Shown here one piece after another: positions 1-48,174 of a DNA stretch of 48,174 nucleotides. The translations under genes and the position numbers were made by a program. The stretch covers positions 1 through 48,174 of the forward strand of contig DATLUO010000226.1 of assembly GCA_035533075.1 (NCBI GenBank). The letters run 5' to 3'. Source of the DNA: Pirellulales bacterium (lineage in GTDB: Bacteria; Planctomycetota; Planctomycetia; Pirellulales; JAICIG01). Position 1 is the stretch's first letter; each line of letters starts with the position of its first letter. Under the pieces are notes generated by a model. That model did no database searches. It was given only the letters and a program-made list of their open reading frames with translations, and was not told the DNA's origin.

Positions 1-505
1 CTGCGCGGGGAAGTCCCGGCATTCATCGCTCAGAGCTAGGTCAAGCAGCGTGCCATCCATGATGGACGTGCTTTTACCCCGGAAATACCAGCGGGGACCA
101 GATCAGTCCGCCAAAAAAAACGGGTTCGGCGAAGCTTTACAACCAGCGAGACGCTTCCTGATGGGTGTTTGCGCATCGTCCGCCGCGCGCGGCGGACGCT
201 TGAAAAACCGGCGCCGCGCGCGGCGCCGGGGTTTTTGCGGGGCGGATACGCTCGCCGCCGCGCGCGGCGGCGACCTTGCGACTTGGGCTTCTTCGGAAAG
301 CTGCATTGCGCGATGGCGACCACGACCTGGCCACCGCCGATCGCGCCGATCACGTGGTCCGCCTCGTTGAAGGACAGGCGGAACGAGCGTAGGTTTTGGC
401 TTGGCGGTTCTAGCGGTCCAATACGAGGGTTCAGGGTTCACTCCCCGTCGCACAATCTATCGGGCGAGAGAGGCGGGTGCAATAATCAAAGGCGTTAGGC
501 TCTGG
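1..505. other. no gene recognised upstream of the TSUP transporter
   Basis: I see no convincing gene here. Overlapping frames on both strands are open only because the DNA is very GC-rich, and their translations are arginine/alanine repeats caused by the palindromes at 178-273. A minus-strand frame across roughly 40-400 contains a short protein-like stretch (HVIGAIGGGQVVVAIA) that could be the tail of a decayed gene, but it runs into low-complexity sequence. It is left uncalled. Confidence 0.4.
178..273. repeat. three tandem GC palindromes with a GCGCGC core
   Basis: Three perfect palindromes of 20-22 bp lie at 178-197, 208-229 and 252-273. Each is built on the core CCGCGCGCGG with different flanking bases. 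The middle one is flanked by AAAAA on the left and TTTTT on the right, so it could fold into a terminator-like hairpin on either strand. The same core recurs near 15800 and four times at 17103-17234. Function is unknown; hairpin formation is an inference from symmetry. Confidence 0.7.
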
Positions 506-568
506 GCAATTGCGAATTCGCAATTCGCAATTTGCAATATCCTGAACCCTGAACCCTGAACCCTGGAC
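506..568. repeat. heptanucleotide repeat array (GCAATTN then CCTGAAC)
   Basis: Five units of a GCAATTN-type 7-mer are followed, in the same 7-bp phase, by three CCTGAAC units and a partial one. The array ends nine bases before the ATG at 577. The same two unit types occur together at 5733-5778, and GCAATTN units recur at 43512-43546. Confidence 0.85.
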
Positions 569-576
569 CTTCCTCA

Positions 577-1305
577 ATGCCCACCGAAACCCTACTGCTC
601 GCGACCCTCGTCCTGGCCTTGGCCGGTTTCACGCAGGGACTGACCGGTTTCGGCTTCGGCATCACCGCCATGTCGCTGCTGCCGTGGGTGCTGGGACTGG
701 ATGAGGCCCATGCGGTCGTGACGTTGACCAGCACGGCGGCCTGCCTGTTGATGGCGGCCGTCACGCTGCGCGACGTGCCGTGGCGCAGCTTGTGGCTGCT
801 GGCGTTGGGCACCACCGCCGGCGTGCCGCTGGGATTTTGGCTGTTCGAATCGCTGCCGCGGTTGCTGGTCACGCGCGTGTTGGGGCTGACGTTGTGCTCG
901 ATGGTTCTGTTCGAGATGCTCGTCGTGTGGCACACCGAGTGGCGCTGGCCGCGCTGGCTGGAGCCGTTCGTCGGGCTGGGCAGCGGCATCTTGACCGGCG
1001 CCTTCAACGTCGGCGGCCCGCCGCTGGTGGCCTACATTTATTCACAGCCCTGGTCGAAACAGCGGCATGTCGCCGGCCTGACCGCGGTGTTCATGAGCGG
1101 CGGTTTGATGCGCGTGGCGCTGCTCGTCAGTCATCGTGAAGTTCCGCCCGACGTGTGGAAGGCGACGGGCTGGTCGCTGGTGCCGATGCTGGCCGCCATC
1201 GTGTTCGGCAACCGGCTGCTGGGCCTGATTCCGCAACAGCGGTTGCGAACGGGCGTGTTCGCGGTTTTACTGTTTTTGGGCGGCCGCTATTTGTTGGCCG
1301 GGTAA
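577..1305 (+). CDS. TSUP (TauE/SafE-type) membrane transporter
   Basis: The 242-residue protein is almost entirely hydrophobic, with about seven or eight predicted membrane segments. Its N-terminal half carries the TSUP-like pattern GFTQGLTGFGFGI close to the start, and the second half repeats it as GAFNVGGPPLVAYI. The length fits TauE/SafE (DUF81) permeases, which export sulfite, sulfoacetate or related organosulfur anions across the inner membrane. The substrate cannot be read from the sequence. The start follows a heptamer repeat with only a weak ribosome-binding site. A perfect 39-bp inverted repeat begins two bases after the stop and may end transcription. No sulfur-metabolism gene is adjacent, so the physiological role is open. 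Confidence 0.85.
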   Translation: MPTETLLLATLVLALAGFTQGLTGFGFGITAMSLLPWVLGLDEAHAVVTLTSTAACLLMAAVTLRDVPWRSLWLLALGTTAGVPLGFWLFESLPRLLVTRVLGLTLCSMVLFEMLVVWHTEWRWPRWLEPFVGLGSGILTGAFNVGGPPLVAYIYSQPWSKQRHVAGLTAVFMSGGLMRVALLVSHREVPPDVWKATGWSLVPMLAAIVFGNRLLGLIPQQRLRTGVFAVLLFLGGRYLLAG

Positions 1306-1306
1306 T

Positions 1307-1402
1307 GTAGGGTGGGACCAGCGAGCTTGCGAGCGCCGGCCCACCATAAACGACGTTGCTATCGGTGGGCCGGCGCTCGCAAGCTCGCTGGTCCCACCCT
1401 AC
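1307..1402. repeat. REP/BIME-like inverted repeat, two 39-bp arms
   Basis: Two perfectly complementary 39-bp arms (1307-1345 and 1364-1402) flank an 18-bp loop. Each arm contains GGCCGGCGCTCGCAAGCTCG or its complement, ending in CCCACCCTAC. Arms of the same sequence occur at 18736-18774, 22718-22756, 22775-22813 and 28508-28546. It sits directly after the TSUP stop codon and could act as a bidirectional terminator. Confidence 0.9.
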
Positions 1403-1540
1403 CTCCAAAACCGAAGTCGTTTGGCAAAACACTTCAGCCATGATTTCTCTTACTGCCCGTCGCCCGTTATCATAGTCACTCGAACCGAGCGGGCGAACCC
1501 GCCGGCCGCCCACCCACGCCCAGGCAACAGGACCGACACC

Positions 1541-3262
1541 ATGCGCTCGTCTGCCGTTTCCCTTTCGATCGTCCTCGCGTTGCTGCCCCTGCCGGCCCTC
1601 GCCGACGACGCGCAGCCTGCGGTACCCAAGGGCGAGGTGACCAAGTACACGTTCGAAAGCAGCAAGGTTTTTCCCGGCACCGTCCGCGATTATTGGATCT
1701 ATGTGCCCAAGCAGTACGATCCGGCCAGGCTGGCGTGTCTGCACATCAACCAGGACGGCGTGCAATTCAACGCGCCCGCGGTCTTCGACCGGCTGATCGA
1801 GGCCAAAGAAATGCCGGTGGTGATCGGCGTGTTCGTGATGCACGGCCGCGTCAAGGCATCCAGCGACGCGGCACTCGATCGCTTCAACCGCAGTTTTGAA
1901 TACGACGGGCTGGGCGACAACTACGTCCGCTTCCTGCTGGAGGAGCTGTTGCCCGACGTGGAGAAGCGGACCGCCGCCGACGGTCGGCCGGTCCGGCTGT
2001 CGCGCGAGGGCAACGACCGGGCGATCGCCGGCTCCAGCAGCGGTGCGATTTGTGCCTTCACGGCCGCCTGGGAACGGCCCGACGCTTTTCGCCGCGTATT
2101 CAGCGCCGTCGGCACTTATGTGGGCCTGCGGGGCGGCAACAACTATCCCACGCTCATCCGCAAGTTCGCGCCGAAGCCGCTCCGCATCTTTCTCGAAGAC
2201 GGCAGCAACGACCTGAACATCTACGGCGGCGATTGGTGGATGGCCAATCAAGAGATGGAGCGGGCACTCGTCTTCGCCGGCTATGAAGTCAACCACGCCT
2301 GGGGCGACGGCGGGCACAACGGCAAGCACGCCACCGAAATCTTCGCCGACGCCACGCGCTGGCTCTGGAAGGACTGGCCGCAACCGATCAAGGCCGGGGC
2401 CGGCTCGCCGCAACTGCAAGACATTCTCCTGCCCGGCGAAGATTGGCGGCCTGTCGCCCAGGGCTACAAGTTCACCGAGGGGCCGGCGGTGAATGCCCAA
2501 GGCGAGGTTTTTTACAACGACGTGCCGGCCAGCAAAACGTATAAGGTCGGCCTCGACGGCGGCGTGAGCGTGTTTCTCAACGAGACGCAAAAGGGCGACG
2601 GCCAGCGGTTCGGCCCCGACGGCCGGCTGTATTCCGTGGCCGGCGGCGCCGAGCAGATCGTCGCTTACGACGCGGCTGGCAAGCCGACGGTGATCGCCGA
2701 CGGATTTCGCGGCAACGACCTGGTGGTGCGTCACGACGGCAGCGTCTACGTGACCAATCCCGGTTGGAACGGCACCGATCCGAGCAAGATTTGGCTCATC
2801 AGTCCGAAGGGTGAGAAGAAAGTCGTCGATACCGGGCTGAAGTTCTCCAATGGCCTCACGCTCTCGCCCGACCAGTCGCTGCTGTATGTCGCAGACAGCC
2901 GCAGCCATTGGGTCTACAGCTATCAAATTCAGTCCGATGGCACGCTCCGCTACAAGCAGCGGTATTGTCATCTGCACGTGCCCGACACGGCCGACGACAG
3001 CGGGGCCGACGGCATGCGCGTCGATCGCGACGGGCGGCTCTACGTGGCGACCCGCATGGGCATTCAGGTTTGCGATCAGGCCGGGCGGGTCAACGCGATC
3101 ATCCCCACGCCGAACGGCAAAGTGTCGAATCTCTGCTTTGGCGGCAAGGATTTCGACGTGTTGTTCGCCACCTGCGGCGACCGCGTTTACAAGCGGAAAG
3201 TGAAGGTCCCCGGCGCCCCGTCGTTTTTGCCGCCGGTCAGGCCCGCCGCGCCGCGGCTCTAG
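1541..3262 (+). CDS. secreted esterase / SMP-30 (gluconolactonase-like) fusion
   Basis: This 573-residue protein starts at the ATG that gives a clean signal peptide (RSSAVSLSIVLALLPLPALA); the open frame extends 40 codons further upstream without a plausible start. Residues about 35-285 match the enterochelin-esterase/esterase-D alpha/beta-hydrolase family: a nucleophile motif AGSSSGAICAF, an acidic region GSNDLNIYGGDWW and a late histidine in GDGGHNGKHA. Residues about 310-565 form an SMP-30/gluconolactonase beta-propeller (FTEGPAVNAQGEVFYND, FSNGLTLSPDQSLLYVAD, DGMRVDRDGRLYVAT). Such composites probably cleave ester or lactone bonds of carbohydrates in the periplasm, but the substrate is unknown. 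It is followed 22 bases later by nadC on the same strand, with no obvious metabolic link. Confidence 0.85.
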   Translation: MRSSAVSLSIVLALLPLPALADDAQPAVPKGEVTKYTFESSKVFPGTVRDYWIYVPKQYDPARLACLHINQDGVQFNAPAVFDRLIEAKEMPVVIGVFVMHGRVKASSDAALDRFNRSFEYDGLGDNYVRFLLEELLPDVEKRTAADGRPVRLSREGNDRAIAGSSSGAICAFTAAWERPDAFRRVFSAVGTYVGLRGGNNYPTLIRKFAPKPLRIFLEDGSNDLNIYGGDWWMANQEMERALVFAGYEVNHAWGDGGHNGKHATEIFADATRWLWKDWPQPIKAGAGSPQLQDILLPGEDWRPVAQGYKFTEGPAVNAQGEVFYNDVPASKTYKVGLDGGVSVFLNETQKGDGQRFGPDGRLYSVAGGAEQIVAYDAAGKPTVIADGFRGNDLVVRHDGSVYVTNPGWNGTDPSKIWLISPKGEKKVVDTGLKFSNGLTLSPDQSLLYVADSRSHWVYSYQIQSDGTLRYKQRYCHLHVPDTADDSGADGMRVDRDGRLYVATRMGIQVCDQAGRVNAIIPTPNGKVSNLCFGGKDFDVLFATCGDRVYKRKVKVPGAPSFLPPVRPAAPRL

Positions 3263-3284
3263 GGGCTTTTGTCGAGCGATTCGA

Positions 3285-4220
3285 ATGAACGATTTTCGCC
3301 AGGTCGAATGGGATGCGGAGGTCGAGGACGACTGCCGCCAGTTGGTGCGACTGGCGGTGCGTGAGGATCTCGAACGGCTTTACGATTGGACCAGCGTGGC
3401 CCTCGTGCCGGAGGCCGCCGGCGGAAAAGCGCGCGTCGTCGCTCGCAAGCCGGGCGTGATTGCCGGATTGCCGGCCGCCCGCGTGACGCTCGACGAATAC
3501 GATCCGCGGCTCGAATGGCGGACGCTGATCGACGACGGACAGCCGGTCGGGGCCGCGACGGTCGTCGCCGAGGTCGCCGGCAATGCCCGCAGTTTGTTGG
3601 CGGTCGAGCGGCCGCTGTTGAATCTGCTGGGCCACCTGTCGGGCATCGCCACGCTCACCCGACGCTTTGTCGATGCCGTCGCCGGCACTTCGGCCCGAAT
3701 CTACGATACGCGCAAGACCACTCCCGGCTGGCGACGGCTGGAGAAGTACGCGGTGCGCCTCGGCGGCGGGCACAATCACCGGCTGGGGCTGTTCGACGGC
3801 ATCCTCATCAAAGACAACCACCTTGCCCTTGGCGCCGCGGCCGAAGGGCCGCACTTTTCCCCTGCCGACGCCGTGGGCAAGGCACGGGAGTTTTTGGCCC
3901 GGCTTGACGAACGCGATGCTCATCGTCGGATGATGGTCGAGATCGAGGTCGACTCGCTCGATCAATTGCGCGAGGTGTTGCCGCTGGGGCCCGACATCGT
4001 GCTCTTGGACAACATGCCGCCCTCGATGCTGCGGGAGGCGGTGGAGTTGCGGAACTCGCTTGCGCCGGACGTCGAGCTGGAAGCATCGGGCGGCATCCGT
4101 CTGCAAACGGTGGCCGACGTGGCGCGAAGCGGAGTCGAGAGAATCAGCGTCGGGGCCTTGACGCATTCGGCCGAGTGGCTCGATGTGGGGCTGGATTGGC
4201 TTGCAGGTCGGCCATTGTGA
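3285..4220 (+). CDS. nadC: nicotinate-nucleotide pyrophosphorylase (carboxylating)
   Basis: This 311-residue protein is quinolinate phosphoribosyltransferase. The enzyme converts quinolinate and PRPP to nicotinate mononucleotide, CO2 and pyrophosphate in de novo NAD synthesis. Diagnostic motifs are present in order: the N-terminal GVIAGLPAARVTLDEYD region, the active-site stretch YDTRKTTPGWRRLEKYAVRLGGGHNHR, the lysine segment DGILIKDNH, VEIEVDSLDQL, the barrel strand IVLLDNMPP, LEASGGI, and GVERISVGALTHS near the C-terminus. Length is slightly above the family norm of 280-300. No nadA or nadB is visible in the window. Start is the first ATG after the preceding stop, 22 bases downstream. Confidence 0.95.
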   Translation: MNDFRQVEWDAEVEDDCRQLVRLAVREDLERLYDWTSVALVPEAAGGKARVVARKPGVIAGLPAARVTLDEYDPRLEWRTLIDDGQPVGAATVVAEVAGNARSLLAVERPLLNLLGHLSGIATLTRRFVDAVAGTSARIYDTRKTTPGWRRLEKYAVRLGGGHNHRLGLFDGILIKDNHLALGAAAEGPHFSPADAVGKAREFLARLDERDAHRRMMVEIEVDSLDQLREVLPLGPDIVLLDNMPPSMLREAVELRNSLAPDVELEASGGIRLQTVADVARSGVERISVGALTHSAEWLDVGLDWLAGRPL

Positions 4221-4274
4221 CCTATAGTTTCCGTACACTCCGGTGGCAGGGACGGCCCCCGCACGAAATACCTT

Positions 4275-4319
4275 GGCGCGGCAGGGAAGCTGGATGCAAG
4301 AGGGGACCCCTGCCGCGCC
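4275..4319. terminator. 12-bp stem hairpin after nadC
   Basis: GGCGCGGCAGGG at 4275-4286 pairs perfectly with CCCTGCCGCGCC at 4308-4319 across a 21-base loop. It lies 55 bases after the nadC stop and has no T-run, so it may be a factor-dependent terminator or another member of the intergenic inverted-repeat population. Confidence 0.45.
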
Positions 4320-4393
4320 TACTTCCACCGCGGCGCCGTGTAAACCGAATTCATTCCGTTACTGCTCGCGAAACCTCCGTGACCCTAAATGGA

Positions 4394-4921
4394 ATGAATC
4401 TGCTCCCAGGCCGTCGCGATGCGATGATCGCCAGGGCGCTGCCGCCGGGCTTAGGGGCCGCAACCGTGCTCTCCGCCGCCGCGGCCCTGGCCACATGTTC
4501 GGCCTGGACCGCCCGGCAACCCTGGCTCTTGCAATTCGGCTTTCAAACCTTGGCGATCGCCGCTGCCGCCGCCCCGTTTTGGCTGTGGGCGCGGTGGGCC
4601 GCCTCGGACAAACCGGCCGTGCCGCTCCGCTCCGCCGCGCATCGCGGCCCCCTGGCGGAATTCCTGCTGGTGGCCAACCATGAAATGAAAACGCCCCTGG
4701 CAGGCATCAAAGCCTATGTCGAATTGCTGGCCGACGGCGATGCCGACGACGACGTGACGCGCGAAGAGTTTCTGAACGGCATCAGCAGTCAGGCCCAACG
4801 CTTGGAGGAAGCCATCGACGACTTGCTCGAACGAGCGCGGGCCGAGGTGGAGGTTTCACTGGCCGGAGACACGCTGGCCGACCACGCCGCCGACCACGCC
4901 GCCGCCCTCGCCGCCCCTTGA
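4394..4921 (+). CDS. membrane protein with a lone HisKA (DHp) domain
   Basis: The 175-residue product has two hydrophobic segments (about residues 20-35 and 48-68). These are followed by a histidine-kinase dimerisation domain with a canonical H-box, NHEMKTPLAGIKAYVELL, phosphoacceptor His96. A second helix continues to about residue 158. There is no N, G1, F or G2 box: the protein ends in an alanine/aspartate-rich tail (HAADHAAALAAP) instead of an HATPase domain. A response-regulator gene starts 34 bases downstream, so the pair probably forms a partner set. The histidine would need phosphorylation by another kinase, or the protein could act as a phosphatase or scaffold. The start at 4394 is chosen because it precedes the first membrane segment; codons further upstream overlap the nadC end. 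Confidence 0.7.
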   Translation: MNLLPGRRDAMIARALPPGLGAATVLSAAAALATCSAWTARQPWLLQFGFQTLAIAAAAAPFWLWARWAASDKPAVPLRSAAHRGPLAEFLLVANHEMKTPLAGIKAYVELLADGDADDDVTREEFLNGISSQAQRLEEAIDDLLERARAEVEVSLAGDTLADHAADHAAALAAP

Positions 4922-4955
4922 CCCTCCCACCGCGCACTTTCCTCAGGAGAACCCT

Positions 4956-5369
4956 ATGACCGCGAAAATCCTGCTCTGCGACGACGAAGTACACATCTTG
5001 CGGGCGGCGGAATTCAAGCTGGCCCGTGCCGGCTTCGAGGTGCGTTGCGCCGCCAACGGGCAGGAAGCCTGGGAAGCGATCGAGCTTGATCCGCCCGACC
5101 TGCTGATCACCGATCTTCAAATGCCGCGGCTGAACGGGCTGGAATTGATCGAACGCATTCGGCAACGGCCGGACATGGAGAAACTGCCGGTCATCGTGCT
5201 GACTGCCAAAGGCTTTGAGTTGTCGCCGGAACGATTGGCGGAAAAGTGGGGCGTGCTGGCCGTGGTCGGCAAGCCGTTCAGCCCCCGTGAACTACTGCGG
5301 TTGGTGGAACCGATTGCCGCCCAGGTCGCGGCACGTTCGACACCCTTACTTGAAACCGCCACGCGATAA
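4956..5369 (+). CDS. single-domain response regulator (CheY-like)
   Basis: The 137-residue protein is a receiver domain with no output domain. The acidic pocket is CDDE at positions 8-11, the phosphoacceptor is Asp53 in LLITDLQMP, the switch Thr is in VIVLTAKG and the invariant lysine is in VVGKPFSP. A good ribosome-binding site (CAGGAG) precedes the ATG. It follows the HisKA-only membrane protein by 34 bases and is probably co-transcribed with it, so it likely receives phosphate through that protein. It would then act by protein-protein contact rather than by binding DNA. Its TAA stop touches the stop codon of the convergent rpsU gene with no base between them. Confidence 0.92.
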   Translation: MTAKILLCDDEVHILRAAEFKLARAGFEVRCAANGQEAWEAIELDPPDLLITDLQMPRLNGLELIERIRQRPDMEKLPVIVLTAKGFELSPERLAEKWGVLAVVGKPFSPRELLRLVEPIAAQVAARSTPLLETATR

Positions 5370-5564
5370 TCAGCGGACCAGGAGCGTGTTGCGACGCGTG
5401 CGCCGCTCGGCACGCAATCGGGAGCGGCGGCGTGTTTCGCTCGGTTTTTCGTAGTATTCTTTCCGCCTCATCTCCTTTTTGATACCACTCCGCTCGACCA
5501 GCTTTCGGAAACGGCGAACGGCTTCTTGAATCGATTCGCGTTCCCGAACGTTCAACTTGACCAC
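5370..5564 (-). CDS. rpsU: 30S ribosomal protein S21 (bS21)
   Basis: A 64-residue, strongly basic protein starting from [23 protein letters not shown], then [18 protein letters not shown] and a basic C-terminal tail. This is the bS21 pattern at the usual length of 55-75. bS21 sits on the 30S platform near the anti-Shine-Dalgarno and helps initiation. The start is fixed by a strong AAAGGAGGA just upstream of GTG; the frame stays open for another 143 codons upstream but without protein character. The gene converges on the response regulator, and the two stop codons abut. Confidence 0.95.
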
Positions 5565-5732
5565 AACTCCTCCTTTACTAAGACTGGAAACGGAAATACC
5601 GACGGACAATCCCCAGGCCCCAGCTTTACTTATCGGCAGGGGCGAACCGCTCAGTATAACCACGGCCCACCGCTTCTGTCCATCCCGGCCGTGACGCGGC
5701 GACAAGGCCGCCGAGGAGGAATCGGCCGTTAA

Positions 5733-5778
5733 GCAATTGCCAATTCGCAATTGCCTGAACCCTGAACCCCGAACCCTT
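5733..5778. repeat. heptanucleotide repeat array (GCAATTN/CCTGAAC)
   Basis: Six in-phase 7-mers: three GCAATTG/CCAATTC/GCAATTG units and then three CCTGAAC-type units (one is CCCGAAC), plus a partial unit. The array ends at the stop codon of the minus-strand gene that begins at 6109. The order of unit types is the same as at 506-568. Confidence 0.85.
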
Positions 5779-6109
5779 ACTGTGCCCCTTGGTCCAACTC
5801 GACGGCCGTCTCTTGCGACTGCGACGCCGCAACTTGGCTTCGCCGCCGCGCGATCTTCGCCGTGCTCCACTCTTTGGTCAGGGTTTCGAACACTTCGGGC
5901 GACTCGTAGCGGACGATATTCTTTCCTTCCGGCATGGGGCCGATCAGGCCGCGGAAGACGGGCAGGCCACGCAGGCCCAGGTCGGTGCTGCAATCGTCGA
6001 TGCCGACTTGCGTGTGCATCTTGAGCAGCGATTCAGGTTTGTTGTATTCCCTTACACGAAGTTTGCCATCGGTCCCTCGAGTGACGACTCGGACGATCTC
6101 TTTGGGCAT
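5777..6109 (-). CDS. small conserved-looking protein, unknown function
   Basis: The predicted 110-residue protein begins [20 protein letters not shown], an arrangement suggesting a small beta-rich domain. It continues with [23 protein letters not shown] and a charged C-terminal tail ([20 protein letters not shown]). I do not recognise a named family. The start at 6109 is preferred over the upstream ATG at 6199 because the extension is a run of arginines encoded by a GGC-type triplet repeat at about 6151-6174, and an AGGA lies just upstream of 6109. It is transcribed toward rpsU and may share a unit with the CBS gene upstream of it. No signal peptide or membrane segment is visible. Confidence 0.6.
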
Positions 6110-6286
6110 GGGTGTCGGTCCTACGTGGATAGCTTCGTGACAAGCGAAGTATCGGCGGCGGCGGCGGCGGCGGCGCAGGCTTTTTGGGCCGCTCAACACG
6201 GCGGGTCGAACCGCAAGAACCCCTAGATTGCATACGCCGGCAAGACTTGCTACCAGCGGCCGCGAGGCGGGTCGTTCGGGCGGGTT

Positions 6287-6811
6287 TTAATGATTGGCGG
6301 CCGTGAATTGCGCGGCCGTTGCGGCAGGTGACTGATGGAGGGTTTGTAACAACGTTTCCAGAACGACGTACAAATCGGTGCTCGTCAGGATGCCGACCAC
6401 CTTCCCTCCCTCGACCACCGGCAGGCAGTTGATGCCAAAGCCGCACAGCAATTCGATGGCCTGCGCCAGCGGCGCCGAGGGCGAAATCGTCACCAGGTCG
6501 GTGCTCATGATGTCGGCCGCCGTCACGCTTTCCAGCACCCGTTCTTCCGGGTAACGGCCCGGACCAAAGCAGCGAATGACGTCGCGGTCGCTCACCACGC
6601 CCACCAGCCGGCCATCGGCATCGGCCACCAGGGGATGGCGAAATTCCTTGGCATGAAAAAGCTTCACCAGTTCGAGCAGCGTCGCGCTTGGCGAGATGCA
6701 CGTCGGACCGACCGTCATGACGTCGCCGACCGCGACGGTCTCGCCGGACGCCTGCCGCGCGATGTCGAAGAGGCTTTCGAGTTGCTGTCGTTTGCGATCA
6801 AGTCGGTCCAT
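6287..6811 (-). CDS. tandem CBS-domain protein
   Basis: 174 residues made almost entirely of two CBS motifs. The first begins VGDVMTVGPTCISPSATLLE and ends RLVGVVSDRDVIRC; the second begins AADIMSTDLVTISPSAPLAQ and ends GKVVGILTSTDLYVVLE. Paired CBS motifs form a Bateman module that binds adenine nucleotides such as AMP, ATP or SAM and works as an energy sensor. There is no attached catalytic domain, so its partner is unknown. The N-terminal helix (about residues 1-25) may mediate dimerisation. It lies upstream of the small gene at 5777-6109 on the same strand with a ~177-base gap. Confidence 0.9.
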   Translation of the reverse strand: MDRLDRKRQQLESLFDIARQASGETVAVGDVMTVGPTCISPSATLLELVKLFHAKEFRHPLVADADGRLVGVVSDRDVIRCFGPGRYPEERVLESVTAADIMSTDLVTISPSAPLAQAIELLCGFGINCLPVVEGGKVVGILTSTDLYVVLETLLQTLHQSPAATAAQFTAANH

Positions 6812-6956
6812 GGATGGGCCCGCCCGGAGGTTTGAGGGCGACCGCTCGGCCGGCGCGAACCTGCCGCCCGCCAGCGCGGTCTCAAAGGAAACTTAGTTCA
6901 CGTTGGGCCAGCTTGCCAATGCACGGCACGCACAGTAGATTCACAAAATGCCGCTC

Positions 6957-7038
6957 GGAGGGTAAGCGAATGGCTAGCGGCCTGACTCGAAATCAGGTGC
7001 CCCTTACGGGGTTGAGGGTTCGAATCCCTTGCCCTCCG
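6957..7038 (+). tRNA. tRNA-Ser (CGA)
   Basis: The acceptor stem GGAGGGT pairs with GCCCTCC. The anticodon stem CTGA/TCAG holds a loop with anticodon CGA. A long variable arm (GTGCCCCTTACGGGGTT) marks a class II tRNA, and the T-arm contains GGGTTCGAATCCC. CCA is not encoded. It reads UCG serine codons. Confidence 0.95.
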
Positions 7039-7266
7039 CTTCGACGAAAACAAATACGCTGCTTGAACTTGCGATGTTTCTTTGCATGGCATGCCGCCGG
7101 CTTGCGCGGCGGTTCCTGACCTCGCTATAGAGCGGCGGCTCAAACCATCTCTCGCCGCATTCCGCCCTACTTCGCGCGCAGCAGGATTCGTGAGAATTCC
7201 GGCTCGAACTGTGGGGACGGCCTGACTTCTCACAAAGCCGGCTACCGGCCAGAGCGGTGGCGCGGC

Positions 7267-7412
7267 CGTCAGCAAGGAAACGATTCCTCCGTCAATCTCC
7301 GGTTGACCCGGGCTTTCCACCGTCAAGCATCGTCAAAAAGCGCCGTTCGACCGTCAAGCTCCGTCAAACACCGACGTTCGCATCGTCAAGCGCCGTGGTT
7401 TTGCGCCGTCAA
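7267..7412. promoter_or_regulatory. helically phased CGTCAA hexamer array
   Basis: CGTCAA occurs at 7290, 7321, 7331, 7352, 7362, 7384 and 7407, with CGTCAG at 7267. Successive start-to-start distances are 23, 31, 10, 21, 10, 22 and 23 bases, which is close to whole helical turns. No gene crosses this stretch (7039-7697). It resembles a cooperative binding array or a set of iterons; the binding protein is unknown. It lies about 290 bases upstream of the DUF3102-like gene. Confidence 0.4.
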
Positions 7413-7571
7413 GCGCCGATTGCAATGGCCTTGGCGTCGCCCTTAAAGTGACGCCAACACGCGTCAGTGCAATCACAAGCGGATTGCCGACGCGGACCAC
7501 CTGACCTTTCAAAAGGGCGGCACGCCGATGGCAAGCGACCGGAATCCAATCTTGAAGGCGCAAGACTGCCG

Positions 7572-7662
7572 CCAAGGCGCTGACGTGCTACTCGCTGACT
7601 CGACAAACCGATGGCACGTGGCGATGCGGGCCGAATCCGGACCAAGGCGCCGACGTGCTACT
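7572..7662. repeat. two direct 21-bp repeats, 70 bp apart
   Basis: CCAAGGCGC(T/C)GACGTGCTACT occurs at 7572-7592 and 7642-7662, with one difference. The second copy ends 35 bases before the start codon at 7698. It may be an operator pair or a small local duplication. Confidence 0.5.
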
Positions 7663-7697
7663 TCACTTCCCCCCAAAACCACCCCAAGGAGGGCCAC

Positions 7698-8294
7698 ATG
7701 ATTCAGGCGATTTCTCCCTGCACCAATCAGATTTGCGATTCCGCTGCGCTGGGCCAACCGCGGATGGATTTTCCCAGCGAAGGTTGGACGCTCCCCGAGC
7801 TCTACGACCGGGCAAGGTGGGAGGACAAAGAGATCGGGCATTGCCAGCGGTGCTGCCCCCGCTACTGGTTTTTCGGCAAGGTGCTTTTGCTCGTGCAGGC
7901 GCAGGTGCCCGAGGGCGGCTGGCAGGACTGGTGTATCGAAAACCACATTCAGCGCGACCGTTGGCACTGCGGCCGGCTGCTGGCTTTGGCGTTCGAGTCG
8001 CCCGACGACGTGGCCGAGCTGACGATCGACGAGGCCGAACGGCTGGCCCGTGAGATTCTCGGCCTGCCCCAACGCCGTTCGACGGCCGACGCCAAGCTCC
8101 GCCGCTGGCTTTCGGCCATGAGCAAGTCGCTGCAGGAAAGGCTCGACGAATTCGGCGAGGTCACGAACGTCAAGGACGTGCGCGTCTATGTGGCCGAGCT
8201 GCGGCGGAAGCTCAACGAGCTCGATGCCGCCTGTGCCGCACTGGAAAAACGCCACCCCGCCCCCGTCCGCAAACGTCGCAAACAAAAGCCCTGA
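7698..8294 (+). CDS. DUF3102-like protein, possible DNA-binding/plasmid-type
   Basis: This 198-residue protein starts at the ATG preceded by a strong AAGGAGG. The middle section, with VLLLVQAQVPEGGWQDWC, RDRWHCGRLLALAF and a helical run, resembles the layout of DUF3102 proteins of phages and plasmids (a parent stretch ending in GxW..W, then a helix-turn-helix-like segment). The match is by eye only. Four cysteine/histidine residues in EIGHCQRCCPRYWF might bind metal. The C-terminal ~70 residues are a charged helix (VYVAELRRKLNELDAACAAL) likely to form a coiled coil, ending in a basic patch RKRRKQKP. The next gene is the Rhs protein, 134 bases further on and separated by a long heptamer array. 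A function cannot be named. Confidence 0.55.
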   Translation: MIQAISPCTNQICDSAALGQPRMDFPSEGWTLPELYDRARWEDKEIGHCQRCCPRYWFFGKVLLLVQAQVPEGGWQDWCIENHIQRDRWHCGRLLALAFESPDDVAELTIDEAERLAREILGLPQRRSTADAKLRRWLSAMSKSLQERLDEFGEVTNVKDVRVYVAELRRKLNELDAACAALEKRHPAPVRKRRKQKP

Positions 8295-8413
8295 ATCCAA
8301 AACCCAAGACCCAAAATCCAAGACCCAAAATCCAAGACCCAAGACCCAAGACCCAAGACCCAAGACCCAAGACCCAAGACCTAAGACCTAAGACGCTGAA
8401 CCCCGAACCCTCA
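8295..8413. repeat. 17-unit heptanucleotide array (ACCCAAG)
   Basis: Starting on the base after the TGA of the DUF3102-like gene, seventeen consecutive 7-mers run almost to the Rhs start. Units are ATCCAAA/ACCCAAA at the left, ACCCAAG in the centre, ACCTAAG, and finally ACCCCGA/ACCCTCA, which resembles the CCTGAAC-type array. This is the longest array in the window and a likely site of copy-number variation. Confidence 0.9.
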
Positions 8414-8428
8414 CACACGGAGTCGATC

Positions 8429-11400
8429 ATGTTCAAAAAACGCACGCCAAAATCCCCGCCCCGCCGGTCCAACTCGCTGCTCGAGCGGCTCAGCGAAGGC
8501 CTGCCTTGGCTGTGGATGGTCATGCGGCCCAAGCCGCGCCGGGCCAAGCGCCGCACAACCCTCGCCCGGCCCGGTCTGTCGTGGCGGCAGCTCGCGCACG
8601 TGCGGGCCATCGAGCAGCTCGAAATGCGGGCCATGCTCTCCATCACCGCCAACAACGCCAACTACGACGCCTCCAGCGCCGGCACCCTCAACGTCGCCGC
8701 GCCCGGCCTGCTGGCCGATTGCAGCGACAGCGGCGGTTACCAGATGAGCGCCTACCTGATGGGCAGCCCGAGCTACGGTACCGCCAGCGTCAACACCGAC
8801 GGCGGCTTCTCCTATACGCCCGACCCGAACTTCACCGGTACCGATACCTTCGAATACTACGCCACCGACACCAACGGCGGCCGCGGCAATATCGCCGCCG
8901 TCCAGCTCGATGTGCAGATGGGCGTCGTGACCTTCGTCGATACCACCAAGCTGCCGGTCGATACGATCGACGTCAGCCGGCAAATTCTCAACGACCCCTA
9001 TCCCGACCAGGCGATCACCTCGCCTCTGCCGGCCGGCGGTTCGGGCGGCACCGTCGTCTCGGCCCAACCGGCCGACGGAGCGCCCGCCACCGCCCACAAC
9101 CTCTCGCTGGAATATAGCAGCATCGCCGGCAGCCCCGATGTGGTGCTGGAAGGCGACACCCAACTCGCCATCGCGTCGGGCACCATGGGCACCGTCGAAG
9201 TCTCCGCCACCCTCGACGGCGCGGCCGCGGGCACCAGCTACTTCACCACCCAGTACCTCGGCGCCGACCCCACCGTCCACGTGGCCATCCAGACCAGCAC
9301 CTCGCTGCCCACCGGTTGTTATCCCTACACGCTGACCCTCAGCGGCAGCACCTACGGCACTCCCACGATCAGCGGCTACGTGAACGTGGTCAACAACAGC
9401 GCCAGCCCGTTCGGCCTGGGCTGGGACATGCCCGGCCTCGACCGCCTCTACCAGAACAACGTGCCGGGCGTGCCCGCCGGCGTGCTCCTTACCGACGGCA
9501 GCGCTGAGGGCTGGTATTTCACGGCCGGCTCGGGCAACAGCTACACCAGCCCGGCCGGACCCCACGCCTTCGACACGCTCACCGCCGTCAGCGGCGGCGG
9601 CTGGCAGCTTGTGACGCGCCAGGGCGTCACCTTCACCTTCAACGGCTCCGGCGACCTCACCAGCCGCGTCGAGCGCACCGGTGAGACCACCGCCTACGGC
9701 TGGACCGGCGCCGATCTGACATCGATCACCGATCAATTCGGGAGGTCCGTCGATTTGAGCTATGCCTCGGGCCTCCTCAGCTCGATTAGCGACTATGCGG
9801 CCGACGTCTGGAGCTTTGGCATGACGAGCGGCGATTTGACCAGCGTCACTGAGCCCAACCCAGGCGGCGGCTCGCCCGTTTGGCAATACGCCTATTCGGT
9901 GGGATACATGACCAGCGAAACCGACCCCAACAGCAACGAATCGCAATTCGTGCTCAACAGCTACCATCGCCTCAGCCAGACCACTCTGCCTGGCGGAGCG
10001 AGCACCGCGGACACCAGCGAGCAGAACTACGGCTACGGCGGTACGCAATACCAGCCCTCGCAAGGCACGCTCGCCTCCAGCGTGGTTCCCAGCGCGACGG
10101 ACGCCGATGGCAATACCAGGTCCTATCAAACGGACCAGCTCGGGGATGTGATCAGCCAAACCGACGCGGCGGGCAACACCACAACCATCCAGCGGGATGC
10201 CAACGGCTTGCCGACCGTGATCACCCAGCCGCCGCCGACCACGGGCGCCACCTCGCCCGTGACCACCATCGCCCACGATTCGATGGGCAACGAAACGTCG
10301 GCCAGCGGGGCCATGCCGACCTACGGCACGTGGACGTTCAACGCCTTCGGCGAGTGGGCCACCTTCATCGACACGACCGGAAAAGAATGGCTGCGAACCT
10401 TCGATAGCAAAGGCGATGTGCTGACCGAGCAAGATCCGTCGGGCAACCAGGTTTCGTGGACGTTTAACTCTTACGGGGAGCCTTTGACGATGACCGTGCC
10501 GGCGCCCAATAACGGCACGGGCACCGAGACCACGCAGTATTTCTACGACCAGTACCAGCGGCTTGACGAGATCGAGTGGCCCGACGGCAGCACCCAGCTC
10601 TTCGCCTATAACGCCGACGATCGCCAAACCAGTTTCACGAACGAAGACTCGGCGACGACCACCACGGCCTACGACGTCCTGGGGCGTGTCGTAAGCGTGA
10701 CGAACGCGCTAAACGGCGTCGTATCAATGACTTACGACAAAGACGGAAACGTGCTCACCACGCAAGACGAAATGGGCAACATTTCCAGTCTTCAATACAA
10801 TTCGCGCAACGAGTTGGTGCAAGAGACCTTGCCCGCGCCGGCGACCGGCGATGCCAATCCCGTGCTCTCATTCACCTATGACGCAAACGGAAATCAACTA
10901 ACGTCCACTTCTGCGCTCGGTCGCGTCGCGTCCTACACGTGGGACAAGTTGAACCGCATGGCCAGCGAAACGCTGCCCGCGCCCGCCAAGGGCCAGTCGT
11001 GGCCGGTGACGACGGTGGCCTACGACAACCTCTCGCGCAAGGTGTCGGAGACGAACGCCCTGTCGGGCACCACGACCTGGGCCTACGCCAATGCCGACGA
11101 ACGGCTGGTCACGACTGAAACGTTGCCCGCCCAAAGCGGTTCGGGTCAGGGACCAACGACGACGTTCGGTTTTGATGCCGACGGGCGGCCGGTGACGGTC
11201 ACCGATGCCATGAATCACAACCAAACGACCGCCTATACGGCCGACGCGCAGGTGGCCTCGGTAACCGACAATTTGAACCACAGCACCTCGTATTCCTATG
11301 GGCACCTGGGAGAACTGCTCGGCACTACCGACGGGCTGAACCATACCGGCAGCCATCAATATGATTCTCGCTTTCGGCTCGTGCAAACCACGGACGCCAA

Positions 11401-13699
11401 CGCGGGAGTGACCCAAATCACCCTGGATCCGGCGGGAAACGAAGTGAAGCTCGTCGACCCGGCTGGTAATTCTACTTCATGGACGTATGACCAGTTAAAC
11501 CGCCAGCTCACGGAAACGAATGCCGGCGGAACGACGACTTGGGGCTATAACCCATCTTCTGACGTGACCAGCATCCAGGATGCCGACGGGCGCGTCCGAG
11601 ATTTCACGTATGACAACCTGCACCGGCTGACGGCCGAGCAGTGGATGAGCGGCGGCACGGTGATCGCCACGATGGCCTACACATACGATGCCGATAACGA
11701 ACTGCTCACCGCCAGCGATCCGAACTCGGCCTACGCCTTCGCCTATAACGGAGATGGCCTGGTGACTTCGACCGACAACGCGGGCACGCCCAACGTGCCC
11801 GACGTGCTGCTCACCAACGGCTACGACCTGATGGGTGACCGCACCAGCCAGTCGGCCACCGTCGCCGGCACGCTCGACTTCCTCAACAGTTATTCCTACG
11901 ACGGCGATCAGAACTTGACGAGCGTCACGCAGCAGGACCAGACCGGCGGCAACATCGTCTCGCCCAAGGAGGCCGACTACGACTACAACGCCCTGGGCCA
12001 AGTCACGGATACGTGGGCGTACAACACTCTCGGCGGCCCGCGCAGCGACGTGTTGCATGGGGCTTATTCCTACGACACCGGCAACCGCCTGACCGGCCTG
12101 GCCTACACCTCGAACGCCGGCGCCAACACGATAGACACCTTGGGCTGGGGCTACGACGCCGCGAACAACATCACCAGTTTCACCAGCATCGACGGCACGG
12201 CCAGCTATGGTTATGACCCCACGAACCAGCTCACGTCGGCGACCTACACCACGGCGCCCGGTGGCACCCAGCCGGCCAACGAAAGCTATTCGTTCGACCT
12301 CAACGGCAACAGAACGAATACCGGATATTCGACCGGCTCCGACAACCTGATCACCAGCGACGGCACGTTCAACTATCAGCACGACGCCGACGGCAACACC
12401 ACCGTCCGCACCCGGATCTCGACGAATTACGCCAGCGACTATCAGACCACGTATTCCTGGGACTACCGCAATCGCCTCACGGACGTCGAATACTACGACA
12501 ACAACAGCGTGCTGACCGAGCACGTGCATTATGTTTACGACGTGTTCGATCATCTCCTGGCCACCGAAGTCGACACGACCGGCAGCGGCACCTACAACGA
12601 GATCGAGCATTACGTGCTCGATGTGTCGCGCGAAATCCCCGCGGCCGGCGTACCGGGCACGGCGCTGGCGCAGCCGGTGTTCGTGGTCGACGGCAACGGG
12701 AACCTGACGCAGCGGAACCTGGTGGCCCTGAATCCGGCGGGGGTCGACGCGGTCACTGCGCAGGAGGCGGTCTCTTCGCCCAACCAGGGCGGCGTCAACA
12801 CCTGGGCGGCGGACGACAACCTCGGCACTCCGCACGACATCGTCAGCAACAGCGGCACGGTTCTGAATCACATTGTCGACACCGTCTTTGGCGAGACGGC
12901 GTACCAGAGCGACCCCTCGGTGACATGGTGGTCCGGCTTCGCGGGGGGCCATGAGGATGCGATTACTGGTCTGGTGAACAACTACCACCGCTGGTACAAT
13001 CCCGCCACAGCCACCTGGGAGAGCCAGGATCCCGCGGGCTTCATGGCCGGTGACGTCAACTTGAGTCGGTACGCGCGAAACGACCCCAGCGACAGGATTG
13101 ATCCGCTCGGTTTACAGTCGCCGCAGCCTTCACCGGGTGGGCCGTTCTCGCAGGCGGCGCAGCAGGCTGCTGCGGACATGGCCGCCATGCAGCAACAGAT
13201 GCAGCAGCACCAGCAGCCGGGCGGGGTACTCCCAGCCTCGAGCCCCTTTGCTGCTGCAGTCACGAGCGAAGGTGGAACGGTAGCGGCGGCAGCGGCCGAG
13301 CAGGCCATGGAGGCCGCAGAGCTCGCGGCGCAGATCGGCGGCGACGTGGGACCATCGGGCGACCTGCTGCAGACGCAGGAGGCGAGCATGAAGCTTGAGG
13401 CGAGTTCGCCTAGCGCACCCCTTAAGCTTGAAGAAATCAAATTCGAGCAGAGCGCGCTGTTCGCGAAAGCGGCCATGTTCGCCACCGTCAACGAGACGAA
13501 CCAAATCATGATTGGAGTGCAGAATGCGAACGGCGCCACTGCCTTGCAGGCGGGGCTCGCGATGCAGTTGTACGAAATGTCTGCGCCGTTCAATCTTACC
13601 GCGAAAATCGGCTTCATCTTGAGCGAGCCGCTCATGAACCACTCTAGAGAAAACACCAAGGAGACCCTTTGGATTCAAGGGACGATAATTCTCCCTTAA
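8429..13699 (+). CDS. giant Rhs/YD-repeat surface protein with unique C-terminal tail
   Basis: The 1756-residue protein starts with a basic segment and then AIEQLEMRAMLS (about residues 60-72), a variant of the LE-x-R-x-LL motif at the N-terminus of many large planctomycete surface proteins. Residues about 75-155 are an Ig-like repeat (TDGGFSYTPDPNFTGTDTFE). From about residue 325 on, more than twenty YD repeats (for example YDNLSRKVSETNALSG, YDPTNQLTSATY) build the Rhs barrel. The conserved Rhs core end is NNYHRWYNPATATWESQDPA through NDPSDRIDPLGL. After it, residues 1563-1756 form a non-repeated tail rich in Q, A and M. That architecture is typical of polymorphic toxins, where the tail is the effector. 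No known toxin motif is seen in the tail, so the toxin assignment is inference. A GGAG precedes the ATG. Confidence 0.9.
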   Translation: MFKKRTPKSPPRRSNSLLERLSEGLPWLWMVMRPKPRRAKRRTTLARPGLSWRQLAHVRAIEQLEMRAMLSITANNANYDASSAGTLNVAAPGLLADCSDSGGYQMSAYLMGSPSYGTASVNTDGGFSYTPDPNFTGTDTFEYYATDTNGGRGNIAAVQLDVQMGVVTFVDTTKLPVDTIDVSRQILNDPYPDQAITSPLPAGGSGGTVVSAQPADGAPATAHNLSLEYSSIAGSPDVVLEGDTQLAIASGTMGTVEVSATLDGAAAGTSYFTTQYLGADPTVHVAIQTSTSLPTGCYPYTLTLSGSTYGTPTISGYVNVVNNSASPFGLGWDMPGLDRLYQNNVPGVPAGVLLTDGSAEGWYFTAGSGNSYTSPAGPHAFDTLTAVSGGGWQLVTRQGVTFTFNGSGDLTSRVERTGETTAYGWTGADLTSITDQFGRSVDLSYASGLLSSISDYAADVWSFGMTSGDLTSVTEPNPGGGSPVWQYAYSVGYMTSETDPNSNESQFVLNSYHRLSQTTLPGGASTADTSEQNYGYGGTQYQPSQGTLASSVVPSATDADGNTRSYQTDQLGDVISQTDAAGNTTTIQRDANGLPTVITQPPPTTGATSPVTTIAHDSMGNETSASGAMPTYGTWTFNAFGEWATFIDTTGKEWLRTFDSKGDVLTEQDPSGNQVSWTFNSYGEPLTMTVPAPNNGTGTETTQYFYDQYQRLDEIEWPDGSTQLFAYNADDRQTSFTNEDSATTTTAYDVLGRVVSVTNALNGVVSMTYDKDGNVLTTQDEMGNISSLQYNSRNELVQETLPAPATGDANPVLSFTYDANGNQLTSTSALGRVASYTWDKLNRMASETLPAPAKGQSWPVTTVAYDNLSRKVSETNALSGTTTWAYANADERLVTTETLPAQSGSGQGPTTTFGFDADGRPVTVTDAMNHNQTTAYTADAQVASVTDNLNHSTSYSYGHLGELLGTTDGLNHTGSHQYDSRFRLVQTTDANAGVTQITLDPAGNEVKLVDPAGNSTSWTYDQLNRQLTETNAGGTTTWGYNPSSDVTSIQDADGRVRDFTYDNLHRLTAEQWMSGGTVIATMAYTYDADNELLTASDPNSAYAFAYNGDGLVTSTDNAGTPNVPDVLLTNGYDLMGDRTSQSATVAGTLDFLNSYSYDGDQNLTSVTQQDQTGGNIVSPKEADYDYNALGQVTDTWAYNTLGGPRSDVLHGAYSYDTGNRLTGLAYTSNAGANTIDTLGWGYDAANNITSFTSIDGTASYGYDPTNQLTSATYTTAPGGTQPANESYSFDLNGNRTNTGYSTGSDNLITSDGTFNYQHDADGNTTVRTRISTNYASDYQTTYSWDYRNRLTDVEYYDNNSVLTEHVHYVYDVFDHLLATEVDTTGSGTYNEIEHYVLDVSREIPAAGVPGTALAQPVFVVDGNGNLTQRNLVALNPAGVDAVTAQEAVSSPNQGGVNTWAADDNLGTPHDIVSNSGTVLNHIVDTVFGETAYQSDPSVTWWSGFAGGHEDAITGLVNNYHRWYNPATATWESQDPAGFMAGDVNLSRYARNDPSDRIDPLGLQSPQPSPGGPFSQAAQQAAADMAAMQQQMQQHQQPGGVLPASSPFAAAVTSEGGTVAAAAAEQAMEAAELAAQIGGDVGPSGDLLQTQEASMKLEASSPSAPLKLEEIKFEQSALFAKAAMFATVNETNQIMIGVQNANGATALQAGLAMQLYEMSAPFNLTAKIGFILSEPLMNHSRENTKETLWIQGTIILP

Positions 13700-13775
13700 C
13701 GATGAACTGGAGGAGCTGACGGAGCTTTGGGGGCGACGCCGGCAACGTCGATGTTGGATCGCAATTAGGGGTTAA
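13669..13775 (+). pseudogene. frameshifted remnant of a gene coupled to the Rhs 3' end
   Basis: AAGGAG (13658-13663) inside the Rhs tail is followed five bases later by TTG, opening MDSRDDNSPLT in a second frame across the Rhs stop. The natural continuation, NDELEELTELWGRRRQRRC and a few more residues to a stop at 13773-13775, lies in a different frame. One indel therefore separates the two halves. An overlapping, translation-coupled small gene behind an Rhs toxin tail is where an immunity gene would sit. The identification as a gene remnant rests on the ribosome-binding site and the helical composition only. Confidence 0.3.
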
Positions 13776-13860
13776 CAGGGTCTGAGACGGTTCCCGCGTG
13801 CATCGTGCATGCTAGCGCGGAACGCCTCATAAGGACGTCCTGCTCGGACGCTCATGCAGA

Positions 13861-15105
13861 ATGTCTTGCGCTGTTAATCACGACCGGACGAAGCTTGTGG
13901 TGCCAGGACTCTTCTGCGCGCGTCTTGGTATTTGCTTGGCCCTACTCGTCACGACCCATGGGAGGGCGGAGCCGACGTCCGGCCACGAGAAGCTCGTCGA
14001 GGCGCGAGCCAAATTCGACCCCAATGGGCCACTCATCGGGGTTCCCATTAACTTGAACGGGACGACGCGGCCTTTTTTCATCGACACGGGCGCATCCATA
14101 ACGGCCGTCGATTTGTCAGTCCGCGCGGAGTTAGGAAATCTCTTGCGGAACGTGGAAGTACATACATCGAATGGGACCAGACAGCTTGAGCTTTTCGCGG
14201 CACCGCGGGCTAAATTTGGGGATCGCGTTCTTTCGGGCGTCACGGAGGTTCTTTGCCACGATATGTCGTGGGCGCGCGAGGGCACCGGAGTCGATGTTGC
14301 AGGTATAATTGGAATGGACTTCCTCTGGCAACGAATCCTGCGACTCGATTTCGATCGAGGCGAGGTCGCGTGTCTCCGCGGCATTCCCAAAGGATCGGGA
14401 GAACCGCTGCCGCTAGATCGCCTGCCCCGGGGACCCGCCGTAACGCTGGAGATAAGCGGTTTGGGTCGCCTGCCGTTCACCATTGACACAGGCTGCACAG
14501 GCCAGGGCACGATCGAGGCCGGGCACTTCGCCACGATGGTGGATGGCGCGCATGCGGCGCACGTTACGACGGCGCGCGTCGCATCGGCGGGGGGAGTTTC
14601 GTCGCGGCGCGGTGCGCTGGCTGCGGGCGTCGCGCTGGGCGACTTCCGCCACTGCGACGTACTGTTCTATGAAGGTGAGAGCAATCTGCTAGGTCTTGAG
14701 TACCTCTCGCGATACGTCGTTACGTTCGATTTCCCCGGCAAGCGAATGTACCTTCGGCCGAGCGCGCGCCACAACAATCCGAGTCACTGGGACCTTAGCG
14801 GCGCGAATCTCTCGCGAAAGGACGGATGCACCGTCGTTTCGTTCGTGCTGCCTGGCAGCGCCGCCGAGCGCGCTGGCTTGGCCGTTGGCGATTTGATCGA
14901 GATGATAGATTCACGGCGCACCAGCGGGCGCACACTGTGGGATATCTGTCGGCCCCTTCGGGAACCCGGCACCCACACGCTCTGCGTTGAGCGAGGGAAT
15001 CACACTATCGATCTTACTTTGCTTTTAGAGCGGCCCGAGAGCACCGCCGCAGCAGCCCCTGCGGCCAAAGCCACAACTGAAGTCACAAAGGGCAAACGGC
15101 GGTGA
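13861..15105 (+). CDS. secreted retropepsin-like aspartic protease with PDZ domain
   Basis: This 414-residue protein has an N-terminal hydrophobic export segment (about residues 14-32, GLFCARLGICLALLV). Two aspartic-protease-like lobes follow: FFIDTGASITAVD with Asp75, then the flap-proximal GIIGMDFLW; and FTIDTGCTGQGTIE with Asp209, then LLGLEYLSRYVVTFDF. Residues about 325-395 form a PDZ domain (SFVLPGSAAERAGLAVGDLIEMID). Having both DTG motifs in one chain means one molecule could assemble a full active site. It is predicted to act outside the cytoplasm. Codon choice is visibly less GC-biased than in the Rhs gene just upstream, hinting at separate acquisition. It occupies the position right after the Rhs gene. 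Confidence 0.8.
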   Translation: MSCAVNHDRTKLVVPGLFCARLGICLALLVTTHGRAEPTSGHEKLVEARAKFDPNGPLIGVPINLNGTTRPFFIDTGASITAVDLSVRAELGNLLRNVEVHTSNGTRQLELFAAPRAKFGDRVLSGVTEVLCHDMSWAREGTGVDVAGIIGMDFLWQRILRLDFDRGEVACLRGIPKGSGEPLPLDRLPRGPAVTLEISGLGRLPFTIDTGCTGQGTIEAGHFATMVDGAHAAHVTTARVASAGGVSSRRGALAAGVALGDFRHCDVLFYEGESNLLGLEYLSRYVVTFDFPGKRMYLRPSARHNNPSHWDLSGANLSRKDGCTVVSFVLPGSAAERAGLAVGDLIEMIDSRRTSGRTLWDICRPLREPGTHTLCVERGNHTIDLTLLLERPESTAAAAPAAKATTEVTKGKRR

Positions 15106-15152
15106 TCAACCACAATTGGCTGCGACGCCGCCTCTGCACGTCTCGCACGCAT

Positions 15153-15405
15153 CGCGCCTGCCCTTGGGATCGTCCTAACTTCGGTTTTCGGCACGGCTTC
15201 GCCAAGGTTGAGCGTAGTCGGCATGCCACCGGCGCGGCTGACACGAGAACCCTCCAAGCCAGCCCTACGGTAGGAACGACGTAGGCGGACGGTTGGCGGC
15301 GGGCGGTAGGCGGCCGAGCGACGTGCAGCGTGCCGTGTCGGAACGTCGCAAATCGAAGCAGTAAAAGCATTTACGTCGATCATGCGGGGTGGCGCCGGAC
15401 GGCGA
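15153..15405. repeat. long direct repeat, copy A
   Basis: Starting near CCCTTGGGATCGTC at 15161 this copy matches copy B at 15476-15732 with an offset of 323-327 bp. It includes GCACGGCTTCGCCAAGG and GTCGGAACGTCGCAAATC (from 15338), and ends in an AAAGCATTTACGTCGATCATG-type motif. Differences are scattered single bases, with small indels and unrelated filler around 15315-15335. No coding frame is convincing on either strand. Confidence 0.8.
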
Positions 15406-15475
15406 AAAGGGGAGAAGTCCAATGATTGACTCCGCAACGTATGCCCGACGCGCTGCGGCAACCTCCCGCACCCAT

Positions 15476-15732
15476 CACGAATGCCCTTGGGATCGTCGCG
15501 ACTTCGGTTTTCGGCACGGCTCCGCCAAGGTTGAGCGTAGTCGGCATGCTACCGGCGCGGCCGACACAAGAACCCTCCAAGCCAGCCCTTCGGTAGGAAC
15601 GACGTAGGCGGACGATTCACGGCGGGCGGTAGGCGGACGATTGGCGGCGGGAGATAGGCCGATGTCGGAACGTCGCAAATCAAAGCGGCAAAAGCATTTA
15701 CGTCGACCATGCGGAGAGGCGCCGCACCGGCG
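15476..15732. repeat. long direct repeat, copy B
   Basis: Second copy of the unit at 15153-15405. An extra short tandem of GGCGGGCGGTAGGCGGACGA-like sequence is inserted near 15617-15650. The last ~25 bases (AAAAGCATTTACGTCGACCAT) resemble a stretch at 17050-17075 in the decayed region before tRNA-Ala, so the unit may belong to a wider dispersed family. The interval 15106-16122 holds these repeats, a hairpin and a promoter candidate, but no gene I can support. Confidence 0.8.
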
Positions 15733-15748
15733 CCCGCGGCGGCGCCTA

Positions 15749-15780
15749 AACAAAAGCGACACGCGCGCGGCGCTTTTGTT
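15749..15780. terminator. AACAAAAGCG/CGCTTTTGTT hairpin
   Basis: AACAAAAGCG (15749-15758) pairs with CGCTTTTGTT (15771-15780) around an ACGCGCG-type loop. Nearly the same hairpin occurs at 44790-44821 after the methyltransferase gene, where it has a 12-bp stem. The T-rich 3' arm on either strand suits an intrinsic, bidirectional terminator. Confidence 0.6.
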
Positions 15781-15974
15781 CAGGAACGGGCCGCGCGCGG
15801 CGTGCGGCCACGCGCTGGAGGTGCCCCTGGATGTCCGCGTGCCGCTGACGCACGCGCAACCGAAGTCGCCAGCTCCAGAACGCTGGACGCGACAAACGTG
15901 TTGCCTGCCGCGCCGGCCGAGGCCCTGTCGTCGATCGCAGCGACCATCGCCATGAGCGAAAAATGCGCGGGTGC

Positions 15975-16002
15975 TTGACTTTGGCCGAGTGATTGTTATG
16001 TT
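15975..16002 (+). promoter_or_regulatory. possible sigma-70 promoter
   Basis: TTGACT (15975-15980) and TATGTT (15997-16002) are 16 bases apart and lie 121 bases upstream of the start at 16123. The -35 box is good and the -10 is fair. The local sequence is less GC-rich than its surroundings. Confidence 0.4.
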
Positions 16003-16122
16003 AAGTGGGACGAAGACCGTGCCCGTTAGGCGGAATCAAACAAGGCGACGGCAAGTGCCGTGATGGAAGCCGGGGGGACGGGGTCAGAACATTTCCATCG
16101 GCTTTCATACGGAGATTTCGCC

Positions 16123-16614
16123 ATGGCACGCTCAGTGCGTACGGCGCAGCGCTCCCTGGAGTCGCGCGCCTCGATTCCGTTGACCGACTCGGTCATTCTT
16201 GTCGATATCCATTATCACCCCTCGCCCGGCTCGCCCCTGATTCTGGCCGAGACGGTCGTCGAGGAGTTTCCCAGGTACGACGCGCTGCGGCGCGAGCTCT
16301 GGTTTCTGGGAGTGCTGGTCAAGAAGCTAAGAGTGTCGTCCGAGAACCAAGAGACGTTTCTCAACTGCTACGAAGACCAAGGGTGGCAGCGGCTGCTCTT
16401 CGACCCGCTGTCGCCCAATGGCACAACCGACCCTCACAAGCGCTTTTTCGACACCGTCGCGTCGCTGAACAAGCGCCATGCCAACCCCGGCTGGCTCGCG
16501 TTCCAGCCCGACGGCGGCGAAAAACTGTACTGGGTCGAAGGCCCGCAGGCGATCGAGCATCTCGCGCTGCGGCACGCCACGCCGCGCGCCCGTGCTCTGT
16601 CAGCCGTGCTGTGA
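16123..16614 (+). CDS. hypothetical protein, accessory region
   Basis: The predicted 163-residue soluble protein has no recognised domain. It reads as real coding sequence: balanced composition, an acidic/hydrophobic alternation (SVILVDIHYHPSPGSPLILA, LRRELWFLGVLVKKLRVSS), and a central ENQETFLNCYEDQGWQRLLF. The ATG at 16123 is chosen because GGAG precedes it by nine bases; the frame is open 21 codons upstream without a ribosome-binding site. A sigma-70-like promoter lies 121 bases upstream. It is isolated between repeats and transposase remnants, typical of an acquired or orphan gene. No signal peptide or membrane segment is visible. Confidence 0.6.
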   Translation: MARSVRTAQRSLESRASIPLTDSVILVDIHYHPSPGSPLILAETVVEEFPRYDALRRELWFLGVLVKKLRVSSENQETFLNCYEDQGWQRLLFDPLSPNGTTDPHKRFFDTVASLNKRHANPGWLAFQPDGGEKLYWVEGPQAIEHLALRHATPRARALSAVL

Positions 16615-16625
16615 TCGGTCGACGC

Positions 16626-16779
16626 GGTGGCTGGGGCAGAAGCTGGCCGAGGTAGACGTCGGCTCTACCAAAACGCGCTGCCGGCCAGCGATGCGCCGGT
16701 TGTCGCGCTACCGGGGCATCGCCGCGACGGAGCGGACTGGGCGAGCTTGCGCGTCGAACTCGGCTCTGCCCCAGCCACC
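16626..16779. repeat. inverted repeat, GGTGGCTGGGGCAGA arms
   Basis: A 15-bp arm at 16626-16640 and its exact complement at 16765-16779 bracket about 124 bases without a gene. The first 18 bases (GGTGGCTGGGGCAGAAGC) also occur alone at 28113-28130. The spacing and the transposase remnant next to it suggest a REP/MITE-like unit. Confidence 0.65.
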
Positions 16780-16789
16780 CCATAGGACC

Positions 16790-16982
16790 GGAACCAGCCG
16801 GATTTACGCGGGAGGGGCCAAGAGGCACGGACGGGCTTGTCGTCGGCCGCGCCGTGCAGCCAGAGGTATAATCTGCACCAGGGCCACTCCTCGGCGCGAC
16901 GCACGAGGTCCGCGCGCAAGGCGTACCACATGCACTTGCAACAGGACAAAGACCAGCGGCTCTCGCCGCGGACCGCGCGCAC
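16790..16982 (-). pseudogene. C-terminal remnant of a REP-associated (Y1/IS200-like) transposase
   Basis: The minus-strand frame reads KCMWYALRADLVRRAEEWPW, then RLYLWLHGAADDKPVRASWP and LPRKSGWF. It closely follows the C-terminal end typical of REP-associated tyrosine transposases (YVERNP-x-RA-LV-AE-WPWSS..., then a WPLPR motif). The catalytic HUH motif and the N-terminal two thirds are absent: the upstream sequence runs into the 33-bp repeats. It is a dead fragment. RAYT proteins mobilise REP hairpins, so it fits the many REP-like elements in this window. Confidence 0.65.
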
Positions 16983-17324
16983 CTACATGCAGCTCGCCCG
17001 CAACTGACCGCGCAGCACCCCGATGGCTATTCGTCGCAACGGCAGGCCCTGAAAGCACTTGCGGCGATCGTGCAGACGGACGAACCCGCCCCGGACGCAG
17101 CCAGTTCGGCCGCGCGCGGCCAAAGTGCCGTCGCCAGTTCGGCTGCGCGCAGCCAAAGTGAGGTCGCCAGTTCGGCCGCGCGCCGCCAAAGTGCCGTCGC
17201 CGGTCCGGCCGCGCGCGGCGCAAGTGCGGGCGGCAAGCGCAGGCGCACCGGTCCGGTTTGGCGGGCCTCGGGCACGTTCGTCCGCGAGGCCCTGCGCCTG
17301 GTCAACTCCCTCGACGCGATGCGA
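16930..17324 (+). pseudogene. decayed plus-strand gene with DUF3102-like motif
   Basis: The plus strand reads MHLQQDKDQRLSPRTARTYM followed by QLARN and a stop at 17006-17008. One frame over, the translation continues QHPDGYSSQRQALKALAAIV and then an 11-residue repeat (SSAARGQSAVA) from the 33-bp DNA repeats. LSPRTARTYMQLARN resembles the helix-turn-helix-like end of DUF3102 proteins. It overlaps the antisense transposase fragment, so one or both readings may be chance. Confidence 0.25.
17103..17234. repeat. 33-bp tandem repeat, four units
   Basis: Units start at 17103, 17136, 17169 and 17202. Each is close to AGTTCGGCCGCGCGCGGCCA followed by AAGTGCCGTCGCC, and each carries a palindrome with a CGCGCGCG-type core. 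Because 33 is a multiple of three, the array is open in several frames on both strands and encodes 11-residue repeats. Unit 4 is the most diverged. Confidence 0.85.
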
Positions 17325-17353
17325 CACGCGTGTCGCGTGCGCTGCTGGAAAAG

Positions 17354-17427
<74 letters not shown>

Positions 17428-17562
17428 AAGGCAACCAAAAACAAGACCGTGCCCAGCGCGCAGATTGCCGCCCTTCCCTGGTCAACTGGTCTTGTCATGG
17501 CGAAGTGAAAAGCCTATCACCACATGCTGCCGGTGTCAAGGACACCGCCGAAATTTGCACCT

Positions 17563-18675
17563 ATGCACGGACCTATGCAGCGACTCAAACCCCATCTTAA
17601 ACGCATCGTTTTCAATCTGCTCAAGTTCGGCGTGTCGCTTGGGATCGTGGTTTGGCTCGTCATCGGCGCCTGCCGCGACCAGGCGTTCGCTCAGTTGAGC
17701 CAGCAGCCGAAGGACTGGCCGCTGCTCGCACTGGCCGCCGGTGCCGGGCTGGGGGCCGTTTTGCTCACCTTCGTACGCTGGCTCGTGCTCGTGCGGGCAC
17801 TCGACCTTCCCTTCACGCTCAAAGACGCTCTGCGGCTGGGATTCCTCGGATACCTGCTCAATTTCGTGTCGCTGGGGGCCGTCGGCGGCGATCTGTTCAA
17901 GGCCGTGTTCGTGGCCCGCCAGTTTCCCGGCCGCCGGCCCGAAGCCGTGGCCACCGTCGTGCTCGATCGCGTCGTCGGCCTCTATATGCTGTTCGTCATG
18001 GCCAGCGTGGCCATCCTCGCCACGGGGCAACTCCACAATTCCGACGAAACCGTCCGTATCATCGGCCGCGGGGCCCTGCTGGCCAGCATGCTCGGCGCGG
18101 CCGGCATCCTCGTGATGCTCATTCCCGGCGTCACTCAGGGAAGCTTCTCGTCGTTGCTCAACCGGCTCCCCAAAGTCGGCCCGACCTTTGGAAAACTGCT
18201 GGGAGCCATTCGCATTTATCGCAGCCGGCCGGGCGTACTGGTTCTCTCCGCACTGATCAGCGTAGGAGTCCACTCGCTCAGCACGCTGTCGGTCTACCTG
18301 GTGGCCCGCGGCTTGCCCGGCGAGTGCCCCTCGCTGGCGGACCATTTCGTCATGGTTCCGCTGGCCTTCGTGACCGGCGTGTTGCCGTTGCCCGTCAACG
18401 GCTTGGGGGCCTTCGAGATGGTGGTGAAGATGCTCTATGAACGCGTGCCGCTCGACATCCACGTGGCCGAAGGGCAGGGCTTTGTGGTTTCGCTGGGCTA
18501 TCGGGCCGTGACCATCCTGATCGCCCTGATCGGCGTTTGCTACTACCTGGCCAGCCGCCGCGAAGTGGCCAAGGTGCTGGCCGAGGCCGAACGCGAGATG
18601 GACGAAGAAGGCGAGCAGCCGGCGGCGGGAAGTCCGGACCTTTGCACCTCGGAACTCCGCGTCTCAAATTGCTGA
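17563..18675 (+). CDS. LPG-synthase-type flippase (UPF0104) membrane protein
   Basis: About 370 residues with seven or eight membrane segments. The family signature lies around residues 75-130: FVRWLVLVRALDLPFTLKDA, LGFLGYLLNFVSLGAVGGDLFKAV and VATVVLDRVVGLYMLF. This matches the lysylphosphatidylglycerol-synthase transmembrane region (PF03706), without the cytosolic aminoacyl-transferase domain. Such stand-alone membrane domains are thought to flip lipids or glycolipids. The C-terminal end is acidic (EAEREMDEEGEQPAAGS). The start is uncertain: ATG at 17524, 17563 or 17575 are all in frame and none has a clear ribosome-binding site. It follows tRNA-Ala on the opposite strand. Confidence 0.85.
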   Translation: MHGPMQRLKPHLKRIVFNLLKFGVSLGIVVWLVIGACRDQAFAQLSQQPKDWPLLALAAGAGLGAVLLTFVRWLVLVRALDLPFTLKDALRLGFLGYLLNFVSLGAVGGDLFKAVFVARQFPGRRPEAVATVVLDRVVGLYMLFVMASVAILATGQLHNSDETVRIIGRGALLASMLGAAGILVMLIPGVTQGSFSSLLNRLPKVGPTFGKLLGAIRIYRSRPGVLVLSALISVGVHSLSTLSVYLVARGLPGECPSLADHFVMVPLAFVTGVLPLPVNGLGAFEMVVKMLYERVPLDIHVAEGQGFVVSLGYRAVTILIALIGVCYYLASRREVAKVLAEAEREMDEEGEQPAAGSPDLCTSELRVSNC

Positions 18676-18735
18676 CAGGGCGTTAGGCCGCCAATGTCTC
18701 ATTCTCGGCCGAGTGAAGTAGAACGCCTTGAACGC

Positions 18736-18774
18736 GGTGGGCCGGCGCTCGCAAGCTCGCTTGTCCCACCCTGC
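18736..18774. repeat. REP-like element, single 39-bp arm
   Basis: One arm of the family seen at 1364-1402 with two differences. It lies 60 bases after the flippase stop and eight bases from the end of the convergent lipoprotein gene, so it occupies a convergent gene junction. Confidence 0.85.
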
Positions 18775-18781
18775 GACCGGC

Positions 18782-20791
18782 TCAGCGGCGCATTTCGCCG
18801 GTCATGCTCTCGCCCGCTGTGCGGTCGCCGCGGGGTGCCCGATAGGGGAACGCGTTCAGGTCGCGGAGGTGTTCCAGCAGGATGCGGCGAACTTCCAGAA
18901 TGCTGAGCGGATGGCGGTTGACCGTCGTGTGATCTGCCGGCACTTTTGTTTCCGAGGCCACGTTGTCGAGGTGCGCGCTCTCATACGACACCACGCCGTC
19001 GGTGCCGCCGGCCACCGACCCGATCAGGCCCTTGTTGGGCAGCACTCCCACGATGTTATGACACTTCAGCCATGGCGGCTGAGGCGCTTCAAGCAGCACG
19101 GGCAGAATCGGCGAATCGGGCGCCAGCGAGTCGACGCTGGTCTTCACTTCCAAGATGGTATGATCTCGAAACACGCCCGGATTCTCTTTCAACAGCTCAT
19201 CGCGGTGCAGCAACTGGAGCTTCGGCAAATTGATCAGCTCGTTGGCCAGCCAGCGCGTGGCGTTGTTGGCAAAGCGGCTGCCGCGATGCGGCGTGGCAAT
19301 GGTGATCAGCCGGCGGACCGCCGGTTCCGGACGAAAGAAAAACACGTCTTCGAGCTGCCGCCGCTCGCCGGACGAAGCTTTGACGAGCCGAAACGGCTTG
19401 TCGCTGACAATGTGCCAGAAGTCGTCGCGGCTGGCCACCGTCTGCATCTTGGCCACCAGCCCGCCCATGCTGTGGCCCACCAGCACCATCTGGTCGAAGG
19501 CCGGCTCGCGGCGCCGCGGATCGAGCACGGCCCGCGCGTGCGCCAGGTCTTTGCGCAGCCGCGTGGCGCCCTGCCAGAACGGCTGGGCCGTGGGATAGAG
19601 ATAGAACCAGAACTGGTAATGTTTGCGGATCTCCGGGTCACCGCGCAGGTCGTTGAACATTTCCATCCAGGTCATGGGGCTCGACCAGAGTCCGTGGACC
19701 ATCAGCACCGGAATCTTGTCGGGCTCGTAGGGCTGCAGCATGTAGAGACCCGCTTCGGCGGCCGTCTGTTCGGGGTGCAACAGTCCTTGGGTGGCCACGG
19801 TTTCCAGGTTCAACCGCGGATTGTTCGGATCGAGCAACGGGTCGTTGAGGAAATACGCCAGCGGCGTGCTGAGGTCGGTCTCCAGCGGCACTCGCCGGTT
19901 GCCGGCCAAGATGTCGGTCGATAACAGCGGATCGTAAAGATTCAAGATCGCCGTGTGCCGCGGGCGCGTGCCGTCGCCCGAGGTCTGCTGATCGGGCACG
20001 ACGTGCAAGAAGGCCGTCACCGGAAAGCTCAGCACGGCGGGCAGAAACTGTTCTTCCGGCCGCTGCTCGCCCCGACGCTCGCGGATGGCGATCAACGGCA
20101 CGCCCAGGCCAAAGTTGTGGAACTGGTTTTTCAGTTCCCGCACTTCGTAGTCGGAAACGAACTTGAAGGCCGCGAAGTCGTCGTTCTGCCAACGCCCCGG
20201 ACTGACCACGATTTTGACGTCCCAGGCCTGGCTCGCCGATTCGATGCTGTAGGTGCGGCCTGGCAACAGCCCGCCCCGCCGTTGCACCAAGCGCAAGGTG
20301 CTTTCCAACGCCCCGTTGTAGAGATCGCACGCGCTGCGAAACTCAGGATCGTAGGGATTTCGCATCGGTCCGTAACGCGGATCGAAAAGATAGAGGTAGG
20401 CGTGCGTGACCGTGGTGCCGAAGTAGTCGAGCGCCAGATCGGGATTCTTCAGCTCCGCTTTTCGTCCGGCGATGTAGTTCAATTCGGCGAAGGCATAGAC
20501 TTTGTCGGGCGTCGGCTCGCGGTCGACGATGGCCTGAAACTTATCCAGCAACGGCTGCAGGTTGCCGTGCAGGTCGTCGCGCAGGTTATACAGCCGCAGC
20601 AGTTGCAACGTGCGAGCGCTCGGCTGCGGACCGCCGCGCGACGTGAGCTTGAGCTGCTCGACCAGCGGGCTGCGCGGCACCGAGCGCACCTTGACATAGT
20701 GCGTGGTGCCGCAGCCGGTCAAAACCGCGACGACCGCGGCGCAGGCCAGCCGGGCGACGGTCGAAGGCGCGTCGTTGCGGTGGGCGAGCAT
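18782..20791 (-). CDS. alpha/beta-hydrolase lipoprotein
   Basis: The 669-residue product starts at the ATG that gives a lipoprotein signal: LACAAVVAVLTGCGTTHYVK, with lipobox LTGC. The N-terminal ~350 residues are helical and unassigned (VYAFAELNYIAGRKAELK, then a beta-rich part with SVPRSPLVEQ). The alpha/beta-hydrolase domain begins around residue 360 with PVLMVHGLWSSPMTWMEMF. It has the lipase nucleophile LVGHSMGGLVAK (Ser at about residue 437) and TIATPHRGSRFANN after it. It probably acts as an envelope-anchored esterase or lipase; the substrate is unknown. The open frame runs 36 codons further upstream, into the palindromic spacer. It is convergent with the flippase gene. Confidence 0.85.
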   Translation of the reverse strand: MLAHRNDAPSTVARLACAAVVAVLTGCGTTHYVKVRSVPRSPLVEQLKLTSRGGPQPSARTLQLLRLYNLRDDLHGNLQPLLDKFQAIVDREPTPDKVYAFAELNYIAGRKAELKNPDLALDYFGTTVTHAYLYLFDPRYGPMRNPYDPEFRSACDLYNGALESTLRLVQRRGGLLPGRTYSIESASQAWDVKIVVSPGRWQNDDFAAFKFVSDYEVRELKNQFHNFGLGVPLIAIRERRGEQRPEEQFLPAVLSFPVTAFLHVVPDQQTSGDGTRPRHTAILNLYDPLLSTDILAGNRRVPLETDLSTPLAYFLNDPLLDPNNPRLNLETVATQGLLHPEQTAAEAGLYMLQPYEPDKIPVLMVHGLWSSPMTWMEMFNDLRGDPEIRKHYQFWFYLYPTAQPFWQGATRLRKDLAHARAVLDPRRREPAFDQMVLVGHSMGGLVAKMQTVASRDDFWHIVSDKPFRLVKASSGERRQLEDVFFFRPEPAVRRLITIATPHRGSRFANNATRWLANELINLPKLQLLHRDELLKENPGVFRDHTILEVKTSVDSLAPDSPILPVLLEAPQPPWLKCHNIVGVLPNKGLIGSVAGGTDGVVSYESAHLDNVASETKVPADHTTVNRHPLSILEVRRILLEHLRDLNAFPYRAPRGDRTAGESMTGEMRR

Positions 20792-20917
20792 GGTTTGGAA
20801 CGTGGCGGGGATCCGATGCAGAATGAGCTTCCTGACGGGCGCGGCTCCGCCCTCTAATAATGGGGCTGCACAATAGGGAGACCACGTGAAATGGGTCAAT
20901 GCCGGTTTCGCCGCTGC

Positions 20918-21011
20918 TGTAGGGAACGCCCTCCGCGTGTGGCGTTCCGCGGCGTCGCCGGTGGAGAGTCCATGGGTGGGCCGCGGAACGCCACGGAGGG
21001 CGTTCCCTACA
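20918..21011. repeat. second REP-like family, inverted arms
   Basis: TGTAGGGAACGCCCTCCG...GGCGTTCCGCGGC at 20918-20953 is complementary to GCCGCGGAACGCCACGGAGGG...CCCTACA at 20980-21011, apart from a short bulge. It is unrelated to the 39-bp family. It sits in the divergent spacer between the hydrolase lipoprotein and the MaoC gene. Confidence 0.85.
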
Positions 21012-21074
21012 GAGTCTGGCCGACGACCGATTGCCGCCCTATACTGCGGAGAACGTGGTCGAAGCAGGTTGTGA

Positions 21075-21545
21075 ATGGCAAAACGAGTGATTCAGGGGCT
21101 GAAAGGGCTGCAAGCGCTCGTCGGGCAGCACCTGGGCACGAGTTCGTGGGTGACCGTGACCCAGGAACGCATCGACGCCTTTGCGGCCGGGACCGGCGAT
21201 TTTCAGTGGATCCATTGCGATCCGGCGCGTTGCCGCACGCAGTCGCCCTATGGCACCACCGTGGCCCACGGCTTTCTGACGCTCTCGCTCTGCAACTGCA
21301 TGGTGCAGGAAATCTTCGAGATCGAAGGCGTGCAGATGATCCTCAACTACGGGGTCAACCGCGTGCGCTTTCCCGCCCCGGTGCGCGTCGGCTCGCGGGT
21401 GCGCATGAGTTGCGACCTGGCGGCCCTGAAGGAGACCCGCGGCAGCGTGCAGGCCACCTTCAAGCAGAGCTTCGAGGTGGAGGGCGAGAGCAAGCCCGCC
21501 TGCGTGGCCGAAACCGTGGTCCGGATCTTCTTTGCCGATCCTTGA
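21075..21545 (+). CDS. MaoC-like (R)-specific enoyl-CoA hydratase family protein
   Basis: 156 residues with a single hot-dog fold domain of the MaoC/NodN type. The catalytic Asp/His pair is in FAAGTGDFQWIHCDP. The family pattern continues with SPYGTTVAHGFLTLSL and LNYGVNRVRFPAPVRVGSRV. MaoC-like proteins hydrate 2-enoyl-CoAs or act on acyl thioesters in fatty-acid or polyhydroxyalkanoate metabolism. No neighbouring gene clarifies the substrate. The length and layout match NodN-type single-domain proteins. The ATG follows the second inverted-repeat element by 63 bases. Confidence 0.9.
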   Translation: MAKRVIQGLKGLQALVGQHLGTSSWVTVTQERIDAFAAGTGDFQWIHCDPARCRTQSPYGTTVAHGFLTLSLCNCMVQEIFEIEGVQMILNYGVNRVRFPAPVRVGSRVRMSCDLAALKETRGSVQATFKQSFEVEGESKPACVAETVVRIFFADP

Positions 21546-21686
21546 GGCCGCCTGATTCCTCCATTTTTCCCCATCGTCGAAAACACCGGCAACTCGCGTT
21601 TAGCTCCGCGGCCTTGCTCGCTATAATCCGCGGCCCAGCCTGCCACGGCAGCACGTCCCATTGGCCGCCCACTCGACCTGTTTCTG

Positions 21687-22673
21687 ATGCGCTTGTTTTA
21701 TCTCTCCGTCGCCGCGCTCGCCTCGCTGGTGCTGGGGTGCGGCACCACGAAGTGGTCCGACACCGCGCGCACCGCGACCGAGCAACTGCTCCTGTCGACC
21801 GCCATCGACCGGGCCGTCGGCGCCATGGACTTCGCTCCCTTGACGGACAAGTTCGTCTACCTGGACGTCCAGTACCTCGATTGCGAGGACAACAAGTACG
21901 TGGTCAGCACGCTGCGGCAGCACATGCTCGCCGAGGGGTGTGTGCTGATGCCCGATCCGGCCTCGGCCGATTACGTCGTCGAGGTCCGCTCCGGCGCGGT
22001 GGGCACCGATCACCACGACGTCCTGGTCGGGGTGCCGGCGATCAGTGTGCCGACGGGAGTAGGCAGTTCCACGGGCATCCCCGAGATCCCGTTCGCCAAA
22101 TCCACCGCCCAGAAAGGCATCGCCAAAATTGCCTGCTTTGCCTACAACCGCGAGACCGGCCAGGCCGTCTGGCAATCGGGCGCCTACCCGGTGGTCTCTA
22201 CAGCGAAAGACTCTTGGTTCCTCGGTACGGGACCGTTCCAACGCGGCACGATCTACGATGGAACGCACTTCGCGGGGAGCCGCTTCATGTTCATGCGCAA
22301 GCAGGGGGTGGCGCCGTTGCGGACGCCCGACACGCCTTTGACGACTCAGGCCGTATTCCCCCATCGGCCGGCACTGGTGCGCAAGCGTCCGCCCGCCACG
22401 GGAAGCAACGATGCGCCCAAATCGGCCGGCGGAGGCAGCGGCGGTCCGCAACAAACCGTGAGCGGAAGCAGCGGACCGTCGCTTCCCACCGGCACGTCCA
22501 CGGCGGGCACGGGCAGTTCGTCGGGCAACCTATCGGGCGCCGGCACCTCGACCGGACTGCCGGCCGGGCAGGTGGTGCGTCTGCCGGCGCTGCCGGCTCC
22601 GCAATCGACGAGCGGCGGGTCGAATTCGGGAGGTCTGAGTTTGATCCCCGACTCGTGGCTTAAGTTGAAATGA
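21687..22673 (+). CDS. planctomycete-type lipoprotein, unknown function
   Basis: The 328-residue protein begins MRLFYLSVAALASLVLGCGT, a lipoprotein signal with lipobox LVLGC. The first ~210 residues form a folded domain (KFVYLDVQYLDCEDNKYVVS, ADYVVEVRSGAVGTDHHDVL, KIACFAYNRETGQAVWQSGA) that resembles DUF6655-type lipoproteins of planctomycetes; the match is from memory. Residues ~225-315 are a Gly/Ser/Thr/Pro-rich spacer (SGGGSGGPQQTVSGSSG-like) of the kind that spans the envelope. It could be a periplasmic or surface-attached protein of unknown partner. The next feature is an inverted REP-like pair. It is 142 bases from the MaoC gene on the same strand. Confidence 0.7.
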   Translation: MRLFYLSVAALASLVLGCGTTKWSDTARTATEQLLLSTAIDRAVGAMDFAPLTDKFVYLDVQYLDCEDNKYVVSTLRQHMLAEGCVLMPDPASADYVVEVRSGAVGTDHHDVLVGVPAISVPTGVGSSTGIPEIPFAKSTAQKGIAKIACFAYNRETGQAVWQSGAYPVVSTAKDSWFLGTGPFQRGTIYDGTHFAGSRFMFMRKQGVAPLRTPDTPLTTQAVFPHRPALVRKRPPATGSNDAPKSAGGGSGGPQQTVSGSSGPSLPTGTSTAGTGSSSGNLSGAGTSTGLPAGQVVRLPALPAPQSTSGGSNSGGLSLIPDSWLKLK

Positions 22674-22717
22674 ACCCGCTTTCCAGGCGAGGGCCCGGTC
22701 GAGCCTGGGCCGCAGCC

Positions 22718-22813
22718 GTAGGGTAGGACCAGCGAGCTTGCGAGCGCCGGCCCACCGTGGGCGACGTCGATTACGGTGGGCCGGCGCTCGCAAGCTCGCT
22801 GGTCCCACCCTAC
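22718..22813. repeat. REP/BIME-like inverted repeat, two 39-bp arms
   Basis: Arms at 22718-22756 and 22775-22813, separated by 18 bases, match the pair at 1307-1402 in sequence and spacing but with a different loop sequence. The left arm has one change (GTAGGGTAGG). The remaining spacer up to 23050 holds no gene I can support. Confidence 0.9.
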
Positions 22814-23050
22814 GTTCTTTCTCACGAGTTGGGAGTCTCGTTGTTTCGGCAGCATCGCCCGAAAATCGCGGTTCTGCCGGATAGTCCGCTCAGGTCCCCA
22901 CTTGGCCTCTCTTTTTTCGCCCGCCAAACGCGATTCTGCCACCCTCCGCCGAATGCGCAACCTTAAACCTTTGTCATCACAGAACTTGGACGGTGCTGGT
23001 TGCTTGCCCGGCTCTCTCGCCGGTTGTAGGTTTAGGGAAAAGGCAGCAGC

Positions 23051-24442
23051 ATGCAAAAGCGAACCATCGGCATCTTGGCGGTCGTCTTGGCAGTCGTTTG
23101 CGGCGCCGTCGCGGTTGCCCGATGGCCGCGGCTCAGCGAACTCTGGGCCAGCCGCAAAGGCAAAGACAAGGCCGACGAGACGGTGTTCGTCGATCAGGCC
23201 AAGGTCGCACGCTTCATCGAGCTGTTGCCCAGCGTCGTCGAGTTGAACGGCATCCGCACTGCCCCGGTGACCAAGCCGACGCGCAAACGAAGGCTCGAGC
23301 TCCGCGGGCAGCTCGATTTCGATCCCGACAGCATGGTCCACGTACACGGCCGTTTTCCCGGACAAATCGTGTCGCTGCGGCAGGTCGATGAGCCCAACGC
23401 CGAACTCCACACGCAATCGTTGAAGACGAAGCGCGACATCGCGGTCATGGACCACGTGGTGCAAGGGCAGGAAATCGGGATTCTGTGGAGCAAGGAGTTG
23501 GGTGAGAAAAAGAGCGAGCTGGTGTCATCGCTGATCCGTCTGCGTGTCGATCGGCAAAACCTGAAGCAGACCCTGCGGACCTATGAAGAAGGGGCCGCCC
23601 CGGAACGGACGGTCCGCGAGGCCACGCGGCTCGTCGAGCAAGATGAGACCGATGTGGAGAAGGCCCGCATGACGTTGCGAAGCTGGCTGTTGAGCAGCCC
23701 GGAAATCGACGAGGTGGCGGCCGAAGCCGACCGGATCCATCGGGAGCGGGGCGAGCGAATCGTGCCGTCCACGCGGATCGTGCAGGTGGAGAACGAATGG
23801 GCGCGCGTCAAAATCGAGGCGCCGCGCAAAGGCACGATCGTCGAAAAAAACGTGGCGGTGGGCACGATCGTCGATACCAACACCGACCTGTTCAAGATCG
23901 CCGACCTCTCGCGTTTGCGGGTCGTGGCCAACGTTTATGAGGAGGATCTGCGTTACCTGGAACAGATGCCGCGGCCGATTCCCTGGACCATCACCGTCAA
24001 CTCCATGCCCGGCATGGAACCGATCAACGGTTTCGTCGAGCATTTGGGCGCCGTGATCGATCCGGCCGAACACGTGGCCCTGGTGTTTGGGAAGGTGGAC
24101 AATCCGCGCGGTGAATTGGTGGCGGGCCAATTCATCAAGGCGGCCATCGAACTACCCGAATTGCCCAACGTCGTGGAAATCCCGACCCGCGCCTTGGTCG
24201 AAGACGGCAAAGAGAGCGTGGTGCTGGTGCGGGTTGACAAAACGCGGTTCCGTTACGCGCCGCGCCGCGTGCTGGTGGTAAGGCGCTATCACGACGTGGT
24301 CCGCGTCCGCAGCACGCTTACCGACGCCGAACGCGAGCAGGGACTGGAGGAGCTGCACGAAGGCGAAGAAGTGGTGGCGGTGGGAGCGTTGGATCTCAAA
24401 GCCGCGCTGTCGCAGCAGGAATCGCTGGAGAAGGAACCGTAG
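23051..24442 (+). CDS. RND efflux membrane-fusion (adaptor) protein
   Basis: 463 residues: an N-terminal membrane anchor (ILAVVLAVVCGAVAVARW), a biotinyl-lipoyl-like half (VHGRFPGQIVSLRQVDE), and a long alpha-hairpin from about 130 to 220 (LRVDRQNLKQTLRTYEEG). A second lipoyl half follows (IEAPRKGTIVEKNVAVGTIV) and then beta-barrel and proximal domains (DLSRLRVVANVYEEDLRYLE, PTRALVEDGKESVVLVRVD). This is the periplasmic adaptor (CusB/CzcB type) linking an RND pump to an outer-membrane channel. The pump gene starts 91 bases downstream and the two are almost certainly one operon. No outer-membrane factor gene is adjacent. The long hairpin and lack of metal-binding His clusters leave the substrate open. 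Confidence 0.92.
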   Translation: MQKRTIGILAVVLAVVCGAVAVARWPRLSELWASRKGKDKADETVFVDQAKVARFIELLPSVVELNGIRTAPVTKPTRKRRLELRGQLDFDPDSMVHVHGRFPGQIVSLRQVDEPNAELHTQSLKTKRDIAVMDHVVQGQEIGILWSKELGEKKSELVSSLIRLRVDRQNLKQTLRTYEEGAAPERTVREATRLVEQDETDVEKARMTLRSWLLSSPEIDEVAAEADRIHRERGERIVPSTRIVQVENEWARVKIEAPRKGTIVEKNVAVGTIVDTNTDLFKIADLSRLRVVANVYEEDLRYLEQMPRPIPWTITVNSMPGMEPINGFVEHLGAVIDPAEHVALVFGKVDNPRGELVAGQFIKAAIELPELPNVVEIPTRALVEDGKESVVLVRVDKTRFRYAPRRVLVVRRYHDVVRVRSTLTDAEREQGLEELHEGEEVVAVGALDLKAALSQQESLEKEP

Positions 24443-24453
24443 GCCCACCGACA

Positions 24454-24530
24454 TTTTGGATTTTCGATTTTGGATTTTGGATTCTTATAGTTCCAATCCA
24501 AAATCGAAAATCCAAAATCCAAAATCCATT
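24454..24530. repeat. inverted heptamer array (TTTTGGA / ATCCAAA)
   Basis: Four TTTTGGA/TTTTCGA units (24454-24481) face five ATCCAAA/ATCGAAA units (24496-24530), so the whole element is a near-perfect hairpin. It lies within the efflux operon, between the adaptor stop and the pump ATG at 24534. A strong hairpin here could change the ratio of adaptor to pump. Confidence 0.9.
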
Positions 24531-24533
24531 GCC

Positions 24534-27500
24534 ATGATCGCCAAACTCATCCACTGGTCCATCACCAATCCGCTGGTGGTCGTTTTGTTGGCCATCTCGC
24601 TGGCGGCCGTGGGCGGCTACGCCTTCATGAACGTGAACGTCGAGGCCTATCCCGATCCCGCCCCGGCCATCGTGGAGGTCATCGCCCAGGCGCGCGGCCG
24701 CTCGGCGGAAGAGATGGAACGCCTGGTCACGATCCCGTTGGAAGTGGCCCTGGCCGGCATGCCCGGCCTCAAGTACACACGCAGCAAGTCGCTGTTCGGA
24801 CTGACCTGGATCAACAACCAGTTCGAATACGGCGTCGATTACCTGAGCGCCCGGCAAGAGGTGATCAACCGCATGCTGATCGCCGAGCTGCCGCCCGACG
24901 TCGAGCCACAAATCTCGCCCCGCTCGCCCATCGGCGAAATTTTGCGCTACGCCGTCACCTGTCCCAAGGACGCCTTCGGCAACAACATCTACGAGTTGAG
25001 AGACCTGCGCAGCCTGCAAACCTGGACGTTGGAACGCGAGTTCCGCCGCGTGCCGGGCATCGTCGACGTCACCAGTTTCGGCGGCGTGATGAAGCGCTAC
25101 GAGATCCATCCCGACCCCGACCGGCTCAAAAAATACGGCATCACCTTGGACACGCTGCAGCAGGCCATCGCCGACAGCAACGCCAACGTGAGCGGCGATT
25201 ACCTGGTACAGGGCGAGACCGCCGCCGTGGTGCGCGGCCTGGGTCTGATCGGCCGCGGACGCGATCCGATGCAACACATTCTGATGAAGACCGATCCGGT
25301 CGAAGCCCATGAGTATCTGCGCGCCGAAGAGCGGCGTCGGCTTCGGCAGATCCGACAAATCGTCGTGACCACGACGAACAACGTGCCGATTCGCGTCGAT
25401 CACCTGGTCGAAGGCGGGTCGCTGGGGCCGGGCGAGGAGTTCAGCCCGCAGGGCGTGGTCGTCGGTCACCTGACGCGGCTGGGCAAGATGGCCCTGAGCC
25501 GCCCCTTGCGCGACCGCGAAGGCCGCGTCGTCGTCGATCGAGAGAACAACCGTCTGTGGGTCGACGAAGAAGAAGCCATCCAAGGGCTGGTCTTGTTGCG
25601 AAAAGGCGCCGAATCACTCCCCGCACTCAAACTCGTCAAGGCCAAGATCGACGAACTCAACAACATCCCCGGCCGGTTGCCGCCCGGCGTGCGGATCGAG
25701 ACCTACTACGACCGCACCGATTTAATCAGCACCACCACCGAGACGGTACACGAGAACCTGCTCGTCGGCATCTCGCTGGTGACCGTGATTCTGTTGATGT
25801 TTCTCTCCAACGTGCGCAGCGCGATCATCATCGCCGTCAATCTTCCGCTGGCCTTGATGTTCGCCTTTTTTGTGCTCTTCTTGCGCGGCAAGTCGGCCAA
25901 TTTGTTGTCGATCGGCGCGGTCGACTTCGGCATCATCATCGACTCGACCGTGATCATGGTCGAGAACATTTATCGCGTGCTCAGCGCCGGCAAATACGCC
26001 GAATTCAGCATTACCGAGCGGATTGTGCGGGCGGCGCACGAAATCGAGCGCAGCTTGCTGTTCTCGACGTTGATCATGGTCTGCGCGCTGTTGCCGCTGT
26101 TCACCATGACCGGCCCGGAGGGCCAGCTCTTTCGCCCGATGGCCGAGACCTACGCCTTTGCCCTGGGCGGGGCGCTGCTGCTCTCCTCGACCATCGCGCC
26201 GGTGCTGTGCCTGCTGCTGTTTAGAAACCTGAAACCGAGCCGCGATAACTTCTTGGTCCGCTACCTGAAACACGGTTACTTGCGGAATCTGGAATTCTGC
26301 CTCAATCATCGCTGGTTTGTGGTGGGGACGTTCAGCGTCTTGATCGCCTTCACCATCGCGCTCTTGCCGCATTTGGGCCGCGAATTCATGCCGCCCTTGG
26401 AAGAGGGCCACCTTTGGATTCGCGGCATCTTTCCCGTCAGCATCTCGCTGGAACAAAATGCCGAAAGCTCCCGGCTGGCCCGCCGGGTGATGCAAAAGTA
26501 TCCCGAGGTCGAGATCGTCGTCTGCCAGCTCGGGCGTCCCGAGTCGGGCACCGATCCGATCGGTTTCTACAGCGCCGAGTTCTTCGTGCCCCTCAAGCCA
26601 TTTGAAACGTGGCCCGCCACCACACCCACCCACGGCTGGCGACGCTGGTTCGCCGCCACGCGGCCGCGCACCAAGCCCGAACTGATTCGCGCCATGAGCG
26701 GCGAGCTGGAGGAGCTGTTACCGGGCGTCAACTGGAACTTTTCGCAGGTCATCCGCGACAACGTGCTGGAAGTGCTGTCCGGCGTGCAGGGCGAAAACTC
26801 GGTCAAAATCATCGGTCCCGACCTGGACACGCTGGAGAAGCTCGGCCAGCAGGCCGTCGCCGTGATGCGCGGCGTGCCCGGCGTCAAAGACGTGGGACTG
26901 TACCGGATTCAGGGGCAGTGCAACCTGGAACTGCCGATCGACCGCGAGAAGTGTTCGCTGTGGAACGTCAGCGTGGCCGACGTGAACAACGTGATCGCCG
27001 CCGCCATCGGCGGAAAAAAGGTGTCCGATATGATCGAGGGTGAAAAGACCTTCGACATCATCGTCCGCTGGCCGCAACGGCTGCGGCAAGACCAGACCGA
27101 CATCCTCAGTATTCCGGTCGACGTGACCGACCAGCGCGTCACGGAGGGGTTCGCCGGCGGCGCCGGCGCCACGCCCCTTTCGGGCGCCAGTCAACGGGTG
27201 GCCTCGATCGGCTCGTCGAGCGCGTTGCCTTCGTTGACGGGCAGCCGCTCGACCTCGCTCGACATCAGCAATTCGCCGCGCGAGCGGTTGGCCGATCTGG
27301 TCACGCCGCTGGCGGCCGATTCCGACCTGGAAACCCTCGACCCCCAAGGCGACTTTGTGCGGCCCGGCGCGTCGATGATCACCCGTGAAATGGGCAACCG
27401 CATGGTGGCCGTCAAGTTCAGCGTTCGCGACCGCGATCTGGGCGGCACCGTCGCCGAAGCCCAGCAGCGCGTGGCGCCGTTGATTCCGCAGGGCTATCGC

Positions 27501-28061
27501 GTCGCCTGGAGCGGTGAGTTTCAACAGATGGAAGAGGGCGAGCGGCGATTGATGGTCATCATTCCCGTCTCGCTGGTCTTGATCTTCATGCTGCTCTATC
27601 TGGCCTTCCGTTCGCTGCTCGATGCCGTCGTCGTTTTGATGAACGTGGTCGAGCTCTCGTTGGGCGGACTATGGGCTTTGTATCTGACGGGGACGAACTT
27701 CAGCATCGCCGCGGCGGTCGGTTTCGCCTCGATTTTCGGGGTGGCGGTGATGGACGGTCTGCTGCTGGTGTCGTCGTTCAATCAATTGCGATTGCAGGGT
27801 CTGCCCCTGCGCGAGGCGGTTCTGCAAGGGGCGGAGCGCCGCCTGCGGCCGGTGATGATGACCGCGCTGACGGCGATTTTCGGCCTGTTGCCGGCGGCCG
27901 TCTCGACCAAAATCGGCGCTCAGAACCAGAAGCCGCTGGCCATCGTGGTGGTGGGCAGCATGATCACGACGTTGTTTCTGACCCGCTACCTGATGCCGGT
28001 TCTGTACAGCTTTTACGGCGAGCGTCAGCCGCCCGAAGACGCCGGCGGAATGGCGCATTGA
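24534..28061 (+). CDS. CusA/CzcA-family RND efflux pump
   Basis: This 1175-residue inner-membrane pump starts MIAKLIHWSITNPLVVVLLA; upstream codons in the frame translate the heptamer repeat and are not used. Typical features include NVEAYPDPAPAIVEVIAQ (porter entry), LLSIGAVDFGIIIDSTVIMVEN (fourth membrane helix with the proton-relay Asp), GREFMPPLEEGHLWIRGI, and the second-half membrane helices SIFGVAVMDGLLLVSSFNQL. It belongs to the heavy-metal (HME) RND branch, but metal specificity cannot be read. Unlike standard CusA/CzcA there is a Gly/Ser-rich insertion of roughly 60-70 residues (about 872-949: GGAGATPLSGASQRVASIG...) in the second periplasmic porter domain. Its partner adaptor is encoded upstream. 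Confidence 0.92.
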   Translation: MIAKLIHWSITNPLVVVLLAISLAAVGGYAFMNVNVEAYPDPAPAIVEVIAQARGRSAEEMERLVTIPLEVALAGMPGLKYTRSKSLFGLTWINNQFEYGVDYLSARQEVINRMLIAELPPDVEPQISPRSPIGEILRYAVTCPKDAFGNNIYELRDLRSLQTWTLEREFRRVPGIVDVTSFGGVMKRYEIHPDPDRLKKYGITLDTLQQAIADSNANVSGDYLVQGETAAVVRGLGLIGRGRDPMQHILMKTDPVEAHEYLRAEERRRLRQIRQIVVTTTNNVPIRVDHLVEGGSLGPGEEFSPQGVVVGHLTRLGKMALSRPLRDREGRVVVDRENNRLWVDEEEAIQGLVLLRKGAESLPALKLVKAKIDELNNIPGRLPPGVRIETYYDRTDLISTTTETVHENLLVGISLVTVILLMFLSNVRSAIIIAVNLPLALMFAFFVLFLRGKSANLLSIGAVDFGIIIDSTVIMVENIYRVLSAGKYAEFSITERIVRAAHEIERSLLFSTLIMVCALLPLFTMTGPEGQLFRPMAETYAFALGGALLLSSTIAPVLCLLLFRNLKPSRDNFLVRYLKHGYLRNLEFCLNHRWFVVGTFSVLIAFTIALLPHLGREFMPPLEEGHLWIRGIFPVSISLEQNAESSRLARRVMQKYPEVEIVVCQLGRPESGTDPIGFYSAEFFVPLKPFETWPATTPTHGWRRWFAATRPRTKPELIRAMSGELEELLPGVNWNFSQVIRDNVLEVLSGVQGENSVKIIGPDLDTLEKLGQQAVAVMRGVPGVKDVGLYRIQGQCNLELPIDREKCSLWNVSVADVNNVIAAAIGGKKVSDMIEGEKTFDIIVRWPQRLRQDQTDILSIPVDVTDQRVTEGFAGGAGATPLSGASQRVASIGSSSALPSLTGSRSTSLDISNSPRERLADLVTPLAADSDLETLDPQGDFVRPGASMITREMGNRMVAVKFSVRDRDLGGTVAEAQQRVAPLIPQGYRVAWSGEFQQMEEGERRLMVIIPVSLVLIFMLLYLAFRSLLDAVVVLMNVVELSLGGLWALYLTGTNFSIAAAVGFASIFGVAVMDGLLLVSSFNQLRLQGLPLREAVLQGAERRLRPVMMTALTAIFGLLPAAVSTKIGAQNQKPLAIVVVGSMITTLFLTRYLMPVLYSFYGERQPPEDAGGMAH

Positions 28062-28145
28062 GATGATACTTCACGTGGCCGAGAGTGAGACGTTTTGCCG
28101 CGAGGAAAAAGTGGTGGCTGGGGCAGAAGCGGGCCGGGTCGCGGG

Positions 28146-28403
28146 TCAGGCCGCACGCGACAAGCCGAGCAACCGGCGCAGCGGGGCGCTGAGCGGCAGC
28201 CGACTCACGCCATCTTCGCGCGCCAGCGCGGTCAGCACAATTTGCAGCCGCTCTTGGACGCTCAGCGCAAGATCGAGAAACAGGTGCTTTCGTCCCATGA
28301 TCTCGCAATCGCCGCCCGCCCCGTCCAGCCATTCTTGCCGCACGCGGTAACCAAGTGCGCGGGCCGCCCCAAGCGCCTCCTCCAATAACTCGACTGTGTG
28401 CAT
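28146..28403 (-). CDS. small conserved-looking protein, unknown function
   Basis: An 85-residue protein reading MHTVELLEEALGAARALGYR, then VRQEWLDGAGGDCEIMGRKH and LFLDLALSVQERLQIVLTAL. The pattern, a helix, a short Gly/Cys turn and a second helix, resembles small planctomycete hypothetical proteins I have seen before, but I cannot name a family. The ATG at 28403 is preceded by TGGAGAAGCTGGG. The open frame extends 55 codons upstream across a REP-like element, and that part is rejected. It is convergent with the RND pump. Confidence 0.55.
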   Translation of the reverse strand: MHTVELLEEALGAARALGYRVRQEWLDGAGGDCEIMGRKHLFLDLALSVQERLQIVLTALAREDGVSRLPLSAPLRRLLGLSRAA

Positions 28404-28475
28404 CCCAGCTTCTCCAAATGACCTGCATGAGGCAGCAGGCTTCGGGCATGCTGTGCAGACTTTGCCGCGTACCTC

Positions 28476-28546
28476 ACGCCCGACGCCTGACGCCTGACGC
28501 CTCAAACGGTGGGCCGGCGCTCGCAAGCTCGCTGGTCCCACCCTAC
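28476..28546. repeat. ACGCCTG heptamer array joined to a REP-like arm
   Basis: Four in-phase ACGCCTG-type 7-mers (28476-28503) run directly into a 39-bp REP-like arm at 28508-28546. The two repeat classes sit four bases apart, in the divergent spacer between the small protein gene and the histidine kinase. Confidence 0.85.
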
Positions 28547-28656
28547 GTCTCCCCTCGCTCCCTCCCAAAAACCGGCGGCGGATTATAGGTCAGCAAGCTA
28601 CAGTTGCCCAGCCGACTGCGACGATTCCTTAGAAAGCCATTCCAGGGAGGTGCCTC

Positions 28657-29502
28657 ATGTCGATCGGCGGTGACGAAGCGGACTTGCGCGAGCAGGTGAC
28701 CAAGCTTAAAGAGCAGCTTGCCCATGCCCAGCGGCTGACGGCGCTGGGCGAGTTGGTGAGCACCACCACGCACGAATTCAACAACGTGTTGATGACCATC
28801 ATCAACTACGCCAAGCTCGGCCTGCGCCATAAGGACGCCGCCACCCACCAGAAGGCCTTCGACAAAATCCTGCAGGCCGGCAACCGCGCCGCCCGCATCA
28901 CCAACGGCATCCTCGGATTCGCCCGAAACCGCTCCGGCAGCCCCGAGCCGACGGACATGGCCAAGCTGGTCGACGACACGCTGTTGCTGCTGGAACGCGA
29001 AATGGCGAAGTACCGTGTGGCGGTCGAGCGGCAAATCGACGAGGTGCCGCGGGCCCGCGCCAACCCGAACCAGATTCAGCAGGTGCTGGTCAACCTGCTG
29101 ATCAACGCCCGTCAGGCGATGCCCCAGGGCGGCCGCGTGCTGGTGCGGTTGGCTTATGATCGCGAGGCCGACATGGTTGACTTGGCCGTGCGCGACAGCG
29201 GTTGCGGCATACCGCCCGACGTATTGCCCAGGATATTCGAACCGTTTTACACGACCAAGCGCGGCCCCGACGCCAGCGGCAAAGGCGGCACGGGCCTGGG
29301 GCTTTCGGCCTGCCGCGACATTGTGGAGGCCCACCAGGGACGAATCCGCGTGGAGAGCGCCGTCGGCAAGGGGACGGCCTTCACCATCAAGCTGCCGGCC
29401 GCCCGTGCGGTTACGGCGGCCCCGGTGGCGTTGCCGCATATAACCGCGGGCCGCGCAGAAACCACGGCGGCTGGAGTCCCAACCGCACAAACAACTGGTT
29501 GA
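28657..29502 (+). CDS. soluble sensor histidine kinase (NtrB-like)
   Basis: The 281-residue protein lacks membrane segments. Residues 7-30 form a short coiled coil; the H-box is VSTTTHEFNNVLMTIINYAK with phosphoacceptor His39. The ATP-binding domain has the N-box NPNQIQQVLVNLLINARQAM, the G1 box VRDSGCGIP, the F-box FEPFYTTK and the G2 box GGTGLGLSACRDIVEAH. It therefore contains the complete catalytic core, unlike the HisKA-only protein at 4394. A clean GGGAGG precedes the ATG. No response regulator is adjacent. The last ~30 residues, rich in Ala and Thr, overlap the convergent lipoprotein gene by about 90 bases. Confidence 0.93.
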   Translation: MSIGGDEADLREQVTKLKEQLAHAQRLTALGELVSTTTHEFNNVLMTIINYAKLGLRHKDAATHQKAFDKILQAGNRAARITNGILGFARNRSGSPEPTDMAKLVDDTLLLLEREMAKYRVAVERQIDEVPRARANPNQIQQVLVNLLINARQAMPQGGRVLVRLAYDREADMVDLAVRDSGCGIPPDVLPRIFEPFYTTKRGPDASGKGGTGLGLSACRDIVEAHQGRIRVESAVGKGTAFTIKLPAARAVTAAPVALPHITAGRAETTAAGVPTAQTTG

Positions 29503-30049
29503 TCATCTTCTGCTCCAGGTTCGGGTCGCGACCCTGGGGAATCCAGCCGGTGACGGTCGGCTGCTGTCCCACGGGCATTTTCACATGCCGCTGCGAGGTT
29601 TCGTTCCGCAGCACGCCCGATCCGGCCGTGGCAAAGAGCGGTTTGGGCACGTCTTCCAGTTCCTTGAAGACGGTCACCTGCACGTTGAAGCCGCCTTCGA
29701 CCGGAGATATCAGCACATTGGCTTTGCGGCGGTAAGACTGGAAGGTGCTCTCCAGCTTGTCGTAGAAGGTCACGGTGTCGCTGAGCCACGGCTCGGCCAG
29801 CGTGGAGCTGGCTTCGGGCCAGGTCCGAATCTCGCCGACCGTCAACGTGTTGTCGATCAGCCGCACACGCTCTTCGCGTTCGATGCGAAAATGGTCGTCG
29901 ACCACATCGACCAGGGCATTGAAAACGATTTCGGGGTCGGGGACCGGCACGAAAACCGGGTTGGGATGCCGTACCAGCAGCCAGGGCGTGCCGCAGCCGA
30001 GGCAGGGCAGCAGCAGCGCGAGCCAGGCGATGTAAAGCGAGCGACCCAC
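29411..30049 (-). CDS. lipoprotein, unknown function
   Basis: The predicted 212-residue product starts at GTG in VGRSLYIAWLALLLPCLGCG, which gives a lipoprotein signal with lipobox LGCG. The mature part is beta-rich (DPEIVFNALVDVVDDHFRIE, SDTVTFYDKLESTFQSYRRK, VLISPVEGGFNVQVTVFKEL). It ends with QKMINQLFVRLGLQPPWFLR and a proline-rich tail. I do not recognise the family. The start is not certain, since no strong ribosome-binding site is visible and the frame is open 78 codons further upstream. The last ~90 bases overlap the 3' end of the opposite-strand histidine kinase gene, a rare tail-to-tail overlap. Confidence 0.6.
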   Translation of the reverse strand: MGRSLYIAWLALLLPCLGCGTPWLLVRHPNPVFVPVPDPEIVFNALVDVVDDHFRIEREERVRLIDNTLTVGEIRTWPEASSTLAEPWLSDTVTFYDKLESTFQSYRRKANVLISPVEGGFNVQVTVFKELEDVPKPLFATAGSGVLRNETSQRHVKMPVGQQPTVTGWIPQGRDPNLEQKMINQLFVRLGLQPPWFLRGPRLYAATPPGPP

Positions 30050-30153
30050 CGGGGACCGTTCGAGGGTTGAGGTGGCAAAGACGTGCGGAGAGCAAGGGTG
30101 GGTAGTGTGGCAAGAAGCATCGTCCGTTGCAAGACGAACTTGTGCGATTGCGG

Positions 30154-31394
30154 TTAGCTGGGTAAAGTGCGTTGCGAATCCGGCAGCAGCAGGCATGCCA
30201 GCCACGGGCCGAACTCGATCCAGGTCACAAACGGCAAGGCCCACGTCCAGTACCAGGGATTTTGGGTGGGCGACAAGAGCCAAAAAACCAAGCCAAGGTA
30301 TGAAATGCGGCCCGCAACCACGTCGATGCGTTTGGCTCGGCGGCCGCGCGCCAAGCCAGCGTCAGGGCCATGAGAACGAAGGCCAGGCTCGTCGCGACGC
30401 GGACCAGCAGAAAGGCGCTCGTCTTGGGCGAAACGTCGAGCCGCTGCGCGAGTGGCGAGACAAGCCGCTGCCGCCAACTCTCCGGCAGAAGGGCGAACCA
30501 AGGCCGCTCGGCGGCGGGCGTTTCGGCGAGCGGCTTGACGTTTTCGATCAACAGCATGAATAGAAAGTCGTTCATCTCCCGACGGCCCAGGAAGGCTTGC
30601 AGTCCGCGGCTGGGGGCTTGCGGCGCCAAGGCGGCGTCACCGGCCGGCAAAGGTGGTAGATCGTCTTGTGATTCGGTCGACAGCGCGGGTGGTGGGGCCA
30701 CGGTGCGTGGAAGCATCGGCCAAAGGACCGCCGTGGTGCAGCCGGCGAGCAGAATGCCGGAGCGAAGTCCCTCGCGCCAACCGCGACGGCGGGCGATGGC
30801 GACGAGAAACAGCGGCGCCAGAATAATCGGATAGAGTTTCGCCCCCTCCGCCAGGGAAAGGCACACCACGGCGCACACCAAATATCCCCGTCGTCGTCGT
30901 TCGCTCACATGTTCATCAAGCAGGGCATGAACCGCCGCACACACGGCGGCCGTGGTCAGGCAAACGGCGATTGCATCGAGGTGCCCGCTGTTGGCAAATT
31001 CCTTCATCACGAGGGGACACCAGGCGTAGGCCAACGACCAACCGACATGCCGACGCGCCTGCCGTAACAGGGTCATCACGAGTGAAAGAGTGGCTAGGTC
31101 AAAGACCAGCAAAAGCGCCTTGATCGAGAGAAGGTGCCTGGCCACGGTCTCCTGATCCTGCAAGAGCTTGAGGGTGGTGGTCAGCACGAACGCGAAGTTC
31201 TGGCTGTGGTGAATGGCCTTGGCGATCGCCAACCACACCAGATTCACCAGATTCAAAGCGCTGCGGCCGATGCGCACGTCCGCTCGACGCGCGGCTTCGG
31301 TAAATACCTCGGCCGTGAGCTGCTTGCCAAACGCACGGACATCGTGTTGACGAATGTCGTTCCATACTTTATCCCTGAGTTCATCCTTGAACAC
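30154..31394 (-). pseudogene. glycosyltransferase gene fused to a transposase N-terminus, frameshifted
   Basis: From GTG at 31394 (AGGAGGG upstream) the first ~85 residues (MFKDELRDKVWNDIRQHDVR..., RIGRSALNLVNLVWLAIAKA, FVLTTTLKLLQD) look like the N-terminal domain of an IS4-type transposase. After QDQETVAR the frame switches to a polytopic membrane protein: ALLLVFDLATLSLVMTLL, AYAWCPLVMKEFANSGHLDA, EGAKLYPIILAPLFLVAI. That is the pattern of GT87/ArnT-like mannosyltransferases, here missing the N-terminus. Near 30300 a frameshift puts the tail (SYLGLVFWLLSPTQNPWYWT and on to PDSQRTLPS) in another frame, ending at 30154. The continuous frame instead ends at 30225. The gene is presumably non-functional. 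Confidence 0.65.
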
Positions 31395-31433
31395 GTTCGA
31401 GCCCTCCTGGCTAAGTTGTTGTGGAAAAATAAA

Positions 31434-31688
31434 TTAGGCCAGCGAGGGCTTTTTCAAGTCAAGACCAGGCTTACTGCCATTGGGGCAAGCCCGGACGGTG
31501 GCGGAGCGGAACAAATCTCGCCGCAGGTCATTGACCGTCTGCCAGCAATACGAAGCGGCATCGCCCAAAAATTCCACCGCAGGCTCTTTGGTTCTCCTTT
31601 TTCCGCTGAAGGTGATGTTGGCCACGCGGGCCAACAATTCCCGCATCCGCCTGATGGTTAGACGCTCTTCCTCGCTAAAAAGTTCCAC
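31434..31688 (-). CDS. short hypothetical ORF upstream of the transposase fragment
   Basis: A frame of 84 codons from GTG (VELFSEEERLTIRRMRELLA) through SGKRRTKEPAVEFLGDAASY to DLFRSATVRACPNGSKPGLD. Charged helical composition looks coding, but no family is recognised and no ribosome-binding site is clear. The frame continues open to 32015 with less protein-like sequence. It may be part of the same broken mobile or accessory segment. The rest of 31395-32035 holds no supported feature. Confidence 0.3.
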   Translation of the reverse strand: MELFSEEERLTIRRMRELLARVANITFSGKRRTKEPAVEFLGDAASYCWQTVNDLRRDLFRSATVRACPNGSKPGLDLKKPSLA

Positions 31689-32035
31689 ATTTTCTGCCGC
31701 GCGATCTTCCCGCTGCGGGCCATACGGGCGGGCGAGGGACCAAAAGCGTTTGCACGACGCTCCCCAACGGTGTACGATCGAACTAACTATTTGGGCTTCG
31801 TGGCGCCGTGGGTTCGCCTTGCTCGGTGGCGGGCCCACGTGGCGGTTCGCTGCTTGACGGGTTGAACTGGCCTGTGGCGAATCGAGAACCTCTCGACGGT
31901 CAAAAGAACCTGATCGCGGATCGGCGATGTCGGAATTGATCGGAACGCGAGGATCCAGGCATGAATGCGGAGATTTGTGCTCAGGCGATTTTAGAGTTGC
32001 GGTGCTGCACGACACGAGGCTAAACGGTGGTCGTT

Positions 32036-33004
32036 ATGAAACACTACCTGATCGGCGGAATCGTAGTCGGCGGCGTCATTGGGGCCGCGTTTCTTATCAT
32101 TCGCGGCGAATCGGAGAAAATGCGCGAAACGATCCGCGACGCTGCGCGTGAGACGCGAGAAGATTTGGCGCATGACGCGGTTAAAGAAGGAATTGAAGGC
32201 GCGGCCGACGCGGTGCATGAGAAGATCGCTGAGAAGGCGACGCTCGCCAAGCCGGAAGAAGTGGTCGCAGGTGTTTTCGACGTGTTCCATGGCGCCACGA
32301 AGGCGGCTGACGAGTTGGGGCTGAAGATCATCGGCCTCGATACCGACGAGGAAAATCAATGGGGCGACAAGCTCGCCGAGGCGATGCGGGCCAACTCGAA
32401 GCTGCTCGAAGATCCGCGGGCGCTCGAGCGCATCGAGCGGACCGCGGCGCCCCTCATCAAACAATGCCGTCGCAGCCGCATCAGGTACACGTTCGCCGTG
32501 CTTGACGATCCCGAAATCAACGCCTGCTCCATTCTCGGCGGGCATGTCTTCGTCAACAGGGGCTTGCTTGAGTTCGCCGTCGGCGACGCTGAACTGCAGT
32601 TTGTGCTGGGTCATGAAATCGCCCATGTCGAGCTCAAGCACTGCGTAAAGAGGATGAGCTACGCGGCCCGTGCCACGCAACTTGCCTCGGTGACCGCGGG
32701 AAACTTGGTGGCGATTCTTCACGCGCTTGTGTCAGCCGGTTATTCCGAAGACGAGGAGTTCGCCGCCGATGAATGGAGTGCGCGCGGCATGACGTCGGTT
32801 GGTCGCAGTGCTGATGAGATTCTGTCGTTCATCAGGCGATTTAACCGGTTCTGCGACGACCACGGACTCGAAACGAGACCGTCAGCGAAGCCCGAAACCG
32901 TGCTTGCGACGGTAAATCGCGAGCTTGGCGATCATTTCCGCACGCATCCACCGGGCCGCGAACGATTGCGCCGATTAGAGCTGCTCACCAGGAGCGGTAA
33001 GTAG
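32036..33004 (+). CDS. membrane-anchored M48-family metalloprotease
   Basis: The 322-residue protein has one N-terminal membrane anchor (YLIGGIVVGGVIGAAFLII). A charged helical region with repeated Glu/Lys/Ala (RDAARETREDLAHDAVKEGI) resembles Lea-type helices. The M48 protease domain starts at about residue 130. The zinc motif is LGHEIAHVELKH (His193, Glu194, His197), with the third ligand in EDEEFAADEWSARGM, and a conserved end RTHPPGRERLRRL. M48 enzymes such as BepA/LoiP and HtpX degrade misfolded envelope proteins. It lies convergent with, and only 46 bases from, the J-like/Hsp70-kinase operon, consistent with a quality-control role. The ATG at 32036 is preferred over a GTG three codons upstream. 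Confidence 0.88.
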   Translation: MKHYLIGGIVVGGVIGAAFLIIRGESEKMRETIRDAARETREDLAHDAVKEGIEGAADAVHEKIAEKATLAKPEEVVAGVFDVFHGATKAADELGLKIIGLDTDEENQWGDKLAEAMRANSKLLEDPRALERIERTAAPLIKQCRRSRIRYTFAVLDDPEINACSILGGHVFVNRGLLEFAVGDAELQFVLGHEIAHVELKHCVKRMSYAARATQLASVTAGNLVAILHALVSAGYSEDEEFAADEWSARGMTSVGRSADEILSFIRRFNRFCDDHGLETRPSAKPETVLATVNRELGDHFRTHPPGRERLRRLELLTRSGK

Positions 33005-33050
33005 CGGATCTCAAGGAAGCATTTTCCAAGGCAATTACAGTTAGCTGGCC

Positions 33051-34592
33051 CTACTTGCCGCGAGGCTTGGCACTGCCGTTGACGACCAGCGCGAGCGCGT
33101 CCACAACCAAGCCCTGCCGTTTGTGGATGCCGATGACCGGCGCTCCATCGCCAGTCAGCGTGTATTCTAGACCCAATGCGGGGTACCCCATCCACTCGCT
33201 CACGTAAGAATCGTTCTTGTCGAGCGATCCTCCGTCTTGGATGCGCATGAAGACCAATTGCAGTGCGTTCACATACTTTCGTGAGCTTACGTGTACGGCG
33301 CCCACCGCGTAGCCCTCGCGGGCGATGGCTCCGTAAATGTAGGTGTTCGGCCGCTCGAATGAGAAAATCGGCAGCAACTGGCCGATACACTTCTCCCCGA
33401 ATTCGCCCGGCGCACACTCGACCCCAACCAGGAATCCGGCATCCGTGACCAGGCGCTGCGCACCGCCGCCCATGCTGTTGCCCGCGAAAGCGGTGTCTTG
33501 GCCCAAGTTGTCCTTGGCGAATGGATTGAAAAGCCTATTACGGTTTCGCGCGGGTTTAGCACGCGCGGCTGCCACCTTCTCCGGTTTCGACGACGCTTTT
33601 CGGGCCGCCCTCTCCAACGATGGCCAACTTCCTGGCGGCTCGATGGTCGTCTCGCGACGTTGCGCCTGTCGGGCCCGTTCGGCTGCCTGAGCCTTTACCT
33701 CTGCCCTCATTCGCTCGAAGATATCGTCGACCTGCTCGTCATTCGGAAAACCTGGTACGGCTTGCGGAGGGGCAGGCGAGATCGGTTCGGCGGTTGCCTG
33801 GGGCCCGGAAGACGGTTGGGCACCTATCGAGGGCGACTGGTCTACGCTCACGTAAGGTTGAACCGGACTAACGCTGGGGCTGGACGGCGCGGGTCCGCGA
33901 TTTCCAGGCTGCCCGGACGGGTAAGGTCCGCTGGCGATCAACACCGTGCCAGCCCGCGACGAGTCGACGTCGCCCACTGTGGCCTGAGAATCTGAATCGG
34001 GCGATCGGCCGGAGAAAGCAACACCCAAGAGCGCGATTGGCACGCAGCACCCGAGCAGCACAAACCAAACCCAGATTGGCGGCATGCCGAGTCGGGGCCG
34101 CGCCGCCGGTCGGAGCGGACCGGTCCCAGCGGGGACCGCCGCAACGGGGGCCGCCCACGCCGCAGTCGCGCTGGAGAACGGCCTACGTTCGGGCCCGGCC
34201 ACTTGCGTTTGGCCGGCGAAGCGGCGAGCGGTGTCGGCGGGCGCCGCAACGGGCCGCGACGCAATCGGTGGCCGACCGGGCGGCTGGTCGGCCGCCTTGG
34301 CCGGACGCAACGGAGGGACGAACTCGTCGTTGCGCCGCTCGGCGTCGTAGCGCGAGCGTTTCAGCGGGTCGAGGAGGCAAAGCTTGGCCGCCGCGATTTC
34401 ATTCAGCAGGCGGGTCGCTTCCGCGCCATACTTTCCGGTCTGGAAATTTCGCACGTAGGCGCTTTGACGCACCACCGCGGCGTTAATGACCTCCGTGTCC
34501 CGCTCGTCGGGCGAGATCCCAAGCAACTGGTAATGCGTTGGGGGACGTCGTCCCTCGGGGATACCCAGCCATTTGCGATACGGATCGAACAT
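33051..34592 (-). CDS. J-domain-like membrane protein without HPD, planctomycete type
   Basis: 513 residues starting MFDPYRKWLGIPEGRRPPTH, preceded by GGTGGAGC. Residues 1-95 are a J-like fold: HYQLLGISPDERDTEVINAA, then YGAEATRLLNEIAAAKLCLL and DPLKRSRYDAERR. The HPD tripeptide needed to stimulate Hsp70 is absent. A Pro/Ala linker is followed by one membrane segment at about residues 175-195 (WVWFVLLGCCVPIALLGVAF) and a long extracytoplasmic linker. The C-terminal ~140 residues form a beta-rich, possibly jacalin-like domain (DAGFLVGVECAPGEFGEKC, AREGYAVGAVHVSSRKYVNA, GDGAPVIGIHKRQGLVV). It is the third gene of the kinase-Hsp70 operon, 156 bases behind the GYF gene. A TTGACA (34697-34692) upstream could give it its own promoter, but the -10 is poor. 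Confidence 0.75.
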   Translation of the reverse strand: MFDPYRKWLGIPEGRRPPTHYQLLGISPDERDTEVINAAVVRQSAYVRNFQTGKYGAEATRLLNEIAAAKLCLLDPLKRSRYDAERRNDEFVPPLRPAKAADQPPGRPPIASRPVAAPADTARRFAGQTQVAGPERRPFSSATAAWAAPVAAVPAGTGPLRPAARPRLGMPPIWVWFVLLGCCVPIALLGVAFSGRSPDSDSQATVGDVDSSRAGTVLIASGPYPSGQPGNRGPAPSSPSVSPVQPYVSVDQSPSIGAQPSSGPQATAEPISPAPPQAVPGFPNDEQVDDIFERMRAEVKAQAAERARQAQRRETTIEPPGSWPSLERAARKASSKPEKVAAARAKPARNRNRLFNPFAKDNLGQDTAFAGNSMGGGAQRLVTDAGFLVGVECAPGEFGEKCIGQLLPIFSFERPNTYIYGAIAREGYAVGAVHVSSRKYVNALQLVFMRIQDGGSLDKNDSYVSEWMGYPALGLEYTLTGDGAPVIGIHKRQGLVVDALALVVNGSAKPRGK

Positions 34593-34748
34593 CGAAGCTC
34601 CACCCTTCAAATATGCGTTTCGCGCTGCGGTGCCGCATGCGCGCCGGCCCACCTAATGCCGCGCATGCGAATCATCTTAGACGATGTTCGCTGTCAAGCC
34701 AACTGGAAGCGGCAATAGTAACGTGTAAAATGCGAGGTCTCGCCGAGA

Positions 34749-35615
34749 TCAGGGTCGCGCGACGTCGGCGAGCTGGGGGATTGAGTGGAGCGGTCGCCAA
34801 TCGTTGGCGTGCCAGCTTCCGTGTCGCGCGAGGCTGTCGAGCGTCACTTCTTGCGCTTGGTACAGCGCTTTCACGTGGTGCTTTCGTAACGACGCTGAAT
34901 ACATTCCGCGCACCCGGACGTACCACTCATCGTTGGCCGGTGGAGCAGGCGGTCGAAGTCGGGCCAGTGGATAACCATTGGTCGCCTGCGGCGACCTAGC
35001 AGGTTGCGACGCTCCCGGCGGCCGAACCGTCGGCGGATTTCGCACAAGCGACGAAGTTGGGACCACCGCGGTCGGAGCGAGGGGCGGCGGCGATGGTTCG
35101 ACCAACTCGGCCTCAATCGGCACGTCGGCCACTGGCGTCGATGGGAACCGGGGGGTGGCCGCTCTCTCCGTCGTCGCTGCCGGTGGCTGTGAGGCAGGCG
35201 GCCCGACCGCCGCGGGCGCGGGTGCGAAGAAGTCGCCGATGCGCATCCACGGCCCGTTCGACGCACATATCAGGTCGTCGTCAGCGACGCGCCCCGCGAG
35301 GCGAAGCTGCTCGACTTCGTGGCGGTGCAAGGAGCTGACAATGCGGCCCCCACGAATCACCCGCAGCTCGCCTCTCTTGTGCCGGCTGACCGGTGTGGCA
35401 GGATCCGCCGCGGGCGGATGCTGATCGTTCGTCGTCCGCGCCGGGGCAGCAAGGAATTCGGCGATCGACATCCAGTCGGCGTTGCGCACCGAGACATGAT
35501 CGGCCAACGTAATGCGGCCTGAGGCGAGCAAACGCTCCAACCCCGCGCGATCGGTCGGCCCAAACGCTACGCCGTCTTTCAACAGCCGCAAATCGCCCTG
35601 CTTCTTGCTCGCCAT
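34749..35615 (-). CDS. triple GYF_2-like domain protein
   Basis: 288 residues carrying three similar ~55-residue modules. Module 1 (about 5-60) is GDLRLLKDGVAFGPTDRAGL...LADHVSVRNADWMSIAEFL. Module 2 (about 80-130) is GELRVIRGGRIVSSLHRHEV...DDDLICASNGPWMRIGDFF. Module 3 (about 230-285) is WYVRVRGMYSASLRKHHVKA...LDSLARHGSWHANDWRPL. Each reads like the GYF_2 (DUF4339) fold, which binds proline-rich sequences. A Pro/Ala-rich linker sits between modules 2 and 3. It has no signal peptide or membrane segment. It lies 20 bases after the kinase-Hsp70 stop, and the octamer repeat supplies its GGAG. The proline-rich linkers of the J-like protein could be a target, which is inference. Confidence 0.7.
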   Translation of the reverse strand: MASKKQGDLRLLKDGVAFGPTDRAGLERLLASGRITLADHVSVRNADWMSIAEFLAAPARTTNDQHPPAADPATPVSRHKRGELRVIRGGRIVSSLHRHEVEQLRLAGRVADDDLICASNGPWMRIGDFFAPAPAAVGPPASQPPAATTERAATPRFPSTPVADVPIEAELVEPSPPPLAPTAVVPTSSLVRNPPTVRPPGASQPARSPQATNGYPLARLRPPAPPANDEWYVRVRGMYSASLRKHHVKALYQAQEVTLDSLARHGSWHANDWRPLHSIPQLADVARP

Positions 35616-35620
35616 CCGCC

Positions 35621-35644
35621 TACTCCCCTACTCCCCTACTCCCC
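35621..35644. repeat. three-unit octamer repeat TACTCCCC spanning stop and SD
   Basis: Three identical 8-bp units at 35621-35628, 35629-35636 and 35637-35644. On the minus strand this reads GGGGAGTA three times: the last part of the kinase-Hsp70 gene, its TAG stop, and the Shine-Dalgarno region of the GYF gene. A unit gained or lost would change the spacing between the kinase stop and the next start, and would change the number of GGAG motifs. Confidence 0.85.
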
Positions 35645-38122
35645 ATTCCGCATCGCTTCGGCCGTCAGAGATTCGCCCCACAGCATGAGATCATCTTCCG
35701 ACAAACTGTTATCGCGGACAAATTCGGCTTTCACTTTCGCCTCATGCCCGACAAGCGTGGCCGACACCTGCAGGCGGCCGTTCTCTTGATAGCTGTAACG
35801 CACCTCGACGGGCCAGCCCGCGGGCAAGTTGGGCGGCAGGCCGCGGATCACACACGTGCCCACCTCCATGCAGGCGTCGGGGATTTCGCTTTCGCCCTCG
35901 ACCACCGCCACCTTCACGGTCGTCTGACCGGCCTTGAACGTCTGGAACCGCTGGGCGGCCGAGTGCGGCAGCGGCGTGTTCTTGGCGATGATCACGCGGT
36001 TCACGCGCTCGCCGCTCTGCGCGTCGATGCCCACGATGCCCAAGCTGTGCGAGTTGATGTTCGTCACCGCGAATTGCGCGTGGCCGCCGCCGCACCCCTG
36101 CTGTTGGAGCATAACGTCCGCATACAGCGCCGCGCCGTGGGCCACCGCTTCGTCGACCGAAACCGAGTAATCGACGGCGCGGCCCGCCAGCTTCTCCAGC
36201 ATGCGGCGAATCATCGGCATTCGCGTCGCCCCGCCCACGACCAGCACCCGATCGATGTCCGGCCAGGTCAACCCCGCCTGCATTACCACAATGTCGGCGG
36301 TAGTGCCGGTGCGCAGTACCAGCGGCGCAGTCGCCTCTTCGAACTCTTGCCGCGTGATCTCCACTTTCAACCGCCGGCCGGCGTGGTTGACGAACATGGT
36401 CGCCTTCAGCCGTTCCGAAAGGGTTCTTTTGGCTGATTCCGCGGCCAGCCACATGTCTTCGAGAGTCTCCGGGCATTGCCGCGGGTCTTCGCCCAGCTCT
36501 TTCTGCAACCGTTCCGCGGCGATCTCGACCAGTTTTTCGTCCCAATCTTTGCCGCCCAGCCGCACGTCGCCGTCGGTCGCCAGCGCCTTGAACGACTGGT
36601 CCCGCATCTCCACCACGGTCACGTCGAACGTTCCGCCGCCCAGGTCGTACACCAGCGCGCGCAGGGGCTTGTCTCCCTTGACCCTGCCCGATCGGTCGAG
36701 AAAGCCCTCCTGATAACCGTAAGCAATGGCCGCGGCGGTCGGCTCGTTGAGAATGTCGAGCACTTCCAGTCCGGCCAAACGGCCGGCGTCCATGGTGGCG
36801 CGACGCCGCGTTTCGTCGAAATACGCGGGCACCGTGATGACCGCCTTATCAACCGCGCCGAGTTTGCGTTGGGCGTCGGCCTTCAGCCGCCGCAAGATAT
36901 AGCTGGAAATGACCTCGGGCGGCAGCGGCTCGCCGTTGATCTTTTTGTGGTAATGCTTGCTCCCCATATCACGCTTGACGCAGTCAGCGACCTTCTCGGG
37001 TTCGATCGCCGCGGCCAACACGGCCTGTTTTCCGACGACCGTGCCGCCGTCGTCAAAGAGCACCACGCTGGGCGTGAGCAAGTCGCCATCGGCGTTCGGA
37101 ATGCTCGTTGGGCGGCCCTGTGGATCGAGGCAAGCAATTACCGAGTAGGTCGTGCCTAGATCGATTCCGACTGCGCGCGCAGGCTGAGCGGCGACAGGCG
37201 ACCGCGGTAAGGGATACGGCTCGCGCTCCGCGCGCGGCAAATGTGCCGGCTCGCGCACAGCCTTCGAAAAGGCATCAGCGAAGGAAACGCAGCTTGGGAA
37301 GCGGTCGTTCGGATGCTTCGACAGGGCGCGTTTCACCGCAGTGGAGACTGCCGCTGGAATCGTGGGCACGAGTGCGTGCAGAACGTCGGGCTCCTGCGTC
37401 ACCTGGGCTACGTAGATTCCATTTGCCGTCGAACCTTCAATTGGGTGACGGTCCGCTAGGCACTGAAAGACGGTGACGGCCAGAGCGTATTGGTCGGTCT
37501 TGCCGTCGATCGGCTTGCCCATAATGAGTTCGGGTGCCATGTACTCTGGCGTCCCCAGCACCATGCCCGCCCTCGTGAAGCCTTGCTTCGAATCCGCTTG
37601 GTCTGTCGCGAGAACCTTAGCGATACCAAAATCGCTCAAATATGCGTTTCCAGGCTCATCGAAGAGGATGTTCCCTGGCTTCACGTCTCGGTGGACGTAG
37701 CCCCGCGTGCCAACAAAGTCCAGCGCGCCGGCGATATGGGGAAGCCATTCGAGCACGCCGGCAAGCTTTCCTTGAATGGGCTTTTCGCGGTCCGTTCGAA
37801 GTCGGTCATCAAGGCTGCCGCCGGACAGGAACTGCATCACCGCGAAGGGAAGGCCGTCGTGTTCGTCCACGTCCGTTATCTTGACGATATGCGGGTGCGA
37901 CAGGCGCACGAGCGATCGAATTTCGCGCGAAAAACGCTGAGCGAATTCGTCGTCCGCCATCAAAGTACGGCGCGGAACTTTGATGACCACGTCGGCCTGT
38001 AGCTTGCCGTCGTGCGCACGGAAGACGAACCCCATGCCGCCTTCGCCGAGCTTGGCGGTTACGCGGTAACGGCCACCGGACAAGTCGATGCCCGTCCAAT
38101 CGAGGTTGACGTCTAGGCTCAC
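35636..38122 (-). CDS. Ser/Thr protein kinase fused to Hsp70 (DnaK-like) domain
   Basis: 828 residues from GTG, with AGGAG nine bases upstream. Residues 19-285 are a Hanks-type kinase with intact motifs: glycine loop LGEGGMGFVF, VIK lysine at about 48, HRDVKPGN with catalytic Asp146, DFG at 164-166, GTPEYMAPE. A short Pro/Arg linker leads at 316 to an Hsp70 nucleotide-binding domain: AVGIDLGTTYSVIACLD, VPAYFDETRRRATMDAGRLA, VYDLGGGTFDVTVVE, VLVVGGATRMPMI. A beta-type substrate-binding half follows (SHSLGIVGIDAQSGERVNRV ... GRLQVSATLVG). The helical lid normally closing the substrate is reduced to about 20 residues. It heads an operon with the GYF and J-like genes and is divergent from the FHA-ABC transporter. 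Both enzyme halves look catalytically complete. Role by inference: phospho-signalling coupled to protein folding. Confidence 0.93.
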   Translation of the reverse strand: MSLDVNLDWTGIDLSGGRYRVTAKLGEGGMGFVFRAHDGKLQADVVIKVPRRTLMADDEFAQRFSREIRSLVRLSHPHIVKITDVDEHDGLPFAVMQFLSGGSLDDRLRTDREKPIQGKLAGVLEWLPHIAGALDFVGTRGYVHRDVKPGNILFDEPGNAYLSDFGIAKVLATDQADSKQGFTRAGMVLGTPEYMAPELIMGKPIDGKTDQYALAVTVFQCLADRHPIEGSTANGIYVAQVTQEPDVLHALVPTIPAAVSTAVKRALSKHPNDRFPSCVSFADAFSKAVREPAHLPRAEREPYPLPRSPVAAQPARAVGIDLGTTYSVIACLDPQGRPTSIPNADGDLLTPSVVLFDDGGTVVGKQAVLAAAIEPEKVADCVKRDMGSKHYHKKINGEPLPPEVISSYILRRLKADAQRKLGAVDKAVITVPAYFDETRRRATMDAGRLAGLEVLDILNEPTAAAIAYGYQEGFLDRSGRVKGDKPLRALVYDLGGGTFDVTVVEMRDQSFKALATDGDVRLGGKDWDEKLVEIAAERLQKELGEDPRQCPETLEDMWLAAESAKRTLSERLKATMFVNHAGRRLKVEITRQEFEEATAPLVLRTGTTADIVVMQAGLTWPDIDRVLVVGGATRMPMIRRMLEKLAGRAVDYSVSVDEAVAHGAALYADVMLQQQGCGGGHAQFAVTNINSHSLGIVGIDAQSGERVNRVIIAKNTPLPHSAAQRFQTFKAGQTTVKVAVVEGESEIPDACMEVGTCVIRGLPPNLPAGWPVEVRYSYQENGRLQVSATLVGHEAKVKAEFVRDNSLSEDDLMLWGESLTAEAMRNGE

Positions 38123-38365
38123 GTTTGCTGCTCCTAACGCGTCTTGGTCCGAGCGGCGAGTGTTGGGGACGCTGCCAGGCTTGCACGAGATCGAGCATAG
38201 CCGGGCCGAAGCCGGTACGCAAGCATGGCGGCCAGATGAAGCCTGCTGATTGTAGGGCGGCGCGAACTCTCTTACGATAGTCAGAGGCCAAAGGCTGCGC
38301 CCTCAAAGAACGTCTCTCGGGGCCCAGGCCCAACCCGATTGACCGTTCAACAGCGAGAAAGAGCG

Positions 38366-40990
38366 ATGGCGGCACGGAACCGATGGACGTTCGGGCGTGA
38401 TCCGAACTGCGATATTGTCATCGAACACGCGGCGGTGTCATCCCGGCATTGCCAGTTGACCCGCCTCCCTGATGGGTTCGTGCTGGAAGATCTCGGGTCG
38501 AGCAAGGGCACCTTCGTCAACGGCCAAAGGATCTCGGCAGTGGTCAAGGTCGGGCCGCACGATCAAATCACCCTCGGACACGATTGTCGGTTGCCGTGGC
38601 CAGGACCAACGGCCGCCCCGGGGCGGGTCATCCCAATCGGCCGCGCAGACGACAACGACGTTGTTCTCGACTATCCGATGGTTTCCCTTCACCACGCGCA
38701 GTTGATCGTGAACGGCTCACAACTGACGCTGGAAGATCTGCGGTCGAGCCACGGAACCGCAATTGGAAGTCCCGAACGAAAAATCACCAGGGCGCCGCTG
38801 TCCCCTAACGACGTCGTCTATTTCGGCTCGCTACGTGTGCCGGCGCAGCGTCTCCTGGCGGGTCGGCTCGTCTTGGGCCAAAAACCCAGCCTTCAGGTGA
38901 AGGTTCCCGTGTCGGCGATCATCTTCGGTCGCGATCCATCGTGCGATCAGGTGCTGGATGACCCTCTCGTCTCGCGCCGGCACGCTCGCTTGATCCGCAG
39001 TGAGCAGGGCTATTTGATCGAAGATTTGGGCTCGACGAACGGCACCTTCCTCAACGGCCGGCGGTTGGCGGAAAAAGCGCCAGTGCAGCCGGGTGACCGA
39101 ATTGGGCTGGGAGATTGCGTGTTTCAATTGACTGACGACGGCAGGCTCGAGAGGCGAGATTATCGCGGCAACGTCACACTCGAGGCGCGTGATATCGGCG
39201 TTTCCGTCCCCCGCCGACGTTTGCTCGAAGGGGTCTCATTAACCATCTTCCCTTCAGAATTCGTGGGTTTGATGGGACCCAGCGGAGCTGGAAAAACAAC
39301 TCTCATGACCGCCCTGAACGGCTACACGCCGCCCAGCACCGGTCACGTCATGGTCAATGGCAGCGATCTGTATTCGAATTACGATCAATTCAGCGGCTCG
39401 ATCGGCTACGTGCCTCAAGACGACATCATCCACCGAGAGCTGACTGTCTACCAGGCACTCTACTTCACGGCGAAGCTTAGGCTGCCCGCCGATTATTCGC
39501 GGCAAGACATTCAATCCCGGATCGCAACGGTGCTCGACGAGCTCGGCATCACGGGGACCGAGCACGTGCCAATTGGTTCGCCGGAAACAAAAAAGGGCAT
39601 AAGCGGGGGCCAGCGCAAGCGCGTCAATTTGGCGATGGAGCTTCTCACCGACCCCTCCCTGCTGTTCCTCGATGAACCGACTTCCGGACTGTCGTCGGGC
39701 GACACGCTGGTAGTGATGCGGATGCTGCGCAAGCTGGCTGACCGTGGGAAGACGATCTTGCTGACGATCCATCAGCCGAGCCTCGAGGTTTTCCGGTTGA
39801 TGGACAACCTTGTCTTTGTGGCGCGCGACAAAGAACAGGACGGCCCTGGCACGGTCGTTTACTATGGCCCGGCGTACCCGGATGCCGTCGAGTTCTTCAA
39901 TCCAAATGGTGTGCCGAACCTGCGGCCAGGCGCGGATGCGCCGCCTGAGGCGGTGGAAGAAGGCTATAAGAAGGGCTGCCAAGAGCACGGCCACGCGGAT
40001 TGGGTCCGGCGCTATGGCGGCTCGGTCCACCACCGCGACTACGTGGCATCCCGCGCCGGCCGGCAGCCGAGCATCGGCCAGTTGGCCTCGTCGTACAAGA
40101 AGCGCCCGGGCTTCGATCTGCGGCAGTGGCTGACCTTAACCGCCCGCGCGGCGACGATCAAAGCCAAAGACCACCGCAACACGGCGGTTTTGCTGGTGCA
40201 GGCCCCGATCATTGCACTGCTCATCAACGCTGTATTTAGCGCCCAGGTCGCGGAAGCCCAGGCAAATCCGGTTCAAGCGTCAAACTCGCTGTCAGTAACG
40301 GTCTTTCTGCTTGTGCTTTCCGCTTTATGGTTCGGCTGCTCCAACTCGGTCCGCGACATCGTCGGCGAAGCCGCGATCTATCGGCGCGAACGGATGGTCG
40401 GTTTATCGATCGGTTCCTACGTGGCCTCGAAGTTTACTGTGCTGGGAGGCCTTTGCGTTCTGCAATGCCTCGTTCTGCAAGCCCTGGTCGCACGGGGGTG
40501 CGACCTAAAAGCGGGATTCCCAGGCATGTTCGCGGTGCTGTTGGTTGTCGCGCTCGTCGGGGTGGCGATTGGCCTGGCGGTGTCGGCATTTGCGAAGACT
40601 TCGGAGTTTGCCATTGCCATGCTCCCAATCGTTCTGCTGCCGATGGTGATTCTTGGCGGGATCATGCTACCGGTACATAGGATTCAGGCCGGCGTTCGCC
40701 CGATGGCCCAGCTCATGCCGTCGCGTTGGGGGTTCGAGGGCCTCCTCCTCTTGGAGAATAAAAGACGATCGCCGTTTAGCGCGCCCGCCGAGAGAAAAAA
40801 AGACGAGAAACGTTCGTCGGCTCCGGTCATGGAGAGACGCGACTGGGCCGAATACTATTTTCCGGCAAATCAACACCGGTCCGGCGTCATCGCAGCGTTC
40901 GTGGCGCTCCTCGCCATGTTGACGGTGCTTATAACGGCAATTTGTTTGATTCTGCGATCGCGCGATATACGTGCGCGACGAACGCGGTGA
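38366..40990 (+). CDS. ABCG-type ABC transporter with three N-terminal FHA domains
   Basis: The 874-residue protein has three FHA domains in series: about 6-80 (TFGRDPNCDIVIEHAAVSSR, GSSKGTFVNGQ), 93-165 (IGRADDNDVVLDYPMVSLHH, RSSHGTAIG) and 185-260 (FGRDPSCDQVLDDPLVSRRH, GSTNGTFLNG). An ABC ATPase follows, with Walker A GPSGAGKTTL, signature SGGQRKRVNLAMELL, Walker B LLFLDEPTSGL and an H-loop in ILLTIHQPSLEVFR. A membrane half of about six helices ends the protein. The N-terminal FHA domains are of the phosphothreonine-reading type, with GR, SxxH and N-G residues mostly intact; domain 2 is the least canonical. The transported substrate is unknown. It is divergent from the kinase-Hsp70 gene by 243 bases, so kinase-directed recruitment or gating is a reasonable inference. 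Confidence 0.93.
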   Translation: MAARNRWTFGRDPNCDIVIEHAAVSSRHCQLTRLPDGFVLEDLGSSKGTFVNGQRISAVVKVGPHDQITLGHDCRLPWPGPTAAPGRVIPIGRADDNDVVLDYPMVSLHHAQLIVNGSQLTLEDLRSSHGTAIGSPERKITRAPLSPNDVVYFGSLRVPAQRLLAGRLVLGQKPSLQVKVPVSAIIFGRDPSCDQVLDDPLVSRRHARLIRSEQGYLIEDLGSTNGTFLNGRRLAEKAPVQPGDRIGLGDCVFQLTDDGRLERRDYRGNVTLEARDIGVSVPRRRLLEGVSLTIFPSEFVGLMGPSGAGKTTLMTALNGYTPPSTGHVMVNGSDLYSNYDQFSGSIGYVPQDDIIHRELTVYQALYFTAKLRLPADYSRQDIQSRIATVLDELGITGTEHVPIGSPETKKGISGGQRKRVNLAMELLTDPSLLFLDEPTSGLSSGDTLVVMRMLRKLADRGKTILLTIHQPSLEVFRLMDNLVFVARDKEQDGPGTVVYYGPAYPDAVEFFNPNGVPNLRPGADAPPEAVEEGYKKGCQEHGHADWVRRYGGSVHHRDYVASRAGRQPSIGQLASSYKKRPGFDLRQWLTLTARAATIKAKDHRNTAVLLVQAPIIALLINAVFSAQVAEAQANPVQASNSLSVTVFLLVLSALWFGCSNSVRDIVGEAAIYRRERMVGLSIGSYVASKFTVLGGLCVLQCLVLQALVARGCDLKAGFPGMFAVLLVVALVGVAIGLAVSAFAKTSEFAIAMLPIVLLPMVILGGIMLPVHRIQAGVRPMAQLMPSRWGFEGLLLLENKRRSPFSAPAERKKDEKRSSAPVMERRDWAEYYFPANQHRSGVIAAFVALLAMLTVLITAICLILRSRDIRARRTR

Positions 40991-40999
40991 CATCTCGTA

Positions 41000-41428
41000 A
41001 TGGTGGCCTGGGAAGCGATTCGCGAAGAGGTCGAAGCACGACTGGAGTCGTTGCGTGACGCGATCGCCCAACAAGAGGCGATTCTGTAACAAATCGTCAA
41101 GCCGGAAGATGCGGCGTTGGCCGTCGCCTTGACGGATTTGCAAGCTCGCCGCGACCAGCTTAAGGACGAGCGTATCCAATCCTTGGGCGAGGTCAGCCAA
41201 GCGCAAATCAACACGAACGAGGTCGCTTTGAAAAGCGCTCCAGCGGCGGACGACGCCGCAGCCGATTCGTGCGAGAATCGCCTCCACAACCACCGTTTCA
41301 GGTGGAAAGGCTTGCGATCCACCGTGCCGGCGGCTTCGACGCGCGTGCGATCGAGTCGCCCCCCCTTGCCAAAGTACACGGTGACATGGCACAACATAGG
41401 ATACAGCATCGCCGGCCAGTGGCGGTAA
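41000..41428 (+). pseudogene. coiled-coil gene interrupted by an in-frame TAA
   Basis: Nine bases after the transporter stop, ATG opens MVAWEAIREEVEARLESLRD and AIAQQEAIL, then a TAA at 41087-41089. The same frame continues QIVKPEDAALAVALTDLQAR and RDQLKDERIQSLGEVSQAQI, a charged helix with coiled-coil periodicity, until composition deteriorates after about 41260. A single T-to-C change would rejoin the parts. It may be a decayed third partner of the transporter, or a sequencing error. The rest of 41429-41772 holds nothing I can support. Confidence 0.4.
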
Positions 41429-41772
41429 GTGGGGATGGGGGCGACGGTTGCGCGCCGCAAGGGGTGCCGGCAGGGTGCTGCCTTCCGAGGCAAGTGCGAT
41501 CTGAGTGCCGCACATTGCCATCGTGTTGTGCATTTGCAACATGCCCGTTAGCGCATGCTGCCGACAAGCAACGTCGAACGCGCCGCAGGGAGCTGCCGCG
41601 CGAGCGCTGACTTTTGCGAATGCTCGTGGCCGCAAACGACTTACGGCCATCTCTCGCCGAATGGATCCCGATTGTGGCACCGCGCGTGCTTTTGGTTCCA
41701 GCGACACGCATTTCGGCTGGCAACCACATCCAGGCCAGCCATTTTCAGCAACCGCAAAAAGGAAACTCGCCC

Positions 41773-43428
41773 TTGGCCAAAACCCCCAAGCACGCTGGTC
41801 ACACTCGCAAAATCTCGACGGACCCGGCCCACAAACAGAACATGAAACCGCGGTCGAAACCCGTCGCCGGACGCCCGAACGCCTTTGATTTCGACGACGA
41901 ACCGCTGGCCCGCTTGAGCGACGAGCACGAACCGCTCATCGACGACGAAGCCGACGAGACAGCCGAAGCCGCGGATGCCGACGAGGCCGACGAAGAAGAA
42001 CTCGGCTTCGGCGACCAGGAACTGGAAGGCAGCATGGGCGGAGACCGCATCGACGATCCGGTGCGGATCTACCTGATGCAGATGGGCGAGATTCCGCTGT
42101 TGACGCGCGAGCAAGAGATTGCCGCCGCCAAGGAAATCGACCAGGCGCGACGCCGTTATCGCATCACGCTGTTGGCCAGCGACTTTTTGTTGCAAGGCGC
42201 GGTGGCCCTGCTGAAAAAGGTCCGCGACGGCGAGCTGCGGCTCGATCGCACGGTCGATGTCTCCGTGACCGACGCCCAAGAGAAGAAGCGGATCATGGCC
42301 CGGCTTCATCCGAATTTGAAAACGCTCGACCACCTGCTCAAGCAGAACGAGCTTGACTTCCGCACCGTGATGAGCCGCGGCGCCAAGATGCCCGACCGCC
42401 GCGCGGCCTGGCGGCGGCTGGTCTTGCGACGCCACAAGGCCGTGCGGCTCGTCGAAGAGCTCGATTTGCGAACGCAACGCTTGCAGCCGTTGATGGAGAA
42501 ACTGGCCGAAATCTCCCGGCGCATGGACGACCTGCTCGACCAGATCAACGTCCTGCGGGTCAAACACGCTGGGCCGGAGCAAGTGGCCTCGCTACGGAAA
42601 GAGCTGCGTTATCTGCTGCGAATTACGCTGGAAAGCCCGTCGACTTTGCGTGCCCGGACCGCCAACACGGCGGCCTGCCTGACGCGCTACGATGCGGCCA
42701 AGCGCGTGCTGTCGGCGGGCAACTTGCGTCTGGTGGTCTCCATCGCCAAGCGCTATCGCAACCGGGGCCTGAGCTTCCTCGATTTGATTCAGGAAGGGAA
42801 CACCGGGCTGATGCGGGCGGTCGACAAGTTCGAGCACGGCCGCGGCTTCAAGTTCTCGACCTACGCGACTTGGTGGATTCGCCAGGCCATTACGCGGGCC
42901 ATCGCCGACCAGAGCCGCACCATCCGTTTGCCGGTCCACATGATCGAAACGATGGGCCGGGTGAGGGAGGTCACGCGCCGCTGGTTGCAAGAATACGGCC
43001 GCGAACCGACGGTCGACGAAACGGCGGCCGAAACCGGGCTGACTCTGGAAGAGGCCCGCTGCGTGTTGAAGATGACGCGGCATCCGCTCTCGCTGGACCA
43101 GCCGGTGGGCGACCACGACGACAGCTTCTTCGGCGAGTTCGTGGAAGACCATCGCCACGAGGACCCGCTGCACGACATGACGCAAAACATGCTCAAAGAG
43201 CGGCTGGCCGACGCCCTGGGCGAGCTGAATTATCGCGAGCGCGAAATCCTCCGATTGCGTTACGGACTGGCCGACGGGTATTCTTACACATTGGAGGAGG
43301 TCGGAAAGATCTTCTCGGTGACGCGGGAGCGCGTGCGGCAGATCGAGGCCAAGGCCGTCCGCAAGTTGCAGCATCCCGTGCGTTGCCGCCGCCTGGTCGG
43401 CTTCCTCGATCAGGTCGGCTCGGCGTGA
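41773..43428 (+). CDS. rpoD: primary-type sigma-70 factor
   Basis: About 551 residues from TTG (AAAGGAAAC upstream), or 528 from ATG at 41842. The N-terminus is acidic and lacks a recognisable region 1.1. Region 1.2 is [21 protein letters not shown] helical non-conserved insertion (about 110-300) precedes region 2: [60 protein letters not shown]. Region 3 ([20 protein letters not shown]) and region 4 ([32 protein letters not shown]) are complete. It binds core RNA polymerase and the -10/-35 elements of housekeeping promoters. It could be a group 2 sigma; the insertion and full regions favour the primary type. Heptamer repeats begin eight bases after the stop. Confidence 0.88.
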
Positions 43429-43436
43429 GGCACGGA

Positions 43437-43464
43437 GGTAGACGGTAGACAGTAGACGGTAGAC
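43437..43464. repeat. GGTAGAC heptamer array before the methyltransferase
   Basis: Four in-phase 7-mers (GGTAGAC, GGTAGAC, AGTAGAC, GGTAGAC) sit between the sigma-factor stop and the AGGGAGAGGG ribosome-binding site of the next gene. The complement of this unit recurs as CCGTCTA inside the next gene at 43568-43581. Confidence 0.85.
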
Positions 43465-43476
43465 AGGGAGAGGGAT

Positions 43477-44778
43477 ATGAAGAGCGAGCATGTCGGCCAG
43501 ACTCCAAGTTTGCAATTCGCAATTGGCAATTGGCAATTTGCAATTTCCTCCCCCCGTCTGCGGTCTGCCGTCTACCGTCTACTTGTCGTCGCATTCATCA
43601 TCGCCATCGCATCAAGCGCCCGCGCCGCCGACCGCTTCGCGGCTATTCGCGACCGAATGGTCGACGACGTTGTCATCGGCCAGGGGGTGACCGACTCGCG
43701 CGTGATCGCGGTCATGCGCAAGGTGCCGCGGCACGAGTTCATGCCCGAAAAGCAGCGCGACAAGGCCTATCGCGACGAGGCCTTGCCGATCGGCGAAGGG
43801 CAGACGATCTCGCCGCCGTTTGTGGTGGCCTCGATGACCGAGCATCTCGATCCACAGCCCGACGACAAGGTGCTGGAGATCGGCACGGGCAGCGGTTATC
43901 AGGCGGCCGTGCTGAGCGGTCTGGTGAAAGACGTCTACACGATCGAGATTCAAAAGCCGTTGGGGGTCCGCGCCGAAGCCACGTTGCGGCGGATCGGCTA
44001 TCAGAACGTCCATTGCCGCATCGGCGACGGCTACCAGGGATGGCCCGAAGCCGCGCCCTTCGACAAGATCATCGTCACCTGTTCGCCCGAAAAAATCCCC
44101 CAGCCGCTCATCGACCAGTTGGCCGACGGCGGCCGCATGATGATTCCGGTCGGCCAGCGGTTTCAGCAGGTGCTCTATCTGTATAAGAAGAGCGGCGGCA
44201 AGCTGGAAAAAGAGGCGGTCGAGGCGACGATGTTTGTGCCGATGACGGGCACGGCCGAGAATTTGCGCGAGGTGGAATATGATTCGGCGCACCCGGAGAT
44301 GATCAACGGGAGCTTCGAGAAATCGACGGTGATCGAGGGCGTGCCCGACGGCTGGTACTACGCGCGGCAGTGCAAGCTGGAAGCCGTCGACCGAGCGCCC
44401 GACGGGCGGCAGATACTCACCTGCCGCAACATCGAGCCGGGCAAGTTTTCGCAGATTCTGCAGGCGTTTGGCGTCGATGGCCGAAAGGTTCGGCAGTTGG
44501 AAGTGGGGCTGTGGGTCCAAGGCTTCGACATTCGTCCGCCCCTGACGGAGCCCGACCGCCGGCCGCGGCTGATCGTGAATTATTACGACCAGAACAAGGC
44601 GTTCATCAAAGAGGAGTCGCTGGGTCCGTGGACGGGCACCTTCGGCTGGATCGCGGTCCGCGATGTGGTTCCCGTTCCGCGTGAGGCCCGCGTGGTCGTG
44701 CTCTATCTGGGCATGCTGGGCGCGACGGGCGAGGTTTCTTTCGACAACGTCAGCGTCAAAGCGGTGGCTGCGAAGTGA
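43477..44778 (+). CDS. pcm: exported protein-L-isoaspartate methyltransferase with C-terminal beta-domain
   Basis: 433 residues. Residues 50-265 are a PCMT domain: MVDDVVIGQGVTDSRVIAVM, RHEFMPEKQRDKAYRDEALP, IGEGQTISPPFVVASMTEHL, VLEIGTGSGYQAAVLSGLV (SAM-binding) and FDKIIVTCSPEKIPQPLIDQ. It methylates L-isoaspartate in aged proteins. The N-terminus has a hydrophobic export segment (LLVVAFIIAIASSARAADRF), so this copy is predicted to act outside the cytoplasm, where the SAM source is unclear. Residues ~270-433 are an extra beta-rich, galactose-binding-like domain (PEMINGSFEKSTVIEGVPDG, VSFDNVSVKAV). Residues ~12-36 are translated heptamer repeats. Start at 43477 is favoured by the AGGGAGAGGG site. 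Confidence 0.85.
   Translation: MKSEHVGQTPSLQFAIGNWQFAISSPRLRSAVYRLLVVAFIIAIASSARAADRFAAIRDRMVDDVVIGQGVTDSRVIAVMRKVPRHEFMPEKQRDKAYRDEALPIGEGQTISPPFVVASMTEHLDPQPDDKVLEIGTGSGYQAAVLSGLVKDVYTIEIQKPLGVRAEATLRRIGYQNVHCRIGDGYQGWPEAAPFDKIIVTCSPEKIPQPLIDQLADGGRMMIPVGQRFQQVLYLYKKSGGKLEKEAVEATMFVPMTGTAENLREVEYDSAHPEMINGSFEKSTVIEGVPDGWYYARQCKLEAVDRAPDGRQILTCRNIEPGKFSQILQAFGVDGRKVRQLEVGLWVQGFDIRPPLTEPDRRPRLIVNYYDQNKAFIKEESLGPWTGTFGWIAVRDVVPVPREARVVVLYLGMLGATGEVSFDNVSVKAVAAK
43512..43581. repeat. heptamer array inside the methyltransferase N-terminus
   Basis: Ten in-phase 7-mers: GCAATTC, GCAATTG, GCAATTG, GCAATTT, GCAATTT, CCTCCCC, CCGTCTG, CGGTCTG, CCGTCTA, CCGTCTA. They lie within codons 12-35 of the gene starting at 43477. 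Three units equal seven codons, so the translation shows an approximate 7-residue echo (QFAIGNWQFAI). Confidence 0.85.
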
Positions 44779-44789
44779 CCGCCGCGCAA

Positions 44790-44821
44790 AACAAAAGCGA
44801 CACGCGCGCGTCGCTTTTGTT
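44790..44821. terminator. bidirectional hairpin terminator
   Basis: AACAAAAGCGAC (44790-44801) pairs perfectly with GTCGCTTTTGTT (44810-44821) around an ACGCGCGC loop. It begins 12 bases after the methyltransferase stop, and the helicase gene converges from the other side. The T-rich arms on both strands suit termination in both directions. A near copy is at 15749-15780. Confidence 0.75.
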
Positions 44822-44912
44822 TGGGCTGGCCGCTTCAGCGAACGCTGTTTCGATCCAGGTCCCTCCTCGACGAGTCAGCCGCACGGCTGGAAGACCTGGC
44901 CAATCAATGGCT

Positions 44913-47297
44913 TCAATGATCTTGCAGTCCGGTTTCTGCCGACGCCTCCGCCGCGTGCGACTCGCCTTCGATAAGATCGGCGGCGTGGGCATGCTGGATC
45001 GCTTCTTCGGTGCTGGATGGGTCGACCACGCGGCAACTCGCCGCCAGCCGCTCGGACAGCTCGCGCAATTCCGCCTGCCAGGCGGCCGGCTCGACCTCCG
45101 GCGGACAAACGGCGGCAAATTCCTCGCACAGCAAGATCAGCCGCAGCAGATGCCGGAAGATCAGCCCTTCCTGCTTGGTCAGATCGCGCGACTTGACGAA
45201 GTTGTTGAAGTTGCCGCCGAAGAAGAACAGCTCGCCCGCCGCCCACACCGCTTGTGTCTCGACGTCGCGCACTTCGGGGTGCAAGGCGTCGAACAACAGC
45301 CGCAGCTTTTCGGCGAAAACAGGCGGCCGCTCGAAAGGCCCGTCGCGGTCGAAGCGGTCTTCCTCTTCTTCGCCTTCCGGCACGGGGGCCGCCATCAGGC
45401 CACGGGCGATCAGCTCGTCGTCGAGCCGCGTGGTCGCCAACGGGCCGGGCGGCAGGTCGCGCGGCACGCGCACGTATTTCAGCACCGGTCCCGGCAAGCC
45501 CAGCACGCTCTCCAACGCTTGCAGCCGCTCCGTGCGGTCGGCGATGCCAAGCTGCTCGATCAGAAAGGCGCCGTACAGCGGATTGACGCTGCGAAACGAC
45601 AGCAGCCGCGGCAATGTGTCCGTCGCATGCGCCAAACGCGGCGAATAACGCGGCGGAGTCGGCGCGTCGCTCCCGCTCCCGCCGTGAGAGGCGTGGGGCG
45701 ATGACTGCGGCAAACCAAACAGTCCCTTGGTCGGCGCCGCCGCGACCTTCGGTTGCTGCGGTTCCTCATTTTTCTCAGGCGGCTCGGGCTCCAGCCTCAC
45801 ATAGCCGCCGGAGCAGAGCGTAAGCAGCATGCGGTCAAGCGCCTGTTCGCCGGCACGAATCCGCGGCTCGTCCATCAGCCGCTTGCGAATCAGCTTGCGG
45901 ATGAGATCGACGTCGGGCGAGATGCTGAGCAAATATGCCAAGAGCCGCCAGGGAAGCTGTCCCTTGCTGTAAAGCTTGCCCGGCGGCGCCAGCTTCAGCT
46001 TGTCGAACTGCTGCTCGTTCCAATAGGCCTGGTTTTCGCGCCGCGTCGGCCGCTTCTTCTTGAGGGCTTTTTTGGCCTTCATCAGGCCGGGGTCTTTGGT
46101 GTCTTCCGGAATGGCGTCGTACTTTTGCTTCCAGCGCAGAATCTTCACGTCGTCTTCGTGGGCCAGGGCGAACACGTAGCCGCGGTCGTCGAATTGCGGG
46201 CGGCCGGCACGCCCGAAAATCTGGTGGGCCGTGCTCGCCTCCAGCAGCTTCTGCTCGCCCGGCTTGCCTTTGACCAGCGACGTCAGCACCACGCTTCGCG
46301 CGGGCAGATTGATGCCGGCCGCCAGCGTCTCGGTGCAGACGCACACGGCCAGCAGCTTGCGCTGAAAGAGGTGTTCGACGATGCGGCGATACTTGGGCAG
46401 CAGGCCGGCATGATGGACGCCCACGCCGCGCATCAAAAGCTGCTTGAGCTTCGTGCCCGCCCCCTGCGATAAGTCGAGCTTGTTGACTTCGTCCAGAAGC
46501 CGCGAGCGGACCGGCTCGCCGAGCAAGTGGCAACCTTTGAGCTGCTCGGCCACGCTCCAGCATTCGTCGCGGTTGAAGCAGAACACGAGTGCGGGCGTCT
46601 GCCGGGTGGCGTCGTCGCCCGCGGCGATGCGGGTGGCAAACTCGTTCAGCAGCTCGTCGGGCACCCACTGATACGTCAGCGGCACGCGCCGCTCGGTGCT
46701 TTGCACCAGCTCGACTTTGCGGCCGTGGCAACGGTCGAGCCAATTGACGAACTCCTGTGCGTTGCCGACGGTGGCCGAGAGCAGCAGCAGCTTGACGTGC
46801 GGCGGCAGCATGCCCAACGACAATTCCCAGACGGCGCCGCGTTCGACGTCGGCGAAACTGTGAAACTCATCCATCACCACGGCGCTGACCGGCGTAAAGT
46901 CGAACGCCGCCTGGTGCAGCAGCCGGTTGAGCAGAATCTCGGCCACGACCACCAGCACGCGGGCCTTGGGGTTGACGCGGCGGTTGCCGGTCACGAGTCC
47001 CACGTCGTCGGGCGAGAAGCCCCAGCGGACGGCGGCCGCCTGCATCTCGGAGAATTTTTGTTCGGTAAGCGCGATGAGCGGGGTGGTGTAATAAGCGAGC
47101 GTGCCGTTGTGCAGGGCCTCGAACAGAGCGGCTTCGGCGATCAGCGTTTTGCCCGTGCCGGTCGGCGCGCAGACCAGCACTCCCTGCTCGGCCGTGAACC
47201 AGGCCAGCAGCGCCTCTTCCTGCACCGCGTAGGGCGGATAAGGGAGCTGTTTGAGATACGCTTCGGCCAGTTCGTCGCGGGAGAGCGTGGTGGGCAT
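44913..47297 (-). CDS. Ski2/Mtr4-like DEAD/DEAH-box helicase
   Basis: 794 residues with a superfamily 2 helicase core in the N-terminal 420: Q-like region YAVQEEALLAWF, Walker A VCAPTGTGKTLIAEA, motif II VMDEFHSFAD (Asp143-His146, a DEFH variant), motif III LLLSATVGN, GVHHAGLLPKYRRIVEHLF, CTETLAAGINLPARSVVLT, and motif VI QIFGRAGRPQFDD. It resembles the Ski2/Mtr4/Lhr-type RNA or DNA helicases. The C-terminal half contains a basic helix (MKAKKALKKKRPTRRE), a Pro/Glu-rich linker near residue 510 and a helical ending. There are no accessory domains such as an arch that I could identify. No ribosome-binding site is obvious. It is convergent with the methyltransferase and separated by the hairpin at 44790-44821. 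Confidence 0.9.
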   Translation of the reverse strand: MPTTLSRDELAEAYLKQLPYPPYAVQEEALLAWFTAEQGVLVCAPTGTGKTLIAEAALFEALHNGTLAYYTTPLIALTEQKFSEMQAAAVRWGFSPDDVGLVTGNRRVNPKARVLVVVAEILLNRLLHQAAFDFTPVSAVVMDEFHSFADVERGAVWELSLGMLPPHVKLLLLSATVGNAQEFVNWLDRCHGRKVELVQSTERRVPLTYQWVPDELLNEFATRIAAGDDATRQTPALVFCFNRDECWSVAEQLKGCHLLGEPVRSRLLDEVNKLDLSQGAGTKLKQLLMRGVGVHHAGLLPKYRRIVEHLFQRKLLAVCVCTETLAAGINLPARSVVLTSLVKGKPGEQKLLEASTAHQIFGRAGRPQFDDRGYVFALAHEDDVKILRWKQKYDAIPEDTKDPGLMKAKKALKKKRPTRRENQAYWNEQQFDKLKLAPPGKLYSKGQLPWRLLAYLLSISPDVDLIRKLIRKRLMDEPRIRAGEQALDRMLLTLCSGGYVRLEPEPPEKNEEPQQPKVAAAPTKGLFGLPQSSPHASHGGSGSDAPTPPRYSPRLAHATDTLPRLLSFRSVNPLYGAFLIEQLGIADRTERLQALESVLGLPGPVLKYVRVPRDLPPGPLATTRLDDELIARGLMAAPVPEGEEEEDRFDRDGPFERPPVFAEKLRLLFDALHPEVRDVETQAVWAAGELFFFGGNFNNFVKSRDLTKQEGLIFRHLLRLILLCEEFAAVCPPEVEPAAWQAELRELSERLAASCRVVDPSSTEEAIQHAHAADLIEGESHAAEASAETGLQDH

Positions 47298-47602
47298 CCG
47301 CCCAGTGTAGAGCCTGCCGGTCGCGACGCCAATGCTCGGACTTTCGCGTAAGATTGTCCAGCGGCTCCAATTCCGATCTATCCGGCCGGCACCTCGGGAC
47401 CGCCGGAGGCCGACCGCCCGATGGAAGAACGTTTTGGCGGTTGGCGACGACCAAGGTCGTCGTCTCGGTGGAACGAGGCGAGGGAAAAGTCTTTACGGGC
47501 GCGGGTCCGATTGGTTGGTCCCGGCGTTGCGGAAGCTCCGCGCGTGACGATTTCAGGCACTGGACGAGCACGCTTTTATAGCGTAGAACCCGTGAAAACG
47601 CG
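47298..47602. other. intergenic spacer before tRNA-Leu
   Basis: No gene, repeat or long palindrome is recognised here. A TTTTATAG at about 47573-47580 could be the -10 of the tRNA promoter, but a matching -35 is not evident. Confidence 0.5.
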
Positions 47603-47688
47603 GGCCGAATGGCGGAATTGGCAGACGCACAGGACTTAAAATCCTGTGGTGGGCAACCACCGTGCGGGTTCGATCCCCGCTTCGGCCA
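47603..47688 (+). tRNA. tRNA-Leu (UAA)
   Basis: The acceptor stem GGCCGAA pairs with TTCGGCC. The anticodon arm AGGACTTAAAATCCT gives anticodon UAA. A class II variable arm (GTGGTGGGCAACCACC) and the T-arm GCGGGTTCGATCCCCGC are complete. CCA is not encoded. It is followed by a partial IS91-family transposase in the opposite orientation. Confidence 0.96.
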
Positions 47689-47699
47689 ATGCGTTACGG

Positions 47700-48174
47700 C
47701 AACTCCACCCAATCGGCCGGGGGGACTCACAACGAGTAGCCAACGCGCCGCCCCCCTCATCCCGAATGGCCGAAGTTCAGATTTCGGCGACTGGTCTCGC
47801 CACAACTGCAGGAGTTGCCCCAACGTGGGCCGAGCCACGCTCTCGCGCGGGAATAACCGCCCGCTACGGCAGACGGGACAGGCGTGAGCTTCAGGCCCGA
47901 AAGGAAAATCGCCTGCGCTGGCCGGCTCCGCGGCGGGCGGTGCGGCGGGCGGTGCGGCCTGTTCCTGCTGTTGTTGCAGCAGCCGGCGGCACACGTCGAG
48001 CTTTCTCTGGCGATGGCAGTTCGCCAAAAAGCCGTAGTGCCGGATGCGCTGAAAACCGGAGGGCAAGACGTGCAGCAGGAAACGACGCAGGAACTCCACC
48101 GCCAGCAGCGTCATCGTGCGCCAGCCCCCGCCGTGCGCGTAATCTTTCCATCGAAAGCTGACGTGGCGGTCGTC
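47700..48174 (-). mobile_element. 3' part of an IS91-family transposase, cut by the window edge
   Basis: The minus-strand frame entering at 48174 reads VSFRWKDYAHGGGWRTMTLL, then AVEFLRRFLLHVLPSGFQRI and RHYGFLANCHRQRKLDVCRR. This is the conserved C-terminal part of IS91/ISCR-type Y2 rolling-circle transposases. A Q/A-rich stretch and a CPVC pair follow (47860-47880). The frame stays open through the tRNA-Leu antisense strand and into the helicase gene, so the true end of the protein is not marked by a nearby stop. The 3' boundary given is approximate. The N-terminal catalytic part lies outside the window. Confidence 0.75.

Follow-up and report, generated by a model that had tools for sequence, protein, structure and literature searches.

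The PpkA-PppA-Fha pathway of T6SS is a cassette of kinase, PP2C and FHA genes beside an export machine. Most of what is known about FHA-gated ABC exporters comes from a single mycobacterial example, whose input and substrate are uncertain. In M. tuberculosis, the adjacent Ser/Thr kinase PknF modulates Rv1747, a half-exporter of FHA-ABCG type (PMC3908365). Rv1747 carries two FHA domains, and its condensates and membrane nanoclusters were enhanced by phosphorylation (PMC9312465). In addition, a protein with an N-terminal Ser/Thr kinase and a C-terminal HSP70 was reported from Pirellula in 2005 (Krupa and Srinivasan, PMC1262709). The locus described here lies in a stretch of 48,174 nucleotides (the window), which is one entire contig of the 8.5-Mb draft genome of a Pirellulales bacterium.

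Architecture of the exporter and its FHA domains

The exporter ORF started with ATG at 38366 and its stop was at 40990, with TTG at 38339 as a possible alternative start in the mechanical ORF call (features in Table 1). Three FHA stretches were recognised by Pfam (whole-protein E 7e-60), and in the AlphaFold model (30-sequence alignment, pLDDT 88, pTM 0.81) they formed three separate beta-sandwiches with short breaks between them, followed by the ABCG fold. Both agreed with the first-pass annotation, which had described three tandem FHA domains fused ahead of an ABCG exporter, and the second domain, regarded there as the least canonical, indeed had the lowest bit score. The linkers between the FHA domains were about 19 and 30 residues, and in that region only residues 81-84 were predicted to be disordered. 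Among solved structures, ABCG2 and ABCG1 were nearest, with TM-scores by target length of up to 0.86, and sequence comparison with ABCG1 across residues 255-795 agreed with this fold assignment. The Walker A, signature and Walker B residues were invariant among 30 homologues. Downstream of the exporter, a factor of the sigma-70 family, comprising regions 1.2, 2, 3 and 4 (41614-43428), was followed by a PCMT gene (43477-44778).

Table 1. Features of the kinase-HSP70 and FHA-ABCG exporter locus, in coordinates of the window
Feature	Position	Strand	Basis or remark
Membrane-anchored M48 metallopeptidase (HEIAH), N-terminal membrane segment	32027..33004	+	
J-like domain (no HPD) and one TM segment	33051..34652	-	structure matches, weak
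GYF_2-like triple-repeat protein	34749..35615	-	20 bp after kinase-HSP70 gene; below Pfam cut-off
Ser/Thr kinase fused to HSP70, 828 aa, without TM segment	35636..38122	-	Pfam, hydropathy
HSP70 ATPase and most of substrate-binding domain, aa 317-811	35690..37174	-	profile 1-506 of 599; nucleotide motifs intact
Kinase catalytic domain, aa 19-275, HRD and DFG present	37298..38068	-	Pfam, motif alignment
Divergent intergenic region, 243 bp	38123..38365	.	between kinase-HSP70 and exporter genes
FHAx3-ABCG half-exporter, 874 aa	38366..40990	+	ORF call, Pfam, AlphaFold
FHA1, aa 7-71	38384..38578	+	76 bits; Arg, Ser, His of pThr site kept; SSKGT
FHA2, aa 91-154	38636..38827	+	55 bits; Arg, Ser, His kept; SSHGT; least canonical
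FHA3, aa 185-249	38918..39112	+	83 bits; fully canonical; ATPase-proximal
ABC ATPase (ABC_tran), aa 287-440	39224..39685	+	Pfam
ABC2 membrane domain (ABC2_membrane), aa 586-795	40121..40750	+	Pfam

Homologues were spread over many phyla, and among 114 FHA-ABCG ORFs of public genomes three FHA domains were present in 60, two in 45, one in 8 and four in 1. The triple FHA, which had been put forward as a special feature, was thus shared by more than half of the homologues and was rejected as a novelty. In the exporter-core tree the window exporter grouped with a paralogue of its own genome (74% over the core), then with exporters from other genomes of the order and with a four-FHA protein from a deltaproteobacterium, and it was apart from the Acidobacteriota triples. 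Since the three-FHA state needed at least nine changes on well-supported branches, FHA number changes easily. Downstream of the four-FHA exporter lay a gene for a kinase that also carries AAA_16 and TPR repeats (L071 9920-18613).

Arg and Ser, which contact the phosphate, were retained in FHA1, FHA2 and FHA3 of the window exporter, so the loss of phosphothreonine-binding residues in all three domains, named beforehand as a result that would speak against the reading, did not occur. The Asn of NG[TV] was replaced by Lys in FHA1 and by His in FHA2, and was intact in FHA3, which alone possessed the complete pThr motif. Because the ATPase-proximal FHA retained Arg, Ser, His and Asn without exception in 55 triple exporters from outside the planctomycetes, the domain next to the ATPase is predicted to be the conserved reader. 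In FHA1 of these 55, Tyr or Phe usually replaced Asn, and the outer domains FHA1 and FHA2 look tuned or auxiliary.

The own-genome paralogue, on contig C257, was 72%-identical to the window exporter and had a different gene context without M48. It was clustered with NUDIX, TCAD9/TPR-S, a kinase, several FHA proteins and an FHA-nSTAND1-TPR-DUF2610 protein (L152, C257 20001-40000; L153), a cluster reminiscent of NTP-dependent conflict systems.

Linkage of kinase, M48 peptidase and exporter

Of 63 exporter loci with enough flanking sequence, 24 had a kinase no more than 300 bp away and 39 had one no more than 5 kb away, whereas the kinase density of the own genome would predict roughly 4% and 12%. 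These loci are related to one another, so that significance is overstated. The linkage of the exporter with a partner Ser/Thr kinase, as suggested by the first-pass annotation, was therefore conserved far above chance. The top matches of the window kinase domain were exporter-linked kinases, namely those of the own paralogue cluster on C257 (54%), of G258 (49%) and of G255 (46%), and the other kinases of these three genomes reached at most 42%, or at most 38% if the whole domain was covered. Conserved adjacency together with exporter-linked best relatives strengthens the partnership.

With regard to orientation, 34 of the 37 exporter-adjacent kinases were co-directional with the exporter and two were divergent, and the orthologous kinases of the own-genome paralogue, G255 and G258 were not divergent. 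No convincing sigma-70 promoter was found by a sigma-70 scan of the 243-bp region 38123-38365, a scan which planctomycete promoters may escape. Co-regulation had previously been deduced from a shared 243-base promoter; with so rare a layout and no convincing sigma-70 promoter this was not supported, and the shared promoter was rejected as proof of co-regulation. Judged from gene neighbourhood and kinase relatedness, the kinase-exporter partnership is real, without resting on a shared promoter. A triple-FHA exporter divergent from a kinase that itself bears an FHA domain was observed in G260 (L154 6263-11174).

An M48 metallopeptidase, a partner missed by the earlier description, was also encoded 5 kb from the window exporter with three intervening genes. 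Its best matches were the exporter-linked M48 proteins of G255 (7e-54) and G258 (7e-52), and the next best matches there were at 1e-6. In G247, a genome of the same family that was 88% complete, M48, exporter and this kinase were all absent. M48 orthologues (1e-18) were present in five of 297 genomes of the order, and four of the five were exporter-positive (hypergeometric p ~0.002); the M48 relative of G376, on a contig without exporter, was counted for co-occurrence and not for linkage, and the M48 contig of G285 (4.7 kb) was too short to check linkage. In Ignavibacteria and Cloacimonadota, M48 lay a short way upstream of the exporter, together with genes for PP2C, FHA or VWA-FHA, LEA_2-like and kinase proteins, and in G427 it was directly downstream. 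M48 is thus, by this distribution, co-inherited with kinase and exporter, and because it co-occurs with and adjoins exporters elsewhere, the unit consists of kinase, M48 peptidase and FHA exporter, and in some lineages of PP2C as well. No description of a kinase/PP2C/M48/FHA-exporter cassette was found in the open-licence literature.

The gene order in Ignavibacteria and Cloacimonadota was zinc-ribbon-FHA, VWA-FHA, PP2C, M48, LEA_2 (in Ignavibacteria), FHA-ABCG and kinase (L080 6034-13487; L100 3596-12214). In G427, HSP70-like, kinase, FHA-ABCG exporter and M48 genes were co-directional, and this exporter belonged to a different branch (L168 410-8497).

The kinase-HSP70 fusion

The kinase gene had been noticed as divergent from the exporter, and it does start 243 bases upstream; its HSP70 half had been missed. 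This half was without the C-terminal lid and failed the canonical DnaK test (355 bits against 648 needed; profile 3-504 of 625). By hydropathy, a strong candidate TM segment followed the catalytic domain in 35 of the 40 exporter-adjacent kinases that had enough sequence past it, and none was present in the window kinase.

The HSP70 half was 71-82% identical to kinase-free HSP70 proteins of the own genome and G247, in which the 82% copy was cut by the contig end and gives no independent copy of the fusion. HSP70 followed by the same GYF_2-like gene was found in the window, in the own contig C79 and in G247:C185, and J-like proteins were near related HSP70 genes in C79, C215 and G247:C50. The J-like candidate of the window is a weak call, with J-domain structures as sole matches (E 0.11-0.47) and the HPD motif missing. 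A kinase remnant, which would be a sign of an older fusion, was looked for in the HSP70 paralogues and was absent, only the linker being aligned, so an older kinase fusion in them was rejected. In L193 and L194, HSP70 paralogues lay divergent to J-like genes and bore a separate domain of about 110 residues at the N terminus.

The simplest history is that an exporter-linked kinase lost its membrane-sensor end and received in its place the HSP70 of an Hsp70/GYF-like/J-like operon. The intact fusion was observed in one draft genome only. Besides the window, only G404 and G427 had HSP70-like genes next to exporters, and the kinase-HSP70 of G353 and of G489 was on another contig than the exporter; HSP70 as a general exporter partner was therefore not accepted, and is kept as suggestive only.

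Proposed mechanism and comparison with known systems

On the whole it is rather probable that the locus encodes a phospho-regulated export module, composed of a Ser/Thr kinase, an M48 envelope peptidase and an ABCG half-exporter reading phosphothreonine via N-terminal FHA domains, with Hsp70 as likely input. Architecture, intact motifs, kinase/peptidase/exporter co-inheritance and sensor replacement were read from sequence; phospho-dependent binding, direction of control, Hsp70 input and an exported substrate are what we infer. The exporter is probably a homodimer, which would bring six FHA domains together. The kinase would phosphorylate threonines on itself or on a partner, which would be bound by the ATPase-proximal FHA3 and more weakly by FHA1 and FHA2, and this binding would dock the kinase and switch export. 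In most relatives the kinase would sense through its TM segment; here Hsp70 has replaced this sensor, and unfolded-protein load or Hsp70 nucleotide state would be the likely input, because the Hsp70 that replaced the TM sensor has intact nucleotide motifs. Counting against the module, FHA1 and FHA2 each lack one peptide-contacting Asn. The fusion in a single draft genome, the 5 kb to M48 and the C257 paralogue without M48 also count against it. The fuller version, in which the unfolded-protein state is turned into threonine phosphorylation via the ATPase-competent Hsp70 of an Hsp70/GYF-like/J-like operon and is read by the triple-FHA ABCG exporter in a conserved kinase/M48-peptidase/exporter envelope-stress module, is a tentative reading and by itself unlikely.

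The HSP70 might not be the sensor at all. It could instead help in folding or docking, or be a moonlighting fusion which holds the chaperone near the exporter, and the kinase would then receive its input from another part, such as the GYF-like or J-like partners. That HSP70, GYF-like and J-like genes make up a separate, kinase-free unit in C79, C215 and G247 is in keeping with this, whereas the fusion occupies the place of the TM sensor in an exporter-linked kinase lineage, and HSP70-like genes adjoin exporters in G404 and G427 too, so this alternative is possible and somewhat doubtful. That the fusion is an assembly chimera, the true kinase being an ordinary membrane kinase, is very improbable: it was intact in a single assembly and G247 provides no independent copy, but the 828-codon frame stays open over the junction and the GYF-like gene follows HSP70 as in two other contigs.

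The kinase might also tune clustering instead of switching single exporters, with the FHA triplet cross-linking exporters or partners into membrane clusters as in Rv1747. Phosphorylation-enhanced clustering of Rv1747 (PMC9312465) and the multivalence of six FHA domains per exporter dimer favour such clustering, but in Rv1747 the mechanism works through a disordered linker that separates the FHA domains, while the linkers here are short and disorder is confined to the four residues given above, which makes this reading rather improbable. Least credible of all is that kinase and exporter are mere neighbours without functional link; this would fit the rare divergent arrangement and the sigma-70 scan that found no shared promoter, yet the adjacency is conserved in several phyla, and the kinases closest to that of the window stand with exporters, in its own genome as in two others.

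The pump type itself is common in bacteria, and the unusual part is the kinase, in which Hsp70 stands in place of the usual membrane sensor, so that protein stress may control export. A module of kinase, M48 and sometimes PP2C that is conserved across phyla points to a role in envelope quality. Relatives pair the same exporter lineage with membrane-sensor kinases, and here it is paired with an Hsp70 sensor. This is a natural experiment, which would allow a direct test of whether chaperone state can drive bacterial Ser/Thr signalling.

Compared with the PpkA-PppA-Fha pathway, kinase and FHA reader are shared, as is the PP2C phosphatase in the Ignavibacteria cassette, whereas the export machine here is an ABCG transporter. 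The TagH/Fha profile (TIGR03354) gave 91 bits against the cut-off of 120, over the FHA part only, and no T6SS genes were recognised among the neighbouring genes scanned.

The Pirellula protein resembles the window protein in having kinase then HSP70 in one chain. Members of the kinase-HSP70 family that resembles the G404 copy were encoded by at least 35 genomes, all from one family of the order. These Pirellula-type proteins had about 26% identity to the window protein, belonged to another kinase lineage and were mostly without exporter adjacency shown; their HSP70 nucleotide motifs were decayed in the aligned relatives, whereas those of the window were intact. One common family, judged by comparison with G404-type copies, was therefore rejected. 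The window kinase and HSP70 halves each had closer relatives outside the Pirellula-type family, and the low identity and decayed motifs of the aligned copies argue for a separate fusion in the window. In family f2 (L199-L218 and further genomes), the decayed motifs of Pirellula-type kinase-HSP70 suggest a pseudo-chaperone domain.

Triple-FHA ABCG exporters of Acidobacteriota, Chloroflexota and cyanobacteria (Acaryochloris) had the same architecture, often with an adjacent kinase, but formed a separate branch of the exporter tree, usually with Tyr or Phe for Asn in FHA1. With Rv1747/PknF the locus shares FHA domains ahead of an ABCG-type half-exporter and a genetically linked Ser/Thr kinase; FHA, ABCG ATPase and ABC2 were in one polypeptide, with pThr residues. 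Rv1747 and PknF form an operon, whereas the window has a divergent pair, a kinase-HSP70 and an M48 partner. Because it has three FHA domains with short linkers and no long disordered segment, instead of two around a disordered linker, the window exporter is therefore a variant of Rv1747 and not an orthologue, which works like Rv1747 at most.
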